From contig CP069393.1 of assembly GCA_016887505.1 (NCBI GenBank), positions 1,474,001 to 1,538,000 on the forward strand: a stretch of 64,000 bases of DNA, read 5' to 3'. Shown one piece after another: positions 1 to 64,000 of this stretch. The first letter of the stretch is position 1, and each line of letters starts with the position of its first letter. The notes below the pieces were generated by a model. It saw only the letters and a program-made list of their open reading frames with translations, had not been told where the DNA came from and did no database searches. Both the position numbers and the translations under genes were made by a program. The stretch comes from Clostridia bacterium. Its GTDB lineage: Bacteria > Bacillota > TC1 > UBA5767.

Positions 1-108
1 TTTTGCAAAACCACCTGAGCTCTATTCGTATAAAATAAACATCCATTTTATTCACCTGATTCCAACCACAATCGATCTCGCTACCTCAATACCAAACCAT
101 TCGCTTAC

Positions 109-150
109 GAACTTTAATGCACCTCCATTATTGGAGGTGCATTAAAGTTC
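109..150 (-). terminator. Long perfect hairpin after katG
   Basis: Two perfect 18-base arms (109-126 and 133-150) enclose a 6-base loop and lie 27 bases beyond the katG stop. The position suits transcription termination or 3'-end protection of the katG mRNA. There is no clean T-run after the stem, so it is not a textbook intrinsic terminator. Confidence 0.6.
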
Positions 151-176
151 ATTCTATAGCTACACTATACCCTCAC

Positions 177-2684
<2,508 letters not shown>

Positions 2685-2984
2685 TTATTCAATTACCGTA
2701 CCAGATTTTACATTTTGAATATCTACTTTTAACGTTTCGATTTCTTTTATACTCTGATCAATTTCACTATAAATCTTATCCATTTCCGAAATCGGCAACT
2801 CTTGGCCTTCCACGTGAGCAGCATATGTCAGCTCCCCAATTTTCATCTTTGAATCCCCTATTAGGTCTTCCAAATTAGAAATTTTCTTCTTCAGCTTGCC
2901 AACCTCTACCATTTCTTGCGATTTCGATGCAGCAGCACTTGCAGCACCTTTTGCTTTTTCTCCTACACTTTTAAAAATGCCCAT
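2685..2984 (-). CDS. Small coiled-coil protein, unknown function
   Basis: A 99-residue protein beginning MGIFKSVGEKAKGAA. The ATG at 2984 is preferred over the in-frame start at 3041 because AGGAGGG lies six bases in front of it. The first about 22 residues are Ala/Lys/Ser-rich and amphipathic. The rest is charged, with heptad-like leucine/isoleucine spacing (KLKKKISNLEDLIGDSKMK and later IKEIETLKVDIQNV), so two short helices forming a coiled coil are likely. No cysteines, signal peptide or enzyme motif is seen. Many Clostridia carry small proteins of this shape, sometimes with a zinc ribbon; no ribbon is present here. The gene stands alone. Function is unknown. Confidence 0.75.
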   Translation of the reverse strand: MGIFKSVGEKAKGAASAAASKSQEMVEVGKLKKKISNLEDLIGDSKMKIGELTYAAHVEGQELPISEMDKIYSEIDQSIKEIETLKVDIQNVKSGTVIE

Positions 2985-3129
2985 GATTGTCCCTCCTAAA
3001 ATGAGTAATCCGTAGCAATTTGTAACTGGCTCTATGAACATTATAACACCTTAAAATCCAATACACGAACGAGAGCGTGGTCCTGTCTAAACGCCAAATA
3101 CAATTTTAGTTACCCGACAAATTCAACAA

Positions 3130-3948
3130 CTAGGACATACTCTTTACTTCTTCAATAAGTTTTTGAACATTGGTTTGAAGCTCAGGATACTTAAAGGGCA
3201 GTCTTTCAAGAGTATTTACTATTACACTGAGAATCAAATAATCCCTAAACCATCTATGATTTGCAGGTACAACATACCAGGGAGCATACTCCGTAGCACA
3301 ATGTGCAAGCATATCCGAATAGCACTGTTGGTAACGATCCCAATGCTTTCTCTCCTCTAGGTCAGATTCCGAGAACTTCCAATTCTTATCCTTTTCTTCC
3401 AATCTTTCTTGAAGCTTCTCTCGTTGAAACTCAGGAGATATATGCAAAAAGAATTTAAGCACTATGGTATCGTTGCTGGTAAGATACCTTTCAAAACTAC
3501 GTATTTCTTCGAACCTCTTATACGCTGTCTCATCGTCAATCGTTCCATGCACTCTAGTCACCAATACATCTTCATAGTAGGATCTATTAAAGATGACGAT
3601 ATCACCTAGTTTCGGCGTTTTCTGATGTACTCGCCATAAGTAATCGTGCCCTAATTCCAGTGGTGTAGGTTCCTTAAAGGAGGCCACACGAAAGCCGTTG
3701 GGATTTATACCAGATAGCACCTTCTTAACTGTTCCATCTTTTCCACTACAATCTATACCTTGAAGAACAATGAGCAAAGCATACTTTTTAGATGCAAACA
3801 GTACTTCTTGAAGTTCACTAAACTTATCTTTTAAGATGCGATATTCTTTTTTTACTTCTTTTTTGGAAAGACCCAATGTTTCCGCCGCTTTAAAGTCTGA
3901 TGTACTAATATTTCGGTCAAACCTGTTTATTGTAAATTTTTCAATCAT
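3130..3948 (-). CDS. Polyphosphate kinase 2 family phosphotransferase
   Basis: 272-residue PPK2-family enzyme that uses inorganic polyphosphate to phosphorylate nucleotides (AMP and/or ADP, depending on class) in the cytoplasm. It has a Walker A-like loop GIDCSGKDG (residues 64-72), the family block FKEPTPLELGHDYLWRVHQK (about 91-110) and a second motif FNRSYYEDVLVTRVHG (about 120-135) with the conserved Asp of the PPK2 lid/Walker B region. Full-length single-domain form. It resembles the polyphosphate:AMP/ADP phosphotransferase type, but I cannot assign the class from motifs alone. GGGTGAG lies just before the ATG. Neighbours are unrelated, so it appears monocistronic. Confidence 0.92.
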   Translation of the reverse strand: MIEKFTINRFDRNISTSDFKAAETLGLSKKEVKKEYRILKDKFSELQEVLFASKKYALLIVLQGIDCSGKDGTVKKVLSGINPNGFRVASFKEPTPLELGHDYLWRVHQKTPKLGDIVIFNRSYYEDVLVTRVHGTIDDETAYKRFEEIRSFERYLTSNDTIVLKFFLHISPEFQREKLQERLEEKDKNWKFSESDLEERKHWDRYQQCYSDMLAHCATEYAPWYVVPANHRWFRDYLILSVIVNTLERLPFKYPELQTNVQKLIEEVKSMS

Positions 3949-4407
3949 CTACTCACCCGCTTTCTTTGCCACACCTGCCACTTACGTGAAACTTACATTG
4001 GATTTTGCCGGCCATGGATTGTGTGCGACCTCTTTTGGCTAAAGCTCTAATGTGCAACTCGCTTTCTATTTATACAACTAGTATAACTTAGAATTCTAAT
4101 TTATGTCTCATGGGAGGAGGGCGTTATAGATTTTGTCAAAATATTTTTTTACACTATTTATGATGAGGAAAATACACCGTCAGGATTGTTGGCTTACTAG
4201 TATATAGAAATCATCTCTTTCCTAATTTGGATGCGACTTGAGAGACATCTCTTTCTAATAGAGATATAATGAGCTGTATAGATATTGCTGTAAAATATTT
4301 CAGACTTGGGATGTATAACTGCCCAGTAAATAGTCGAACCACGCTCTCCAGGTTGTGTACGGTGTCCTTAACTCACAACTATAGGTTGAAATCAATGAGG
4401 TGCAGAA
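3949..4407. other. Intergenic region, divergent genes
   Basis: About 460 bases between the divergent PPK2 and hydrolase genes. AT-rich with no coding pattern I trust. The hydrolase ribosome site GAGGTG lies at its right end. Promoters for both genes must be here but none was clear enough to call. Confidence 0.4.
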
Positions 4408-5118
4408 ATGTTAAAGAAAAAAAAGCGGATTATTGCTATATTGGCTTTACTTCTACTTATACTGGCCTGTTTCTTCTATCTTTATGTATCTGACTACTAT
4501 AAAGCAGATGAGCAAGCAAGAAATGTATCCTTGTCGGATTCACTGAATATCCAAACTTCAAAAAATTTGACCACAATTTATCCAGACCCCGCAGTTGATA
4601 AGCAGATTGGACTTATTTTCTATCCAGGAGGCAAAGTTGAGTCAATCGCCTATCTTCCCTTGTTAAGCCTGCTATCACAAGAAGGGCTGACTAGTGTTCT
4701 CGTTACAATGCCCTTTAACTTAGCCGTTTTTAATAAAGATGCTGCGGAAAATGTAATCGAGGCAGTACCCACTATCGAGAATTGGTTTCTAGCAGGCCAT
4801 TCTCTCGGTGGAGCAATGGCAAGTAGCTTCGTTGAAGATCAAGGTAGTACCATCAAAGGCCTAATCCTCCTAGGAGCATATCCAATCAACGATGCAGATG
4901 TGCCAACTCTTGCCATATATGGTAGCGAGGACATTAAACTTGATATTTCAAAGCTTGAAAAGACGGACCAGGTGATCGAAATTGTCGGTGGAAACCATGC
5001 ATATTTTGGAAACTATGGTCTGCAAGATGGAGATGGTACGGCCACAATATCACGAGATGAGCAACAAGAAATAGCGGTAACCGAAATTATGAACTTTATC
5101 CAACGAGCAACTAAGTGA
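4408..5118 (+). CDS. Membrane-anchored alpha/beta-hydrolase
   Basis: 236 residues. Residues 1-27 are a lysine start followed by one hydrophobic helix (signal anchor), so the catalytic domain faces outward. The rest is an alpha/beta-hydrolase fold of the small Abhydrolase_5 (dienelactone-hydrolase-like) kind: the nucleophile elbow GHSLGG puts the serine at 132, with Asp175 (in GSEDI) and His197 (in GGNHAYFG) at the right spacing for the triad. An oxyanion-side motif FYPGGKV is at 71-77. Substrate is unknown; an ester or short lipid is plausible. GAGGTG precedes the ATG. It is followed about 100 bases later by a small membrane protein on the same strand, possibly cotranscribed. Confidence 0.88.
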   Translation: MLKKKKRIIAILALLLLILACFFYLYVSDYYKADEQARNVSLSDSLNIQTSKNLTTIYPDPAVDKQIGLIFYPGGKVESIAYLPLLSLLSQEGLTSVLVTMPFNLAVFNKDAAENVIEAVPTIENWFLAGHSLGGAMASSFVEDQGSTIKGLILLGAYPINDADVPTLAIYGSEDIKLDISKLEKTDQVIEIVGGNHAYFGNYGLQDGDGTATISRDEQQEIAVTEIMNFIQRATK

Positions 5119-5223
5119 GTATGCTTTAACAGAAATTCTAATAACATACTATAAACCTATTCTGTGCCTTATTCAAAAAAGGTATATGCCTCTATCGTAT
5201 TTTATTCAAAGGAGTTGAATGTT

Positions 5224-5550
5224 TTGTTTACAAAGAGAATGAAAACCAGTCTAATCACAGGAGCAATTCTAGGTATCGTATGTATTGTAGGTGCCCAGCT
5301 TCGTTCCGACTTTTCAAAAGATGCCATCTATTTATTCTCATTTTGGTATAACCGAGTATTAATTGGTTTGGTTATTGGCTTGGCCATAAAGAATTTAGAA
5401 CTCAAGAAAGCACTGGCCCGAGGCGCAATCCTAGGCTTTCTAGTTTCGTTTGCCTTTTATAGTTCAACGGGGTTTGCTGATCCCGTTGGCTTCAGCGCTG
5501 GCATAGTTTACGGAATCATCATTGAGTTTGTCTGTTTTTTAGCCTATTGA
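5224..5550 (+). CDS. Small multi-pass membrane protein, unknown
   Basis: 108 residues when started at TTG 5224, chosen because AAAGGAG ends nine bases upstream; the longer GTG start at 5164 has no ribosome site. Three hydrophobic segments are visible: about residues 8-25 (LITGAILGIVCIVGA), 35-55 (LFSFWYNRVLIGLVIGLAI) and 68-108 (two short hydrophobic stretches ending in FVCFLAY). A charged loop NLELKKALARGA separates the last two. Such small proteins are common and unnamed in Clostridia. It sits downstream of the anchored hydrolase, with no terminator between them, so they may form a pair. Function is unknown. Confidence 0.65.
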   Translation: MFTKRMKTSLITGAILGIVCIVGAQLRSDFSKDAIYLFSFWYNRVLIGLVIGLAIKNLELKKALARGAILGFLVSFAFYSSTGFADPVGFSAGIVYGIIIEFVCFLAY

Positions 5551-6345
5551 TAAGGAAAGTATTTAATTGTAGTAGACAAATGGTTTCCAAGTTCTAAGAT
5601 ATGCAACGCTTGTGAAAAAATAAAAGATACCTTATATCACTATCAGAACCTACCTACTACTGCAATCACTGCCCTATAGAGCTCGACAGGGATTACTACT
5701 AGGCAAACATCAATATCCTAAATAAAGGTATGCTAAATAAACAAAGAAACCGTGGAGCACACGGGGTTAACTCGCTTACGCTATATCCATTCGGTTGCGC
5801 AAATGAAGCCTCCCACTTCTTTATGTAGCGAGAGTATGTCACAATCAAGAAACTGATACTCATATTATCCTGTATACATCAAGCTACCTTTTCCTGCTTG
5901 ATACCATACAGTATCAAAATCTAGATTTTTTAATGCGATTATGATTCTTAATTATGCTAGCTTCTTACTTGAGGAATGGTTGGATGCTACAATCTTCTTC
6001 CATATTAAATTGACCATAAGCAGGACCAGATCTCCACCATATTTCAAAATATCGGCCTGCTTGTTTTCGCCCTGAAATGCTAATCTTTTCAAAAGTTATA
6101 CAGATTAAAAAAATTTTTCTTTATCAGAAATATTTTTGTTTTACTTAAATATTAATGCTGATATAATTCATTTGCAGATATGACTCACCAACTCTTAAGC
6201 TAGGGTAATCAAGCTTACTCTACGTCAATCAAAATCAAGAAATGAATAGAACATAGGATTTAATTCTAGAACAGACAGTATTATTAGCTACTCGAAATAT
6301 TTGTTCTGATATTTAATAAATGAGCATTTGAGAGGATTGTAAGAA
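5551..6345. other. Intergenic region with a TnpB relic
   Basis: About 795 bases without an intact gene. The first 290 hold a decayed TnpB tail and IS200/IS605 right end (listed separately). From about 5843 to 6345 I see only AT-rich DNA and the leader of the four-cysteine gene. Confidence 0.6.
5556..5842 (+). pseudogene. TnpB C-terminal relic plus IS200/IS605 right end
   Basis: Reading plus-strand frames gives VDKWFPSSKICNACEK, then after one frameshift YYCNHCPIELDRDYY, a stop, and ANINILNKG. These are the zinc-ribbon (CxxC...CxxC) and the DRDxxAxxNI RuvC-III block of TnpB, the RNA-guided nuclease of IS200/IS605 elements. The reading continues to a family-like tail and ends near a structured stretch with GAAGCCTCCCACTTC and GTAGCGAGAGTATGTCAC, which is repeated at 25.2 kb and looks like the element's right end and omega-RNA 3' portion. 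A frameshift, an internal stop and loss of the N-terminal two thirds show it is dead. Confidence 0.75.
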
Positions 6346-6564
6346 ATGAGTAAAAGAAAAGCAAAAAACTGCAAAAATTGTGAGTATTTCACGGCAAACA
6401 GAACTGGCGCCTATTGCGAAATTAAAGAGATTACCATAAATGATGATTTTGCAAAAAAATGTAGTGACTTCACTGAAATTCTTGAAACTGATATTACAGT
6501 TAAGGAAATGTATAAAGCGGGCAGAAAAAACAAAGAATATTCCAAAAGGCTTGATAGCCTTTAA
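6346..6564 (+). CDS. Four-cysteine miniprotein
   Basis: 72-residue basic protein. Cys9, Cys12, Cys24 and Cys39 give a C-x2-C-x11-C-x14-C pattern that could bind zinc or a small Fe-S cluster. The C-terminal half is a charged helix ending KNKEYSKRLDSL. Similar short 'CKNCEYF...C...C..F' proteins occur in anaerobes without a known role. The start at 6346 is preceded by GAGAGG at slightly long spacing. It stands alone between long intergenic stretches. A zinc-ribbon regulator or a metal chaperone are possible; neither is shown. Confidence 0.7.
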   Translation: MSKRKAKNCKNCEYFTANRTGAYCEIKEITINDDFAKKCSDFTEILETDITVKEMYKAGRKNKEYSKRLDSL

Positions 6565-6786
6565 TAGCCGCATGAACTAGTGAGAATATCCAAATTTAAA
6601 ACTATGTACTGTGTGATTATTCATTTGAGAGTTAGTCAAATAAATGTTTGATTCCTTTCCCAGCCAACTCCCAGTATGTGTATTTTGCTATTTTTGAATT
6701 ATCCAAACACAGATTACTATACGATATTCATGCTTCAGAAGAAAATTTTTCATAACATATAGCTATTATTACCGGTACTGTCTATT

Positions 6787-6824
6787 CAAAGGCCCTCCAA
6801 TAGGAGGGCCTTTGATTGTTTTTA
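6787..6824 (+). terminator. Intrinsic terminator
   Basis: Perfect 12-base arms CAAAGGCCCTCC and GGAGGGCCTTTG around an AATA loop, then GATTGTTTTT. Good plus-strand terminator, 220 bases after the miniprotein stop. Confidence 0.8.
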
Positions 6825-6917
6825 CCACTTTACAAGCATCATTCTAGATACGTAATCAAGGAGCAGTTTCAACTATGTATAGCCCCTTCTGCTGTAGTAT
6901 TGCTATCGATACTTCAA

Positions 6918-6945
6918 CCAAAAAAAGCACTCAATTGAGTGCCTT
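6918..6945 (-). terminator. Intrinsic terminator of the c-di-GMP gene
   Basis: Palindrome GCACTCAATTGAGTGC followed on the minus strand by TTTTTTT. It lies about 100 bases beyond the stop of the GGDEF/HD-GYP gene. Confidence 0.75.
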
Positions 6946-7044
6946 TAATCAGTGTAAACTTCAAAATTTAACTAGACAACTAGAAGAACATCCCGCCAAA
7001 GATTGGTTAGAATCGAAATGCTCTATCCAGTACCCTAGGCGTTC

Positions 7045-9570
7045 TTAATTGTAATGATCAGCTACACCTATGCTTTCCATAAATATCCGAACCACATGTG
7101 GGTCAAATTGTGTTCCAGCATTCTTTCTAATTTCCTCGATTGCTACTTCTTTGGGCAAGGCTTTACGGTAGACCCTGTCTTCCGTCATTGCATCATAGGC
7201 ATCTGCAACGGCGAGTATACGGGAAAGCAAGGGGATTTCTTCACCGCATAGACCTCTCGGATAGCCACTACCATCCCATCGTTCATGGTGGGCTAATATA
7301 TAGTTTGCAATTACGGCAAACTCTGGGGAAGTCATTGCAATATTGTATCCAATTTCAGAATGCTTTCTCATTACAACCCATTCCTTCTCAGTCAGCCGGC
7401 CTGGTTTGTTTAGCACTCGGTCAGGAACACCGATTTTCCCAATATCATGAAGCATTGAAAACAGCTGTAAATCATCTAAACAGGTTTGCTCTAAATTCAT
7501 ATGCTCCCCAATTAATCTAGATATCATCGCAAGACGTTGAGCATGTTCTTCCGTTTCATTGCTACGAGCATACAGCGTTGCCATTATTGAATTAAGTGTT
7601 GCACTATGATGACTTTTTTCCTCCAAAAGCTTACGACGTGCCAAATAGGTTTCTGCTTCCATCTCAGCTTCATCAATACTAGAAGCTTTGGTTCTCTTGA
7701 TACCGAATCCAATAGACAAACTTATCGCAAAAGCCTCATCTTGAACAGAAGAATTGAATTCTTTTATTGCCTTTATGATGGACAACCGTATCTGGTTTGC
7801 CTCATCAAGATCGGTGTTCGGTAAAAGAATACTAAATTCATCTCCACCAGTTCGCGCTAGTAAATCACTCGGCCTACAACAACTTTGTATAATTTTCGCA
7901 GTTTGGTTTATCAACCAATTTCCTCTGTCGTTGCCAAATGTATGATTTATTAATCTCATGCCATTGATATCCGCAATGACAATACAAAGTGGATAATTGC
8001 TTTCCGTATCCATCTGAACTTTTGCATCTTCAAAATATCTACGGTTATATAGATTGGTTAATGAATCATGTTCATTCATATATTGGATTTTTGCAAAATT
8101 ATGTTTAGACTCACTAATATCGATGATAATCCCTTCGAGTGCTTCCACTTTTCCATTATCATCAAATAAATACTGACCTAACTCCATTACCCATTTTCGC
8201 TCGCCACTAGCTGTAATAATTTCATATTCATGATTAAACGATTCTTTCGTCTCAAGTACACGTGAAATTTCATACCATACAGCCTCTTGATATTCTTCGC
8301 TGATAATATCCCGGTAAGATAGTTCTTTATTGTCAATAAAGGCTTCCGGTTTATATCCCGTTAACTTATAGCAGCCATCCGATAAAAATTGCATTGTCCA
8401 TTCTCTATCATAGTAGCAACGAAATGCTATACCTGGAATATGCGACAGAAGAACAGCTTTACTACGTTCACTCTCATTTAAGGCCTGTGACACAATTTTT
8501 CGTTCAGTAATATCGATTCCAGAAGAGATAATGCCGTTTATTTCGCCCGAATCATCGCGTAGAGCAACATTATTCCAAGCGATAACCCGTTTATCACCAC
8601 TGCACGTTATAATTTGATTCTCGTAAATTCTTGCACTTACATCGAACTGGTTCTCCTCAATCATTTTCTTGAGCAAACCCTTTACGCTTTCCTTTTCCGA
8701 TTCTAAAACGAAATATTCAACCCAATTTTTTCCCAGTACTTCCTCTTTATTTAAGCCTACCAGTTTACATCCAGTGTCATTTATCATTGTTACCTTGCCC
8801 TCTTTGTCTAGAGCAAGAAAAATGATTCCAGCTATATCGAGGTACATTTGGGCTCTATTCCGTTCAGTATTAATTTCCTTCTGATCTTTCTTGGCTTTGG
8901 TTATGTCATGAAAGTATCCGCCTACTCCGATTCTATTATCTTTCATTTCTACCGGAAATCTAGTAACCTTATAAATCTTTCCACCAACGGTCTCTTCCGA
9001 AATATTCATACAGCCGCTCGATAAAACCTTCTCTTCATTTACTTGGCACAGCCGCATGAATTCACTCGGTACGGATTCCATATCTTTTTTTCCTATGATT
9101 CCTTTTTCAGATACACCGAGCATTTCAATCATCTTCCGATTCACGATAACGTGTCTAAGTTGGTCATCTTTTAGATATGTCATGTCATTGGAAGAATCAA
9201 TAAAGGAACGATAAATGCTTTCGCTTTCCAAACGTTTTTGGTTCTCCCTCTGTAATTCCTTGTTCGAAATTTCTAAACTGGAATTGGCCTTCAACAATTC
9301 CTCTTGCAAAGCCAATTTCTTTTTCAAGGTTTGATTTACCAACCAAAATATTAAAGAGGAGGTTACAAGCATATATAAGAAATCTTCAGCTACCCTAGTA
9401 ACCAAGCCTATAGATGTACCTCCAAGCACAATCTCGGTATGGAAAATTGAAAGTACACTCCAAATACATCCAACCAAAAAATAGGCGCCTGCTATTCTTA
9501 GCGATTTCCCCTTAGATGTTTTTAATCTATTGTTTCGCTTATAAAAAATACACTCTTGTTGATTCGACAT
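7045..9570 (-). CDS. Membrane PAS-GGDEF-HD-GYP c-di-GMP protein
   Basis: 841-residue membrane sensor that could both make and degrade cyclic di-GMP. Two helices (about 25-47 and 54-80) anchor it, then a coiled coil, then three PAS-type domains (about 115-230, 238-360, 368-490). The GGDEF domain (about 495-650) keeps GGDEF at 575-579 and an inhibitory I-site RPSD at 566-569, but the usual DxD-x-FK and HxxGD blocks are altered (DINGMRLINHTFGNDRGN). The HD-GYP phosphodiesterase (about 655-841) has HD at 708-709, HHERWDGSGYP and the following ADAYDAMT block, all intact. By family knowledge the phosphodiesterase half should be active; cyclase activity is less certain. Single gene. The nearby prepilin gene is divergently placed and could be a c-di-GMP-controlled output (inference). 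Confidence 0.93.
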   Translation of the reverse strand: MSNQQECIFYKRNNRLKTSKGKSLRIAGAYFLVGCIWSVLSIFHTEIVLGGTSIGLVTRVAEDFLYMLVTSSLIFWLVNQTLKKKLALQEELLKANSSLEISNKELQRENQKRLESESIYRSFIDSSNDMTYLKDDQLRHVIVNRKMIEMLGVSEKGIIGKKDMESVPSEFMRLCQVNEEKVLSSGCMNISEETVGGKIYKVTRFPVEMKDNRIGVGGYFHDITKAKKDQKEINTERNRAQMYLDIAGIIFLALDKEGKVTMINDTGCKLVGLNKEEVLGKNWVEYFVLESEKESVKGLLKKMIEENQFDVSARIYENQIITCSGDKRVIAWNNVALRDDSGEINGIISSGIDITERKIVSQALNESERSKAVLLSHIPGIAFRCYYDREWTMQFLSDGCYKLTGYKPEAFIDNKELSYRDIISEEYQEAVWYEISRVLETKESFNHEYEIITASGERKWVMELGQYLFDDNGKVEALEGIIIDISESKHNFAKIQYMNEHDSLTNLYNRRYFEDAKVQMDTESNYPLCIVIADINGMRLINHTFGNDRGNWLINQTAKIIQSCCRPSDLLARTGGDEFSILLPNTDLDEANQIRLSIIKAIKEFNSSVQDEAFAISLSIGFGIKRTKASSIDEAEMEAETYLARRKLLEEKSHHSATLNSIMATLYARSNETEEHAQRLAMISRLIGEHMNLEQTCLDDLQLFSMLHDIGKIGVPDRVLNKPGRLTEKEWVVMRKHSEIGYNIAMTSPEFAVIANYILAHHERWDGSGYPRGLCGEEIPLLSRILAVADAYDAMTEDRVYRKALPKEVAIEEIRKNAGTQFDPHVVRIFMESIGVADHYN

Positions 9571-10070
9571 AATTAATTCCCTTATCTAATCCGTATTTTT
9601 GTACGATCGGAGTCCTACTTGGGGCCATACTATATCCCGAAAAACAAACTCTATCTTTTATCCGTCATACATTTATTACCATAAAATTACTTGATACAAA
9701 TAATAATTTACCTTTGTACTAAAAAGTGCATATGTTTGTCAGTATACACTAATATTGATAATAGTTCTATCTATCTTGGCAGACAAACTAGTCGTGATTC
9801 ACGCTAGCTTAGGTTAAACACAAAATGAGCCAAATTCATTTTTAGGGGTTGCAATTTAAACCCCATACAATATTTAATGGAAAAAAGTGGTCCTATTGCA
9901 CTTTCGCTATATGCTTTTTCAAACGCTGAATGTTTTACGTAACAAGTGGAATATGAATAAGCCTTGTATATTTTATGAATTACTGATATATTTTCAATAA
10001 TTGTCGATAAATTGTTCATTAAACAAAAAGCATGGACTAATACTAAGAATCGCTAAAAGGAGTGGCAACT
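9571..10070. other. Intergenic region, divergent genes
   Basis: About 500 AT-rich bases between the divergent c-di-GMP and prepilin genes. At 9820-9836 a 15-base match to the left end of the IS256-type element at 25.4 kb (ACAAAATGAGCCAAA) marks a possible solo end. I searched for a c-di-GMP riboswitch before the prepilin and did not recognise one. Confidence 0.4.
9811..9850. repeat. Possible solo IS256-type end
   Basis: TTAAACACAAAATGAGCCAAA shares 15 identical bases with the left end at 25.46 kb. Too short for certainty. Confidence 0.3.
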
Positions 10071-10694
10071 ATGAAAACACACAAAAGATTTGAAAGCATA
10101 CGCCATGGTGGGTTCACTATGATTGAACTTATCGTTGTTATTACCATTTTAGGTATTCTAATGGCCGTTGTAGTTCCTTCATATTTACAGTATACGGAAA
10201 AAGCCAAGGAAGATGTCCTGAGGATTAATACTCTGAATACCAAGAGAATTGTAAGACTGTATTCCGTATCGATTGAGAAAAACAAATGGCATGGCAAGTA
10301 CGATGACTATTGCCTAGATTGTAATACCAACCGAAATGATACCTCCACACTCAATAACCTTATTGAAAAAGAATGGGAAAAAATCAATTCTAATCCGCAA
10401 GCTGGTGAAGATACTAATAGCAATAAAGTTAACATCACAAATCCCTATAGTGGCAAAAGAAGTGTCCTTGATTATGACTATACATTATCCTCTGGCGAAG
10501 GTTTCTGCCCTGCTATTTTCATGACAGACAATGCAAACTATGCCTACGAGGGAAGCGGAAATACAAAAAATCTACTTGGTACGATCGTTATCTATTTTGA
10601 TACTGAAACAAGTGATGGAACCACAGACCATATAGAGTTCTACTATGTTAAAAAGGATAAGACTAAATCCGAGTTATTAGGAACATTGGAATAA
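10071..10694 (+). CDS. Prepilin-like (type IV pilin/pseudopilin) protein
   Basis: 207 residues when started at ATG 10071, which has AAAAGGAG eight bases upstream; the GTG at 10062 overlaps that site. Leader MKTHKRFESIRHGG is followed by the class III prepilin motif FTMIELIVVITILGI with Glu at +5 of the mature protein and an about 22-residue hydrophobic helix, so a prepilin peptidase should cut after Gly14. The remaining about 160 residues form the globular head, with two cysteine pairs possible (YCLDCN near the middle and one later cysteine). No pilus ATPase, peptidase or other pilin is in the window, so it depends on machinery elsewhere. Minor pilin, pseudopilin and competence-type pilin cannot be told apart. 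A terminator follows. Confidence 0.85.
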   Translation: MKTHKRFESIRHGGFTMIELIVVITILGILMAVVVPSYLQYTEKAKEDVLRINTLNTKRIVRLYSVSIEKNKWHGKYDDYCLDCNTNRNDTSTLNNLIEKEWEKINSNPQAGEDTNSNKVNITNPYSGKRSVLDYDYTLSSGEGFCPAIFMTDNANYAYEGSGNTKNLLGTIVIYFDTETSDGTTDHIEFYYVKKDKTKSELLGTLE

Positions 10695-10706
10695 TTATAG
10701 GTTGAT

Positions 10707-10751
10707 AGGTGTTGATTAGGACCTTTTTCGGTTCTTATCAGCACCTTTTTC
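10707..10751 (+). terminator. Intrinsic terminator of the prepilin gene
   Basis: Stem AGGTGTTGATTAGGACC pairs (with wobble) with GGTTCTTATCAGCACCT, followed by TTTTT. It lies 12 bases past the prepilin stop. Confidence 0.85.
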
Positions 10752-10770
10752 AATTTGAGTAGAATCAGCG

Positions 10771-10822
10771 AATAAAAAAAGGTTAACATCACCGGGTACA
10801 TATCACGGTGACGTTAACCTTT
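10771..10822 (-). terminator. Intrinsic terminator of the THEP1-like gene
   Basis: 17-base arms (10778-10794 and 10806-10822, one mismatch) followed on the minus strand by a run of T. It lies about 45 bases past the stop of the NTPase gene. Confidence 0.85.
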
Positions 10823-10864
10823 ATAAACTCTGTTGTAGAATCTTTTCGATTTTTAGTACTAGGA

Positions 10865-11410
10865 TTAACCTACACAATATAGATTATTTCTTTTAATCAA
10901 CATTTCATTTACTTCCATCATAATATCTTCTGCATACTGTCGATCTAAGTCGAATAGTATCCCTTTACTCCTGACCGCATCCAAAAATGCAGTCTTTTTG
11001 GGTTTGACCACAGCGATTACTTGTTTTCTACTGTCTAGTAATTTCAATATTTCTTCTTGGAAAGAGGTTGCCTTTCTTTCCATAAAGCCCAGTTCATCTA
11101 TGACTACCAACTGCTTATTGGATTGCAAGGCTTCCCTAGCCAATTGAACTCCAAAGCTTTCAAAGACCTGCGTCTTTACCGCAAAATCACGCTTTTCATC
11201 ATATAGACAAAATATTTTATGATATTGGTTTTCGGGTTCATAAAGAGGAGACTCTCCCCATTTACTCAGAAAGAATCCTTCTCTTTTGCCTTTCTCAAAA
11301 TAAGGCAATGTTAAGAATCCACTTGCAGGTATTCCCATTTGGCATGCAATCGCTTTTGCCAATGTGCTTTTACCAGTCTTGATATCACCAGTTATCAAAA
11401 TATTTTTCAT
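10865..11410 (-). CDS. THEP1-family nucleoside-triphosphatase
   Basis: 181 residues from ATG 11410, chosen because CGAGGATGG precedes it; the reading frame is open for 25 further codons upstream without a ribosome site. P-loop ITGDIKTGKST (residues about 5-15), a conserved GFLTLPYFEKGKREGF block that matches the THEP1/DUF265 'G..T.....G.R.GF' pattern, and a Walker B-like VVIDELGFME (with the ELG-FME of the family). Family members hydrolyse NTPs slowly in vitro; biological role is not settled. In some anaerobes homologues sit beside molybdopterin or metal-cofactor genes, which is not the case here. It appears to be a single gene convergent with the prepilin gene. Confidence 0.82.
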   Translation of the reverse strand: MKNILITGDIKTGKSTLAKAIACQMGIPASGFLTLPYFEKGKREGFFLSKWGESPLYEPENQYHKIFCLYDEKRDFAVKTQVFESFGVQLAREALQSNKQLVVIDELGFMERKATSFQEEILKLLDSRKQVIAVVKPKKTAFLDAVRSKGILFDLDRQYAEDIMMEVNEMLIKRNNLYCVG

Positions 11411-11724
11411 AATCCATCCTCGACAAATACAGAAAGTTTGACACTGATCCAATGGCATAAGAACAGTGATAAACCAAATTGACAAAATTCGCAGCCAGCG
11501 TTATACTTCTATTAGAATAACGTAATTTATTATAGCAAATTTAATACCATCAAACAAGTAGCTACCCACTAGGAATGGCCTTATCCCTATGAATTTATTT
11601 GATGATTACATACGATAATTCCAAAGCACTACGCTTAGTACTGATATAATATTCCAGTGCAATGCTTCCCTGCATCCGGCACTTGGGATCCTACAATGGT
11701 GCTATTTGCCTAAGGAGAATCAAA

Positions 11725-12465
11725 ATGTTCAAATGGAATGAGAAATCACTTCAATGGATGCAGCAAGCTGCTTCCTACTCAGAATATTATCAAAAAATTG
11801 CTCAACCAATTATAGACTTGTTAGACCAAGATAGTAACATATGTGAAATAGCCTGTGGCTGCGGACATTTATCCATGACTCTTTCTAGCCATGTACAGCA
11901 TATCACTGCCATTGATATCAATCCAAAAGTAATATCCTTTTTAAAGGATGAATTGGTATCAAACAACATTCGCAATATTGAGCCAGTAGTTGCAAACTGG
12001 TTGCCTTATACCGAAAACAAACAATTTGACGTGGTGCTTTTCAGTCACTTTAGTGCTTTGGAAGAACAGCTCGAAAAATTAATGCGAGTAGCAAAAAAGT
12101 ACATCATTGCTATCGTTCCAGAAAAGAATAATCACACTATCTCACCACAACTTTATACTAAGAAAAACCTAGATTATTCAAGAAAAGAGATTATGGAGTC
12201 AGCACCAGATATTCTAAAGGATTTGAATATCCCCTTTACTCAAATTTTTCAAGCAAATGAATTTGGTCAACCTCTTAGAGACCGAAGAGATGCTTATGAA
12301 TACATTGAGCATTATTACAAAATCAGTGACCCTGAGGATATTGAACAATTTCTAAATAGTAAATTACAAAAATTACATTGTGGCTACTATTTGCCTAAAA
12401 CAAAAAAAACTCGTACCATCATCATCGATGTCCAGAAGGCATCTGCGAACGTTTTCTATCAATAA
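11725..12465 (+). CDS. Class I SAM-dependent methyltransferase
   Basis: 246 residues from ATG 11725 with AAGGAG seven bases upstream; the frame is open back to 11662 but lacks a site. The N-terminal half has the Rossmann SAM motif ICEIACGCGHLSMTL (motif I, about 38-52), acidic motif II ITAIDINPKVISFL and post-motif VVANWLPYTENKQFDVVLFSHF. After about residue 110 the sequence is unlike common families and mainly helical. The substrate cannot be told. The strong terminator directly after shows it is a single-gene unit. The presence of 'CGCG' instead of the usual GxGxG is a small deviation. Confidence 0.8.
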   Translation: MFKWNEKSLQWMQQAASYSEYYQKIAQPIIDLLDQDSNICEIACGCGHLSMTLSSHVQHITAIDINPKVISFLKDELVSNNIRNIEPVVANWLPYTENKQFDVVLFSHFSALEEQLEKLMRVAKKYIIAIVPEKNNHTISPQLYTKKNLDYSRKEIMESAPDILKDLNIPFTQIFQANEFGQPLRDRRDAYEYIEHYYKISDPEDIEQFLNSKLQKLHCGYYLPKTKKTRTIIIDVQKASANVFYQ

Positions 12466-13390
12466 CATCACAAACCTTCTATTCAAATACTTACCCCCAA
12501 CCGGGCCCTAGTAGTCATAAGGGCCCGGTTTCTATATATTCTAGCTAAATACCGTTTCAAGCACTTTTAATATTGCTTTCCTCGGTATCGCCAAATTGTC
12601 GATCAAAGCTTCATAATACTTGGCTTTAGCTGATACGATGATCCTTCCAACCTGCTAGACCCCATTCTCCAATATCTCTTTACATTTAAATAATACCGAT
12701 ACTTCGAAAAATTCCTTTATACTCCACGATTCTCACTTTCTAGGAGCACTCTTTCACTTGCATTAAGGTTCAAGCTATATCCGGAATATCTTGCTTTATT
12801 ATATAGTAAAATGAAGACTATGCATTTATACTAATCTCCGCTGATAATTCCCACCCAATTAACATCAGTCATATCATTGCTGTCATTTATTGCATAAATT
12901 TGAATATTTTTGAAGTAAATTTCTTATCCTATGTGAAATATTTAATTTGCAATGTATTTTTATCATCCATGTTCGTTATTGCCAATAAGAATAAAGAATT
13001 GTCACAGGTAGGTATCGTAGAAAGGCTAATATTACATATTATAAACAAATATTGTGAAAGTGAGGGAAATTATGGGAATACTAGCAACAATAGTTAGATT
13101 GTGAAGAAAGTAGCCATGGTAACAGTACACTGGCTATTGATACTTCTGCAAATGAAGCCAGTGTAACAGCTATGCAACCCATCTGTTAAGGCTTAAGCTG
13201 ATTATCTCCGTTATCCTTATAGCATCTTTGTGAACAAATATATAGATGGCTAACGCCTGATAAAGCAGATAGGCTATTGACATAAGTAGGTTTTCTACAC
13301 ATAGTAGAACTGTTCAAATCCGACAGATATAATATTTACGGCTTATAGTAAACACGTTGTAAAAAATCCAATTTAACTTAGGAGGTAAGT
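12466..13390. other. Long intergenic region with possible relic
   Basis: About 925 bases without a convincing gene. It begins with a strong terminator. On the minus strand 12541-12656 reads open as RIIVSAKAKYYEALIDNLAI and onward to a stop, an unrecognised gene tail. Around 13123-13171 the arms ACACTGGCT and AGCCAGTGT form a 9-base hairpin with a 22-base-or-longer loop, some 220 bases before the permease. A 65-codon frame at 12900 has no ribosome site and is not called. Confidence 0.4.
12499..12534 (+). terminator. Strong intrinsic terminator
   Basis: Perfect 11-base arms AACCGGGCCCT and AGGGCCCGGTT with a 10-base loop, then TCTATATATT. It follows the methyltransferase stop by about 35 bases. 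Confidence 0.85.
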
Positions 13391-14905
13391 ATGTCAGTTA
13401 ATAACAAGGAAACAAATGGCACAACCCCAAGTGAGGTCAAGTTATCAAGATACGATCAATCAAGCAAGCTAAAAAGAGGATTACGACTTCTATATGTTTA
13501 CGCATTAGCTACAGGTGCCATCTACACCTTCATCGGGTACTGGGATGGTATGTTTATGTCGGCTGGAGGACCAGCTACCTTCCTATCTTTTATTCTTATG
13601 ACTTTGATGTGTCTTCCGATTGCCTTCATTTACAGTGAGCTAGCCACGATGATGCCAAACTGCGGTGGCGAGCTTGTCTATAACACGATAGGCCTAAGTA
13701 AACACTTCGGATTCTTATCCGCCTGGTTAATTATGGCTGCCTGGCTGATTGTACCTCCAGCAGGGGTCTTGGGCATTATTGAATGGTTTTCATTTTCGTT
13801 CCAACTGGATCTATCCTTAACCCAAATGTTTCTGATTGCAGCTATTGCGTTGGCCTTCTACTGCACCTTGAGTATGCTAAACATTCAAATAGCGGGTAAA
13901 GTTCAATCCTTCATGCTGTTTTCATCCTTAACCATCGTTGCCATAACAACTGTCTTGTTTTTATTCAGCAAAGATATGTCTTTAAGTAATTTTAATAATT
14001 TTATCGCCTCTGGCTATGCAGCCCCAGGAACTACCCTCACACCCGATGGATTACCCGTAGGAGGAGGGTCAAACTGGTATGGATGGTTGATTGGTACTGC
14101 GCTAATTATTACACCCTTCTTCGGCTTTGAAATTGTCCCACAGATGGTGGAAGAAGGTACGTTTCCAATAAAGAGCATGTCTAAAGCAATCATCGGTTCT
14201 GTCGTAACCTGCGGTTTAATCTACTCGCTTTTCTATTTTGCTTTGCAATCCGTAAAGCCATGGGCTGCCTTGACAAACAGTGGTGATTTCAGTCCCTTTA
14301 TATCCCTAAAAGTAGTACAGGAAACCCTATATTGGTTACCAGGATGGTTTTGGATATTTGGTGTTGCAGCAGTCCTATTCACAATTGGCACCAGCGTCTT
14401 AGGTTTTTGGATTTCAGGTGTCCGCTTATTGTATGCAATGGGCAGACAAGGTTTCTTGCCAAAATCTTTTTCCAAAACCAATAAATACGACCAACCCATC
14501 ATTCCCAATCTACTCATACTGGGATTGGCCTTGGTACAGTTGGCATTTTCTGACTCAGCCTTCCTAGCAAACTTCTACTCACTGATGGCATTCTCCGTAG
14601 CTGTAGCCTATTTTATCACTACCATTTCTTCAATCCGCCTAGCCATACGAGAACCTGATTGGGAAAGGCCCTTTAAGCTGAAAGGCGGAATGGCCTTTAG
14701 GGTATTTACCTTGATTATCTGTCTAGCCATTATGATTGGTACTGCCTTCGGTCAACCTGCAGGTGCCTGGAGAGCTTTAGGAATATATATGCTAGTCGGT
14801 CTTGCGCTTTACATGTATATGATGATATTTAGATGGAAAAAAGAACCAGTTTGGATGATTTGCCCAAGCAAGATTTCGGGGGAATTTGAGGAAAAAGAAT
14901 TCTAG
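13391..14905 (+). CDS. APC-superfamily amino-acid permease
   Basis: 504-residue polytopic transporter of the amino acid-polyamine-organocation superfamily. Twelve hydrophobic segments run from about residue 35 to 490 after a polar N-terminus. TM1 carries the broken-helix pattern typical of APC carriers (ALATGAIYTFIGYWDGMF), followed by SAGGPATFLSFILMTLMCLP and a YSELATMMPNCGGELVY block that matches the family's 'ELa..~P.sGG.y' signature at TM2-loop. A later FFGFEIVPQMVEEG matches 'ffGfe....~aeE'. Substrate is not readable; the overall look is closest to the amino-acid:amine exchanger branch. AGGAGG precedes the ATG and a bidirectional terminator follows, so it is monocistronic. Confidence 0.9.
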   Translation: MSVNNKETNGTTPSEVKLSRYDQSSKLKRGLRLLYVYALATGAIYTFIGYWDGMFMSAGGPATFLSFILMTLMCLPIAFIYSELATMMPNCGGELVYNTIGLSKHFGFLSAWLIMAAWLIVPPAGVLGIIEWFSFSFQLDLSLTQMFLIAAIALAFYCTLSMLNIQIAGKVQSFMLFSSLTIVAITTVLFLFSKDMSLSNFNNFIASGYAAPGTTLTPDGLPVGGGSNWYGWLIGTALIITPFFGFEIVPQMVEEGTFPIKSMSKAIIGSVVTCGLIYSLFYFALQSVKPWAALTNSGDFSPFISLKVVQETLYWLPGWFWIFGVAAVLFTIGTSVLGFWISGVRLLYAMGRQGFLPKSFSKTNKYDQPIIPNLLILGLALVQLAFSDSAFLANFYSLMAFSVAVAYFITTISSIRLAIREPDWERPFKLKGGMAFRVFTLIICLAIMIGTAFGQPAGAWRALGIYMLVGLALYMYMMIFRWKKEPVWMICPSKISGEFEEKEF

Positions 14906-14947
14906 AATATTGCATCCGTTGCAATTTTTGAAACCTATTTCAATAAC

Positions 14948-14976
14948 AAAAAGGGAGCTAAGCTCCCTTTTTTCTT
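14948..14976. terminator. Bidirectional terminator
   Basis: Perfect 12-base arms AAAAAGGGAGCT and AGCTCCCTTTTT around one base. A/T runs on both sides serve the permease (plus) and, about 100 bases beyond its stop, the SLH gene (minus). Confidence 0.85.
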
Positions 14977-15079
14977 ATCTTCATAATGCTACTTATCCCA
15001 CAAAAATAATTGGGAGTATCTCTGTTCAAATACGGTACCTATCAAACTCCATACAAGGCTATCCTTCAAAATTCAGCCA

Positions 15080-18000
15080 TTATATTAGCGCTGATTTTTG
15101 TAAAAGTCTCTCAATAACAACTGCAATCTCCGCCCTCGACATACCTTTTTGGGGTGCAAGAGTAACATCAGTCCTACCAGATATAAGGCCCGTCTTTAAA
15201 CAAGTTGCAACACTGTTTCTTGCATAGTTTGCAACGAGCTCAGCATCTTCATATTCGGCAAATAGCCCAGCAACCTCATCATCACGCAAAGAAGCCTCCA
15301 TACCCGTTAACTTCATTGTTCTTGCAACAATCGCCATTACTTGCTCCCGGGTAATTTCTTCTTCAGGTCTAAAGGTTCCATCACTATACCCTGCAATAAG
15401 ACCATACTGTACGGCAGTCGTAATGTAGCTTGCATACCAATCCGTTTCCGATACATCCGTGAAGTTTTCACTACCATTCCCCGCTTCAAGCCCCAGAGCT
15501 TTTACCAAGATTGTAGCAAATTCAGCGCGATTGACTTGACTATTGGGAGCATACTCGTTATTTCCAATACCGGACACAACCATTCTCGCGCCCATTTCAT
15601 GGATAGAATTCTGTGCCCAATGATTCTCAATATCCGTAAAAATAATCTCATTATCGATCACAGCATAGGTACTGTTTGTCAGGCTACTAATTTCTGCAAA
15701 ATAGTCACCATCAATTACTAGCATCCGGGTCGGTACATGGCGAGTACTTCCATCTGAATTAATGGCTATTCCTGTTAAGATGCTCGTTTGATCTAGCGCG
15801 ACAGAAATGGCAATTCTTCGTGTTACGTATGAGCCAAAACTGTTTACCAAGATTTCTTTCCCATTATATGTGCAACGAATGGTGAAATCTTCAGCCGGGC
15901 TCACAATCGAAAACTTATTTTTTTGAGCTGCCTCTTCCAGCATATCAACCATTTCATCAGATGCCTCGCTAATGCGAATCTCCACCGTAATGTCTTTTAA
16001 AGCAACTCCTTCACCGAAGCGATTTGCAATGTCATCAATTGCAATCAACTTGGCTGGCAATCGATAACTAGTATTTTTCGTTAGCATCTCAATCGTTGAT
16101 TCTTTCGACTCCAAATCTTTGATTGTCTGTCCATTTATTAAACTAGCGCATATACTTGAACCCGTTTTTATCGGGATTACAACTTCTGCACCCTGAGCTC
16201 TAGATTTAAGGATCTCACAAAGTTTCTCATCAGAAACCGTCAACATTGTAGTAGACTGGGCATTACTAGTTTCTGTTCTAAGGCTTCCCGCAAATTCTTT
16301 GTCATCATCCACATAAATAGCTACATATTCATTAGTACTATTATCCGACGAGGCTCGAGTAGCACTTTTTGTGAACACCACTTTCCCCTCAAGCTTGTTG
16401 AAATTGTTACTATCTGATGAAAATGTCCAGTAATAGGTTTCTCCTTTTTCTGCCTTGACATATGACATAAGTGGCGTCCCGTTCGAATCTTTCCATGAAA
16501 TTGTACCAGGAACCATAACATCATTAAACTGAACACCACTTAAATCCACCTTGATTTTTTCAAACCGGTCGGCTTTTTCTTGAAAGGTAGGTGTTCCTGT
16601 TAGATTGGCCTTGAAGATATTGATACCCGTTACAATCTTTTCAAAATCATTATGGTTTTGATCACCTTGGATAATAATCTTCACTGTATAGGTTCCGGCA
16701 TTCATCGGTTTCCCTGGAAGGAACTCTGTTTCCCCTTCACACATATAACTATATTCAGAAGAAATGTTAGATTCCGTTAGAATCTCTACCGACTCGCCAT
16801 CATAGATTTTTTCTGTTTCAATCTCATAATCATCCAAATAATTATCCTTAGAAATTACTGGAAGAATAGTCGTGCTTAACGGTTTGTAGTCTTCAGCATT
16901 CCGATTTGGTATAAATATGATTTCATATTTAGAATCTCCATCCACCGGTGGAAGTACGTTTGGATCCTGTGCTTCGCTCCAAGCCCAGGTTCCTGTTATT
17001 GGTTCCTCCCCAAATTTCACCATGCCACCTATAATCGGGATAGACTCCAACTTTGTGCCATAGACTGCATTTGCCCTTGGTGGTATCTCAACAATCAGGG
17101 TACCCTTTTCCGTAGAAATCGTTGTTCCTGTACTAGATTCCGAAGAAGCAATCGGTTCTTTCTTCTTGATTCTTTGATAAAAAGTATAGTTTGTATTTGG
17201 CGATAGGTCACTGAAATAAGGACTATCCTGCCATGATAAGTTATCCCGCTTATACTCGCATCCATTTACTGCATTCAGAACTATGCTGGTTGCAGTTTGG
17301 CTTTCAAGCGTCGGTGCGCTTGGAGTTGCTGGTAGGGTAGTAAATTGAATCGTATCCGTATATGTAGTTACGTTGCCAGCGAAATCCACGGCTGCTACAT
17401 AAACATAATACTGAGATTTTGCAGCCAATCCTGATAGTTCAAACGTCTTGTCTATTTCTGTTCCATTCTCGATGATATGTTCCGGGGTGCTATTAACATT
17501 TGATATACAGATCTTTTCAATACCACTCGTTTTATCATATGGTGTGATTGTTATCGAAGCACTTTGTGACGTTATTTCCTTTACGATAGTTTCCAAAATA
17601 GTTGGTCTAGTCTGATCTATTTTAATAGCATTGGTAAATATTTTATCTTCGACTGTATTGCTACTAATCTCTTTCAAATAATATTCAAACGATTTCCATG
17701 AACAATCATCCGTGAATTGAATTTTATCAAAAAAGTTCTGTCCATCTGTACTTACAGTATAGCCAGTTGGAGCCACGAGATTCACTTGCCCAATGTACCA
17801 ATCATTTTCCCCAAGCGTGCCTTCAACGGTTGCAACAGGCGCTGAAATATTTGATGCAGGAACCATGACTGTAGCTATTTCACCACTATTATAATACTCT
17901 GTTTCTTTATACCTAACATAATAGTTCCCCTTGGATAAACCAGTTATGTCAGCTCCACTACATGCAACCCAGTCACTCTGATCTATGCTAAACTCCATTT

Positions 18001-19435
18001 TTTCATTCGTTCCTGTTATTATTCCATCGGAATAGCCAATGAATCTTGGAGCAAGGCCTAGTAGATTTTCGGGCGCATTTTGTTCTCCTTTGGTTATTGT
18101 AATCTCTAAAGAGTTTTGAACACCGTTACCATCATTGGCAACAGCTATTACCGTGACCTTGCCAATCGATTCGCTCGTTAAAAGTCCACTAGCATTTATC
18201 TTTGCTTTTCCAGTTCCATTTTCGACAGACCAACTTACAGATTTATCTCTTGCATCCTCCGGACTCGCTATTGCAACCATTTGTAAAGTATCTCCATATG
18301 CAAGGGTATCTTTATCATTTTTAGATGTAACTTCCAATGATTCAACCTTAATTGGAGCAACCCAATATTCTGTGCTAAGCCTTGGTATGTCCCCTTCCTC
18401 TTGAGTCCATGTTAGATAACGGGTATCCGATAGGTACGATTTATCCAAATTCTTATTTAAAAGTTCGGATAATGGCTCATCTGTTGAAGTATAATTGTAA
18501 AAACAATTATCTGAAACGGCTGTTCCCAACATATTATTCGGCGTCCATAGCGTGTTATAGTAGCAGCTATCCGCATAATAATTCATGCTACCCTCTCCCA
18601 TAACTTGACCGAAGCCATTCATATTCTCAATCATCCCAGCGTTGAATACGTTCCCCAATTCGCCATATTGGTTCTTGCCTACTATACCACCGTGGTTTTG
18701 CATCGTGTAATATGAATTTTCTGTGTTCTTTGCAACAAATGCCATATTATAACAATTGAATAAAGACCCAAAATAATTGTATCCAGCTATTCCACCGACT
18801 AATTCAACCCCAGACACTATTGTATAAGCGTCAGTACTGCAGTTATATACTTGCACTCCATTATGTCCAACAACTCCTCCAACCCTTCTATGGCCTGTAA
18901 CATCCGAGTCAACAACCGATATATTGTATACAGTCCCGTAATTCAAGCCCACCGCAAGGCCTACCATATCCTTCCCATTTACCCTACCATTCGATAAAAC
19001 AAGATTACAAAGTGTCCCTCCTTGCAATATCCCGAACAAGCCACTGTAACTACTCTGATACTCTACTGTGAAATTTGATATTTCATGACCTTTTCCATCC
19101 AGAGTTCCCTGAAATCTCTGGTCAGGTGAAAAACCGTTGATACCTATTGGAACCCATTTTTCATAAACACCCAAATCAATATCTGATGCTAATTCAAAAT
19201 ATTTACCAACATAGGTACTGCCTCCATTAACATTTGCGCCGAATTGGGCAAAGTCTTGTGGCGAATCAATACTGTAGGGATCATCCTTTGATCCATCCCC
19301 TCCACTAAAAAGATAGCTAGAGTTTGCAATAGGCAAATCTAAGACTATAGCGCTACATTCATCAATCTGTACACCAAAAAACAATGTCGCCATCAAACAA
19401 AGGGTCAGCAGTGCAATAACAGGTCGCTTTTTCAT
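15080..19435 (-). CDS. S-layer-anchored GLUG/Ig-like surface protein
   Basis: 1451 residues from ATG 19435 (GGAGG nine bases upstream; the upstream in-frame start lacks a site). A signal peptide (KKRPVIALLTLCLMATLFFG) leads. About 45-330: beta-rich region with GLUG-type repeats (VGGVVGHNG, GGIAGYNYFG, GGIVGKNQYG). About 365-450: bacterial Ig-like (BIG2) domain. About 620-710: fibronectin III-like domain. About 780-1030: further Ig-like/MBG-type modules. About 1070-1270: a module also seen in the SLH protein at 55.5 kb. The end has three SLH domains (about 1275-1451; FTDIENHWAQ, FTDVSETDWYASY, FAEYEDAELV) that bind pyruvylated secondary wall polymer. Role: cell-surface adhesin or S-layer-associated structural protein. 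No enzyme domain is seen. Confidence 0.88.
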   Translation of the reverse strand: MKKRPVIALLTLCLMATLFFGVQIDECSAIVLDLPIANSSYLFSGGDGSKDDPYSIDSPQDFAQFGANVNGGSTYVGKYFELASDIDLGVYEKWVPIGINGFSPDQRFQGTLDGKGHEISNFTVEYQSSYSGLFGILQGGTLCNLVLSNGRVNGKDMVGLAVGLNYGTVYNISVVDSDVTGHRRVGGVVGHNGVQVYNCSTDAYTIVSGVELVGGIAGYNYFGSLFNCYNMAFVAKNTENSYYTMQNHGGIVGKNQYGELGNVFNAGMIENMNGFGQVMGEGSMNYYADSCYYNTLWTPNNMLGTAVSDNCFYNYTSTDEPLSELLNKNLDKSYLSDTRYLTWTQEEGDIPRLSTEYWVAPIKVESLEVTSKNDKDTLAYGDTLQMVAIASPEDARDKSVSWSVENGTGKAKINASGLLTSESIGKVTVIAVANDGNGVQNSLEITITKGEQNAPENLLGLAPRFIGYSDGIITGTNEKMEFSIDQSDWVACSGADITGLSKGNYYVRYKETEYYNSGEIATVMVPASNISAPVATVEGTLGENDWYIGQVNLVAPTGYTVSTDGQNFFDKIQFTDDCSWKSFEYYLKEISSNTVEDKIFTNAIKIDQTRPTILETIVKEITSQSASITITPYDKTSGIEKICISNVNSTPEHIIENGTEIDKTFELSGLAAKSQYYVYVAAVDFAGNVTTYTDTIQFTTLPATPSAPTLESQTATSIVLNAVNGCEYKRDNLSWQDSPYFSDLSPNTNYTFYQRIKKKEPIASSESSTGTTISTEKGTLIVEIPPRANAVYGTKLESIPIIGGMVKFGEEPITGTWAWSEAQDPNVLPPVDGDSKYEIIFIPNRNAEDYKPLSTTILPVISKDNYLDDYEIETEKIYDGESVEILTESNISSEYSYMCEGETEFLPGKPMNAGTYTVKIIIQGDQNHNDFEKIVTGINIFKANLTGTPTFQEKADRFEKIKVDLSGVQFNDVMVPGTISWKDSNGTPLMSYVKAEKGETYYWTFSSDSNNFNKLEGKVVFTKSATRASSDNSTNEYVAIYVDDDKEFAGSLRTETSNAQSTTMLTVSDEKLCEILKSRAQGAEVVIPIKTGSSICASLINGQTIKDLESKESTIEMLTKNTSYRLPAKLIAIDDIANRFGEGVALKDITVEIRISEASDEMVDMLEEAAQKNKFSIVSPAEDFTIRCTYNGKEILVNSFGSYVTRRIAISVALDQTSILTGIAINSDGSTRHVPTRMLVIDGDYFAEISSLTNSTYAVIDNEIIFTDIENHWAQNSIHEMGARMVVSGIGNNEYAPNSQVNRAEFATILVKALGLEAGNGSENFTDVSETDWYASYITTAVQYGLIAGYSDGTFRPEEEITREQVMAIVARTMKLTGMEASLRDDEVAGLFAEYEDAELVANYARNSVATCLKTGLISGRTDVTLAPQKGMSRAEIAVVIERLLQKSALI

Positions 19436-19864
19436 CTTGTCCTCCGATACTAAAATATGTTTTATTCTTTTGTGTAATACTATCTGCATTATCTGTATTG
19501 GAATCGCCGGCATATTGCTAACCTAAAAATCAACACCACACACCTTCATCTACTTTACATATTGATATTGATAAATACCTAAAACATATTCAGAGGCGCA
19601 CTATTATGAGCTGCAAGTTTCTGCTCACAGTATGCAAAAACTTGATAAATAGCCATTGACTATTTAATATTACTATATTCAAAATACTATTGCACGGGTT
19701 ATTTTGTATACGATAGCAATAGTATGTTAAGCATATACTAAAAATATCATCCCTATGCCTACAAGCAAAACTTCCATCTTCAGACTTCAAGCTGCGTATG
19801 TTTTTATTAAGAACTGCTATTTGCTATTTATGGATTCTGTAAACTGATGCACCATTTTTGGGTC
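19436..19864. other. Intergenic region upstream of the SLH gene
   Basis: About 430 AT-rich bases between the SLH start and the first IS256-type element. It should hold the SLH promoter. I see no gene and no clear regulatory structure. Confidence 0.4.
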
Positions 19865-21210
19865 GTATACAATTAAGTGCGCAAAAGTAATTTTCAAAAA
19901 AGGAAAGCCATCAGGAACTCCGAATTAGGTAAGTGACGAAACTATCCGAAAAGGAGATCAACTGATGACTCATCTTAATTCTAATCTACCCTTTGAAAAA
20001 TGCTACTCAAATTCATGACTGCTGAAGATCCTATGCTAGCGATGCTGAACTGGCTTTGCGATCAACTCATGCAAGTTGAGTTTGCAGAAGAAATCGGTGC
20101 TGGCAAATCTGAGCGCACCGAAACCCGTAAGAAGTATCGCGCAGGATACCGTCCAAGACGTTTTGACACCAGAATGGGCAGCATGTACTTGATGGTACCC
20201 AAACCACGTAAGGGAGGCTATATACCCTTCTTCGTGACTGAACGGAAACGATCCGAAGTGGCTCTGATCAATGTTATACAAGAGGCATTCATCAACGGAG
20301 TTTCCACCAGGAAAATCGAGAAGCTTGCCAAGGGCCTAGGTATTGAATCTATTTCAAGGAGCCAGGTCAGTAATATAACCAAGGAATTACAGTCTCAGGT
20401 AGATGCATTTTTGAACCGGAAATTGGATAAGGAATATCCTGTCCTTTGGGTCGATGCCCTTTACGAAAAGATTCGCGTTGATGGGCATGTCGCCAATATG
20501 GCAGTCCATGTTGTCTGTGGTCTCAGAACCGATGGTACCAGGGATATTCTGGCCGTTGAACCCATGTATGAAGAGTCCAAGTCTAGCTACAATCACATGT
20601 TTGACTCTTTGAAGGAACGTGGCTTAGAGAAAGTCTGGCTGGTTGTCAGCGATGCTCACAAAGGGCTCGTGGCCTCTGTGAAAGAATCGTTCATCGGTAC
20701 TACATGGCAACGTTGCAAGGTTCACTTCATGAGAAACATCTTGGCGCATATACCTGCAAAGGAAAAGAAATCCTTTGCCGCAAAACTTAAAAACATATGG
20801 CTTCAGCCTGATGAACAAGCTGCACGGTCCTATGCAAACCTGATTATGGATGAATACGAATCCCGTTTTCCTAAAGCGATTGAAACACTGGAAGATGGGC
20901 TTGAGGACTCAATTAGATTCTACGAATTTCCTCGAATTGACTCTCGTAAGATTTCATCTACAAATATGATTGAGAGACTCAACCGAGAAATCCGCCGTCG
21001 TTCCGGTGTTGTAGGTGTTTTTCCTACTGTTGATTCATATGTCCGGCTAGTCACCAGCTACCTTATTGAATACAGTGAAGATTGGTCTACTGGTCGTTCT
21101 TATGTAAAACCTGAAACTCTTGAGCTGACTGCTTCTGAGCGCCAACAAGCAGCTTGATCGGCACAATGCCTAATTCAATACTGATGAAATTGCGCACTTA
21201 ACTTGACACT
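19865..21210 (+). mobile_element. IS256-type insertion sequence
   Basis: Imperfect terminal inverted repeats bound the transposase: left 19865-19884 and right 21190-21209 share the core TTAAGTGCGCAA. Target duplications of 8-9 bases were not obvious. An internally deleted relative lies at 27757-28032, sharing the left leader AAAGGAAAGCCATCA and the right-end block CTGATGAAATTGCG. Confidence 0.8.
20000..21157 (+). CDS. IS256-family transposase, N-terminal frameshift
   Basis: 385-residue DDE transposase (Transposase_mut family). Catalytic acids sit in the blocks WVDALYEKIRVDG (first Asp), WLVVSDAHKGL (second Asp) and STNMIERLNREIRRR (Glu), with the conserved WQRCKVHFMRN between. A better start, ATG 19965 with AAAAGGAG upstream, reads MTHLNSNLPFEK and then runs out of frame at GAAAAATG: the related relic at 27.8 kb is in frame through this point, so one A seems lost from a run of A. 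Translation from 20000 or 20018 would still yield nearly all the protein; a -1 slip on the A run would restore fusion. Activity is therefore uncertain. Confidence 0.92.
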   Translation: MLLKFMTAEDPMLAMLNWLCDQLMQVEFAEEIGAGKSERTETRKKYRAGYRPRRFDTRMGSMYLMVPKPRKGGYIPFFVTERKRSEVALINVIQEAFINGVSTRKIEKLAKGLGIESISRSQVSNITKELQSQVDAFLNRKLDKEYPVLWVDALYEKIRVDGHVANMAVHVVCGLRTDGTRDILAVEPMYEESKSSYNHMFDSLKERGLEKVWLVVSDAHKGLVASVKESFIGTTWQRCKVHFMRNILAHIPAKEKKSFAAKLKNIWLQPDEQAARSYANLIMDEYESRFPKAIETLEDGLEDSIRFYEFPRIDSRKISSTNMIERLNREIRRRSGVVGVFPTVDSYVRLVTSYLIEYSEDWSTGRSYVKPETLELTASERQQAA

Positions 21211-21225
21211 AACAAAACCTTAGCT

Positions 21226-21747
21226 TTACATGAATTCAAAAGTATCATCATACGATTTTTCATCTAGTCCAATTATCTTAATATCGAGATTTTCTTCCTT
21301 TAACATATTTTCCAACACTTCAATAAATACACCTTTTTCATTTACGCTCTCTACGTTATATTCACCCGTTTCTTTGGAGTTTCCTCCACATTGTTCAGAT
21401 ATACAAGTCTTATCATAACCACAGCTAGGGCTGTAGTTAACAGCAATAATAGAGGGTATGCTATAACCGTTGTCAATATAATCCTTAAATTGTTGGATGT
21501 ACTGTGTCAGCATGAGTCTACATTGGCTTTTAAAAAAGGGGGTGTCAAATTGATTTTTCACATGTCCCCATCTCTTTATTCCATACATAATCATTTCCGG
21601 ACAAGGTAATTGAATTAATCCATAACCCTCACTAATAATTCTTCTTACAACTTCGTGCGCTCCTCCAAAAACTGATAGGCCTTCTACTTTAGAATTACAA
21701 TTGAGCAAACAATGACAGACAACAATAATTTTTTTCTCTCTTTTCAT
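21226..21747 (-). CDS. TudS-related (DUF523-like) putative Fe-S desulfidase
   Basis: 173-residue cytoplasmic protein related to the thiouracil desulfidase TudS. In TudS three cysteines hold a [4Fe-4S] cluster; their counterparts here are Cys13 in CHCLLNCN, Cys49 in LPCPE and Cys109 in SPSCG. Extra cysteines occur at 11, 17, 76, 115 and 120. It resembles the NCBI family called CD3072 TudS-related putative desulfidase, which sits beside an ECF transporter in Clostridioides difficile; the same arrangement is found here. It is the last gene of the ecfS-A-A-T operon, starting 20 bases after ecfT, with GGAGG upstream. I infer that it removes sulfur from the compound imported by that transporter. 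The substrate is unknown. Confidence 0.8.
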   Translation of the reverse strand: MKREKKIIVVCHCLLNCNSKVEGLSVFGGAHEVVRRIISEGYGLIQLPCPEMIMYGIKRWGHVKNQFDTPFFKSQCRLMLTQYIQQFKDYIDNGYSIPSIIAVNYSPSCGYDKTCISEQCGGNSKETGEYNVESVNEKGVFIEVLENMLKEENLDIKIIGLDEKSYDDTFEFM

Positions 21748-21767
21748 ATTTCTCTGTTTCCTCCATT

Positions 21768-22544
21768 CTAAATAATTACTACGATAGCAAATGAATATAC
21801 GGCAAATAGTGCATAGGCTATGTAATCTATCTTCGCGTATTCTAAAGTATTTCGATACGTTCGGTTGCTTGTATCCTTAAAGCACCTAGAATCCATGGCT
21901 TCACTAATCGCAGTAGAACGATCAAAAGCAGACAAAAATACAGGTATAAGGATGGTTATTAGATTTTTGCCTTTGCTGAAAATATTGCTTCTGAAGTTCG
22001 TTCCTCTAGCCATTTGGGCATTCATTATTCTACTTGTCTCATCTATAAGAATCGGAATAAACTTTATCGCAATAATACTAATAAAAGATAAATCAGATAC
22101 AGGAATTTTTACTCTTTTCAGTGGGGCCAAGATTTTATCGACGCCATTCATAATATCTGTCGTAGTAGTTGTAAAAGAAACCATTGCTCCACCAATGACC
22201 AGAAGAATAATTCTAAAAGATAAATGAAGAGCTTTATAGAATCCCTTTCTGCTAATAGTAATAATGCCATATGATTTTACAATATCACCAGAATTGGTTA
22301 GTACTTGAAAAATAAACGTAGCAAGTAGTAAGAAAAACAAGGGTTTTATGCAAGAGAAAACAGTTTTAAAAGGCACCTTTGCCAATTTAATTACTCCAGC
22401 GAGAAAGATCGCCACTATAAGGAACTCTGGTATGTCTTTTACAGTAAAAAGTAGTATTAGATATATAAATGTTGTGATGAGTTTCGTTCTAGGATCAAGA
22501 GAATGAATTATACTTTCTGTAGAAATATATTTAAGACTTTTCAT
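21768..22544 (-). CDS. ecfT: ECF transporter T component (EcfT)
   Basis: 258-residue membrane scaffold that couples the two ATPases to the substrate-binding S subunit of an energy-coupling-factor vitamin/metabolite importer. About five to six hydrophobic helices in the first 180 residues. The cytoplasmic coupling helices carry the family's Ala-Arg-Gly type motifs: AQMARGTNF and AMDSRCFKD (second one with Cys in place of Gly). Its start overlaps the end of ecfA2 by 14 bases, so translation is coupled. The dedicated S gene at the head of the operon points to a group I (dedicated) ECF system. Confidence 0.9.
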   Translation of the reverse strand: MKSLKYISTESIIHSLDPRTKLITTFIYLILLFTVKDIPEFLIVAIFLAGVIKLAKVPFKTVFSCIKPLFFLLLATFIFQVLTNSGDIVKSYGIITISRKGFYKALHLSFRIILLVIGGAMVSFTTTTTDIMNGVDKILAPLKRVKIPVSDLSFISIIAIKFIPILIDETSRIMNAQMARGTNFRSNIFSKGKNLITILIPVFLSAFDRSTAISEAMDSRCFKDTSNRTYRNTLEYAKIDYIAYALFAVYSFAIVVII

Positions 22545-23388
22545 TCAGACACCTCCTAGTTATTAGACAATCATAAATTTCGTCTACTGTTTCATCGATA
22601 CCGACTAAACTAGCATCCACCGAAAATCCTTTATCCTTAAGGTTCCGAAGCAATATATTAGCCTCCGGGAGTATAATCCCCATAGACTCAAGCTCTTTTT
22701 TGTTTTTAAATACTTCTCTCGGAATATCATCAAATACAATCTCGCCCTTGTTAATGGCGATTACTCTATCTGCATATTCGCACACATCATTCATATCATG
22801 AGATACTAGCACAATGGTCTTGTTGTGTTTTTGATTCAAATCTTTTAGAATACCTAATATATCATTTTTTCCTATGGGATCTAGACCTGCAGTTGGTTCA
22901 TCTAAAACAATAACATCTAAATCCATAGCAAGAACGCCGGCAATTGCAACTCGTCTTTTCTGCCCGCCAGATAGTTCAAACGGAGAAGAGTAAAAATTAC
23001 CTTTATCAATTTTTACAGTTTCTAATGCTGCCTCGGCTTTTTTAAGACGTTCTTCATCTGATAAATCTCGATTTATCAGGCCATAGCAGACATCTTTTAT
23101 AACAGTCTTTTCAAAGAGCTGTTGCTCAGGATATTGAAATACGATTGAGACTTTGTTAATTAGTTTTCCCCTTTGGTAGTCTTTCTTCGTAACTTTCTCT
23201 CCATCTAAGTATATGCTCCCTTTCGTAGGTATTTTAAGGCCGTTTAACATCTGAATAAATGTAGATTTCCCAGAACCTATATGACCAATAATAGCTATGA
23301 ATTCACCATATTTAATATCTACGTTTACATTTTTTATTGCTTGGTTTTTACCATAGCTATAACTCACATTCTCTAGCCTAATCGACAT
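22531..23388 (-). CDS. ecfA2: ECF transporter ATPase EcfA2
   Basis: 285-residue ABC ATPase. Walker A GHIGSGKST (about 36-44), Q-loop VFQYPEQQLFEKTV (the YPEQQLFE block is typical for EcfA2), signature LSGGQKRRVAIAGVLAM and Walker B VIVLDEPTAGLDP, H-loop VLVSHDMNDV. All catalytic residues are present, so it should hydrolyse ATP with EcfA1 to drive import. Overlaps ecfA1 by 16 bases and ecfT by 14 bases. Confidence 0.93.
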   Translation of the reverse strand: MSIRLENVSYSYGKNQAIKNVNVDIKYGEFIAIIGHIGSGKSTFIQMLNGLKIPTKGSIYLDGEKVTKKDYQRGKLINKVSIVFQYPEQQLFEKTVIKDVCYGLINRDLSDEERLKKAEAALETVKIDKGNFYSSPFELSGGQKRRVAIAGVLAMDLDVIVLDEPTAGLDPIGKNDILGILKDLNQKHNKTIVLVSHDMNDVCEYADRVIAINKGEIVFDDIPREVFKNKKELESMGIILPEANILLRNLKDKGFSVDASLVGIDETVDEIYDCLITRRCLNEKS

Positions 23389-24236
23389 AATTCTTCCACC
23401 AATTCTTCATTTGTTAAAATCGTTTTACTGATTTTCACACCTTTTTCCCTAAGTTTATTGGATATCTGTAGGATCCTTGGCAACTCAAGGCCATACTCTC
23501 TAACCTTTTTTGCTCTAGAAAAGATTTCTCTTGGCGTTCCACTCATCCGAACTTTTGACTCATCCATAACAACTACCCTATCCGCATCTATTACCTCTTC
23601 CATATAATGTGTCACCAGAACTATGGTAACGTTTGACTTTTGTCGTATCTGTTTGAGCACATTCATGATATCTTCCCGACTTTTTGGATCTTGCATTGAT
23701 GTGGGTTCATCTAGAATAATATATTGAGGTTTCATTGCCAAAACACCAGCAAGTGAGACCTTTTGTTTTTGTCCAATTGAGAGCTCATCAGTAGAAGCAT
23801 TTTTGATCTGGTCAATGCCAACTAAAGAAACCGCATAATCGACGCGGTTTCTAATTTCCAAACTATTTAGATTAAGATTTTCTGGCCCAAAAGCCACATC
23901 ATCTTCCACTTTTGTAGAAATAATTTGGTTGTCGGGATTTTGGAAAACCACGCCAACCTTTTCTCTTATTTCATAAACCTTCTCTTCGTCAAGTGTGTCT
24001 ATATTATCAACATAGAGAATACCACTAGTTGGTGTAAGGAGTGCGTTACAAAGCCTAGAGAAAGTAGATTTTCCGGAACCATTCTTTCCTAGTATGACCA
24101 AAAATTCACCCTCTGCAATAGTTAAATCCATCTCTTTAATTGCAAATACTTTCTCGATTTTTTGAGAATTCTCGTTATATTTTTCATAATAATAATCAAT
24201 ATTCTTCGCTTCTAACATAACGTTCTCCTTTGACAA
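23373..24236 (-). CDS. ecfA1: ECF transporter ATPase EcfA1
   Basis: 287-residue ABC ATPase partnering EcfA2. Walker A GKNGSGKST, Q-loop VFQNPDNQIISTKVEDDVAFGPEN (the NPDNQ block is typical of EcfA1), Walker B YIILDEPTSMQDP and H-loop VLVTHYMEEV. The signature reads ELSIGQKQKV where LSGGQ is usual, so one half of the ATP sandwich has a glycine-to-isoleucine change. Three bases separate it from ecfS upstream. Confidence 0.93.
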   Translation of the reverse strand: MSKENVMLEAKNIDYYYEKYNENSQKIEKVFAIKEMDLTIAEGEFLVILGKNGSGKSTFSRLCNALLTPTSGILYVDNIDTLDEEKVYEIREKVGVVFQNPDNQIISTKVEDDVAFGPENLNLNSLEIRNRVDYAVSLVGIDQIKNASTDELSIGQKQKVSLAGVLAMKPQYIILDEPTSMQDPKSREDIMNVLKQIRQKSNVTIVLVTHYMEEVIDADRVVVMDESKVRMSGTPREIFSRAKKVREYGLELPRILQISNKLREKGVKISKTILTNEELVEELCRLG

Positions 24237-24239
24237 CTT

Positions 24240-24812
24240 TTATTCTTCGTTTTCTTGTAAAAACTCTTTTTTATACTTAAGAGGTAATGATTTAACAATA
24301 TAGTAAACAATAATCATCGAACCAACTTTGTCGATTAGGTTATTTTGAATTTTCGCAACAAAGGATGCCGTGAATAAGGAAGCTCCCGCTTTTTTCAAAG
24401 ATATCACAATAACATCACTCATGGTTCCAGTTAATCCACCATAAACAGCAATACCAATCGGTGTACCGATAAGTGCGCATAAGAAGCTCAGCAAAAGGCC
24501 TACTAAAAATGATTTCAATAAACTCATTTTTCTGTTTTTAAATGCAAAACCAACAATTAAACCAATCATTACATTAATAGCTGCAAACGGTAAGTTTTGG
24601 ATACCAGAGAATAAAATACTCTTAATAAAACTACTCAAGAATCCAACAATCGCACCAATTAACGGTCCAAAAATTATGGCTGAAAACATGGTACCCATTG
24701 TGTCGCCATAAAAAGGTAAGTTCAAAGCTCCCACAGTAACCCCTAAAACTATGTTGAGCGCAACACACAATCCGCTTAAAACTAACTTTTTAGAATTGGA
24801 AATTTTTTTCAT
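24240..24812 (-). CDS. ECF transporter S component, CD3073-like
   Basis: 190-residue integral membrane substrate-binding subunit, first gene of the operon. About six hydrophobic segments; the stretch NLPFYGDTMGTMFSAIIFGPLIGAIVGFLSS resembles S components that have a 'P..d..GT...a...GP..g...G' pattern in helices 1-3. It matches what NCBI calls a CD3073-family putative ECF S component because of its sequence type and its pairing with a TudS-like gene, but I recognise no known vitamin-binding motif. Substrate is unknown; the desulfidase neighbour suggests a thiolated base or other organosulfur compound (inference). ATG is preceded by AAAGAGGAG. Confidence 0.82.
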   Translation of the reverse strand: MKKISNSKKLVLSGLCVALNIVLGVTVGALNLPFYGDTMGTMFSAIIFGPLIGAIVGFLSSFIKSILFSGIQNLPFAAINVMIGLIVGFAFKNRKMSLLKSFLVGLLLSFLCALIGTPIGIAVYGGLTGTMSDVIVISLKKAGASLFTASFVAKIQNNLIDKVGSMIIVYYIVKSLPLKYKKEFLQENEE

Positions 24813-25198
24813 GATTACTCCTCTTTTCTTTATTTAGTATTTCTACACCAATCGAATTAATTCGTCAGTATCCTCTTGTCCATCAATACCATTGGTGTCA
24901 CTCTTTGCATCCATCGATAAAATAAGTCACTAAATCTAAGTAAATCGAATTAAGATTTATCTGTATGCAAATCATGATACTTTAAGAAGAATATCATATT
25001 AAAATTACTTTATCCAATAGATAAATATTATACTATCTAGGCTAATCTAAATTAAACTTATGAAGCTTCTAGCCCTTGTTTTAATAGGATTTTTTAACCT
25101 TAAGTGGGAAAATCAGCCATTGAAAAAATTAGACTTTGACCAATTTTATCGGACATACTCACATTCATGAAGCCCGGCAAATTTTGTAATATAAATAG
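24813..25198. other. Leader and upstream region of the ECF operon
   Basis: About 385 AT-rich bases. The proximal 90 bases of the minus-strand leader contain an 8-base inverted repeat (24845-24852 and 24891-24898) with an internal CGAATTAATTCG palindrome, listed separately. Nothing else recognised before the TnpB relic. Confidence 0.4.
24845..24898 (-). promoter_or_regulatory. Possible structured leader of the ECF operon
   Basis: In the minus-strand 5' leader, ACACCAAT and ATTGGTGT pair around a loop with a nested palindrome, ending 33 bases before the ecfS ATG. It does not match TPP, FMN or other riboswitch consensus I know. It might be an unassigned regulatory RNA or chance. Confidence 0.3.
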
Positions 25199-25436
25199 TG
25201 ATATACTCTCACTACGTAAAAAAGCGAGAGCTTCTCGTTCAAGCAGGCATAAGCAAGCCAACCCCGTATTCCCCACTGTTCCTTTTATTTAAATGCACAT
25301 CTCATTTCTGATACTGATGCTTATATAATATTTCCCAGTTGGCAATCTACTTACTGTGACAACTTGAGTCTATCGTCATCCGATATTTTCTTTATTATGG
25401 TCGCTTTCAGCTTAGGTAGAATCAGATGGTCTTCTG
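25199..25436 (-). pseudogene. TnpB relic and IS200/IS605 right end
   Basis: On the minus strand, beginning at the IS256 end, the frames give EDHLILPKLKA and, after frameshifts, VTVSRLPTGKYYISI, the beta-barrel region of TnpB. Then sequence jumps by internal deletion to a block like the right end at 5.8 kb (GAAGCTCTCGC... GTAGTGAGAGTATATCAC), ending near 25199. Stops and frameshifts show decay. It lies head-on against the left end of the IS256-type element, which may have inserted in it. Confidence 0.7.
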
Positions 25437-25439
25437 ATT

Positions 25440-26791
25440 AAGTACATATAATGGTGTAAAAACAAAATGAGCCAAAAACTCACAACTCGGTTACAATAAA
25501 TGTGCTAGCAAATACTAAACCGAGGAGTGTGAATCATGGCTCAGTACAATATTACCCTAACCGAAGAACTCTTGCACGGTCTTTTCGTCTCAGATGGAAA
25601 AGATGAAGCTTTTTCTAACCTATTGGAAGAGATATTCAACCAAGTATTGGTTGCTCAATCTAATGACCAAATTGGTGCTGCCCCATACGAACGCACCGAC
25701 GAAAGGAAGGCTTACCGTAACGGATACAGGGACCGACAGTTGACCACTCGCGTGGGTACTCTGACGCTGCACGTCCCAAGACATCGTAACGGCGACTTCA
25801 GCACTGAACTTTTTGAGCGTTACCAGCGCAGCGAGCAAGCCCTGCTTCTGGCCATGATGCAAATGGTCGTGAGCGGTGTATCCTCCAGGAAGGTGGAAGA
25901 CATCACCTATGAACTCTGTGGCAGGAAGTTCTCCAAGTCTATGGTTTCTAAACTGTGCGAAAAGTTGGATCCCATCGTAAAGAATTTTCAGAACCGTCCG
26001 CTCGAAAAGCATTATCCCTTCCTGGTGGTGGATGCCCTTTACCTCAAGGTACGCGAAGACGGCAGAGTACGTTCCAAGGGATTACTTGTAGCGGTGGCTG
26101 TTAACCAAGAAGGTTACCGTGAAATCATCGGTTTCAGGGTGGCAGACACAGAGTCTGAAACAAGCTGGAGCGAGTTCTTCTCATCCTTGAAGGACCGAGG
26201 TCTTAAAGATGTACATCTGGTCACTTCGGACAGCCACAGAGGACTTGTGAACGCCATCAGGAAACATTTCCAGGGTGCTACCTGGCAGAGATGCCAAACA
26301 CACTTTTCAAGGAACGTGCTAGACTTGACACCAAAGTCACTGCAGCCAGAACTGAAAGAACATCTACGTAGGCTCTACGAAGCTGTTGACCTTGAAAGTG
26401 CCAACAAAGTTCGTGATGAGATTATGGACAAGTACGAAACCAAAGCATCACGTGCAATGAATCTTCTAGATGAAGCCTTTGCCGATGTCACAGCTGTTCT
26501 CAGCGTTCCCTTAAAATACAGGAAACGGATCCGAACCAGCAACGGCATTGAGCGACTAAATCAGGAGATTCGCCGTAGAGAGCGAGTCATACGGATCTTC
26601 CCGAATGAGGCTTCGGTTATCCGTCTCATTGGCGCCCTACTCATGGAACAGGACGAGAAATGGCAGACTGGCCGCAAGTATTTTGAGATGGCTCTTTACT
26701 ACCAGACGTTTTCTGAATCTAAGAATTCTGCAAAGGCTGCTGCAGTCGCCTAATCTAAACTACCGAGGAATTTACACACAAATGTGGACTT
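25440..26791 (+). mobile_element. IS256-type insertion sequence
   Basis: Left end starts AAGTACATATAATGGTGTAAA (imperfect) at 25440; the right end TTTACACACAAATGTGGACTT ending at 26791 reads inversely similar. One transposase gene fills the element. Its left end abuts a TnpB relic. Short sequences like its left end also occur near 9.82 kb and 55.04 kb. Confidence 0.75.
25536..26753 (+). CDS. IS256-family transposase
   Basis: 405-residue intact DDE transposase (Transposase_mut). First Asp in LVVDALYLKVREDG, second Asp in HLVTSDSHRGLV, catalytic Glu in TSNGIERLNQEIRRRE; WQRCQTHFSRNVLDL between them is the conserved C/H block. Zinc-like upstream region GYRDRQLTTRVGTLTLHVPR is typical. CGAGGAG precedes the ATG. 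Unlike the element at 19.9 kb the frame is continuous from the good start, so this one may be active. The G+C-richer coding sequence compared with neighbours fits foreign origin. Confidence 0.95.
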   Translation: MAQYNITLTEELLHGLFVSDGKDEAFSNLLEEIFNQVLVAQSNDQIGAAPYERTDERKAYRNGYRDRQLTTRVGTLTLHVPRHRNGDFSTELFERYQRSEQALLLAMMQMVVSGVSSRKVEDITYELCGRKFSKSMVSKLCEKLDPIVKNFQNRPLEKHYPFLVVDALYLKVREDGRVRSKGLLVAVAVNQEGYREIIGFRVADTESETSWSEFFSSLKDRGLKDVHLVTSDSHRGLVNAIRKHFQGATWQRCQTHFSRNVLDLTPKSLQPELKEHLRRLYEAVDLESANKVRDEIMDKYETKASRAMNLLDEAFADVTAVLSVPLKYRKRIRTSNGIERLNQEIRRRERVIRIFPNEASVIRLIGALLMEQDEKWQTGRKYFEMALYYQTFSESKNSAKAAAVA

Positions 26792-26817
26792 GACTTATCA
26801 ATCACCGCAATACATCA

Positions 26818-26860
26818 AAGGCTTGGTCTCTTTTCAAATAAGAAACCAAGCCAAAACGGT
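26818..26860. terminator. Hairpin between IS and DUF554 gene
   Basis: Arms GGCTTGGT and ACCAAGCC with a loop of 17 bases and A/T flanks. It lies about 105 bases past the DUF554 stop on the minus strand; function as terminator is plausible. Confidence 0.5.
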
Positions 26861-26966
26861 ATACTATTTCATTTTTTACTGAAAGATTAGTTCATTCTTC
26901 TTGCTATTTATATTACTGATTTTTCTAAGCTAAGTCTACCAGGCAATCTTCCGAGTGAATTACTTA

Positions 26967-27698
26967 TTATGATAGTAATGGTGTAACGACATTGGTCCAA
27001 ATATAGGATAAAGGTAAGACCAAGGCCATGGCTGGTATCATATCGGCAATGGGAAAACTCTTGATTCCTGCAATGCGAAGCCCAGTGGCAAGGAGCAAGA
27101 AACCGCCACAGGCTTTAAAATCCATAATCATCTCTGGTGTCGTCAACGGAAAAATCAACTTGGCACCAACCGCTAGCAAGCCAAGAATTAAGAATTGCGG
27201 AACTGCAATCAACGAAACTACGGCACCCAACTGACTGGCAAAAATAGCTGCCGTAAAGAAGTCCAATATAGATTTGGATATCAAGATGGTACTGTCGCCG
27301 GTCATCCCAGCATCAATGGAACCATATATGCCGGTACCGCTTGCACAAAACAAGACGATGATGGTTACCAAGGAAGCCATGAATTCATCATGGCTCATAT
27401 CTGAATGATGTCCTTCAAACAATTTCATAAACGGTTTTTGCATTTGAATGGCCAATCTATGAATCCAGTTACCAAGGTTGGTGAGTAACCCTATCGCCGT
27501 ACCCAAAACTACGGAAAAAATGACAACTGGCATGTTTTTCATGAGTCCTATGGCAGCGATACCCATTCCGAATGCGCATATACCAAAAATCATGGTAAGC
27601 TCCCTTTTCAGCTCTTCCGACAACCTCTTGCCTCCAATAGCTCCCAGAATTCCTCCAAAAAACACAGATAAAACATTAATGATTACTCCAGCTGGCAT
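26967..27698 (-). CDS. DUF554-family membrane protein
   Basis: 243-residue integral membrane protein with about seven hydrophobic helices. N-terminus MPAGVIINVLSVFFGGILGAIGG and later FGICAFGMGIAAIGLMKN are hallmarks of DUF554 (Bacillus YdfK/YqgA group). Role is unknown; transport has been suggested for the family without proof. GAGGAG precedes the start. Single gene bordered by mobile DNA on both sides. Confidence 0.88.
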   Translation of the reverse strand: MPAGVIINVLSVFFGGILGAIGGKRLSEELKRELTMIFGICAFGMGIAAIGLMKNMPVVIFSVVLGTAIGLLTNLGNWIHRLAIQMQKPFMKLFEGHHSDMSHDEFMASLVTIIVLFCASGTGIYGSIDAGMTGDSTILISKSILDFFTAAIFASQLGAVVSLIAVPQFLILGLLAVGAKLIFPLTTPEMIMDFKACGGFLLLATGLRIAGIKSFPIADMIPAMALVLPLSYIWTNVVTPLLS

Positions 27699-27756
27699 AA
27701 TTCTCTCCTCATAATTTAGTCAATTCAATTTATCATAGTCAAGCCTCTTTATCTAG

Positions 27757-28032
27757 ATAATTAAATAAAAGGAAAGCCATCAGTGAACTCCGAATCAGGT
27801 AAGTTACAAAACAAACCGAAAAAAAGACCGCCTGATGGCTTGGCCTAATTTGAATGCTCCTTTTGAAAACATTCCACTTAATTTCATGACTGCTGAAGAT
27901 TCATGCTAGCCATACCTACCTAGTTTTGTGAGCACCTCATAGATTTTGAATTCACAAGTGAAGTAGAGCAGGTAAATCCCAATATACTGAAACCCAAAAC
28001 TGATGAAATTGCGTAGTTATCCTGATACTAAC
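27757..28032 (+). mobile_element. Internally deleted IS256-type relic
   Basis: About 275 bases related to the two ends of the element at 19.9-21.2 kb: leader AGGAAAGCCATCAGTGAACT, the ATG context (27835) reading MAWPNLNAPFENIPLNFMTAED, then a jump to the right end CTGATGAAATTGCG. The middle of the transposase is gone. It resembles a MITE-like derivative that could be moved only by a full transposase. Confidence 0.75.
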
Positions 28033-28144
28033 CTTCAGGTAGAAACTTGTAGCAATAAATATTATTTTTTTATACCATGTTCCGAGTTGCTGAATGCCTA
28101 ATTATTTTGATTTATCGTAGCCCAAACACACTAATTGATCCTTT

Positions 28145-29011
28145 TTATTTATATATTTCTCCAAATTTATTAAAGCTCAAATATATATGTTCAATATAAT
28201 TATCAACATTTCTAATTTTTGGTATCACTACACTTCGGGTATTCCCGTGACCAATAAGCATTCCATTCTTTATACTTACTTTGTCCGGAGAAATATCCAC
28301 CCAATTATTTTGAAATAATTCTGGATTCAAGAGTGCTGCAACAGCTAGAATATCCCATAGGTATATCCCCTTACTATGAAACACTTTTTCTACCCCTTCG
28401 AACCAGTATATGGCCTGTTCATATAGCCAACCTTCAAATTTACTTCCCTCTTTCAGTTTGTCGAATCTTCCTCTGGTAAAAAATCCATCTAAACACGTAT
28501 TCCCAGTAGCGATAATGAGTTTATTGGCATGTTGTAATACATGTAGCGCCGCTTGATAATGAATCGAAAAGTTCAACTCTCGTAAAGAGGTATTATTTAT
28601 TATTAAAGGTTCGGTGATGCCTCCCATAAGTGAAATCGCATTTATCTTATTATAGAATGTATGGTCCAGTTGCCAGGCGTGGTAAAGATTTGTCAGGGAG
28701 CCCAAGCCAATTAACGATAGTTCTCCTTCATAAGTATTGGCCATGTCTACTAGAAACTTCGCTGCTTCATTGTCCGCACAAGAATCCGTTGTCCCTCTGT
28801 AAACAGGTATATTTTCGCATCCAATATCTTTCATAAATCTAACAGTATTCGGAAAGACTATATCCAACTCATTATTTCCAAATGTTGTGCATATACCTAA
28901 GATTTCTGTATCTTCTTGTGCCAAAGCATAGATAATGGCAAGCCCATCATCTATATCACAACCACTTACGGAAAACGTATTATCACAATCTATGATTATC
29001 TTTCTACTCAT
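28145..29011 (-). CDS. Inosine/uridine-preferring nucleoside hydrolase family protein
   Basis: 288 residues. Nucleoside hydrolases cleave the N-glycosidic bond of ribonucleosides with a calcium-bound water. The N-terminal calcium motif is present in the longer subfamily form: DCDNTFSVSGCDIDDGLA (Asp8, Asp10, Asp19, Asp21, Asp22) instead of the compact DTDPGxDD. TGNTCLDG and WDILAVAALL provide the later active-site blocks. Last gene of the transferase operon, its ATG overlapping the GT2 stop. Preferred base and whether the true substrate is an ordinary nucleoside are not readable; the cluster hints at a modified nucleoside (inference). Confidence 0.85.
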   Translation of the reverse strand: MSRKIIIDCDNTFSVSGCDIDDGLAIIYALAQEDTEILGICTTFGNNELDIVFPNTVRFMKDIGCENIPVYRGTTDSCADNEAAKFLVDMANTYEGELSLIGLGSLTNLYHAWQLDHTFYNKINAISLMGGITEPLIINNTSLRELNFSIHYQAALHVLQHANKLIIATGNTCLDGFFTRGRFDKLKEGSKFEGWLYEQAIYWFEGVEKVFHSKGIYLWDILAVAALLNPELFQNNWVDISPDKVSIKNGMLIGHGNTRSVVIPKIRNVDNYIEHIYLSFNKFGEIYK

Positions 29012-29712
29012 TATATAGCATCCTCTTCATAGAGACTGGCAATCTTTGCACTATCGACACCCTGCCTATGCATATATTGCAATTTTTGCATTTTTGCCAT
29101 GGTCCTTATTCTTCCAAATTTTGTAAATCGGCGCTCAGAAGTTATGATCGTTGCATCAGCCAAGGCAATTTTTTGTCCATATCTTTTTATGTCCATAGAC
29201 AATTGGTAGTCCTCCATCAAGGGAAGCTCTGCAAATCCTCCTAGCTGATTAAAAAAGTCCCTTTCAATGAATATACCCTGATCCCCAAAAGCTATATTCC
29301 TTACTCTCACTCTTACACTGGACATAAAACTGCATATCTTCATGAGAATGCTACTACTATCAAATCTTATTTTAAAACAACCAACTTTATAACCTTCTGA
29401 AATTATCCTTTCAATTTCAGCCAATGCACCATCGGATAAAAGGCTATCTGAATGTAAGAATAATAGTATATCACCACTAGCTAGCGATGCCCCGTGATTC
29501 ATTTGATAGGACCTACCCTTTTTTGATGAATAGGACAGCATATATTTTTCTGCAAGTATCTGATCAGTCCCATCATCGCTGCCACCATCTACAAATATAA
29601 TTTCACAATGAGGCTTAAATTGTTCCATATATGACATAAATGCTTGGATGTTTGTAGCTTCATTATAAACAGGCACAATTATCGAAATTTTAGCTTGTCT
29701 ATTCATATTCAT
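29011..29712 (-). CDS. GT2 glycosyltransferase, TIGR04283 type
   Basis: 233-residue GT-A fold glycosyltransferase. SIIVPVYNEA opens the nucleotide-binding fold, IIFVDGGSDDGT follows, and FLHSDSLL is the metal-binding DxD-like block. The C-terminal MEDYQLSMDIKR (ED motif) and RRFTKFGRIRT complete the family pattern. It belongs to the set NCBI names 'TIGR04283 arsenosugar biosynthesis glycosyltransferase', a name based on gene neighbourhood, not on shown chemistry. Translation is coupled: it overlaps the kinase gene upstream by 14 bases and the hydrolase by one base. Confidence 0.85.
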   Translation of the reverse strand: MNMNRQAKISIIVPVYNEATNIQAFMSYMEQFKPHCEIIFVDGGSDDGTDQILAEKYMLSYSSKKGRSYQMNHGASLASGDILLFLHSDSLLSDGALAEIERIISEGYKVGCFKIRFDSSSILMKICSFMSSVRVRVRNIAFGDQGIFIERDFFNQLGGFAELPLMEDYQLSMDIKRYGQKIALADATIITSERRFTKFGRIRTMAKMQKLQYMHRQGVDSAKIASLYEEDAI

Positions 29713-30706
29713 AAAAATACTCTTTCTTTATCATGTCCAAAAATTCTTCAGATAAGTAAGATTTTATTTTTGCATAGGTGTATTCATTTACGATGATTTT
29801 ATTGGGATCTTGGTAAGCCACATAGGCCATAGCGCACCAAGTAATCCCCCGCAAACAGTTTATAGCCACATAATTTTTAACAGATTGCCATAGCTCACTT
29901 GCGTCTTTATATTGATTGGAATTTCTACAATATTCTTTTATAAAATGATTAATTTCTTCTCGGGACAAAATAACATCTGTTTTCCAAAATGTTGTTGTTG
30001 GCGCTAGAAAATGCCCTAAATCTTGCGCTGGATAAGCACATATTGGCTTTTCCCAGTCCACTAAATAGTTTGCACCATTCTTACCATTAATAAGAAAATT
30101 GCCAGAGTTCAATTCTGTATTTATGATGCACCTATATCCAATATCATCCGTATCGATATTTTTACCATATTCTAATAAATCAATAATTTTATCGCTTATT
30201 CTTTGGTCCACATAGTCTGAATTTCTATATTTTTCAAACAGGTTTAAACATTCTTCATAAACAGATACGATTGGATTTTTAGGTTTCAATAAAGTATTTG
30301 CTTCAGGGACAGGTTCATTGTGAATATCTGCCAAAATCCTAGCCGCTATTTCTAAGTCGCTCCGATAATCCAAATGCCTTCCTGGAAGATATTCCATTAC
30401 TAAAAAACCATATGGCACCAATTTTTTTCTATCATCATAATAGATTGGTCTCGGTGTCCTTTTTGTTTTCTCTAGCAATACTAGAGCGTCATATTCATAT
30501 TTAATTTGGTTTTCGAGGTCCATTTGACTATCTGTTGCCACTCTTAAAACCAAATCTTTGCCATAGGTTTTTGACCTAAAAAAATAATTAATATTATATT
30601 CCCCTTGACCTAAAATGCTAAATCCCACATCATCAATGCCGAATCTATCCTGAAAATATTCATCTTGTTCTATCGTGCCTAAACATAGTTTATTCATTCT
30701 CTTCAT
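29699..30706 (-). CDS. APH-family phosphotransferase (kinase)
   Basis: 335 residues with a protein-kinase-like fold of the aminoglycoside phosphotransferase/choline kinase group. Motifs: LVLRVAT (ATP-binding lysine region is weak), FLVMEYLPGRHL hinge, catalytic-loop equivalent CIINTELNSGNFLI (an altered HGDxxxxN, with Asn-Thr-Glu for His-Gly-Asp), and metal motif YLVDWEKP (DWE for DFD/DWE). The altered loop means activity should be verified. Overlaps the nucleotidyltransferase-like gene by 17 bases and the GT2 gene by 14 bases. Small-molecule kinase for a sugar, nucleoside or amino alcohol is inferred from the neighbours; antibiotic resistance is unlikely. Confidence 0.78.
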   Translation of the reverse strand: MKRMNKLCLGTIEQDEYFQDRFGIDDVGFSILGQGEYNINYFFRSKTYGKDLVLRVATDSQMDLENQIKYEYDALVLLEKTKRTPRPIYYDDRKKLVPYGFLVMEYLPGRHLDYRSDLEIAARILADIHNEPVPEANTLLKPKNPIVSVYEECLNLFEKYRNSDYVDQRISDKIIDLLEYGKNIDTDDIGYRCIINTELNSGNFLINGKNGANYLVDWEKPICAYPAQDLGHFLAPTTTFWKTDVILSREEINHFIKEYCRNSNQYKDASELWQSVKNYVAINCLRGITWCAMAYVAYQDPNKIIVNEYTYAKIKSYLSEEFLDMIKKEYFYEYE

Positions 30707-31364
30707 TACTTTCCATAATCTGGTTTACAATTTTTCGTGTGTTGCAACAAGCTATATGTTCATCACTTTTTAAAGCATTATATAGGCGTATAAGGTCTTC
30801 TCTATCATCTATATCCAATAGAATATTTCCTATCCCATAGCTCAATCCTAGACTTTCCATATTTTCGATTGTTTTTTCAAAAACGGAACTCTTACTATAT
30901 TCTATTTTGAATATATCGTGATTTTCCGTTTTCATGCCAATTAAGTAGTATCCCCCATCAAATGTGGGCGAAATAACCATTTCCTTATCTTCCAGAATAT
31001 TAAACGCCTTTTCCAAGTCCGTTTTATGTATCAGGGGAATATCACTGCCTATAAGAATCACTTTATTATAGTCTTCTAAGGCGCTAGCTATGGCATGATA
31101 CATTTTTTCTCCTATATCCTGTCCTTCTTGTTTGATGAATTGAATATCATTATGAACAATATTTTTTAGAACCTCTAAATCGCCAGCTCCTGCATAGCTA
31201 ATGATGATATCGATTCCCATTTCTCTTATACTATCATATATGTCCTTTATAAAAGCTGTCTGGAGTTCAACACAAATCTCTTTTGTCAAAAAAGGTACTA
31301 GTCTAGTTTTTACTTTTCCGATTTCAGGAATTTTTGTAAATAAAATAATCCCTTTGTCTTTCAT
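30690..31364 (-). CDS. TIGR04282/DUF2064 transferase (GT-A fold)
   Basis: 224-residue protein of the CofC/MobA-like nucleotidyl- or glycosyltransferase fold. Signature start IILFTKIPEIGKVKTRLVP (the family's 'F.K.P.~G..KTRL'), LIGSDIPLI with the metal-binding Asp, and PTFDGGYYLIGM ('DGGYyLiG') are all present. Named 'arsenosugar biosynthesis glycosyltransferase TIGR04282' by neighbourhood; cofactor-guanylyltransferase-like chemistry is equally possible. First gene of the four-gene coupled block; AGGGAG lies nine bases before its ATG. Confidence 0.87.
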   Translation of the reverse strand: MKDKGIILFTKIPEIGKVKTRLVPFLTKEICVELQTAFIKDIYDSIREMGIDIIISYAGAGDLEVLKNIVHNDIQFIKQEGQDIGEKMYHAIASALEDYNKVILIGSDIPLIHKTDLEKAFNILEDKEMVISPTFDGGYYLIGMKTENHDIFKIEYSKSSVFEKTIENMESLGLSYGIGNILLDIDDREDLIRLYNALKSDEHIACCNTRKIVNQIMESNEENE

Positions 31365-31426
31365 AACTATTCACTCCCTCTTTCATAACTTACTCCACTC
31401 AAAGCAATTAATAGATCATTGCGAAA

Positions 31427-31461
31427 TGGCTATCCACCATCTTATTTAAGTGAATAGCCAT
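31427..31461. repeat. Hairpin between the Fe-S gene and the transferase block
   Basis: Arms AATGGCTAT and ATAGCCATT with a loop of about 16 bases, between the stop of the Fe-S gene and the transferase start. No T-run; could be a processing or attenuation site. Confidence 0.4.
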
Positions 31462-31576
31462 TCTTATGCTAGTTATGCTGTATACTCCTAGCCGTCTTTC
31501 TTCTACATTTCTTGCCACTGCCTAGTGTAACTATTTTCCCTTATACGTTCTCATCTCTACAAACAATGCGTTGTAA

Positions 31577-32686
31577 TTACTTTCCTATACTTTTTCCCTT
31601 AAACCTATTCACCCATCGAAGCAGTAATGTTTGATTTGTTTTTTTCATGTTATCATAATTATCATTAAACAATAAATCCAATATATGGTAGGAAGTCTTT
31701 CCACCCTTCTTCATGGATTCTACACATTCTTGGCAATAGGTAATAATATACTCTGTATTCGCTTCTTGTGCTCTTCTATTGGTATGGGCTTTGGCAATTT
31801 CGTCATGGGTTATTGAAACCATACCACCGGCTCCACAACAAAGTGTTTTTCCCTTGCTATGCTGCATTTCCTCTACTGTAAGCCCTAGATCTTCCATTAT
31901 TTTTCTAACAGAATAATGCATATTTTCTTCTTTTCTGATGGGGCAAGGATCATGAATCGTAAACTCTTTGTCTAAATTTCTAAACCTACCCACCTTGTCT
32001 TCTGGTATTCCCAAGTCTGCTATAACTTCCCATAGGGAAATAACCTCAATACCTGGGCTATTATTTTTAATCGTAATATAGCAATTGGGACAACATGTAA
32101 TAATTCTTTTTATGCCTTTGGTTTGAAATTCTTTCGCAAGAATCCCATAATAGGAATCAAATTCTTCTTTTTTCCCCATATAGCTAGTCGGTTTTCCACA
32201 ACATTTTGTATATATACCAATACCATCTATTTTCTCTCTAAGATAATTATAGGTGTTCTGTACCGTTTCAGGACTATGTGATAAAAGGGCACACCCTGGA
32301 AATAATATTGTGTCAGATTGTAAATTTCGGATGTCGTCCGTGAATAGACTAGAGAAACTGAGTTTTTGATGCAGTTCTACACCTCTAAGATTGAATTCTT
32401 TAGGGAGCTTACCATCATAGTTATCTACTGTATTTCTACGCAGTTCTAAAAATAAACTCTTTAAATCCACCGATGTTGGGCAAACTTCCGTACAATACCC
32501 GCATAACATACACGAATAGGGTAATGACGGGCTGAATGTCCCTGTAGATTTAAGCTGTCCCAACAGAGTCTTGGGAGAATCAGAAAATGTATCTAGCATG
32601 GGACAGCCTTCCATGCATTTTTTACAGCCTATGCATTTTTCTTCTTCTTGAATTATCAAATTCATACTTTTATCTGACAATTTCAT
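31577..32686 (-). CDS. Fe-S protein with two [4Fe-4S] and two CCG domains
   Basis: 369 residues from ATG 32686 (GGGAG nine bases upstream). N-terminal ferredoxin-like region with CIGCKKCMEGCP and CMLCGYCTEVCP binds two [4Fe-4S] clusters. Two CCG (heterodisulfide-reductase HdrB-type) domains follow: FPGCALL...CCGKPTSYMG...CCPNC and DPCPIR...CCGAGGMVSIT...YCQEC. The plan matches GlcF/LldE/HdrB-like electron-transfer subunits that reduce disulfides or accept electrons from a flavoprotein; no flavoprotein partner is nearby. It probably acts on the cytoplasmic side with the rhodanese/TVP38 proteins upstream (inference). Confidence 0.87.
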   Translation of the reverse strand: MKLSDKSMNLIIQEEEKCIGCKKCMEGCPMLDTFSDSPKTLLGQLKSTGTFSPSLPYSCMLCGYCTEVCPTSVDLKSLFLELRRNTVDNYDGKLPKEFNLRGVELHQKLSFSSLFTDDIRNLQSDTILFPGCALLSHSPETVQNTYNYLREKIDGIGIYTKCCGKPTSYMGKKEEFDSYYGILAKEFQTKGIKRIITCCPNCYITIKNNSPGIEVISLWEVIADLGIPEDKVGRFRNLDKEFTIHDPCPIRKEENMHYSVRKIMEDLGLTVEEMQHSKGKTLCCGAGGMVSITHDEIAKAHTNRRAQEANTEYIITYCQECVESMKKGGKTSYHILDLLFNDNYDNMKKTNQTLLLRWVNRFKGKSIGK

Positions 32687-32781
32687 GTTTTTCATCTCCC
32701 AATCATTTCTCGCAATCTAGCACAGCATCCTACCCTAGCAATAGTTAAAGAGAAGAGTTGCATCCATATAAAACAACCCTC

Positions 32782-33477
32782 CTATGCTTTTTTATCTTTC
32801 AGATTCTTATTCCTATCCATCCAAATCTTTCTTGCCGTAAAGCCTAAGGCACTAACTCCAAATAAAATCAACAGGCCACTTACAAAAGTAGATGGATTAG
32901 AAGATTTGGCTGCTGCATACGAATATACAATGGTTGCCGGTAATTGTCCCAAACCTGTCGCTAAAAAAAATCCCCCAAAAGTCATGGGTGTCAAACCAGC
33001 AGCATAGCTTATGGGATCAAAAGGTACAAATGGCAATAGTCTGGCGACAAAAATTGTATTCTTTCCATATTTTTCAAAAAAGATCTCTACTTCATCGAGA
33101 GCCATTTTACTGGCAAATTTTTCCGCAACCCCTCTACCATAAAACCTAGAAATACCAAAACACAAAGCAGCACCTGCCATAGCACTACTCCACGAAAGTA
33201 TGGCACCCTGCCACCATCCCCAAATTGCAGCATTGGCAAAGGTTATAAAAAATGCAGGTATTGGTGCAGCGACTGACTGTACTATCATCATCGCAAAAGA
33301 AATAGCAACGGCCCATGCACCATAGGATTTAATGTACAGTTTTACCGATTCTACATTTTTAAAAGCCATAAGCATATTCATCAATCCAGTATTTAGGGGT
33401 TTAAAAAAGATGAATAACAGTATGGCGACAGCTAGAAGCAAAAGTTTTAGTAGTGTGGCTTTTTTAATTTTTTTCAT
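32782..33477 (-). CDS. TVP38/TMEM64-family membrane protein (third)
   Basis: 231-residue DedA-superfamily membrane protein. The SNARE-assoc/VTT domain is shown by APIPAFFITFANAAIWGWWQG, re-entrant hydrophobic stretches and RLLPFVPFDPISYAAGLTPM (the 'R..P..P.d..~y~aG' motif). Family members act as lipid scramblases or in membrane homeostasis. It begins one base after the stop of the preceding TVP38 gene. The Fe-S gene follows after about 95 bases. Confidence 0.88.
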   Translation of the reverse strand: MKKIKKATLLKLLLLAVAILLFIFFKPLNTGLMNMLMAFKNVESVKLYIKSYGAWAVAISFAMMIVQSVAAPIPAFFITFANAAIWGWWQGAILSWSSAMAGAALCFGISRFYGRGVAEKFASKMALDEVEIFFEKYGKNTIFVARLLPFVPFDPISYAAGLTPMTFGGFFLATGLGQLPATIVYSYAAAKSSNPSTFVSGLLILFGVSALGFTARKIWMDRNKNLKDKKA

Positions 33478-34224
33478 TTATACCTTCCTATCCTTTTTAT
33501 ATCTTTTCACAATGACTATTAAAACTATAAAAGATAAAATTAGTCTTATATAGATCGCGGATATCTCGTAGGCATGACTAAAATAACCATTTTTTATGGC
33601 ATACAAGACTGTAGTTCCTGTAATCCAAATGATTGAGTTTATCATGTACTTTTTAAAATTTATACGCATGATTCCGCCGAAATAACTCATCAAATCAAAG
33701 TTTATTGGTAGCAGCCTTATCAACACATTCACCAAATTACTTTGCGTGAAATTATTCATTTTTAATTTTCTTCTATTGATCTTACAAATGCTTGATGTTA
33801 TTGTACTTGGCCATAACGCTTTTCCAATATCATAGCAAATGTATGCCCCTATGATTCTTCCTATGATGCTTACACTAGCACCTAGCATTTCTCCAAATAC
33901 TGTCGTGTTTGCAAAAATCATCGTTTCGTACTTAAAAGGAAATATCAAAGCTTGAACGATCATTAAGGCTATTGCAACGATCGGTCGCATAAAGCCAAAG
34001 GAATTTAAATATCCTATGGTGAACGCGGAACCATTTGAGGTAAAGAGCATCATAATTTGGCTGCTAAAAGACTTAAAAACATCCGATACCATATATAGAA
34101 TGATTAGTACTAGCAGAATTATCAAATACATATTTTTTTTACTTATGATACTTTGTTTCTTCTCCAATTGAATACCTTCGCCTTTTTGTGTAAACATTGC
34201 CGACAAAATCGACATGTATTCCAT
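33478..34224 (-). CDS. TVP38/TMEM64-family membrane protein (second)
   Basis: 248 residues from the ATG at 34224, but GAAGG before an in-frame TTG at 34167 suggests a 229-residue product starting MEKKQSIISKK. VTT-domain features: FPFKYETMIFANTTVFGEMLGASVS and RLLPINFDLMSYFGGIMRINF, a diverged version of the proline/glycine-rich family motifs (the usual AxPxP is replaced by IFPFKYE). Hydrophobic profile is like its neighbour. Coupled to the next TVP38 gene without a gap. Confidence 0.78.
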   Translation of the reverse strand: MEYMSILSAMFTQKGEGIQLEKKQSIISKKNMYLIILLVLIILYMVSDVFKSFSSQIMMLFTSNGSAFTIGYLNSFGFMRPIVAIALMIVQALIFPFKYETMIFANTTVFGEMLGASVSIIGRIIGAYICYDIGKALWPSTITSSICKINRRKLKMNNFTQSNLVNVLIRLLPINFDLMSYFGGIMRINFKKYMINSIIWITGTTVLYAIKNGYFSHAYEISAIYIRLILSFIVLIVIVKRYKKDRKV

Positions 34225-34337
34225 AAACTAAATAGAAACTAACCCCTGGTCCTACTGAGGTATTTTTAATATCTACCTGCTCTATTTGGTAGCGCAATCT
34301 ACTACATTGTTGATATTTCCACTCGTATATTTTAAAT

Positions 34338-34402
34338 ATCCATAGTGTTACCTCCCAGTTATTTTTCGATATCGTTGAACAGCCGGTCAGTACACTATGG
34401 AT
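34338..34402. repeat. Inverted repeat after the rhodanese gene
   Basis: Perfect arms ATCCATAGTGT (34338-34348) and ACACTATGGAT (34392-34402) separated by 43 bases, between the rhodanese stop and the second TVP38 gene. Could be a terminator, a small mobile-element footprint, or mRNA structure. Confidence 0.45.
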
Positions 34403-34436
34403 TTTATTACTACAATATTAGTCTGAGATCAATTCT

Positions 34437-35354
34437 TTACATTTCTACGTCGTTATGAGCACACCAGGTATAGTAAGAGCCATCATAGTTCTGTGCATTG
34501 TCATAACCTAACATTTCCAAAACTAACTGCATATAGGCAGATCTAATTCCGGCTGTGCAATATGCAACGATTTGGTCGTCTTTCGTAACACCTGCATCTG
34601 CAAACATAGAATTAATATCATCGTTTGATTTTAAATAGCCGTCTTCATCAAATAAATCTGTAAATTTGATTTGAATCGCACCTGGTAAATGTCCACCTTG
34701 TGCTTCTCCATAATAAACGCCACCCTCATATTCTTTGTCTTCACGAACGTCGATGATTACGTAATCGTCTATTGCTGCTTCGAGTTCGTTGGTATTAACG
34801 ACATATTCATAATCTAAAGCATCAATTTTTACTTCTACTGGGTCTAGTTTGGTAACATCTTTTGATTCACTTAATCCTGCAGCGAGAAGTGCGTTTAAAC
34901 CACCATCTACCATTTTCAATTGATCATAGCCTGCTGCTCGTAAGGTCCATAAGATTCTTGCATCTTCGCCCCAACCTTTTGGTCCTTCTGCAAATAAAAT
35001 TATTTCTTTATCTTTGGATAAGCCTAGGTTACCAAGTCTTGTAGCTAGTTCTTCTGGTTGAAGAATTAAACCCCAATCATAGTCCCCTAATTCAACATTT
35101 TCTACATTCGATAAATATTGCCAAGTGGTTGCAATTGCACCTTCAACTGTGCCGCCTTTGGCCGCATCTTCACCCCTAGCATCAACTAATATTGCATTAC
35201 CAGCTTCAAATTGCTCTTTGGCTGTATTGCCATCGATCATATACTCGCCTTCAAATGCAGTTTCCTTAACTTCAGCGGACCCATTTGAACAAGCCACCAT
35301 AGATAATGTAATAACCAAAACTAAAACTAGGGACATTATTTTTTTTGTATTCAT
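34437..35354 (-). CDS. Tandem rhodanese lipoprotein
   Basis: 305 residues from ATG 35354 (GAGGAG nine bases upstream). Lipoprotein signal with lipobox LSMVAC (Cys22), so it sits on the outer face of the membrane. Two rhodanese domains: the first (about 40-170) lacks the catalytic cysteine (LFAEGPKGWG in its place); the second (about 190-305) has the loop VAYCTAGIRSAY with the persulfide-forming cysteine. Two-domain rhodaneses transfer sulfane sulfur from thiosulfate or 3-mercaptopyruvate to a thiol or cyanide. Flanked by TVP38-family genes on both sides, in the same direction. The substrate outside the cell is unknown. Confidence 0.9.
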   Translation of the reverse strand: MNTKKIMSLVLVLVITLSMVACSNGSAEVKETAFEGEYMIDGNTAKEQFEAGNAILVDARGEDAAKGGTVEGAIATTWQYLSNVENVELGDYDWGLILQPEELATRLGNLGLSKDKEIILFAEGPKGWGEDARILWTLRAAGYDQLKMVDGGLNALLAAGLSESKDVTKLDPVEVKIDALDYEYVVNTNELEAAIDDYVIIDVREDKEYEGGVYYGEAQGGHLPGAIQIKFTDLFDEDGYLKSNDDINSMFADAGVTKDDQIVAYCTAGIRSAYMQLVLEMLGYDNAQNYDGSYYTWCAHNDVEM

Positions 35355-35523
35355 TTTATGCATCTCCTCGTCACTTTTCATAATCATATCTAAACTAAAT
35401 TATCAATATTCTTTACGCCTTGGTTTCCTTTATTATATTCCTCATATACCAGCTCCTTTCAGCTATGACAACTTATATATCTCAAAATAAATCATCTGAT
35501 TTTCTTTATAGAATTATACCTTT

Positions 35524-36225
35524 CTATGCTTCTTCATGGTATGCTTCGCTTTTTATTTTAGCATTCTTCCTGTTAATCAATTTTTTAAATATCAAGGATG
35601 CTATAAATAATACAACCAACATAATAAGTGCTTGATAAAAACCTTTAGAACCTACATCGTTCGTTTTATCTCCTAGATTTGTGTATACAAAGATTCCAGG
35701 CAAGGAACCAATTACAGTTGCTATTGAAAAATCCCTCAGTCTAATATCCGATAAACCTGCACTATAGCTAACAACTTTGAAGGGAAATAGGGGAACTAGC
35801 CTAAGCACCAAAATCAGCAGTAAACCACCTAATCCATTGTCTTTACTAAACAAAACCAGGTCCTTTTTGATCAGCTTTTTAACAACATCCTGGCCTAATT
35901 TTCTAGCGATTAAAAACGCTACAATACCACCTAGCAACGACCCTATGGATGTAAGAATAATACCACCCGCTAAGCCATATACCATCCCACCGCCTATCAC
36001 AAGAACTGAATCCGGAAATAGTATGAGCGGAAGCAAGGTTAGCAAAACTAGATAGACTATTGGCCCCAACTTTCCTTTACTTAAAATAAAATCCTTTATC
36101 TCATTAGGACCGTAATTATTTAAATTTAACCTGTTAAATATAAACACCATGAAAACAACAATCATTCCCAGGATGAGTATTTTAAATAACGGCTTATTCA
36201 ATTTATTTTTCATCCGTCGCAACAC
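35524..36225 (-). CDS. TVP38/TMEM64-family membrane protein (first)
   Basis: 233 residues from a GTG at 36225; the ATG at 36213 is an alternative. VTT-domain blocks: LLPLILFPDSVLVIGGGMVYGLAGGIILTSIGSLLGG and LRLVPLFPFKVVSYSAGLSDI. Four or more membrane helices. First gene of the cluster; a 170-base gap separates it from the rhodanese gene. Closest in type to the third copy. Confidence 0.87.
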   Translation of the reverse strand: MLRRMKNKLNKPLFKILILGMIVVFMVFIFNRLNLNNYGPNEIKDFILSKGKLGPIVYLVLLTLLPLILFPDSVLVIGGGMVYGLAGGIILTSIGSLLGGIVAFLIARKLGQDVVKKLIKKDLVLFSKDNGLGGLLLILVLRLVPLFPFKVVSYSAGLSDIRLRDFSIATVIGSLPGIFVYTNLGDKTNDVGSKGFYQALIMLVVLFIASLIFKKLINRKNAKIKSEAYHEEA

Positions 36226-36349
36226 TTTCTTTTAATTCTATTGAGGCTTGAATACCATATAAATTCATATGATATTTTCACACAAACAGCTATCGGGCCA
36301 ATCATCATATTAGAGGATATCATCCCTGTTTTTACATGTAAAATAAATA

Positions 36350-36380
36350 AAACTGATAGTTCAAAGAACTTCATCAGTTT
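36350..36380 (-). terminator. Terminator-like hairpin
   Basis: Arms AAACTGAT and ATCAGTTT, with TTTATTTATTTT following on the minus strand. Confidence 0.55.
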
Positions 36381-36407
36381 TATCTATGGCTAATTCATTT
36401 AAATTCC

Positions 36408-36442
36408 AAATGCCAAACCCATTCCTATTGGATTTGGCATTT
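36408..36442. terminator. Terminator-like hairpin
   Basis: Arms AAATGCCAAA and TTTGGCATTT around a 15-base loop. Confidence 0.5.
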
Positions 36443-36616
36443 TCACGAAGGGTATATTGGAATTAGGCTGAGACATCGTCATGTTCCTTTTGCTTAATCC
36501 TTTTTGCGCACTTCATTGCAAATGGCCGAATTTTCTTGCCACCTACATTCTTCTGTATCCTTTACAATCTCGTCCTGCACATTCGACTACTTTTTCATCT
36601 TGTCTCTCCCAAAATA

Positions 36617-36670
36617 AAGAAGCCCCAGAAAAGACCGTATCTTATGATGGTATTTTCAGGGGTTTCCTTT
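36617..36670 (-). terminator. Terminator of the phosphodiester glycosidase gene
   Basis: Imperfect stem (AAGCCCCAGAAAA with TTTTCAGGGGTTTC) with TTTATTTTGGG after it on the minus strand, about 130 bases past the stop. Confidence 0.55.
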
Positions 36671-36798
36671 GTATCAATACTAGAATTTAGACCGGTCTAA
36701 TAACTCACAGATACACTTTTGGGAAGTAATATGCATTCTGAATATCTATTCGAATATTACTATCTTATGAGATTACGCATTACTCTACCAGGTAGTTT

Positions 36799-37980
36799 TT
36801 AATTTTCTCTACTATATAATACGAATCCGTTAGGAATATTTCGACCATTTATTTTGTTTGCAGCGGAAGGTTTACTTATTTCCTGCCCATTATAATACAA
36901 TATACTAGATGAACCACCATCTAAGTTACAAGCCTGAACGGCCCCATACCGTTCCATAATCTGGGCAAGTTCTCCCACAGTACAGCCAACAGAATAGCCC
37001 GGCATACGTCCATCGATTATTAGTAGTAACACTTCGCCATTCGGGGTCTGACCTATAGCCGTTCTAGGCTGGATTCCCCATCCAGCAGATCCCGTAACGA
37101 GAACTTCCCCATTAATAATGAGAGCCGGCTTAAATTCTACTGCATCGCGAAAAGAAAAGGATGATTCTTCTCCGCCAATTTTTAGTTTGTTTTGAGAGTC
37201 AAACCCTACTTTCTTATTTGTGCCATTCAGTGCATCATTTAAAGTCTTGCCCTCACTAACCACCAATCCAAAAACCATCCCTCCATTACCATGGCCAGAA
37301 GGGTCGTAAAAGCCACTAGCATTAACAGCTAAGATAGCTTGATTATATTGAGCAATATCTGCAATAATTGCCCCTTTTTCGCCAAAACTTTCACTTAATC
37401 CAACACCTACCCTAGAGGGATCTTTTATGATAGCTAACCTGCCCACATAACCATCACCTTCTATTTTAATAATGGACAAGGCATTTTCAGTATCAATGGC
37501 TAAAACCTGGTCACCATGAATGGTTTTTATGTTTATATCTTTTTCCTGAAGACTGGTCTTATCGATTACTAAGAAACGATTCTCATTAAGAACTTCGTCT
37601 GCATTTGCTTCAATATACTCTTCGAAACTTTGCTCATCAATTTCACTATAAATTTTGTAAAAATTCTTTTCTGCTTTGTCCCAGGGCTCATATAAATCGT
37701 TTTTAGAAAAAGGAAATATAGTCCAGTCACTCTCTAATCCATTTTGAAAGTTTTCTTGGCCACTGCGTTCAAGTAGCACCTTCTCAATTACACTTTCTGG
37801 AATAAAATTTGTAGCTAACCACTGATGATCCATAGTACTCATCGCTGTTTCTATATAAATCGTTCGCCACTTAGCGATAAAAGCTATATTGGAAAAAACA
37901 GCAACACTGTACAGTATTATTAGTGTCATAAGGAGTACTAGGATTCTTTTAATTATTTTGAATCTCTTAGAATTATTCAT
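36799..37980 (-). CDS. Phosphodiester glycosidase (NAGPA) family protein
   Basis: 393 residues from ATG 37980 (AAAGGTG nine bases upstream; GTG 37992 is an alternative). One N-terminal membrane helix (about 11-32) anchors an extracytoplasmic protein. The C-terminal 200 residues are the NAGPA/DUF2233 domain: LAVNASGFYDPSGHGNGGM, FRDAVEFKPALIINGE, LLLIIDGRMPGYSVG and ACNLDGGSSSILYYNG, the last being the core motif of the family. Members remove N-acetylglucosamine or other sugars from phosphodiester-linked glycans; bacterial ones are thought to act on wall or exopolysaccharide. The N-terminal 150 residues are not recognised. It stands alone. Confidence 0.85.
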   Translation of the reverse strand: MNNSKRFKIIKRILVLLMTLIILYSVAVFSNIAFIAKWRTIYIETAMSTMDHQWLATNFIPESVIEKVLLERSGQENFQNGLESDWTIFPFSKNDLYEPWDKAEKNFYKIYSEIDEQSFEEYIEANADEVLNENRFLVIDKTSLQEKDINIKTIHGDQVLAIDTENALSIIKIEGDGYVGRLAIIKDPSRVGVGLSESFGEKGAIIADIAQYNQAILAVNASGFYDPSGHGNGGMVFGLVVSEGKTLNDALNGTNKKVGFDSQNKLKIGGEESSFSFRDAVEFKPALIINGEVLVTGSAGWGIQPRTAIGQTPNGEVLLLIIDGRMPGYSVGCTVGELAQIMERYGAVQACNLDGGSSSILYYNGQEISKPSAANKINGRNIPNGFVLYSREN

Positions 37981-38160
37981 ATTGTTTATCACCTTTTTTC
38001 TCCATAAGCCTTAATACAGCTTTTTTTGAAGACCTCATTATACCACAAATAATAATAATTAAAGCATTATCTCTAGACCTTATTTACGACTAATTTTTAT
38101 TGTTGTGCAGCTGATTTGAAAGCGGATTTTTTATGTGTCAACGCCTATAAAACTATAAAG

Positions 38161-38196
38161 AAAGGCCACACCAGCTGAAGCTGTGTGACCTTCTTC
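38161..38196. terminator. Hairpin with terminator character
   Basis: AGAAAGGCCACAC pairs with GTGTGACCTTCTT around CAGCTGAAGCTG, itself self-complementary. Not next to a recognised gene end. Confidence 0.5.
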
Positions 38197-38726
38197 AAAT
38201 AATTGTAATCGTGCTTTAAACGCTTTTCAACTTGCTTCCATAAACTATTAATAATCTTCATCACGAACAGGACATCGCTAGCACGTTCAGCCTGTTATAA
38301 AACTTTTAAGATGTGGACAACCCTGTTCGATTATATGTAAAATCCCTTTTGGTTATAGAAGGTAATAAACGCCTTCATCTATTTAATCAAAGATACAGGC
38401 TTATCTATATTGCCCATTTTATTCAGTATTTACATTACTTCAATACCTGCTAAGGCGCTTGGCTTTCTTGACTACCTTAGGAAGTGTAAAAGAGTGTGCA
38501 GAATTCTTATCAACATTAGTTGCCCTTGGATTACGTTCAAAAAAAATTTAATGCCTTTTCAAAGACCTTCTTTGCAGCGTTATGGGAACTTTTTACACTG
38601 AAGTAGAAATCTTTTGTAGGACCAGTAAGACAACTGCTTTGTAAGAAAACACCATTCATTTTTTATCTTAAGCTATAACTCATCCATTCTGCAACTATCA
38701 TTTTCTTATGAAAATGCTTCTCAATC

Positions 38727-38850
38727 GTTTATTTATTATTGACCCATCCCAATGTACTAACCCATTACAATTGTATGCCTACTTGTAAGCCCAAATTTTT
38801 CCATCACTTATGCTGTATTTCTATAACTTAGTGGATTGCATCTAGCCATC
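38727..38850 (-). pseudogene. Possible IS3-family orfB tail and right end
   Basis: Minus strand reads ARCNPLSYRNTA then a stop, the shape of IS3-family orfB C-termini, followed by noncoding sequence ending near a TGACCCATCCCAATGTAC-like end. About 115 bases are recognisably similar to 55208-55320, where the frame ends YPFSYRNIVE. Confidence 0.35.
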
Positions 38851-38974
38851 TGTATCACCCTATTTTTGATTATTAGGGCTATTTTTTTTAAACATGGCGT
38901 AAGTTTGCACAAGAAACCAATTTATCAATACCGTCTCACATAATGATTGCTATATAATCTACCAATGGGATTCT

Positions 38975-39886
38975 TTATCCAAACTTTTTAAGAACCCTTA
39001 GTGCACGAAGGGTATTGAATCTGCTAGGGGAGCCAGTCTTCTCCATATCAAAATGCACCAATCCCGGATGTTTTGCCTGCACAGGCCATATTCCATTTTT
39101 TCTTTTTTTCGAAATAAGTAACTCGATGGCCTCATCCATACGAGAATCATACGTTGAACCTGCATCCACAAAATACAATAAGGCTCTTAGTATGTCATAT
39201 CTCCATCTCGAAGGAAAGGAAAGCATCATCCATCTTTTGTCTATGATTTCTCCCGTCTTATCAGATTTATATAGTCTGTGTACTAGTAAAAACTCCTCAG
39301 CATTTTTCTTAACCTTTTCTAATTCATAAGCCCTATATTGGTATCCCGCTTTAATATATTCACAAAAACCTTCAAGAACTGAGATTGTAGTATGCATGGA
39401 ACTATGACTCGCTTTTTTTCTACAATTGAAACCACCGTCAGGCATCACATTATCCAACAAATAGTCAATGACTGACTTGAGATCATCTTCAGGTACTCTA
39501 AAAAAAGAAGCATAGTTAAGAAACATTCCATTAACACAGATATCACCAGACCTAATTGTCTGTGATTCACTTATACTACCATCTGGAGATTTGCAATGGC
39601 TGAGAATAAGTCCTAGTGTATCCATTATCGGTTCGACAGATTCAATTTCTAGGTATCTCAAATCCAGTAAAGTATAATGAGAACAAGTCCACCTGAGCTG
39701 ATAAAAGTCTTTTCCCCAATGGCCAGTAGAATTCCGCGCATCCAAAAATGATTTACCCCAACCTTCTGTTGTTATTCTTTTCCTCAAACGAATAAGGGCT
39801 TCTTCTTTCTCACCCAATAAGTACTTTCTCGTCAAATATTGGATACTTACATCACCTTCATGAAGCCACTCTACAATAGCATCCAT
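38975..39886 (-). CDS. Terpenoid-cyclase/prenyltransferase-fold protein
   Basis: 303 residues from ATG 39886 (GGAGG eight bases upstream). All-helical repeat protein of the alpha/alpha-toroid type (squalene cyclase/prenyltransferase repeats): GHWGKDFYQLRWTCSHYTLLDLRYL, GSISESQTIRSGDICVNGMFLNY, GGFNCRKKASHSSMHTTISVLEG and GIWPVQAKHPG are successive repeat cores. No DXDD or QW-rich catalytic motif is present, so cyclase activity is not supported. Such proteins are widely annotated in Clostridia without a role. Single gene. Confidence 0.75.
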   Translation of the reverse strand: MDAIVEWLHEGDVSIQYLTRKYLLGEKEEALIRLRKRITTEGWGKSFLDARNSTGHWGKDFYQLRWTCSHYTLLDLRYLEIESVEPIMDTLGLILSHCKSPDGSISESQTIRSGDICVNGMFLNYASFFRVPEDDLKSVIDYLLDNVMPDGGFNCRKKASHSSMHTTISVLEGFCEYIKAGYQYRAYELEKVKKNAEEFLLVHRLYKSDKTGEIIDKRWMMLSFPSRWRYDILRALLYFVDAGSTYDSRMDEAIELLISKKRKNGIWPVQAKHPGLVHFDMEKTGSPSRFNTLRALRVLKKFG

Positions 39887-39927
39887 TGTCATAACCTCCA
39901 TTTATTTTAGGCTATAGGACTCATAAA

Positions 39928-39985
39928 AAACTCCCCTCACGGTAAACAGCTAATTCTTTAACTATCTACTAGAAGGGGAGTATAT
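39928..39985 (-). terminator. Intrinsic terminator of the DAPDH-like gene
   Basis: Arms ACTCCCCT and AGGGGAGT flank a 36-base loop with inner pairing, followed on the minus strand by TTTTTTAT. It is 19 bases past the stop. Confidence 0.75.
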
Positions 39986-39999
39986 CATTTGTTTAAATA

Positions 40000-41034
40000 C
40001 TATTTAAGATAATGTTCCATTGATCTTATTTTACAAGTCAATTTTGGAAGCTGGTCGATGGTTACATATCCTGGTTCAGCATTAATTACATCGGGTATTC
40101 TATTTACAATCTGTGAACTCGTTCCCAGTAATGTTGGAGGATTATCGTTTCTAACATGAATGTTAGGTTCACCTTTAATCCACCATTCATTAGTATCTAT
40201 TTCACCAGGTTCATATACTTTAGCAATCTGCGTAGCTTTAAAAAGTATCCCCTCTTCTGTTTCAATTTCTATGGTGTTATCCAATCCGATAACATCACCT
40301 GCCGGTATTGTACCTTTCATTACTTTGGACTCAATATCATGATCAAGAATTATTGGTTCCACAATTTCTTTTATACTTTTTGTTGTCAGTCCAAGAGCTG
40401 AAATTTGGTTTTCCAAATCCATTCTCAAACAAACTACTTCGTCTCCTATCGGAAGCTTTTCGCCTTTTTCTATCATTTCTCTGATATCATCTGCTTTTCT
40501 TCCAACAACATAATAGTCTGCTACAAACGTCGGAAATTCATCTGTGTTAATACTAACCTGACCCTCAATAGAATCTATCCTATGTGATGCACCTGTCAAA
40601 TTTGTAATCATATTTGCCCAGAATACATCCTGCATTCCGGAGCCTGTAAATGTCACTCCGTTTTCTTTTGCAATTCTATCCAGTTTTGCTGCTAATACGG
40701 GTGAAGAAGTCCATGCATATGAAGCTTCTTCTGAGGTGGTAATTACATTTAAGCCTGCCTCAAGACATTTTTTAACGTGAGGAAATATTGTTTCCAGTGA
40801 TGTGGCTACTGCCACCAATGCGATATCTGCTCCTGTTTCTGCAAGAACTTTATCAGCATCGTCGGATATTATTACATTCAATTTACGGCCTGCTCCTATT
40901 ACATCTCCCAGGTCCTTCCCGACATTTTTAACATCAATTGCATCGGTGATTATTACCCCTTTTTCGGTCATAAACTTTGCAATATCTTTTCCAATGTTCC
41001 CTATTCCGTAGCTTACTGCTTTAATTTTAGGCAT
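40000..41034 (-). CDS. 2,4-diaminopentanoate dehydrogenase-like
   Basis: 344-residue NAD(P)-dependent enzyme with a Rossmann N-terminus (YGIGNIGKDIAKFM) and dihydrodipicolinate-reductase-like fold. The blocks ITTSEEASYAW, GSGMQDVFWANMI and VRNDNPPT are like those of 2,4-diaminopentanoate dehydrogenase (Ord), which in Clostridia oxidatively deaminates the product of ornithine 4,5-aminomutase. The remaining ornithine pathway genes (oraS/oraE, ortA/ortB) are not in the window, so a related amine or amino acid is possible. Strong sigma-A promoter and a palindromic operator precede it. ATG has AAAGGAG upstream; a terminator follows. Monocistronic. Confidence 0.83.
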   Translation of the reverse strand: MPKIKAVSYGIGNIGKDIAKFMTEKGVIITDAIDVKNVGKDLGDVIGAGRKLNVIISDDADKVLAETGADIALVAVATSLETIFPHVKKCLEAGLNVITTSEEASYAWTSSPVLAAKLDRIAKENGVTFTGSGMQDVFWANMITNLTGASHRIDSIEGQVSINTDEFPTFVADYYVVGRKADDIREMIEKGEKLPIGDEVVCLRMDLENQISALGLTTKSIKEIVEPIILDHDIESKVMKGTIPAGDVIGLDNTIEIETEEGILFKATQIAKVYEPGEIDTNEWWIKGEPNIHVRNDNPPTLLGTSSQIVNRIPDVINAEPGYVTIDQLPKLTCKIRSMEHYLK

Positions 41035-41068
41035 TATAAAATCTCCTTTGTAATTTTTTATATTCCAT

Positions 41069-41082
41069 TACAAACGTTTGCA
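41069..41082 (-). promoter_or_regulatory. Palindromic operator of the DAPDH-like gene
   Basis: CAAACGTTTG (41071-41080) within TACAAACGTTTGCA. It lies about 11 to 24 bases downstream of the predicted transcription start, a repressor-type position. It resembles cre/LacI-family sites loosely (11 of 14 positions of the cre consensus) and could be bound by CcpA or a local LacI/GntR-type factor. Confidence 0.6.
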
Positions 41083-41099
41083 TTACATTTTACAGTTTT

Positions 41100-41128
41100 A
41101 TTTTACTATCAGTTATACACCTTGTCAA
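41100..41128 (-). promoter_or_regulatory. Sigma-A promoter of the DAPDH-like gene
   Basis: Minus-strand TTGACA (41128-41123), 17-base spacer, TAAAAT (41105-41100). This is a near-consensus vegetative promoter, with predicted start near 41093. Confidence 0.8.
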
Positions 41129-41776
41129 TTAAAAAAGATAAATCACTTGCTCTGACGTATTTTGCTTGATCATACAATCAAAGGCGTTACCTATACGATG
41201 CTTATGTAATATTTACAAGCTTACGGTGACCGACTTGCGTCTATAGTCATCCGGTACGATTCTATGTTGCTTTATTTTGATCGCTTTCAGCTTAGGCAGA
41301 ATCAGATGGTCTTCAGGCAGTCTAGTATTTCCATCCACTTTGTTTATCACGTAACTTCTTTGTTATCTCTCGCATATTTCTAGAAATTCTTTGTTACTTT
41401 CGCTACTTTAATAACGGCATGTCTATGGTCATGTATTGCGGAGAAGATACGAAAAACCAATCAACTAGAGCTAACAAAAACCATACTAGATTTCTCTAGT
41501 ATGGTCGTGGGTTTCATTGGTGGAGATGAGCTGAAGCAGTTCTAATCCACCAATGTTTAAATCACTTTGTAGAATTGCCAAATCATTGCCTTGTTTTTCC
41601 AAGTAAATTCTTGCCAAAAGACAGCAATTTTCAACGCATTCAACCAAAGGCTTACCCTTACTATTATGACTTACGGATTTCCAAAAAAATAGCCTTGTAT
41701 TAATTTACCCTATACGCAAAACAAGGCATCCCCTATTGCAACTATTTAGTTCTCATCACATTACTTTTGCCATCTT
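41129..41776. other. Intergenic region with TnpB relic and hairpin
   Basis: About 650 bases. Contains a TnpB relic (41196-41316) and a hairpin CCATACTAGA/TCTAGTATGG (about 41491-41513) that lacks a T-run. From 41514 to 41776 nothing is recognised. Confidence 0.45.
41196..41316 (-). pseudogene. TnpB middle-region relic
   Basis: Minus strand reads EDHLILPKLKAIKIKQHR and on as IVPDDYRRKSVTVS, then a short deletion and KYYISIV, which is the beta-barrel segment of IS200/IS605 TnpB. About 120 bases are similar to the relic at 25.3-25.44 kb. No right end is seen here. Confidence 0.65.
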
Positions 41777-42967
41777 TTATTTTTCTGGCTGCTCGGTGTA
41801 TAAGCTATCTTGTTTTGTTATATATTCACTTAAATCGGAAGTAGTAATTTTTGTAAGTTCTGCTAAATTACAATAAGGTGTTTCTGTAAATAGGAAGCCA
41901 AAAGGATTTTCGGTTTTTGTATAATCAAGTTCTCTAAGACAAAGGATTTTTATAAAGTCTTTTTTAAGCATTTCAAAATCAAATATATCTCCAATAGAGT
42001 AAGAAGAAGGTTTATTAAGAAGAATAAGCGTATATTTCTTGTCGTCTTTGCCCTTTAAAAGTTCTTTCCAATCAGGACGTTTATTGTTGAAATAATAATC
42101 ATAGGTGAAAAAACCAAAGGCAAAATTGGTAATATCCGTAGTACTCCAGCCTGCAAATCTTAGCGGGTTAAACTCAATTGGGGCAATTTCATTTTTTTCA
42201 TTTACTCTAACTTCTGCATGAAAAGGAAAATTTTTCACACCCAATACTGCATTAATACTATTTAAGTAGTCTTCGAACACTACGACATATTTTTCTAGTA
42301 TTTCTTTGCTTGTGTAATACAAGGTGTCACTAACATCCGACTGTGACAAAAACTCGTGTACCATAATATTTAAAACCACAGCTTGACCATTTTCATCAAA
42401 ATACGCATCAATAGCATATTCATCACCGGTTATATATTGTTCTAAAATGAATTCATGTTCTCCTACAACCGTTGTTGGGAATATACTTTTCCATTTTCCA
42501 TACGATTCTTTAATATCCTCAATAGCAGTTTTAAAGTCTAGCTCATCACTAAGAGCATACACTCCAGCGCTAAAGAAGCCTACGACTGGCTTTAAGATAA
42601 GAGGAAATTTACTCTTGTCAATCTCTAATTTTTCTAAGTCATCAATGCAAACTTTTTTAAAATAAAAACTTGGGTAAAGAGAACTAATTTTTTCTCGAAA
42701 TGCAAACTTGTCTTTCATGATATTAATACTGTTTAGTAAAGACTTATCGTCTATGTTCTTTTTAACCCAATCGAGGGAATTCTCAGAAAGAGTATAAAGC
42801 CGTGAGTTTTTATCAAATATTTTAATAAAATCCGTATCACTAATTAAATTAAAGGAATGTTCCTCATTTTCCCTAATTGAAATCTGACTTTTCAAAACAG
42901 GTATTTGGCAAAGGTCCAAATAGTTTTTTAAATCTTCTGAAATATAAGGTTTATCAATAATAATCAT
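41777..42967 (-). CDS. ATP-grasp family ligase
   Basis: 396-residue cytoplasmic protein with an ATP-grasp domain from about residue 95 to 300: FPLILKPVVGFFSAGVYAL (phosphate-clamp lysine and glycine-rich loop), EFILEQYITGDEYAIDAYF (hinge and acidic residues) and FHAEVRVNEKNEIAPIEFNPLRFAGW (metal-binding Glu/Asn). Such enzymes join a carboxylate to an amine or thiol via acyl-phosphate. The N-terminal 90 residues form a pre-ATP-grasp domain; the C-terminal 90 are not recognised. No amino-acid or peptide partner gene is next to it, so the product cannot be predicted. AAAGGAG precedes the ATG. Single gene. Confidence 0.83.
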   Translation of the reverse strand: MIIIDKPYISEDLKNYLDLCQIPVLKSQISIRENEEHSFNLISDTDFIKIFDKNSRLYTLSENSLDWVKKNIDDKSLLNSINIMKDKFAFREKISSLYPSFYFKKVCIDDLEKLEIDKSKFPLILKPVVGFFSAGVYALSDELDFKTAIEDIKESYGKWKSIFPTTVVGEHEFILEQYITGDEYAIDAYFDENGQAVVLNIMVHEFLSQSDVSDTLYYTSKEILEKYVVVFEDYLNSINAVLGVKNFPFHAEVRVNEKNEIAPIEFNPLRFAGWSTTDITNFAFGFFTYDYYFNNKRPDWKELLKGKDDKKYTLILLNKPSSYSIGDIFDFEMLKKDFIKILCLRELDYTKTENPFGFLFTETPYCNLAELTKITTSDLSEYITKQDSLYTEQPEK

Positions 42968-43433
42968 TATCGTGTTCTCCTTTATGAACTTATGAAAAAG
43001 TCCATCTTGTACAATCCATCCACAGGAGTTCTATCCCTGTAGTTAATACCACGAAATCTTTTGCTTTTGTTTTGTCCTTTCAAAAAATTCAAATTCGAGA
43101 GCTCAATCGTTGTATCATAAATACATCACCCGGCCAGATATTCCTACAATTAAGGTACTTACAACATCGTAATGCTTCTAGCTAGCTCTCTCCCCCCAAC
43201 ACACTATATCCACATGCATGGGATGCATAAACATATTCATACCATTCAGAGAAGCTGCGTGCATTTATCTATATATACCTGAATTTTATGCCTAAAATAC
43301 ATAAAAGCCTTTGAAATCAAAAGCTTTTATGTATCACTATTAGGGTTTAGATTTAGTATCAAAATCGTATATCACTCTTCCACCACACTCCAAATACAGT
43401 GGCCAATACTTTTGTCCCAATGGAACCTTAAGG
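42968..43433. other. Intergenic region between ATP-grasp and SLH genes
   Basis: About 465 bases. It contains the ATP-grasp leader and a hairpin with T-run (43299-43333). No gene found. Confidence 0.45.
43299..43333 (-). terminator. Terminator-like hairpin of the repeat SLH gene
   Basis: TACATAAAAGC and GCTTTTATGTA pair around a loop; minus strand continues TTTTAGG. About 100 bases past the SLH gene stop. The adjacent GTATCACTATTAG is similar to the conserved 3' flank at 36.67 and 55.16 kb. Confidence 0.55.
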
Positions 43434-46400
43434 TTACTCTTCAAATAATACCGATACCGTGTAAGTCACCGTAGATCTATCTTCAGCACTGACTGTATAT
43501 TCTACGGGGTCTGTAAAATCATTTCGTGACCATTTCGACTGTGTTCGGCCATTTACAGTTACTGTCGATCCTTCTGAGTTGGTAAACTCTGCACAAAGCC
43601 AAGTCAGTTTTGTCCCAAGAGGTACGATTAATTCAATCGTCTTATTGTCTTCATCTATTGTGCCAATTACCGAAGGGTCTAACTGATGCAAGCTGAATTC
43701 TGAGATTACTTTATTGCTTGAAAATACAGCGGGCAATAACATATCCCCTTCTTCACCAGTTAGCTTGAGGGCTGCTCCTACTATCTTGTCTATTGCTTCT
43801 GGTTGTCTAGCAATTCCCTCATACACGGAGCTAAAACTCAATGCTCTGGCAGCTTGTACCTTTGGATCTGACATATCACCAGCTTCTCCTGTTAGCGTTA
43901 AAGCTGCCGTTTCTAGCTTTAGGTTTGCCCTGGGTTCTCTGCATATTGCTGAATACAGATCACTCAAACCAGTTACTCTAGCAACCTGCACCTCAATAGA
44001 AGACATATCACCATATTCACCAGTTAGCGCTATGGCTGTGTCTACTAACCTATTGTTTTCATCTGGCTGCTTAGCTATTGCCATATACAATTCACCAAAG
44101 CTTAAAGCTCTAGCAGCCTGTACCTCTTTCGATGACATATCGCCATATTCACCGGTTAACGCTATGGCTGCTCCTATTAGCTTATCACTTGCTGATGGAT
44201 TTTCGCCTATCGCGTAATACAAGGCGCTAAAACTTTCTGCTCTGGCAGCTTGCACCTCTTTTGATGACATATCGCCAGCTTCGCCTGTTAGCGCTATCGC
44301 TGCAGCGATTAGTGCATCACTTGCATCTGGATTCGTGATTATTGCTCCATACAAGGCACTAAAACTGGATGCTCTAGCAGCTTGTACCTCTTTCGATGAC
44401 ATATCACCGGCTTCTCCTGTTAATTGAGTGGCTGCAGCTATTAGCATCTCACTTGCGGCAGGTCTATAGGCTATCGCTTCATATAAAGCACCGAAACTTG
44501 AAACTCTAGCAATCTGCGCCTCTTTCGATGACATATCGCCAACTACACCAGTCAGCTCGATGGCTGTATTAATTAGTTCATCACTTGTATCCGGATACAT
44601 AGCGGCTATTGAAGTGTACAAGGTACTGAAGCTTGATGCTCTAGCTGCCTGCACCCCTGCATCAGACATATGACTTGCATCTCCAGTTAGTTCCAAGGCT
44701 ACATTTTTTAGCATTTCACTTGCATCGGGTTTGTTGGCTATTGCTTCATACAAAGCACTGAAACCAGAAACTCTAGCAATCTGTGCCTCTTTCGATGACA
44801 TGTCTCCAACAGGACCAGTTAAGGCGATAGCTGTATCAATTAGCTCATCACTTGACTCTGGATATGCATCGGCAATTGAGGTGTACAAGGTACTGAAACT
44901 TGATGCTCTAGCAGCCTGTGCCTCTTTCGATGACATATCTCCAACAGGACCAGTTAGTCTTACGGCTAATTCTTTTAGAATACCAGTTGTTGCAGGATTG
45001 CTGCCTATTGCTTGATACAAGGTACTGAAGCTTGATGCTCTAGCGGCCTGTACCCCTGCATTCACTTCTGCACCTACCATTTCCTTAGCTGTTCCTGTTA
45101 ATTCTAAGGCTATTGCTTCTAGCATATCACTATATACTGGATAACGGGCTATCGCCATATACAAGGTACTGAAGCTTGATACTCTAGCGGCCTGTACCTC
45201 GGCATCTGACTTATTACTAGCTCCTCCAGTTAGTTTTATGGCTGCATCAATTATCTCATCACGTGCTACTGGCTGGCGACTTATTGCTGAGTATAAATCG
45301 CTGAAGCTTCTTACTCTATATACTTGCGCGTTCTTTGATGACAGATCACCAGCCTCACCTGTTAGTTTAATAGCACCTGCTATTAAACTATCACTTGCTT
45401 CTGGCTGTCTGGCTATTGCTTCGTACAAGGCGCCAAAGCTATATGCTCTGTACATCTGTACTTCCTCAGATGACATATTCCAAGCTTCGCCAGTGAGCTC
45501 TCTTGCAGCTCTAAGTATCTCCATTCCTGCTTCTGGTTGCCTTGCAATTGATGAATATAAGACACTAAAGCTTCTTGCTCTCATGGACTGAACATATGCT
45601 ACATCGGTTGAGAAAGTATCTTGACTAGTTCTCCTTTTATTTTCGCTATCAACGGTTTTAGAAGTTCCTGCTGGAACTGTTTTTTTGCCTGCTTTAATAC
45701 CTTCCGTACCCTCAGCAGCTTCAAGGAGTGTGCCGTGTGTCGTTACATATAAGTTATTTGCATTCGCAATAACAGTACTGACATCGCCGTCCCCGCTGAT
45801 TTTTACTCCATTTCCCTCTACCGTAATACTTTCAACACTAGCTCTTTCGTAAATGATAACGTTCGATTTTTCAGCTTGAACACAAATATTTTTAACCTTT
45901 GAATTCTTAATTATCACTGTTACGTTCGGTGCGATAACGTTTATCGATTCTACATCACCTTCAATGATAACATCATCACTACCATCTACAATGACATCAC
46001 CAATTTCAACCCCATCTTCAGTATATAACCTAGTTCGTCCATCAACACGCGCTATGACTATATTTTTTACTTGGGAACTTCCAATGATTCTGATGGAATT
46101 CACACCACCACCACGGATAACGGTTCTCCCGGTAACGACAACACCATCCAGTGTTACTTCTCCATCTCCAACACCATCTCCAATAATCAAATCCCCCTCA
46201 ATCATAATATCCTTTAATATCACATCGGGTACATTTATCATTAAGCTACCAGTAATATCCTCAGTATATGTACCTGGTTCCTTAATATAATTTTTCAAAA
46301 TATTATCCATTACCTGGGCAAACTCAGCTCTTGTAATGAATTGCTTTGGATTCAGCTTACCATTTGATCCAACAGCATATTCTGCTTCCACAACTGAAGA

Positions 46401-46919
46401 AGTTGCTTCTTTTGCCCACGGGCTGACTGAATTTTTATCTATGAAAGCATCTAAGGCCTGTTCTGAACCTTCAGACAATTTAAATGCTTTGGCAAGCACC
46501 GTAAAAACTTCCTCGCGTGTAATGTTGCTGTCTGGATTCAGTTCATTATCACAACCAGCAAAAAAGTCTAGATAAACTGCTTTTTGCATATCATCATAAT
46601 ACCAGGCATTGATGTCTACATCTTGATACTGGTCTAAAGAAGCAAGCCCCGTTGCACCAAATGCTTTGTTCATAATAGCTGCCATTTGTGCTCTAGTAAG
46701 ATAGTCATTGGGCATAATGAACCCGTTATAGCCAGACAACAAATCGTTACTAACAGCATTGCTAAGTGCTACTGTGGACCAATCACTTGGCATATCAGAA
46801 AACCATGCCCTATCATTTCCTGCATCGCTGTCTATTGCCGCATAAGATGATACCGGTACTGTCGTAAAAACCATAAGCATTATTAGGATAATGCTTACCC
46901 TTCTGTTTCCAAAAACCAT
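43434..46919 (-). CDS. SLH surface protein with fourteen 44-residue repeats
   Basis: 1161 residues from ATG 46919 (GGAG nine bases upstream). Signal peptide (VSIILIMLMVFTTVPVSSYA). Three N-terminal SLH domains (about 35-215: AWFSDMPSDWSTVALSN, VDINAWYYDDMQKAV, SVSPWAKEATSSV) anchor it to the wall. About 220-400 is a beta-helix-like ladder of short V/I-D-G repeats. About 440-1065 has fourteen 44-residue repeats with consensus ARASSFSALYxAIxxxPxAS then DxLIxAAIxLTGEAGDMSS then KEVQA. The last about 90 residues are an Ig-like domain ending EYTVSAEDRSTVTYTVSV. The repeats look like pairs of helices and I recognise no named family. Role: surface structure or adhesion, by inference. Confidence 0.9.
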   Translation of the reverse strand: MVFGNRRVSIILIMLMVFTTVPVSSYAAIDSDAGNDRAWFSDMPSDWSTVALSNAVSNDLLSGYNGFIMPNDYLTRAQMAAIMNKAFGATGLASLDQYQDVDINAWYYDDMQKAVYLDFFAGCDNELNPDSNITREEVFTVLAKAFKLSEGSEQALDAFIDKNSVSPWAKEATSSVVEAEYAVGSNGKLNPKQFITRAEFAQVMDNILKNYIKEPGTYTEDITGSLMINVPDVILKDIMIEGDLIIGDGVGDGEVTLDGVVVTGRTVIRGGGVNSIRIIGSSQVKNIVIARVDGRTRLYTEDGVEIGDVIVDGSDDVIIEGDVESINVIAPNVTVIIKNSKVKNICVQAEKSNVIIYERASVESITVEGNGVKISGDGDVSTVIANANNLYVTTHGTLLEAAEGTEGIKAGKKTVPAGTSKTVDSENKRRTSQDTFSTDVAYVQSMRARSFSVLYSSIARQPEAGMEILRAARELTGEAWNMSSEEVQMYRAYSFGALYEAIARQPEASDSLIAGAIKLTGEAGDLSSKNAQVYRVRSFSDLYSAISRQPVARDEIIDAAIKLTGGASNKSDAEVQAARVSSFSTLYMAIARYPVYSDMLEAIALELTGTAKEMVGAEVNAGVQAARASSFSTLYQAIGSNPATTGILKELAVRLTGPVGDMSSKEAQAARASSFSTLYTSIADAYPESSDELIDTAIALTGPVGDMSSKEAQIARVSGFSALYEAIANKPDASEMLKNVALELTGDASHMSDAGVQAARASSFSTLYTSIAAMYPDTSDELINTAIELTGVVGDMSSKEAQIARVSSFGALYEAIAYRPAASEMLIAAATQLTGEAGDMSSKEVQAARASSFSALYGAIITNPDASDALIAAAIALTGEAGDMSSKEVQAARAESFSALYYAIGENPSASDKLIGAAIALTGEYGDMSSKEVQAARALSFGELYMAIAKQPDENNRLVDTAIALTGEYGDMSSIEVQVARVTGLSDLYSAICREPRANLKLETAALTLTGEAGDMSDPKVQAARALSFSSVYEGIARQPEAIDKIVGAALKLTGEEGDMLLPAVFSSNKVISEFSLHQLDPSVIGTIDEDNKTIELIVPLGTKLTWLCAEFTNSEGSTVTVNGRTQSKWSRNDFTDPVEYTVSAEDRSTVTYTVSVLFEE
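43725..45597 (-). repeat. Fourteen tandem 132-bp coding repeats
   Basis: In-frame repeats of 44 codons inside the SLH gene. Repeats 5 to 12 are most alike (DMSSKEVQAARASSF boundaries), the outer ones are more diverged, as expected from internal duplication. Repeat 4 has an extra four-residue insertion, and two others one extra residue. Confidence 0.9.
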
Positions 46920-47487
46920 GTCTTCTTGCTCCTGTCTTATCACATTTATTTAACTTTCTATCATATATAATAATTCATAATTATTCATAATGGTAGATTT
47001 ATATTAATAAAAAGTGAATAAATCTTGATTGTAAAGTGGTCTACATAGATTACTCTCGGTCAGACCATGTGCTTTTTTGTATTTTTAGAGTCCTGTCATT
47101 ACTAATTCAACTCAGTCAAAAAACAAAAATAACAGGGGGTTCCCCTGTTATTTATTAATTTCTTACATATTCTCTAATTGTCTACTACAAATTCCTAAAC
47201 TTCTTCCACTCATTGCACTGGTACTATTCTACCTGGCCCTAACATAACAGTCCTCTTCCTTTGCCTACCCTAGTAGGGCTGTTCCATCTCTTTTTGGCAT
47301 ATCAGTCATTACCGAATTGTTTTTCATATGCTATCGCAGAGTCTATTTTAGGTATAGCCAATAGCATTTACTTTCTTGAACCTTAAAAACCGTCGCGTAA
47401 GTATTTTTTCCTCAAGCGGCAAACGTTGCCCTTATGTCTCCATAAGAGATTGTAACTTCATTTAGGCAGCCATGCATTAACGAACCC
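46920..47487. other. Intergenic region, SLH upstream and operon 3' end
   Basis: About 570 bases. Contains the SLH leader (AT-rich, promoter not called) and the terminator at 47127-47153. Between 47160 and 47487 nothing is recognised. Confidence 0.45.
47127..47153 (-). terminator. Intrinsic terminator
   Basis: Perfect 12-base arms AAATAACAGGGG and CCCCTGTTATTT with a 3-base loop, then TTGTTTTTT on the minus strand. Probably ends the GAPDH-like/dikinase-like operon, 335 bases beyond its stop. Confidence 0.8.
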
Positions 47488-48744
47488 TTACGACATACTC
47501 TTATGTATATAGACTGCTAATTTGCTTAATAAATTAACATAACTTCCCAATTCATTATCATACCAACCAAATATTTTAGCGTGAGTTACGGGAATATTAA
47601 TATCCTGTGCATCTTCTATTCCATATTCCCTTAATGTTTCAGCCCTAAGTGGAATAAAACCTGTCCGAGTATGCGTTTCCACCCCTTCAATAACGATTGC
47701 GGCTCTATAGCCTACAATGTCTGACGATACATTTTGTTTCTCGCTAAAAACCAACATATCTTTTTGAGCACCACGTGCTGCTGACTTATACACTTCGTTC
47801 AAAAAGTTTCTATTAATGACCGGGGTTTTGGTTTCCGCATCAAGTTTCGTATTAAATGTTAAATTTAAAGTTATTAAAGAAGCTGTATTTGTAGGTACCC
47901 GAACAGAATCTGCCATAAAACCGATTTCTTTAATTTGCGGCAATATTTCTTCCAATGCTATCGCTGCACCTGTAGTAGTCGGTATTATATTATTAAAAAC
48001 TGAACGATTTCTTCTTAAATCAGAGCGTCCTTCTCCAGGAATAGCATCCAAAATATTTTGATTGTTCGTCGCAGCGTGCACAGTAGACATAGAAGCCGTG
48101 ATTATTTCTGAGGTCTCTTTAGTTTCTAAAAGCGGTTTAACCATATGTGCTAAACCCGTAGTTGTACAACTGGCTGCAGAAATTATATGATGTTCATCCG
48201 GATTATACTTGTTATGATTCACACCATAAACAAACATTCCACTATCTTGAGGCATTTTTTGTGAATCGTCCTTAATTTTAAAAGGAGCACTTACAATAAC
48301 CTTTTCCGCTCCCGCCTCAATATGTCCCCGGACACTGCCCTTAGGGCTATCCGCCGGTACTGTGGGATCCACAAAAGCACCCGTACAATCGATTACTAGT
48401 TGCACGCCTTCTTTAGCCCAATTAATATCTCTAGGATTTCTAGAAGTCATTAGTATCTTTATCTGTATTCCATTAATCTCAAGGAGTCCCTCTGACGCAT
48501 CGACAATATTGATTTCACATTTTTTATTAGTATATCCATAGAGAAACGTGTGGATTGATCCGTAGGTAGAATCTTTTGTTAAAAAATCTATCATGTCCTC
48601 CATTTTTCTACCAGCTTTTCGACCTACATTAATCACGAAACCATCGAAATACTGCAAGCTTAAATGATTCCACAAAGTTAATTTTCCTATTCTTCCAGCA
48701 CCATTTATCCCTAAGATCTTTTTGCATTTTAAAAAGTTATTCAT
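47488..48744 (-). CDS. Divergent GAPDH-family dehydrogenase
   Basis: 418 residues, about 80 longer than ordinary glyceraldehyde-3-phosphate dehydrogenase. The NAD-binding start is ILGINGAGRIGKLTLW; the catalytic cysteine is Cys193 in SAASCTTTGLAH (the usual SCTTNCLAP is altered after SCTT), the base is His223 in STVHAATNNQ, and WYDNELGSYVN replaces WYDNEWGYS. Two insertions are visible: a basic stretch GRKAGRKMEDMIDFL near 41-55 and ADSPKGSVRG near 131-140. The acidic residue that normally selects NAD after the second strand is replaced by the GRKAGR stretch, so NADP use is possible (inference). Second gene of the operon with the dikinase-like protein (47 bases apart, GGAG upstream). Substrate need not be glyceraldehyde 3-phosphate. 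Confidence 0.85.
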   Translation of the reverse strand: MNNFLKCKKILGINGAGRIGKLTLWNHLSLQYFDGFVINVGRKAGRKMEDMIDFLTKDSTYGSIHTFLYGYTNKKCEINIVDASEGLLEINGIQIKILMTSRNPRDINWAKEGVQLVIDCTGAFVDPTVPADSPKGSVRGHIEAGAEKVIVSAPFKIKDDSQKMPQDSGMFVYGVNHNKYNPDEHHIISAASCTTTGLAHMVKPLLETKETSEIITASMSTVHAATNNQNILDAIPGEGRSDLRRNRSVFNNIIPTTTGAAIALEEILPQIKEIGFMADSVRVPTNTASLITLNLTFNTKLDAETKTPVINRNFLNEVYKSAARGAQKDMLVFSEKQNVSSDIVGYRAAIVIEGVETHTRTGFIPLRAETLREYGIEDAQDINIPVTHAKIFGWYDNELGSYVNLLSKLAVYIHKSMS

Positions 48745-48791
48745 TGTGATTTCTCCTTGTAAATGTATTATTGTCTTTAGCCATTTAAAGC

Positions 48792-51700
48792 CTACATATA
48801 GTCTATAGGGTAACTACCCCAAAAGATATTCCCGGACTTACCATCAATCGATATAATGTCTCCAGATTTTAAACTCATCTTATTAATTATACATTCTTTT
48901 TTCATATCGTCTATCACTAAATCCCGGCAATTTACAATACACACTTTTCCTAGTTTGCCTGCTGTAACTGCAGAATGAGAAGTTACACCACCTCGACTAG
49001 TTACCAAACCATCACATATAAATATTTTGGGTATATCGTCAGGCACAGTATCTGGCCGAACTAGTATAAGGTCATACTCTGGAGATTCTTTTTTATACAA
49101 GTTAAGGTCCTCCATGTCAAAGCAAATCTTACCAGTCAAGCAGCCACCATCTGTACCTATTCCTCGGCCAATCAGTTTCATATCTTCAGCTGGAACATTA
49201 AAATAGGAAATTCTTTCTTTCGCATTAATTATTTGCTCTCTTGTTTGGAGAATATATAAATCTTCTGGTTCCTCTGATTCAAAAGTAAACTCTATCTCTT
49301 GATTACTAAAACCATAGTTATATATTAAATCCCAAGATATTTCTTTAAGCCTTTTGTAGATTTTAGGAAAAGCTGATTTTAAAGATATCTCCGAATCCTG
49401 ATAATCCTCTTTTCTTTGGTTCTCAGATATGGGTAAGGTATGTACTAAACCTGCCACAATATCCTCTCCCTGGCTACATAAGGTAAAATCTCCGTAGAGA
49501 TTAATCCCTGGTTTACTCAATTTGGGGTTATGCGTAAAAACTACACCTGAGCCAGATTTTTTTGATTTATTACCCATCACCATTTTCTGAACAATTACCG
49601 CTGTTCCCCATTCATCTGCTATTTGTAAATGCTTGCGATAGGATATCGCTCTTGGCGTATTCCAAGAATCTAAAACCATATTAATTGCTTGCTTCAACTG
49701 CTTATAGGGATCATTATTTATAAATACTTTATGCTCTAACAATACCACTTTATACTGGTCCACTAGTTCCTTCATCTGCGAAGAATTAAAATCGGCTTTT
49801 TTAACTACGCCATATTTCTCCTTTAAATTTTTCATCTGAATATCAAAATACGATCGCTCTATCCCATTAAACATCCCCCAGCTTTGGATAAATCTCCGGT
49901 ATGAGTCCCATGACATCCAAGCTTTGTCAGGATCCTTAGCCAGATTGGTAGCAATTTCATCATTAATGCCCACATTTAAAAAAGTACTCATACCACCCGG
50001 TAAAGAAATAGCTGTTCCAGAGCGGACAGACAATAAAAGGGGATTGCTCTTATCTCCAAATTTTTGCTTAGTAATTCTCTCTATTTCCCGAATATTTTCG
50101 TATATTAATTCCTCTAATTCTAAACTCATATAGGGGTGATCTAAAACCGTTTCCATATGTCTGAATACTTCCGTCGTCAGGACAAAACCTGCTGGAATAG
50201 GAAAATTATAAGACGTCAACTTTTTCAGGTAATAGGCTTTTGCACCTAAGAAAACTCTATTATCTATTCTAGGCGTTGCTCTGTTGAATGGGCTTACCGT
50301 TAAATCAGGATTATAGGTCATCATATTTCTGATGTACTTTTGCGAGTAGTTATCAATAACACGGTGCAACTTATTGATAGAATCCGAGATAAAATTATCT
50401 AATTGTTGAATTAAAAAGGCAGAAGAGAGTATCTCTCTATAAAATCCTTCAGATTTTTTTAGTAAGGTTTCCTTGGAATTATCAAAAATACGAGGTACCA
50501 CTTCTCCAAGAGCAGCATCATAGAATCTCATGAAATATTCATTTATAATCTCTTTAATATTTAGAGCCATGAATTGAAAAATATTTATATACTGTTCCAA
50601 AGTAAAGCTAGGTGAAGACAAGCTATACCTAAACATCTCTAAATTTGAATTGAAACTCTGATTTTCCATTCCATCTAATTCCAAACCAATTTTAAACAAA
50701 TTAAGCGCTTCATAAATGTTGTTCAACGTTTTCGCTGTAATATACTCTAATTTAATTTCTCCTAAGATATTATTCATCAAACTAGATGCGACTTTTTCCA
50801 ATCTATACATTAAGCCTAAAGCCTCAAATTTAGGCTCACTATATTTCCCATACATCGATGGTATTCCAATAGCGATATGACGCTTATAATAAATATTTTC
50901 ATACGCTTGACTCTTCTTAGGGTCCAGTATTACGTTTTTCAATTTACCCATTAATAAATAGACTTGATTTAGCGAGTCAATATTATTTTGCTCCGTCATA
51001 TGGTTTTTTAATATAGTAACTTCCTTTTCACTAAAAAAATTGCTTTTTTCTAGAACTCCCACAATATCAATCGTTTCCAAAGTGTATTTTTCAATTAGCA
51101 AATTATTGATTTGAATTAAATAGATTAATCTCTTTTTATCTCGATCGTTATCACTCGCATATCCACTAATAAAATTTACGACTTCCGTTTCGGGTAAAGT
51201 TAAGAGCCCTAAATAATCTGTTTTAAACTCCTTACAAGTAGCCTTCATAAGCTTATGCACAGTTGTATAATACTTATTTTTAGTATCTAATGTGCCCTTT
51301 AAGTCTGGAGGCAGGATATCACTTAAGCTAAGTGTATCTCCTGTAAGCCAGTAAGTGCCCACTCTTTGAATTAAATCAATATGAGTATTATTGCTTTCTG
51401 TATGAATCTGTTTTCGCACAAAATGGATAAGGCGGTCCTCTCTTCTAGCTAATTCATCCATCGCCGTCGTCGCTTCTCTAAGTTTTCCTTCTGCTCCTAT
51501 TTCTCTGAAATAAACGGGGAAGAATCGAGCCAACTGCTTTATTTGATTATAAACTGGAGCTATTTCCGAATTAAGCAGTTTCGTAACATCTCTTTGAAAA
51601 AGATCTGTATCCGAAATAAATATACCGCCCAGTCTCACATTAACCAACAAGGCTGCTAATAGCTTTTTAAAGCTATTGGGTGCTCTTTCAATTAATTCTA

Positions 51701-52859
51701 ACCACACCCTAATATTTTTCACATGGTTTGTATTTACCTTGATTTGCCAATCAATCGTTAATTCTAAATTACCAGGATTTATAAAACCGAAGGATATCAA
51801 TTTACGATTAAAATAAGAAATCAGTTTTAGATCATCAATATCTACAATTTCTTTACCCAGTGTGGATATACAGTCTAAAACAGTCCCGGAATATTGAGAA
51901 TTTAATTCTACAAAAAGGCTAAATAATTTATCAATAAATTCATATCTTTCATCATTTTCCAAGCCAATTAAAGAATCTTTTAATAATCTATTCATACTAT
52001 ATAGTAAGTGATTTTTAAGTTGATTCATCCCAGGTAAATGCATAATGAAAAATAGGTACTGTATTTTCTCTATAGACAATTCAAATTCATCACTAAAATG
52101 TCTAAAATGATTGGCTATATCATTAAAGAATAAATTAGAGGTAATTTCCTCCCAATTTTGGGAGTTCTCTATCTGTTGCTTTAAATCATCAAAGAATTTA
52201 GCACCTATTACTTCACTTACCGTAGATGCATATTTAGATTGAAAAATACTTCTTTTACTATCGAACCACTCTTCAGCATTGGTGCTTTTTTTCCAATAAT
52301 CCGTGCTTTTTAGCAAAATATCTTTCGTCATTGAACATATTTCGGTGTTAAATTCAGGAATCGCTGCGACCCTCGATAAATAGTTTTTAAAAAAGCCTGC
52401 ATTCCGAATAAAAATATCTTGGTTGCTAGCCATACCTTTTTTTATTAAAGCTATTACTCTTTTAATAACTTCAGGACGTGATTTTCCTTCTTTAAGCAGT
52501 TGATCAATGAACTTAAAGATGATTTTCATCAACTGTTCTTCTCTGCTAGGTCCCATTTTCTTTGCATAGAGGTCTTCAAAAATTCCAATCAAAAAAATAA
52601 GTGCTTCTTCCGACTCCTCAATGGAGTTGTAAAACCACAGGTCAGTTAAACTTATATTATGCAAATTTTCTAAAATATAGTCATAGTTAACGAAATTATG
52701 ATTGTATTCCAAAATAAATTCTTCTGTTCGTTTATTTATACCCCACTTCTCTGCCGAAAGGCCGATAAACCAATTATGCTTTTCGGGTATCTCTATATCT
52801 TCATGTCTGGTTTCTACTAGATTAGCTTCTAAAGCCTTAGATTCGAATATCTTTTCCAT
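48792..52859 (-). CDS. Dikinase-like protein, PPDK ATP and His domains, no PEP barrel
   Basis: 1355 residues. About 1-865: helical region I cannot assign (no repeats or known motif). About 870-1240: PPDK/PEP-synthase-type nucleotide domain (LGAKAYYLKKL...FPIPAGFVLT; SVRSGTAISLPGGMSTFLN, close to PPDK's SVRSG...MPGMMDT; later EFTFESEEPEDLYILQTREQ). About 1255-1355: phospho-histidine swivel domain with TSRGGVTSHSAVTAG, His1295. The protein stops there, whereas PPDK and PEP synthase continue with a PEP/pyruvate TIM barrel. Rifampin phosphotransferase and glucan, water dikinase also lack that barrel and use another acceptor domain. I infer an ATP-dependent dikinase whose acceptor is bound by the unknown N-terminus or by the GAPDH-like partner. 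Kinase versus PEP-independent function is unproven. Confidence 0.85.
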   Translation of the reverse strand: MEKIFESKALEANLVETRHEDIEIPEKHNWFIGLSAEKWGINKRTEEFILEYNHNFVNYDYILENLHNISLTDLWFYNSIEESEEALIFLIGIFEDLYAKKMGPSREEQLMKIIFKFIDQLLKEGKSRPEVIKRVIALIKKGMASNQDIFIRNAGFFKNYLSRVAAIPEFNTEICSMTKDILLKSTDYWKKSTNAEEWFDSKRSIFQSKYASTVSEVIGAKFFDDLKQQIENSQNWEEITSNLFFNDIANHFRHFSDEFELSIEKIQYLFFIMHLPGMNQLKNHLLYSMNRLLKDSLIGLENDERYEFIDKLFSLFVELNSQYSGTVLDCISTLGKEIVDIDDLKLISYFNRKLISFGFINPGNLELTIDWQIKVNTNHVKNIRVWLELIERAPNSFKKLLAALLVNVRLGGIFISDTDLFQRDVTKLLNSEIAPVYNQIKQLARFFPVYFREIGAEGKLREATTAMDELARREDRLIHFVRKQIHTESNNTHIDLIQRVGTYWLTGDTLSLSDILPPDLKGTLDTKNKYYTTVHKLMKATCKEFKTDYLGLLTLPETEVVNFISGYASDNDRDKKRLIYLIQINNLLIEKYTLETIDIVGVLEKSNFFSEKEVTILKNHMTEQNNIDSLNQVYLLMGKLKNVILDPKKSQAYENIYYKRHIAIGIPSMYGKYSEPKFEALGLMYRLEKVASSLMNNILGEIKLEYITAKTLNNIYEALNLFKIGLELDGMENQSFNSNLEMFRYSLSSPSFTLEQYINIFQFMALNIKEIINEYFMRFYDAALGEVVPRIFDNSKETLLKKSEGFYREILSSAFLIQQLDNFISDSINKLHRVIDNYSQKYIRNMMTYNPDLTVSPFNRATPRIDNRVFLGAKAYYLKKLTSYNFPIPAGFVLTTEVFRHMETVLDHPYMSLELEELIYENIREIERITKQKFGDKSNPLLLSVRSGTAISLPGGMSTFLNVGINDEIATNLAKDPDKAWMSWDSYRRFIQSWGMFNGIERSYFDIQMKNLKEKYGVVKKADFNSSQMKELVDQYKVVLLEHKVFINNDPYKQLKQAINMVLDSWNTPRAISYRKHLQIADEWGTAVIVQKMVMGNKSKKSGSGVVFTHNPKLSKPGINLYGDFTLCSQGEDIVAGLVHTLPISENQRKEDYQDSEISLKSAFPKIYKRLKEISWDLIYNYGFSNQEIEFTFESEEPEDLYILQTREQIINAKERISYFNVPAEDMKLIGRGIGTDGGCLTGKICFDMEDLNLYKKESPEYDLILVRPDTVPDDIPKIFICDGLVTSRGGVTSHSAVTAGKLGKVCIVNCRDLVIDDMKKECIINKMSLKSGDIISIDGKSGNIFWGSYPIDYM

Positions 52860-53318
52860 GTAATCACCCTGAATTTATATCCTTTCATTTTTCAATAGTA
52901 ATTATCATACTATTATAACATGTTAATTTTAAAAGCACTCATTGCCAAAGTTTACAACATAGTGAGGCCAGTAAAGCCTGCCGACAAAAATAATCACAGC
53001 TAGGTGCACCTTGGGAAAAATCCATTTCATACACCATAATCACATTCTGCACTTTTCGCAAATCCAGATTCAATAATTTCGAAGATGCTTCTAATGCAAA
53101 GATTACTTGCTAAAACCAAAGACTTAAATACAAATATAAGAGTGTACAAGATGATTTCTTATTCGTAGCTTCAGGCTGAGTCGGAGGGTATTTTTGCTGT
53201 ATTAAGAGGAGATTAACAGCGAATTGGATTTTTGTGGTTACTATACTGTGAACAAGTCGGAATGAAAACGTAAAGGAGTCGAATTCGACTCCTTTACAAA
53301 ACAAGCGCTTATTTGACT
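52860..53318. other. Intergenic region before the dikinase-like operon
   Basis: About 460 bases. The ABC-F terminator (53270-53297) is at its right end. The dikinase promoter should lie here; none is clear. No gene found. Confidence 0.45.
53270..53297 (-). terminator. Intrinsic terminator of the ABC-F gene
   Basis: 28-base perfect palindrome (GTAAAGGAGTCGAA and complement) followed on the minus strand by GTTTTC, 22 bases past the stop. Confidence 0.85.
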
Positions 53319-54923
53319 TTACATTTTCACCACAGAAGTGGATTGATACTCCAGGTATTCATCGTATGTCATTTTTTTATCTATTATGCCATCTGACGTG
53401 ATTTCTATGATCCGGTTTGCGATGGTTTGTACAAATTCATGGTCATGGGATGAAAAAATTATTGTTCCAGTGAAGTTGATCAGTCCATCATTGAGTGATG
53501 TGATGGACTCAAGATCTAGGTGGTTGGTCGGTTCATCTAATAAGAGAAAATTTGCATTACTTAACATCATCTTGGAGAGCATACAACGAACTCTTTCCCC
53601 ACCAGACAGAACATTGGCCTTTTTTAAAGATTCTTCCCCAGAAAACAACATACTACCCAAATAGCCTCTTATGAAGTTTTCTGCTTTTTCCGCAGAAAAC
53701 TGGCGTAGCCAATCGATTAGATTTAACTCTACCTTGTTAAAGAAAGCTGTGTTGTCCTTAGGAAAGTAAGCTTGAGATGTTGTAACACCCCATTTAAATT
53801 CACCACTATCTTGGACAAGTTCACCCATTAAAATCTTGAATAGCGCGGTCTTTGCTTGTTCATTAGACCCGACAAGTGCAACCTTATCGCCTTTATCAAT
53901 TACAAAACTGATATTGTCTAAAAGTGTATTGCCATCTATGGTTTTAGTCAGACCTTCAACGGTTAAAAGTTCATTGCCGGCTTCCCTCTCAGGCTTAAAT
54001 TTTATATAGGGATACTTTCTTGAGGAAGGCTCGATGTCTTCCATGGTTATCTTCTCCAGTAGTTTTTTACGGGAGGTAGCTTGCTTTGATTTGGAAGCAT
54101 TGGCGCTGAAACGGTCTATGAAATCCTGCAGGGCTTTTCTCTTCTCTTCAGCTTTCTTGTTTTCATCACGCTGAATTTGGAGCGATAACTGACTTGAATG
54201 ATACCAAAAATCATAGTTGCCAACATGTATTTTAATTTTACCGAAATCCAGGTCTGCGATATGTGTACATACCTTATTGAGAAAATACCTATCGTGTGAA
54301 ACAACGATTACCGTATTTTCAAAATCCAGTAGAAAGTTTTCTAGCCAAGAAATAGCCTCCTCGTCTAGATGGTTGGTTGGCTCATCTAAAAGTAAGATTT
54401 GTGGTTTGCCAAATAGGGCCTGAGCCAGTAAAACCTTAACCTTTTCATCCCCATTTAATTCTTTCATGAGCTTTTGATGCAAGCATTCCTCTATACCTAA
54501 CCCGGTTAGAAGTGAAGCAGCTTCAGGTTCTGCTTCCCAACCGTTTAGTTCGTCGAATTCAGCTTCTAATTCTGCTGCTTTAATGCCATCTTCTTCCGAA
54601 AAATCTGTTTTTGTATAAATAGCATCTTTTTCCTTCATAATTTCAAAAAGCCTTACGTGTCCCATTATGACTGTTTCCAAAACTACGTGCTCATCAAATT
54701 CATAGTGATCCTGCTTTAAGACTGCAAGTCTTTCGCCAGCAGTTATGTTGACCACACCTGTGCTTGCTTCAATTTCTCCGGAAAGTATTTTCAAAAATGT
54801 GGATTTTCCTACTCCATTGGGTCCGATTAAGCCATAACAGTTTCCGTGCGTAAATTTTATGTTTACATCTTCAAACAATTTACGTCCGCCGTATCTTAAG
54901 CTAATATTATTTGTACTAATCAA
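53319..54923 (-). CDS. ABC-F protein, YkpA/YbiT type
   Basis: 534-residue cytoplasmic twin-ATPase without membrane domain. NBD1: Walker A GPNGVGKST, altered signature LNGDEKVKVLLAQ, Walker B LLLDEPTNHLD. NBD2: altered Walker A GSNEQAKTALFK, standard LSGGERVRCML and LLLDEPTNHLDLES. The linker between (about 240-300) is lysine-rich (KAEEKRKALQDFIDRFSANASKSKQATSRKKLLEKI), as in ABC-F ribosome-binding factors. The degenerate second Walker A and first signature occur also in YkpA/YbiT homologues. These proteins bind the ribosomal E site and tune translation; antibiotic resistance is possible but unlikely for this branch. TTG start with AAAGGCGGC upstream. Confidence 0.92.
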   Translation of the reverse strand: MISTNNISLRYGGRKLFEDVNIKFTHGNCYGLIGPNGVGKSTFLKILSGEIEASTGVVNITAGERLAVLKQDHYEFDEHVVLETVIMGHVRLFEIMKEKDAIYTKTDFSEEDGIKAAELEAEFDELNGWEAEPEAASLLTGLGIEECLHQKLMKELNGDEKVKVLLAQALFGKPQILLLDEPTNHLDEEAISWLENFLLDFENTVIVVSHDRYFLNKVCTHIADLDFGKIKIHVGNYDFWYHSSQLSLQIQRDENKKAEEKRKALQDFIDRFSANASKSKQATSRKKLLEKITMEDIEPSSRKYPYIKFKPEREAGNELLTVEGLTKTIDGNTLLDNISFVIDKGDKVALVGSNEQAKTALFKILMGELVQDSGEFKWGVTTSQAYFPKDNTAFFNKVELNLIDWLRQFSAEKAENFIRGYLGSMLFSGEESLKKANVLSGGERVRCMLSKMMLSNANFLLLDEPTNHLDLESITSLNDGLINFTGTIIFSSHDHEFVQTIANRIIEITSDGIIDKKMTYDEYLEYQSTSVVKM

Positions 54924-55037
54924 TTATAAGCCGCCTTTTTTTACTATTTTTAACGTAACTTTAGAAGTATAGCACATGGCAAGCATATAATCTATTTCCT
55001 GGTAGATATTTCTTAATAAGCTCATAGCAGCCTAGAA

Positions 55038-55095
55038 TAAGTACGTATAATGATAATGAGCCAATAACTCATTTTACGGTTTCGATAAAAATGTG
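55038..55095 (+). repeat. Solo left-end fragment of an IS256-type element
   Basis: AAGTACGTATAATG, then AATGAGCCAATAACTCA and GGTTTCGATAAAAATGTG, line up with the left end of the IS at 25440 over about 60 bases with a short deletion. No transposase follows. Confidence 0.5.
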
Positions 55096-55207
55096 TATTC
55101 AATCAGTCAAATACCTATCCCCTTGAATGCAAAAAAACCTTTAAAATAAAGAGTTTTCGTTGTATCAATACTAGGGTCTAAAGACTCAAATTTTATACCT
55201 TATCATT

Positions 55208-55320
55208 TTGTTTATTATTGATCCATACTGATGTACTCATCCCATAATAGTTGTCTGTCCAACTGTAATTCCATCATTCTACTATATTTCGATAACTAAA
55301 TGGATACTTCAAATACCATC
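55208..55320 (-). pseudogene. Possible IS3-family orfB tail and right end
   Basis: Homologous to 38727-38850; minus strand reads KYPFSYRNIVE then stop. Same reasoning and limits as that entry. Confidence 0.35.
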
Positions 55321-55434
55321 GAACCAGCAATAGTATTATTGCTTTCTGATATTGTTTACCTTAAACATACAACTCACCATTCCTATTTAAGGGCAAGTTT
55401 TCATATATGGATAACGTTTAAACCTGAACCAGAT

Positions 55435-55475
55435 AAAGCCTCCTGTCGCAATGTTGCCTTTTGACAGGAGGCTTT
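55435..55475 (-). terminator. Intrinsic terminator of the third SLH gene
   Basis: Perfect 13-base arms AAAGCCTCCTGTC and GACAGGAGGCTTT around a 15-base loop, about 60 bases past the stop. Confidence 0.75.
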
Positions 55476-55536
55476 CTTTCAATGTGTTTTTACCTTGCTT
55501 AGGTCACAGATGCGACAGAATCCCTTCAATTTTACT

Positions 55537-58500
55537 TTAGTTACTAAAGTCAGAAAGTAGATTGTAGAGTACTTGCGCCATCTGTGCACGTGTTGCGCTA
55601 TTAGTAGGAGTCAATTTCCCTTCATTACCTGATACGATACCCGCCGCGACGAAAGTCTGTATTGGATCTTTTGCATAGTCTGCAATCGTTCCCGCATCGC
55701 TGAAGTTTTCAAGAACACCTCCAGATTTTTCTGCTGGTAGTTCATCTAACACTTGTAGTGCGTTATAAAGGAGCGTGAACATATCCTGCCTTGTTATCTC
55801 CGCATTGGGTGCATACAAATTGTCACCAATGCCCTTGGATATCCCGAGTTGTTTTGCTGTCGCTAGAAAACTAGTATAATATGTGTCTCCCGCATCATCA
55901 AAATTATCCGTTAGGTCTTCGTTAACTTCAATATCGTAAGCATGCATTAACATCACAATGAACTGTCCTCGTGTTAACGTATTGTTGGCATTGAATAAAT
56001 GATTTCCGGTGCCTACAGTAATTCCACGTGCGGCACAGAATGTAACTGGATCAAAATACCATGCACCATCCGTTACGTCATCAAAACTCACTTCATTGTA
56101 GCTAATAGCATATCGGGAAAAATGTCGCACGGTGAGGTCAACTGTACCTGTCTCCCTATTATATACTCCTCTGGTATGGGACAGTGAACCATGGTCGTTA
56201 ATATAGTAAACGATTAGCGCCTCCGCATTTTCATTCAACTTTAGGGTGTAGGGAATCCTGATATTTGCAAAACCGTGCAATGCTGAAATTTGGGCTTCTC
56301 CAGCCATTAAGGTAAAGTCATATACAGGTCGGTCGCCGATTAACACTTGAGCCTTGTCTGAAAGTGTCGATGGAGCCACTTCGGATATTATGAGTCTTAT
56401 CTTACTTGATTCTGCCTTGCTACAAATATAGTCTGTGGCATCTTTATCAAAGGAGACAATTGCTTTTCCAGCATTAATGATGACGGTTTGGTTTGTTTCT
56501 CCCATCTTACCAAAATCATCTCCGGCAATATCGACTTGAACTCCATTATTCGTAATTGTTAAAATTCCGTTCACAGATGTGCCGCCGTCGTATGTGATTA
56601 CTCTTATTGACTTACCTTCATTTTCGGTCGCACTTGATGTTCTGCTTGAGAAGGGTATTGCTGTCACTTCATCCGACAAGGGGCTGCTATAGGAGCTATG
56701 TCCGGCTTTTATTGCGAAATAATAGGTTGTACGATTTTGCAGTTTGTCTATTGTAGTGGTCGTCTTATCATATACAACTATACTATTTTCATCTGAAAAC
56801 ACACCAGAGCTTGTGGAGTAATACAGTTTGTAAAATGCGCTGTTTACGCTATCCCATGTTAGTGTTACCTTTCCGTTACCAGCTGTTGCTTTGAGGCCTG
56901 TTGGTATCGGTGGGTTTTCGTCGTCACTGATTGTGATGGGTAGCAATTTCTGCGTACCTAATGTGGCGCCCCCCGTGGGATTATACAGAGTATAGGTGAA
57001 ATCAAGATATCCGTTATATATATTGTCACCATAAATTGTGCAAGGAAACGATTTTTCACCATTTTCCCCATCTGCCCATGTTAAGGTACCACTAGTCGCC
57101 ATGTAATTCGTGCCAGCTATCGCAGTTCCGTTCGTTGTGTAATAATCAACTGTGACAATTCCGTTGGTACCTCCAATACGCTCTACTTTCCCTGAACCGC
57201 TATACCCTTCTTCAACTTCCCAACTGCTTGAGATAAATTGAATTGTGCCCGGTTGCAGTGCAATGTATTCGGGGATCATAATTTTTAACATATCGCTGAT
57301 ATTATTGGCAGAATCCTTCACCACAATATAAATATCTTTTGCTCCTGGTGTAAGGGAATCTAAGGCAATTGTTTGTTCTAACGTGTCGCAAGAACTACCG
57401 GCAACAGTTGTGTCAATTGCAGGTTCGTCATCTCCACTATCGACGACATCAAAGAAGTAGTCCCCTGCTTTATCTGAAGTAAATTTAACCGTTGCATCTT
57501 CGTCACTTGTGCGGGTAACCTCGCCAGCGACGAGCGATGGAGCAATGTTTGAATCCTTGACCCATAATGTACCTCCAGTGCCTGTGTAAGTAGTATAACC
57601 ATCCTTGGTAGTGGGAACGGTAAACTGGCTGACTGTTATCCAGTTGTTTGAAGAACCAATATATACAAATCGATCTTCAGTTTGAATGCTCATAGCACCA
57701 TCTACAGTTATTGTGCCTTCAAAAACCATTGGACCCTGTATTGCTGTATAATCACCATATATTTTAATATCGCCGTTTGCATTGGCTCGTGCAGACACCA
57801 TATCGCTGGATACCTCGAGGTCACCCATGATGGTAAGGCTGCTGCTATTAGTATCCTGTGATGTAGCAACTTCAACCGGCCCCTCAACATTATTGACTCT
57901 TATTTCTGAATCTTCAGAATGTACGCCTAAAGACATTTCACTGGGGTAGCAAACGACGTTCAGTTCTTCTCCGTTTATATAATTGAGAGAACCTTGTTCA
58001 ACAGTCAAGTCTGATCGTGTAGGGCGGAAAGTGAGGCTTTGACCATCAAGGTCAATAGTAATATCTTTGTTAACGATGGAAACTGGATAATAGTAATCCA
58101 AGTCTCCAAAAAGCTTTATGGTCTGTGCATCACCCTCATATATTGCTGAGGCTAAAAGGGGGTATGCCGTTTGAGTTTCAGTGATCTCACATATATTGGG
58201 GAGCGTGAGCGTCTTTGCCCACACATATGCGCTGTTTGCTTTATATTCCGTATAGCCTTCTTTTGATGAGGTGGATTCATAATCATCGGGGGTTTTTTTT
58301 ACTTTTGAACCGTTGGTATACAAGTAGATATACGTAGCATCGGGAGCTGGTACTGTTGCGATTCCCCCGTCAATCGTTACTTTGCTGTTATTCGTGGCAT
58401 ATACACCACTTCCGCTATCGGAAGAGGCCGCTACATTTCCGCCAACTTGAACCGTAGAAAAACTTCCTGTTGAAGAAGCCGCATAAACGCCCATTTGATA

Positions 58501-59403
58501 GCCAAAAACATTGCCTCCAACGCTTAAAGAGGCTGTGTCATATTGCCAATAACTGTCGACATATGTCCCATATGAATTATATGAAAAAACATCACCTAGA
58601 ACAGTCATGTCGCTAACATTAACATTAACCCCAATACCATATAAGGCGATAACATCACCGCCTATCATGACACTGCTTCTTGTGGTGGTATATCCTGTAG
58701 ATAAAGCACCAGCGGAACCCTTTACAGTACCATTTACCGTCACGTTTGCGCCATAAGATGCATTGACAGCATATGTACTCGTATTTGTTGTTGTGGAAGT
58801 AACATCTCCATCGACAGTAATTGAACCATTACGAGATGCGCTTATTCCATATAGACCACTTACGTTTCCTTGAATGACGATAACACCACTATCGTAAGCA
58901 TAAGCAGGGGCATCGCCAAAAACATCACCTGCAACCGTGATCACAGACCCGGAATTTTCGGCATAAATGCTGTAACCGCTACTGTTTTTTGCATGGGTAA
59001 CGCTGGTGACCTCGATTGTCCCCCCATTATTAGCATAGACACAAGAATCTGCAGCAGATGACGAGATATTTAGTTCACCATTTCCCATAAGATTAAGACT
59101 TCCACCATCCGCCTGAAGAGCTTTGCCTGTGGCAACTGAAATGGCAATATTATTATCATTCAGATCGATAATTATATCCTTCGTAATAATAATTCCTGTG
59201 CTTAGACTGATGTCTTGTAGAATCTTTATGGTAGTAGTCTCAGAGTCTGATGCTGCAGCAAGCGCTTCATTAAGGCTTAAGTAACCAATTTCACCAATCT
59301 CGCAGACATTGCTATCTGTAACAGCCAGTGTTGTCGGCACGAAGCCAAATAATAAAAATACCGTTAGCATCAATGATAGAATTTTTCTAATAATTATTTT
59401 CAT
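55537..59403 (-). CDS. S-layer-anchored Calx-beta/FN3 surface protein
   Basis: 1288 residues from ATG 59403 (GGAGG seven bases upstream). Signal peptide KIIIRKILSLMLTVFLLFGF. About 30-620: beta-helix/pectin-lyase-like ladder of short V-x-G-D-V repeats (VTVNGTVKG, VTVDGDVTS, VSGLYGIS and so on). About 735-840: Calx-beta-like domain (VEEGYSGSGKVERIGGTNG). About 845-930: fibronectin III domain (PTGLKATAGNGKVTLTW). About 950-1090: module shared in style with the 15 kb SLH protein. C-terminus: three SLH domains (FDDVTDGAWYFDPVTFC, FDDAGDTYYTSFL, FSDAGTIADYAKD). Likely a surface adhesin or matrix protein. A 177-residue membrane protein gene lies 66 bases upstream. Confidence 0.88.
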   Translation of the reverse strand: MKIIIRKILSLMLTVFLLFGFVPTTLAVTDSNVCEIGEIGYLSLNEALAAASDSETTTIKILQDISLSTGIIITKDIIIDLNDNNIAISVATGKALQADGGSLNLMGNGELNISSSAADSCVYANNGGTIEVTSVTHAKNSSGYSIYAENSGSVITVAGDVFGDAPAYAYDSGVIVIQGNVSGLYGISASRNGSITVDGDVTSTTTNTSTYAVNASYGANVTVNGTVKGSAGALSTGYTTTRSSVMIGGDVIALYGIGVNVNVSDMTVLGDVFSYNSYGTYVDSYWQYDTASLSVGGNVFGYQMGVYAASSTGSFSTVQVGGNVAASSDSGSGVYATNNSKVTIDGGIATVPAPDATYIYLYTNGSKVKKTPDDYESTSSKEGYTEYKANSAYVWAKTLTLPNICEITETQTAYPLLASAIYEGDAQTIKLFGDLDYYYPVSIVNKDITIDLDGQSLTFRPTRSDLTVEQGSLNYINGEELNVVCYPSEMSLGVHSEDSEIRVNNVEGPVEVATSQDTNSSSLTIMGDLEVSSDMVSARANANGDIKIYGDYTAIQGPMVFEGTITVDGAMSIQTEDRFVYIGSSNNWITVSQFTVPTTKDGYTTYTGTGGTLWVKDSNIAPSLVAGEVTRTSDEDATVKFTSDKAGDYFFDVVDSGDDEPAIDTTVAGSSCDTLEQTIALDSLTPGAKDIYIVVKDSANNISDMLKIMIPEYIALQPGTIQFISSSWEVEEGYSGSGKVERIGGTNGIVTVDYYTTNGTAIAGTNYMATSGTLTWADGENGEKSFPCTIYGDNIYNGYLDFTYTLYNPTGGATLGTQKLLPITISDDENPPIPTGLKATAGNGKVTLTWDSVNSAFYKLYYSTSSGVFSDENSIVVYDKTTTTIDKLQNRTTYYFAIKAGHSSYSSPLSDEVTAIPFSSRTSSATENEGKSIRVITYDGGTSVNGILTITNNGVQVDIAGDDFGKMGETNQTVIINAGKAIVSFDKDATDYICSKAESSKIRLIISEVAPSTLSDKAQVLIGDRPVYDFTLMAGEAQISALHGFANIRIPYTLKLNENAEALIVYYINDHGSLSHTRGVYNRETGTVDLTVRHFSRYAISYNEVSFDDVTDGAWYFDPVTFCAARGITVGTGNHLFNANNTLTRGQFIVMLMHAYDIEVNEDLTDNFDDAGDTYYTSFLATAKQLGISKGIGDNLYAPNAEITRQDMFTLLYNALQVLDELPAEKSGGVLENFSDAGTIADYAKDPIQTFVAAGIVSGNEGKLTPTNSATRAQMAQVLYNLLSDFSN

Positions 59404-59469
59404 ATATATCCTCCTTATCATACTAATTGAAAAATGCAGCTCTTTGCTTCCATCAAGTATCATTGGATT

Positions 59470-60003
59470 TCACTCTATAGTGGGCGTTATGCCAGTCTCA
59501 TAGCAAAATATTTCTGCAATATGATTTATCTCTTCTTTACTTAAAGCTGAATGGATAATTTTTATTCTTTTTGTATTATTATCTATTCCATAAGAAAGCA
59601 TGATATATTCCTTGCCTATGTTCACTCCTTTCAGCTTAATATTATTTATGTTAAATTTAATTATTTTCGAATCAAGAAGCACGCCAAAGCAGGAAATGAA
59701 CATTTCTAGGTATACTGTTGGAATAGTTTCTTCTTGTCCGTTTGTGGATTCTGATGTTGCAGCCTGGATATGAATAATATTATTCTCAACAATCATCCTT
59801 GCAATTCTGAGCTTTAGTATTTCGTGGATTAGAAAACCCAAAAGACCCATTGACAATAAAATAAAGAATATAGAAACCAGCCAAATTCTAGTGGGATATA
59901 TAGTCATGTCATACGAATTTATACAGAACAAAGCAATTAGAATGGTCATACTGCCAGATGCTGCAATATATTTTATCCTAGTCGTGATTCTATTCAACAA
60001 CAT
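59470..60003 (-). CDS. Two-helix membrane protein, unknown
   Basis: 177 residues. Two hydrophobic helices (about 13-29 and 38-62) at the N-terminus, then a cytoplasmic-looking domain with beta-rich pattern (IVENNIIHIQAATSES, KIIKFNINNIKLKGVNIGKEYIMLSYG). The layout is that of small bacterial PH-like-domain membrane proteins, but no motif is decisive. AAAGGAG lies close to the ATG; one of the two following TTG codons may be the real start. It precedes the SLH gene by 66 bases in the same direction and may be cotranscribed. Function is unknown. Confidence 0.65.
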   Translation of the reverse strand: MLLNRITTRIKYIAASGSMTILIALFCINSYDMTIYPTRIWLVSIFFILLSMGLLGFLIHEILKLRIARMIVENNIIHIQAATSESTNGQEETIPTVYLEMFISCFGVLLDSKIIKFNINNIKLKGVNIGKEYIMLSYGIDNNTKRIKIIHSALSKEEINHIAEIFCYETGITPTIE

Positions 60004-60093
60004 ATCTCCTTTACATAGAATACATAATGGTTTTTGCTAGATAGTTTACTATATCGCATTTAGGTGAAAGCCCCCTCACCCTAAACGGGTGAT

Positions 60094-60145
60094 ATTTATA
60101 TAAAATCCCCGTAACCTTAAAAGGTTACGGGGATTTTATATAAAT
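60094..60145 (-). terminator. Perfect 25-base hairpin terminator
   Basis: Arms of 25 bases (94-118 and 121-145 of the 60,000 block) with a two-base loop; ATTTTATATAAAT on the end. It follows the LuxR-type gene by about 30 bases. Confidence 0.85.
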
Positions 60146-60173
60146 CGTCTCAATTATTAGATTAACAAAATTT

Positions 60174-61607
60174 CTAGATTCCTGAATAAAACAAATTAAT
60201 CAATTCCGATTTATTTTTTACTTGCAATTTTGAATAGACATTTTTCAAATGTGTTTTGATTGTGTTTTCACTAAGAAAAAGTTCACTAGCAATCATTTTG
60301 TAGGTTCGTCCTTTTAAAAGCAGAAGAACAATCTCTCTTTCGCGCCCTGTGAGTTCGTATCTCTCAAAAATGCTGATAAATTGATTCCCCCGCTCTGGTT
60401 TTGGCATAACAGTAAGCTTTGTTAAATACGCATGATCTGACAATATTTTGGATAAATTGTCGTTTAGAAGGGGTAATAAAATTAATACAATAAAAACGAC
60501 AGCCAAAGCAATGATTGTAGGATTCGATGTATTGGGATCCATTCTATAAATGCCATAACCAATTAAACCTCCGATTAGAACGCCCAGTACATTGGCTGAC
60601 AGTCCGATACCAAATATTTTTGCTGGATTACGGTTTAATTCTAGCATTTCACCAAGTATGCTCCACCAAAAAAGATCAAATATCCCGCAGGCTCCAAGCA
60701 TCAATGTATCAACAATTAAATAACTAATTGGTAATCTATCAAGCATCATAAAGAATAGGAAAGCTAGCCCAATCATGGAAATACCGACAAACAATAAATA
60801 GTTTCGGTTTGCTTTTTCTGGAAGATTGCGGATAATAAGAATCGCTGTAATATAGGGTACTGCCCAATACCAGCTTACAAGCATTTCGAGATATGCAAAG
60901 GCAGGATTTATTACCTGATACATAAGGCCTGAATTAATGGTGATAACAGAAATGAACAAGCAAAGGAAAAAAAGCGGTTTTGATGGAAATTCATATTGTG
61001 CGATAGGACAGGCTGGGCCGTTGTTCATTATACTACAGTCTAGTTTAGAGGCAAAATATATAGCCCCTAATAGAATGGTAATGGATAGTGCAAGTCCGAA
61101 ATATGCAGAAAGTAATACAGACGTTGCATTAACAATTATCATTAAAATATTAGAATAAATCAATACATCCGCCGCAGTTTTAATTCGTTTTCCTGAAGGG
61201 GTTGCGTTTTTAAAAAAATACCCCCACGCAGCTACAAACCAGCCCGCCACAAAGGAAAGCACCCAAAGTAAAAACGGGAGAAGATTCATAAGAGGAAAGA
61301 AAAAAGCAATGCTTCCAACTATGCAAATAAAGGTAGAATATAAGATCACTTTCTTTGCAGCTGCTATATTGAGTATAAAGAACCCACAAGAAAAAAGGCC
61401 CAGCATATGAGCTGTAATTGCTCCTAGAATCATCTTGCTAGAATCCATTGAGTATTGCTCTACCAAAGTATGTAAAACTTGTCCTTCGAAAGGAAATGAC
61501 AATACCCAGGCAGAAAACAACGAAAATACGATTATCGACAGGTTGTGCTGCTTATTCAAGTGAGATTTTTTTAAATTAGTATATGCCATTAGTATTACTC
61601 TTTTCAT
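60174..61607 (-). CDS. 12-TM protein with LuxR-type HTH (MFS-LuxR fusion)
   Basis: 477 residues. About 25-400: twelve hydrophobic segments in an MFS-like arrangement. About 415-477: LuxR/GerE helix-turn-helix (LTGREREIVLLLLKGRTYKM, SENTIKTHLKNVYSKLQVKNK). Proteins of this shape are known in Coriobacteria and some Clostridia as membrane-bound regulators; the membrane part is thought to sense a small molecule instead of, or as well as, transporting it. The start may be ATG 61607 or the in-frame ATG 18 bases downstream, with weak sites in front of both. A regulated target is not evident; the adjacent SLH and membrane protein genes are candidates. Confidence 0.85.
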   Translation of the reverse strand: MKRVILMAYTNLKKSHLNKQHNLSIIVFSLFSAWVLSFPFEGQVLHTLVEQYSMDSSKMILGAITAHMLGLFSCGFFILNIAAAKKVILYSTFICIVGSIAFFFPLMNLLPFLLWVLSFVAGWFVAAWGYFFKNATPSGKRIKTAADVLIYSNILMIIVNATSVLLSAYFGLALSITILLGAIYFASKLDCSIMNNGPACPIAQYEFPSKPLFFLCLFISVITINSGLMYQVINPAFAYLEMLVSWYWAVPYITAILIIRNLPEKANRNYLLFVGISMIGLAFLFFMMLDRLPISYLIVDTLMLGACGIFDLFWWSILGEMLELNRNPAKIFGIGLSANVLGVLIGGLIGYGIYRMDPNTSNPTIIALAVVFIVLILLPLLNDNLSKILSDHAYLTKLTVMPKPERGNQFISIFERYELTGREREIVLLLLKGRTYKMIASELFLSENTIKTHLKNVYSKLQVKNKSELINLFYSGI

Positions 61608-61723
61608 TGCCGACTTAGAATTTCAGTCTCAGTATATTAAATACTATGGAAAAATTCAAACCCATATGGCTTATATAAACCGTAATTCCTGTGATACAAA
61701 AATCCCTTTGGGTTGATATGATG

Positions 61724-61776
61724 CCTCCAAAGTAGACAGCCTAATTAATCAAAATTAGACAAATCTACTTTGGAGG
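61724..61776 (+). promoter_or_regulatory. RBS-sequestering hairpin at IS3 left end
   Basis: CCTCCAAAGTAGA (61724-61736) is perfectly complementary to TCTACTTTGGAGG (61764-61776). The second arm includes the GGAGG of orfA. Read-through transcripts from outside would fold and hide the ribosome site, a known way to stop expression from external promoters. Confidence 0.75.
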
Positions 61777-61783
61777 TTTTTAT

Positions 61784-62488
61784 ATGGGAAGAATATGCAA
61801 GTACAGCAAAGAGGAAAAAATTAAGGCATGCCAAGATTATAACAGCGACAAAGGTAGCTTTAGTAGCATTGCAGACAGCATCGGCACAGATCCGTCGGTC
61901 GTACGCGAATGGTATCTTCGATATAATGAACACGGAGAAGAAGCATTCAATCATTCTCCTGCAAACCAGTCCTATTCTAAGGAGTTCAAGCAATCGATTG
62001 TCAATTTGTACTGTTCAGGTGAATATTCATTAGCTGATTTAGGTGCCAAATATAAAATTTCTACTTGGACAATACGTCGGTGGATGAAAAAGCATTATAA
62101 TAGTGTAGAACAAAAAGATTATTTACCCAAACCGGAGGTCTACACCATGATATCCAAGAAAACAACATTTGAAGAGAGATTGGTAATCGTCAAATGGGTT
62201 ATTGACAATGACATGAACTATAAGGAAGCTGCCAGCATATATGCAGTCAAATACTCTCTTGTCTACAGTTGGGTCCAGAAGTATCTGAAAGATGGTGTGA
62301 GTGGACTTGAGCATAAGAAACGTGGACCTAAGCCTAAAAGTAAATTGGATGAAAGTAGCATGAGTGAGACTGAGAAACTGAAATATGAGTTGGAGCGAGA
62401 AAAAGCACTGAGGAAAAAGGCGGAATTCAGACTCGAGCTTCTTAAAAAAAAAGAGGAAATCGAAAAGAAGCTTCGCTCTCGAAAGTGA
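61784..62488 (+). CDS. IS3-family OrfA
   Basis: 234-residue protein with two helix-turn-helix units (about 1-60 and 60-100, plus a third HTH around 120-165) followed by a charged coiled coil (EKLKYELEREKALRKKAEF). In IS3 elements OrfA binds ends and is the N-terminal part of the OrfAB transposase. A run of nine A (62444-62452) near the end is the probable -1 slip site; the shifted frame is open through to orfB. ATG is preceded by GGAGG inside the hairpin. Confidence 0.9.
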   Translation: MGRICKYSKEEKIKACQDYNSDKGSFSSIADSIGTDPSVVREWYLRYNEHGEEAFNHSPANQSYSKEFKQSIVNLYCSGEYSLADLGAKYKISTWTIRRWMKKHYNSVEQKDYLPKPEVYTMISKKTTFEERLVIVKWVIDNDMNYKEAASIYAVKYSLVYSWVQKYLKDGVSGLEHKKRGPKPKSKLDESSMSETEKLKYELEREKALRKKAEFRLELLKKKEEIEKKLRSRK

Positions 62489-63363
62489 GACAAGAACCAA
62501 GTTACCTTACAGTGGATTATTATCATGAGCTGGACTACCCAGTAAGGACAATCTGTGAAGAGCTTGGTATAGCTAGAAGCGCTTACTATAAGCATAAGAA
62601 CAGAGTCAAACCCGAAAAGGAAAAGCAGGATGAACTACTCTGTACACTTATTCTAGAATATCATGCTACCTACGACGGCATATTGGGTTATAGACGTATG
62701 ACAATGTTTATCAATAGGCTTAATCAGACATCCTATTCGGAAGGATATATTCATCGTCTGATGTCGTATCTTGGAATTACTGCAAGGATCCGGAGAAAGA
62801 AAGTCAACCGCAAAAGAGTCAAACCTGATTACGTCAAAGAGAACATTCTCGCCAGAGACTTCGCGTCAGAAAAGCCTAATGAGAAATGGCTGACGGATGT
62901 CACAGAATTCTCGATTCCTGGTGATGGCAAAAAGCTATATCTCAGTCCAATAATGGATCTTTATGATAACAGCATAGTGGAGTATGAACTGTCTTTCAAA
63001 AACAACAATCAACTGGTATTCAAGATGTTTGATAGAGCGGTATTAAATAATCCAGAAGCTAAGCCAATATTTCATAGCGACAGGGGGTTTCAATATACCA
63101 ACAATAATTTCAGAAGCAAGATTGATGACGCCAATATGCAGCAAAGCATGTCGCGCATTGGTAAGTGTATTGATAATGGTCCAATGGAGGGCTTCTTCGG
63201 TACATTAAAAACAGAGATATTTTATGGAAAGAAATTCAGTTCCATGGAAGATTTGATTCATAAAGTCAAGAATTACATAACGTTCTACAATGATAAAAGG
63301 TTTCAGAAACGACTGAAGTGCTTGACTCCGAGAGGGTGTAAAATAATTGGTGTAAACTCCTGA
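62485..63363 (+). CDS. IS3-family OrfB, 3' end fused to foreign sequence
   Basis: 292-residue rve integrase-type transposase. HTH_21-like N-terminus, then DDE: NEKWLTDVTEFSI (first Asp), PIFHSDRGFQYTN (second Asp), DNGPMEGFFGTLKTE (Glu). GTG at 62485 overlaps the orfA TGA. The C-terminus QKRLKCLTPRG is normal to about LTPR; the remaining CKIIGVNS is unlike IS3 and probably comes from the adjacent IS256-type end. The usual last residues (of the type EYRNQA) are missing. It may still work, but this looks like a disrupted copy. Confidence 0.9.
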   Translation: MRQEPSYLTVDYYHELDYPVRTICEELGIARSAYYKHKNRVKPEKEKQDELLCTLILEYHATYDGILGYRRMTMFINRLNQTSYSEGYIHRLMSYLGITARIRRKKVNRKRVKPDYVKENILARDFASEKPNEKWLTDVTEFSIPGDGKKLYLSPIMDLYDNSIVEYELSFKNNNQLVFKMFDRAVLNNPEAKPIFHSDRGFQYTNNNFRSKIDDANMQQSMSRIGKCIDNGPMEGFFGTLKTEIFYGKKFSSMEDLIHKVKNYITFYNDKRFQKRLKCLTPRGCKIIGVNS

Positions 63364-64000
63364 GATTGTATAAACTAAATCTATCTTCAAGGAGGAACAC
63401 TATAATGGCCCAGAAAAAACTCATCGACAAACAACTGATCCGCGAACTCATGAAAGAAGGCGAGCTTAAGGATGTCAAAGACATCCAGTCCCTACTAAAA
63501 GCACAATTCAAAGACATCATGCAAGAAATGCTGGAAGCTGAACTGGATCATGAACTCGGATATAGCAAGTATGACTATAAGAACAAGGATACTACAAACA
63601 GCCGTAACGGCATTCGTTCTAAAAAGGTTCGTTCCGATTATGGAGAAATGGAAATTGACATACCTAGAGACCGTAATGGGGATTTTGAACCTGTAATCAT
63701 TAAGAAAAACCAACGTGATGTTTCAAGTATTGATGACCAGGTCATAAGCATGTATGCCAAAGGGATGACTGTCAGAGACATTCAGGATCATCTACATAAC
63801 CTTTACGGAATTGATGTATCACCAACCATGATTTCACAGATTACTGAGAAAATATTACCTGTAATAAAGGAATGGCAGCAACGCCCACTACAAGAGGTTT
63901 ATGCCCACCTAATCATGGATGCCATCCACTACAAAGTCCGTCAGGATGGAAAGATAGTCAACAAAGCAGTCTACATCATACTAGGTATTGATTTGGACGG
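63333..64000 (+). mobile_element. IS256-type insertion sequence (runs off the window)
   Basis: Left end GGTGTAAAATAATTGGTGTAAA-like sequence begins at about 63333, directly inside the IS3 orfB tail. A similar end-shape (TAATGGTGTAAA) occurs at the 25.44 kb element. The right end is beyond the window. Confidence 0.6.
63405..64000 (+). CDS. IS256-family transposase, partial
   Basis: Begins at ATG 63405 (AAGGAGG upstream) and is open to the window edge (198 codons). Sequence MAQKKLIDKQLIRELMKEG, SLLKAQFKDIMQEMLEAELDHELGYSKYDY, SRNGIRSKKVRSDYGEMEIDIPRDRNGDFEPVI and HLIMDAIHYKVRQDG is the standard IS256 N-terminal and first catalytic Asp region. Different subgroup from the other two in the window. 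Confidence 0.95.
   Translation, partial: MAQKKLIDKQLIRELMKEGELKDVKDIQSLLKAQFKDIMQEMLEAELDHELGYSKYDYKNKDTTNSRNGIRSKKVRSDYGEMEIDIPRDRNGDFEPVIIKKNQRDVSSIDDQVISMYAKGMTVRDIQDHLHNLYGIDVSPTMISQITEKILPVIKEWQQRPLQEVYAHLIMDAIHYKVRQDGKIVNKAVYIILGIDLD

Follow-up and report, generated by a model that had tools for sequence, protein, structure and literature searches.

Fourteen tandem units of about 44 residues in an SLH-anchored clostridial protein: a new repeat sequence family predicted to fold as a HEAT/armadillo-like alpha-solenoid

What kind of repeat fills the C-terminal half of a large S-layer-linked protein of a Clostridia bacterium, and what might such an array do at the cell wall? The gene lies in a 64,000-nucleotide stretch of contig CP069393.1 (referred to below as the window, whose numbering is used throughout). 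The original prediction, made from the letters alone, described fourteen tandem 44-residue repeats that matched no family such as TPR, HEAT or ankyrin, regarded them as recently duplicated, and proposed a new solenoid used as an extended surface stalk or adhesin. The gene is a single open reading frame on the minus strand. At the N-terminus of its product, a probable signal peptide is followed by three SLH domains; then come a CBM54-like segment carrying the ChiW cleavage motif, a linker and the 14 units, and the chain ends with an Ig-like DUF5018 domain:

43434..46943, minus strand: whole gene of the 1169-aa surface protein, single ORF
46836..46919, minus strand: probable signal peptide, residues 9-36, MVFGNRRVSIILIMLMVFTTVPVSSYAA, judged by eye from the translation
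46317..46802 (46680-46802, 46506-46628, 46317-46439), minus strand: three SLH domains (Pfam PF00395; genome-wide search)
45669..46271, minus strand: CBM54-like segment, residues 225-425 (match to ChiW at its start only)
46095..46100, minus strand: predicted cleavage site Asn282/Ser283 in GGGVNSIR (motif of PMC5132251)
45585..45668, minus strand: polar linker, residues 426-453, read from the translation
43719..45584, minus strand: array of 14 tandem units, residues 454-1075 (anchor spacing and alignment)
43437..43706, minus strand: Ig-like domain DUF5018, residues 1080-1169 (Pfam PF16410; PDB 8a9y_T)

Two start codons are available, a GTG at 46943 and an ATG at 46919 (codon 9); the ATG is the likelier start, lying immediately ahead of the signal peptide. 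We infer that the protein is exposed on the surface. The S-layer link is borne out by the three SLH domains, which give 60.1 bits against a cut-off of 20.8 over three stretches in the Pfam scan and each exceed the cut-off in the genome-wide search. The Pfam scan of the 1169-aa protein revealed no catalytic domain.

The array itself is as regular as had been supposed. Fourteen contiguous units follow each other in a single frame, with distances between anchors of 44, 44, 44, 48, 44, 45, 44, 45, 44, 44, 44, 44, and 44 residues; the bounds are 43719-45584 on the minus strand rather than 43725-45597 as originally given. All units lie on the minus strand:

45453..45584, minus strand: unit 1, 44 aa
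45321..45452, minus strand: unit 2, 44 aa
45189..45320, minus strand: unit 3, 44 aa
45045..45188, minus strand: unit 4, 48 aa, with a 4-residue insertion close to its end
44913..45044, minus strand: unit 5, 44 aa
44778..44912, minus strand: unit 6, 45 aa
44646..44777, minus strand: unit 7, 44 aa
44511..44645, minus strand: unit 8, 45 aa, nearest to unit 6
44379..44510, minus strand: unit 9, 44 aa
44247..44378, minus strand: unit 10, 44 aa
44115..44246, minus strand: unit 11, 44 aa
43983..44114, minus strand: unit 12, 44 aa
43851..43982, minus strand: unit 13, 44 aa
43719..43850, minus strand: unit 14, 44 aa, with a degenerate end

Alignment of the 14 units yields the consensus ARASSFSxLYxAIAxxPxASDxLIxAAIxLTGEAGDMSSKEVQA, close to the one first proposed, and eight residues (R2, Y10, I13, P17, A27, L30, T31, and G32) are invariant in all of them. 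Pairwise identity between units averages 53% (range 36-84%). The strong periodicity claimed at the outset is reflected in a self-identity at offset 44 of 0.45, as against a mean of 0.08 and a maximum of 0.12 in 1000 shuffles of the same residues. At the DNA level, TRF detects a period of 132 in the array and a higher-order period of 267. Two long antisense ORFs on the plus strand within the array (43714-44217 and 45238-45591) probably reflect nothing more than the recurring codon composition.

By sequence, the repeat belongs to no recognised family, in agreement with the original prediction. None of the Pfam and NCBIfam repeat families (TPR, ankyrin, LRR, and others) exceeds its curated cut-off on the array, and no HEAT/ARM model of Pfam appears at E ≤ 10 for the whole protein or for the array alone, with HMMER filters limiting the sensitivity for weak matches of this kind. 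The nearest candidate is LRV_2 (PF25591), which owes its sub-threshold match to the stretch AIxxNPxASDxLIxAA. It reaches E 6.3e-4 at best among 12 three-unit windows, two of which match at E ≤ 1, while the array as a whole scores 18.4 bits (E 0.0021) and the whole protein 14.8 bits, below the cut-off of 27 bits. The LRV_2 score on the array is level with that of a yeast ubiquitin-like domain (E 0.0015), a plainly spurious match, and four reversed windows used as a Pfam control gave E 0.015 at best; the forward excess is, on these scores, small and unspecific. LRV_2 gives no signal in the bacterium's own genome. An rRNA methyltransferase model of NCBIfam (best E 1.6e-6 over 27 residues) was rejected at 27.6 bits against a cut-off of 269, and so were the Pfam matches to Sde2, GIPC1, and DUF4908 (E 0.001-0.01); all were put down to noise of the kind that an alanine-rich helical repeat produces. 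The best match of the array was at E 0.087 in PHROGs and at E 0.15 in the PDB searched with a sequence profile. A search of titles and abstracts found nothing that joins alpha-solenoid, HEAT, armadillo or LRV repeats with SLH or surface proteins in the present manner; two tandem-repeat papers (PMC1876623 and PMC2447325) deal, in their available portions, with other repeats.

Structure prediction places the array in a familiar architecture. For a block of three units, the check originally recommended, AlphaFold2 returned a helical solenoid with a pLDDT of 87.3 and a pTM of 0.84 (87, 87, 78, 71, and 52 for the five models), the alignment input being the protein's other three-unit windows. For six units, the best model had a pLDDT of 84.1 and a pTM of 0.86, the other four scoring 58-65. 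Both predictions use alignments built from repeats within this one protein and therefore are not independent evidence. In the six-unit model, each unit comprises three helices: a short one at about positions 40-44 continued by 1-3, a second at 5-16, and a third at 17-31 ended by LTG, so the alternating helices with a fixed LTG turn that had been read from the consensus reappear in the model. Neither model found a partner at E ≤ 0.001 when Foldseek was run against the PDB. When the Foldseek list was realigned with VIA-align using the six-unit model, structures titled PP2A occupied seven of the eight top rows and a Phytophthora-effector/phosphatase entry the remaining one, while cohesin, importin, condensin, and designed alphaRep/armadillo proteins followed in lower rows. 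The best row, the PP2A A subunit with its HEAT numbering, aligned 232 residues at Z 9.7, rmsd 4.6, and 13% identity, with no sequence kinship detected; for helical repeats, a Z below about 13 may signify no more than a shared arrangement.

Thus, the array is predicted to be a curved alpha-solenoid that is HEAT/armadillo-like in architecture, a reading that stops short of membership of either family. Like the HEAT/armadillo solenoids of the PP2A A subunit, importins, cohesin, condensin, and alphaRep, it would consist of stacked amphipathic helices. With three predicted helices per unit of about 44 residues, it comes close to the armadillo plan. It differs from these proteins in matching no HEAT/ARM model of Pfam, in its 13-14% identity in the best structural rows, and in being SLH-anchored and presumably extracellular. 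Units of natural HEAT arrays are usually less alike than the 53% found here. Thus, the proposal of a new solenoid holds for the sequence family and, as far as the models go, for the solenoid, but not for the architecture; the array is a new sequence family of known architecture, and neither a new architecture nor a new kind of system.

How old is the array? High identity of the middle units had been taken as a sign of recent duplication. It is indeed high in protein, with 84% between units 6 and 8 and 82% between units 10 and 11, but at the DNA level these pairs reach no more than 83% and 76% identity. Where two units have the same amino acid, their codons differ in 43% of cases, and pooling all 91 unit pairs gives a pS of 0.565 (dS about 1.05) against a pN of 0.315. 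Recent duplication is not supported by these values, which point instead to purifying selection that has long kept the units alike. The pN/pS ratio is 0.56 over all sites and 0.47 without the eight most variable ones. The higher-order period of 267 equals a pair of units (45+44) and so fits an older duplication of two units that would have produced 6-7 and 8-9. The GC content of the array (0.445) is above that of the remainder of the gene; since third-position GC (0.307) matches that of the N-terminal part (0.300) and of seven other genes in the window (0.254-0.352), the excess can be ascribed to amino-acid composition. Horizontal transfer of the array was considered and rejected, third-position GC being ordinary for the window and codon usage not foreign.

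Variation among the units is not spread evenly. Eight unit positions (8, 11, 15, 16, 18, 22, 25, and 29) have an entropy of at least 2.2 bits, and a moment test against shuffles detects helical periodicity of variability at positions 3-16 (p 0.016) and 18-31 (p 0.0045). Each long helix presumably has a conserved face that is buried and a variable face that is exposed. At the eight variable sites, pN/pS rises to 0.84, a value that relaxed drift at positions facing the solvent could explain in place of selection for binding. The periodic variability permits a variable binding surface, and any solvent-exposed face would give the same pattern.

Within the searched sets the array is an orphan and apparently lineage-restricted. 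The bacterium's own genome (2.56 Mb) contains no further copy, and the repeat is missing from the three other genomes of its four-genome family, from the nine others of its ten-genome class (E ≤ 0.001 with the protein query and E ≤ 1 with the profile query), and, with the profile query, from the 397 others in a phylum sample of 398. The search works, since the same profile recovers the home locus in the phylum sample at E 3.4e-57. None was found in 82 genomes of another class, partly contained in the phylum sample, a set that has no positive genome and shows nothing by itself. Plasmids and phages yielded no relative of the repeat. Two scans of genome contigs produced 14 and 27 pattern matches and a scan of viral contigs 58, none confirmed by tblastn; these scans used short peptide patterns from the 1169-aa protein that diverged relatives would escape, and the contig collections may omit the bacterium's own genome or a very near one. 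Since the closest comparisons were limited to two congeners and another member of the family, the gene may exist in unsampled relatives.

Outside the array, residues 222-282 match PDB chain 5gzt_A by phmmer at E 1.7e-11, a chain of the chitinase ChiW from Paenibacillus, and sequence searches past residue 282 gave no convincing match. As described in the available text of PMC5132251, ChiW of Paenibacillus sp. FPU-7 is built of SLH domains, a CBM-54 beta-helix, a linker, and Ig-like and GH18 domains; the segment aligned here lies in CBM-54. That domain forms a right-handed beta-helix, binds polysaccharides of the cell wall, and undergoes cleavage within the motif G-G-G-X-[NQDH]-S-[VI]-X, where the chain is broken between Asn and Ser. 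The CBM54-like segment probably folds as a right-handed beta-helix as well. Its GGGVNSI at residues 278-284 agrees with the GGG-X-[NQDH]-S-[VI] part of this cleavage region, and the next residue, R, is outside the paper's list of H, K, L, N, Y, and V, so far as the consulted portion of PMC5132251 gives it; cleavage at Asn282/Ser283 is thus possible. Both proteins have in common an SLH anchor, a CBM-54 segment with a GGGxNS motif, and a polar linker. They differ in what follows the linker, which in the 1169-aa protein is the 14-unit predicted alpha-solenoid and one Ig-like domain, with no catalytic domain.

Two frames from the genus and family of this bacterium, L010 (28% identity) and L011 (31%), likewise combine SLH and CBM54-like parts. 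The L011 frame is interrupted by a contig end, and the visible C-terminal part of L010 is unlike that of the 1169-aa protein. The N-terminal half therefore looks like a general display module. At the position of the cleavage site, these frames have GAGRDS (L010) and GGGADS (L011). At the other end of the protein, PF16410 scores 42.3 bits against a cut-off of 38.2 when residues 1072-1169 are scanned alone, and is absent from the listing of the full-length scan. PDB 8a9y_T matches this domain at E 6.4e-10, and its PDB sequence matches are to a DUF4960 protein and to chains that carry the annotation putative glycoside hydrolase.

SLH proteins are numerous in this bacterium, with 49 matches across 20 open frames of the genome; two other SLH matches (G000:C1:1571783-1572343 and 2140807-2141406) each contain a stop codon inside the aligned stretch. 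Two more SLH proteins are encoded on the minus strand of the window (15080-19513 and 55537-59463), both with C-terminal SLH triplets, one containing Big_2, DUF7743, and GLUG-like stretches and the other Calx-beta and fn3. Downstream of the gene, a perfect 12-base inverted repeat, ATACATAAAAGC...GCTTTTATGTAT (43297-43334), is possibly its transcription terminator; it was not called by the terminator scan. On the minus strand, a non-coding stretch (47120-47487) follows a glyceraldehyde-3-phosphate-dehydrogenase-like gene and ends in a strong terminator-like hairpin (47127-47153); its fold z-score is -1.1, and Rfam has no match for it. Within this stretch, a short frame, MPKRDGTALLG*, begins at about 47301; two congeners give short matches to it, at E 0.0015 and 0.008. 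It resembles the start of the small MPRxDGTGPxG proteins of DUF5320 and is perhaps a degenerate gene. Three transposase loci were recognised by eye on the plus strand (20000-21157, 25536-26753, and 61784-63363), two mutator/IS256-like and one IS3-like with two ORFs.

What, then, could the array do? We slightly favour the view that it is an S-layer-anchored alpha-solenoid of HEAT/armadillo-like form that serves at the surface as a scaffold for binding or adhesion. The three SLH domains would hold the secreted protein non-covalently on the cell wall, and the CBM54-like segment with the polar linker would raise the remaining chain off it. The 14 units would stack as one continuous solenoid of three helices each (the short SSKEVQAAR, then SFSxLYxAIA, then SDxLIxAAIxLTG closed by LTG), with the Ig-like domain capping the chain. 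The invariant residues would form the packing core and the turns, and the most variable ones would recur on one face of both longer helices, creating a repeated variable surface that would suit the binding of another protein or polymer. We infer the binding role of the array from this arrangement. A more ambitious version, in which the array is a self-arisen alpha-solenoid family of a narrow lineage, displayed by the SLH/CBM54 module and offering two variable stripes per unit as an evolvable recognition surface, is tentative and the odds are rather against it.

It is also conceivable, and on the whole unlikely, that the solenoid is a passive spacer or stalk that distances the Ig-like domain from the wall and leaves the binding to that domain. 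The position of DUF5018 at the tip and its matches to the DUF4960 protein and putative glycoside hydrolase chains suit such a role, as does the usual fibrillar adhesin layout of tandem repeats plus a binding domain, according to the part of PMC8286594 available; the array likewise places tandem units between a wall anchor and a distal domain, and differs from those stalks in having no Pfam family above the cut-off. The same partial source counts a protein as a fibrillar adhesin when its stalk domains are accompanied by one or more known adhesive domains, and the Pfam scan found no adhesive domain in the 1169-aa protein, which falls outside this definition. Among stalk families, which are commonly beta domains, an alpha-solenoid would be out of the ordinary. 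With a rise of about 1 nm per alpha-solenoid unit, 14 units would span roughly 15 nm, which is short for the stalk of the original prediction and speaks mildly against a pure stalk. An interaction surface would at least fit the variability of the helical faces. A structural role, in which the array packs sideways against copies of itself or against other SLH proteins as a component of the S-layer or wall and meets no outside ligand, would be in keeping with the SLH-rich genome and the acidic array (net charge -30), yet a single-copy, apparently lineage-restricted array that no second genome possesses is unlike a core S-layer subunit, which makes this role quite improbable.

The remaining alternatives concern what the repeat is. 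A divergent true LRV or HEAT member hidden below profile cut-offs would be a matter of ancestry, compatible with the binding-scaffold explanation, and we hold it to be improbable. The LRV_2 match, better in forward than in reversed windows, and the HEAT chains that head the VIA-align list speak for it. Against it are the LRV_2 score below the cut-off and no better than a spurious one, the silence of this model in the bacterium's own genome, the absence of HEAT/ARM models from the Pfam results, and the unit itself, which in LRV proteins has about 24 residues, as opposed to 44 residues and three predicted helices here. Finally, chance or low-complexity periodicity, or a wrong frame, might be suspected in an array of 18% alanine and 12% serine; this has already been refuted by the excess of offset-44 identity over every shuffle, by a pN/pS below 1, and by the single frame kept throughout the array, and deserves practically no credence.

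Established mechanisms are unchanged by the array; its interest lies elsewhere. Alpha-solenoids are reported to be less frequent in bacteria than in eukaryotes, by a factor of about ten, and many independent origins have been argued for them, as stated in the accessible part of PMC3837014. Fourteen near-consensus units, found in one species only and held by purifying selection, make a clean case for the independent-origin question, and the array also provides a natural consensus set for repeat-protein design. Repeats of surface proteins are mostly beta domains; if the array is a binding scaffold, an alpha-helical type would join them. If, moreover, its variable stripes prove to be an evolvable recognition surface, the protein would be a bacterial surface counterpart of the HEAT/armadillo binding scaffolds.

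Follow-up and report, generated by a model that had tools for sequence, protein, structure and literature searches.

In this work, we describe a real conserved module of two adjacent genes, designated D and G, located in the window (i.e., the whole stretch of 64,000 nucleotides that was analyzed) and encoding a PPDK-type dikinase without the PEP/pyruvate barrel and a divergent GAPDH homologue, respectively. Both proteins display recognizable domains with intact catalytic residues, their genes are coupled in a variety of genomes, and G has lost the residues typical of NAD use. With the integration of these findings we favor, tentatively and at somewhat less than even confidence, a model in which D would produce an acyl phosphate (the probable substrate and product being 3-phosphoglycerate and 1,3-bisphosphoglycerate) for reduction by G with NADPH, the pair constituting a bypass of phosphoglycerate kinase (PGK) and GAPDH; the rival explanations discussed below, taken in combination, outweigh this model.

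The two genes and their accompanying signals were found arranged as follows:

48792..52859, reverse strand: gene D, 1355 amino acids, ATG start; PPDK-type dikinase lacking the barrel and carrying a large N-terminal region.

47488..48744, reverse strand: gene G, 418 amino acids, ATG start; GAPDH-like protein with family-specific insertions and a putative NADP-type cofactor signature.

48753..48758, reverse strand: ribosome-binding site of G, AAGGAG, recognized in the sequence.

47127..47153, reverse strand: terminator-like hairpin 3' of G, from pattern matches on both strands.

53269..53298, reverse strand: terminator-like hairpin following the ABC-F-like gene upstream of D, on the 5' side of the operon, from a pattern search.

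The open reading frames and domain searches agreed with the initial annotation of this DNA in that D, a protein with PPDK-type ATP and phospho-His domains and no PEP/pyruvate barrel, is followed on its 3' side, after a spacer of 47 bases (48745-48791), by a divergent GAPDH. The two-gene operon proposed in that annotation is reasonable, since the upstream ABC-F-like gene has a hairpin of its own, and the same order is repeated elsewhere, with G directly after D in 29 of the 30 distinct loci with downstream sequence. As for the shared terminator that was also proposed, a terminator-like hairpin does occur downstream, but it lies approximately 335 nt past the end of G, and its assignment to the pair is plausible and not tight. 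The count of sigma-70-like promoter matches around the two genes was not above chance, and no Rfam elements were found in the region.

Among the loci, D and G are separated by 0 to 250 nt or by a slight overlap of the open frames, and the sole exception to their adjacency was Acetobacterium paludosum DSM 8237, where D is found alone. Besides, D is missing from genome G1214, which carries a G homologue at 60%; in genome G924 the two genes are on different contigs, which is uninformative on adjacency, and in genome G429 a short shared sequence is the point at which the start of D continues in frame into the middle of G, an apparent deletion or assembly collapse. The scan of a genome collection for D yielded 24 named loci, and Petroclostridium sp. 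X23 is a named strain carrying the pair. By profile search, D was detected in 18 of the 98 genomes of one class, 17 of which also harbor G, and G-type proteins were present in 18/98 genomes of that class and in 14/391 of another. With the N-terminal 860 residues of D as query, matches were obtained in 5 of 398 genomes of the phylum (~1%). The pair is sporadic and almost wholly confined to Bacillota; it is missing from the two congeners of the window's genome, hence a patchy distribution, via loss or transfer. The D and G trees were concordant on two main clades and on most well-supported groups. Many D genes without an adjacent GAPDH, which would have spoken against the initial annotation, did not turn up, a single such locus being found among 30. 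Accordingly, we consider it very improbable that D and G are neighbors by chance or hitch-hiking and perform separate work; the lone D and the lone G mentioned above would agree with this explanation, but it is opposed by an adjacency kept over two deep clades with differing flanks and by broadly concordant trees.

The C-terminal part of D contains the following features:

49215..50264, reverse strand: PPDK-type ATP-grasp domain, D residues 866-1215 (TIGR01828, 372 bits; alignments).

48810..49178, reverse strand: phospho-His swivel domain, D residues 1228-1350, with GGVTSHSA (PF00391, 61 bits).

48975..48977, reverse strand: codon of His1295, the equivalent of PPDK His455, located by alignment.

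The only Pfam matches in D corresponded to PPDK_N and the PEP-utilizers mobile domain (residues 866-1350), the PGK domain PF00162 being absent. The order and catalytic residues of the ATP-grasp and phospho-His domains are those of PPDK: the alignment showed equivalents of PPDK K22, R92, R135, E323, Q335, R337 and His455, the ATP-grasp residues in D being K874, R946, R989, E1188, E1190, Q1205 and R1207, and the Thr placed two before the His, which is regulatory in PPDK, is also found in D. These catalytic motifs were kept in almost all homologues covering them, apart from a few pattern misses. The altered catalytic loops reported in the initial annotation were therefore an error, as the catalytic residues are retained in both D and G. 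Conversely, D differs from PPDK in having Glu at the position of Asp321, in 860 N-terminal residues that are predicted to be helical, and in the lack of the C-terminal PEP/pyruvate barrel, since the swivel domain is the last of the protein; no Pfam match to PEP-utilizers_C (PF02896) was obtained in D at E<=1. A barrel concealed in residues 1-860 was rejected, given a best Pfam E of 0.47 (scan to E 10) and the all-helical models described below. Among NCBIfam models, D scored 372 bits with TIGR01828 (equivalog cut-off, 843), 80 with PEP synthase and 29 with rifamycin phosphotransferase (NF041857; cut-off, 999). With the barrel absent and a score far below the equivalog cut-off, membership of D in PPDK was rejected; the window's genome encodes a separate canonical PPDK at ~880 kb.

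The N-terminal region of D (residues 1-860) was divided as follows:

51786..52802, reverse strand: D residues 20-358, predicted alpha-helical HEAT/ARM-like superhelix (AlphaFold2 model).

50280..51749, reverse strand: D residues 371-860, all-helical with one beta hairpin in the model; proposed acceptor-binding domain.

51378..51536, reverse strand: D residues 442-494, motif FPVYF.EIGAEG.LR...R.D...HF.RKQ.H.ESNNTHI, near-invariant in 25 homologues.

50802..50900, reverse strand: D residues 654-686, motif E.IYYKRH.A.GIPSMYG.Y.EPKF...G, hairpin and loop of invariant sequence and low predicted confidence.

No Pfam family, NCBIfam family or PDB sequence (the latter searched with a profile) matched this region, and an origin from plasmids, phages or viruses was rejected, as no match to it was found among such sequences. 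The AlphaFold2 model, built with 25 homologues (mean pLDDT 84, pTM 0.72), consists of helices except for one hairpin at 653-674, and residues 365-860 modelled alone reached a mean pLDDT of 80.8. At E<=0.001, Foldseek returned nothing for either N-terminal model, and VIA-align gave generic helical matches alone, with Z up to ~11, too general to be interpreted; for residues 20-358 the best Z values were 8-11, a range that the tool calls unspecific, mostly with helical repeat proteins. RPH, PPDK and PGK were not among the fold matches listed, and the predicted models thus offer no confident known PDB fold for residues 1-860. The best-conserved stretches were 379-384, 410-430, 442-494 and 654-686, and the loops 448-455 and 656-671 combine high sequence conservation with low model confidence, as might fit mobile active-site loops or a lid.

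The resemblance of residues 20-358 to a protein-binding solenoid, together with the insertions of G, which could form a docking surface, is consistent with D being a protein-histidine phosphotransferase that binds G through the solenoid, one of the two proteins regulating the other, with no metabolite involved. We regard this explanation as decidedly unlikely, as the most invariant motifs of the region are K/R/H/N-rich and located within 371-860, not in the solenoid, which is what a small-molecule site would display, and characterized dikinases act on metabolites or glucans.

Other dikinases have dispensed with the barrel. In rifampin phosphotransferase and the two-component small-molecule dikinases it is replaced, the swivel His being the phosphate carrier (PMC4844700, PMC12167813). 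D resembles rifampin phosphotransferase, HpeHI, CreHI and PpsAB in these traits, i.e., another substrate-binding domain (in D, a proposed one) in the place of the barrel and a swivel His that carries the phosphate. The order in that group is ATP-grasp, substrate domain and His, or the parts are split over two proteins, whereas in D the putative substrate region comes first, followed by ATP-grasp and His; moreover, their grasp domain is PEP synthase-like and that of D is PPDK-like, and the sequence similarity to rifampin phosphotransferase (29 bits) is confined to the grasp and His domains. Due to the differing domain order and the PPDK-like grasp domain, the classification of D as an RPH-type dikinase was rejected. 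Glucan water dikinase, a non-pyruvate dikinase, has starch-binding domains and its His and ATP domains in reverse order, neither of which is seen in D. Taken together, these comparisons fit D as a further type of swivelling-His dikinase, set apart by a putative acceptor region of its own and by its constant redox partner. The initial annotation knew of no named system with this combination, in line with which no family in Pfam, NCBIfam or PDB sequences was found to cover the two as a pair; a literature search rendered no paper on the pair or on a phosphoglycerate dikinase and one text match, in rice proteomics, an absence that does not constitute proof.

Regarding G, its catalytic residues were located by alignment:

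48166..48168, reverse strand: codon of catalytic Cys193 of G (SCTTT).

48076..48078, reverse strand: codon of catalytic His223 of G (TVHAATNNQ).

G comprises the domains Gp_dh_N and Gp_dh_C, and has the folds of type I GAPDH, with almost all of its residues for catalysis and for the phosphate sites; it differs in being 84 residues longer than the GAPDH of its own genome, with several family-specific insertions, in a TIGR01534 score (310 bits) below the cut-off of 367, and in its putative NADP-type site, the identity with canonical GAPDH being ~40%. Cys193 (SCTT) was present in 24/24 homologues, and the remaining catalytic and Pi/Ps phosphate-site motifs in 22 of them, the exceptions being one truncated row and one variant; the motifs kept in nearly all homologues include Cys, His, TNNQ, T-S/T-TGA, RIP/RVP and WYDNE. 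Since these substrate-site motifs are kept, a phosphorylated C3-type aldehyde or acyl phosphate fits as substrate.

In photosynthetic GAPDH, NADPH use is influenced by residues 32-35, 77, 187 and 188 (PMC3728087). The NAD-type Asp32 is lost in all 24 G homologues, being replaced by A, T, S, V or M followed by an invariant GR, and position 187, where the NAD-type Leu187 is lost, is small (A, G, T or S) in the 24 as well; the residue equivalent to 77 is still Arg and precedes an Asn. At position 188, where photosynthetic GAPDH has Ser, the G homologues mostly carry another residue (V, P, A or I, besides S), and because of this variation the use of NADP(H) by G is likely, not certain.

The pair was initially proposed to work either on one metabolite or on each other, and among these relations a shared acyl-phosphate intermediate fits best. 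According to the model we favor, the ATP-grasp domain of D would phosphorylate His1295 from ATP, leaving AMP, and the swivel domain would deliver this phosphoryl group to the acceptor, a sugar-acid phosphate bound in the helical region; the acyl-phosphate product would then be passed, presumably by channelling, to G, which would reduce it with NADPH via a thioacyl-Cys193 intermediate and release phosphate. The likeliest substrate would be 3-phosphoglycerate, converted to glyceraldehyde 3-phosphate by a one-directional route around phosphoglycerate kinase and GAPDH, much as PPDK and PEP synthase bypass pyruvate kinase. Dehydrogenases of the GAPDH superfamily are typically paired with a kinase by which their acyl phosphate is supplied or consumed (PGK/GAPDH, aspartokinase/Asd, ArgB/ArgC), and therefore the simplest role for a dikinase fixed beside a GAPDH whose substrate site is intact would be that of its acyl-phosphate partner; the kinase and dehydrogenase logic of PGK/GAPDH gene pairs would be maintained, with a dikinase, not PGK, as the partner of G. 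As the phospho-histidine of PPDK is energetic enough for PEP synthesis, the formation of an acyl phosphate by D may be feasible. On the other hand, we know of no dikinase that makes an acyl phosphate, which counts against this model, as do a helical region without a recognized ligand-binding fold and the lone G and lone D.

We infer the substrate from the conserved site of G and from the neighboring genes, and the direction from the cofactor signature: the NADPH-type residues of G and the putative ATP-to-AMP drive in D favor the reductive, gluconeogenic direction, which is needed by anaerobes living on amino acids or acetate. In the opposite, catabolic direction, G would oxidize glyceraldehyde 3-phosphate to 1,3-bisphosphoglycerate, and D would use it with AMP and pyrophosphate to obtain ATP; PPDK makes ATP in this direction in some fermenting clostridia, the ATP-grasp domain of D is of the pyrophosphate-linked PPDK type, not of the PEP synthase or rifamycin phosphotransferase type, and its reaction would be reversible. 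Nevertheless, we assign the catabolic direction a low probability, given that the NADP-type site of G is more usual for reduction and that PGK already takes this energy.

The genes flanking the module vary by lineage, the pair being the constant part. In one family, G is followed by a DUF362-like iron-sulphur protein and a full-length SerA (TIGR01327, 693 bits), with NagB upstream in several loci, and cofactor-independent phosphoglycerate mutase and threonine synthase further along. A second clade has a short form of SerA-like protein (254 bits, under the cut-off) after G in loci L025, L030 and L077, and lacks it there in L026, L027 and L078; in both clades SerA adjoins G or lies two genes after it. 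In a third lineage (L071), a glycerate kinase (PF02595, 534 bits) and a GntP permease are encoded upstream of D. Assuming 10-20 phosphoglycerate/glycerate genes per 2500, the chance of three independent neighbors of this kind in 50-80 slots is ~0.1-3%, for a category that was picked post hoc. The link of SerA and glycerate kinase to the pair is thus a hint only, and most neighborhoods are unconnected with phosphoglycerate, including hydrogenase, sulfatase, TctA-like transporter, rhomboid, glycine reductase and arginine deiminase-like genes, among others.

Of 24 module genomes, 23 encode PGK, nearly all have a second GAPDH, and the window's genome carries canonical gap and pgk genes adjacent to each other at 1706-1708 kb. 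Consequently, the replacement of a missing PGK or GAPDH by the module was rejected, and D-G would be dispensable for the basic reaction, constituting an extra route, as GapB does beside GapA in Bacillus. This coexistence, the diverse neighborhoods and the distance of G from canonical GAPDH would also agree with another acid and aldehyde as substrates (e.g., an intermediate of fermentation or the phosphate of a four-carbon sugar acid), processed with the same carboxylate-kinase and acyl-phosphate-reductase logic. We consider this unlikely, although it is the rival with the greatest weight, since the GAPDH substrate-site residues are nearly all kept in G, and its score with the erythrose-4-phosphate dehydrogenase model TIGR01532 (118 bits; cut-off, 530) is far under the 310 bits obtained with GAPDH.

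In its fullest form, the model we favor would make D a phosphoglycerate dikinase and the first swivelling-histidine enzyme to produce an acyl phosphate, forming with an NADPH-type GAPDH a previously unseen, ATP-to-AMP-driven gluconeogenic bypass of PGK and GAPDH in fermenting bacteria, a proposal that we hold as doubtful, short of far-fetched. If true, anaerobes limited in energy would possess a dedicated, energy-driven reductive route for a central gluconeogenic step that PGK and GAPDH usually perform, and carboxylate activation would be established as a dikinase activity. Should the substrate be another one, the module would still be a conserved pair of enzymes with 860 residues lying beyond the protein-family libraries that were searched, and named strains carry the pair (Petroclostridium sp. 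X23) or D alone (Acetobacterium paludosum DSM 8237).

The two genes of the module, the barrel-less dikinase (D) and the divergent GAPDH-like protein (G), were each also encountered alone. A lone G-type GAPDH with 60% identity is encoded at 7871-9082 of locus L073 (genome G1214), in which D was not found; this protein keeps the same catalytic Cys and His and carries a non-acidic residue at the position of the NAD-specific Asp32. D is present in Acetobacterium paludosum DSM 8237 (L037), where its downstream neighbour is a thymidylate synthase-like protein gene, and G-type GAPDH was not found anywhere in that genome.

In genome G429, the N-terminal residues of D run on into the central part of G without a change of reading frame, with the junction at a short GAAACCAGG-like sequence common to both, and the fusion forms a 226-aa open frame (L079, 7251-7931). 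Either the entire module was deleted here and left this scar, or the assembly has collapsed at this point.

Two loci, L030 and L034, carry the record titles 'Calditrichales' and 'Candidatus Sumerlaeota', which are probably wrong, since their homologues cluster with those of Bacillota and the genome tool assigns both genomes to the same class or phylum as the Bacillota members.

The window also encodes the following:

177-2372, minus strand, KatG-like peroxidase
3130-3948, minus strand, polyphosphate kinase 2
40003-41034, minus strand, 2,4-diaminopentanoate dehydrogenase C-terminal domain (PF19328, Pfam)
41777-42967, ATP-grasp domain gene, upstream of the PF19328 gene
43434-46943, minus strand, SLH-domain (S-layer-type) protein, 1169 aa (Pfam SLH)

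The C-terminal half of the SLH-domain protein contains tandem repeats (DNA periods of 132 and 267 bp) whose unit resembles ..QAARASSFSALY.AI...P.AS..LI..AI.LTGEAGDMSSKE, and no Pfam match other than SLH was found in this protein. The organism is a presumed fermenter, and its window carries both the peroxidase and the polyphosphate kinase; the PF19328 domain gene points to ornithine-type amino-acid fermentation.
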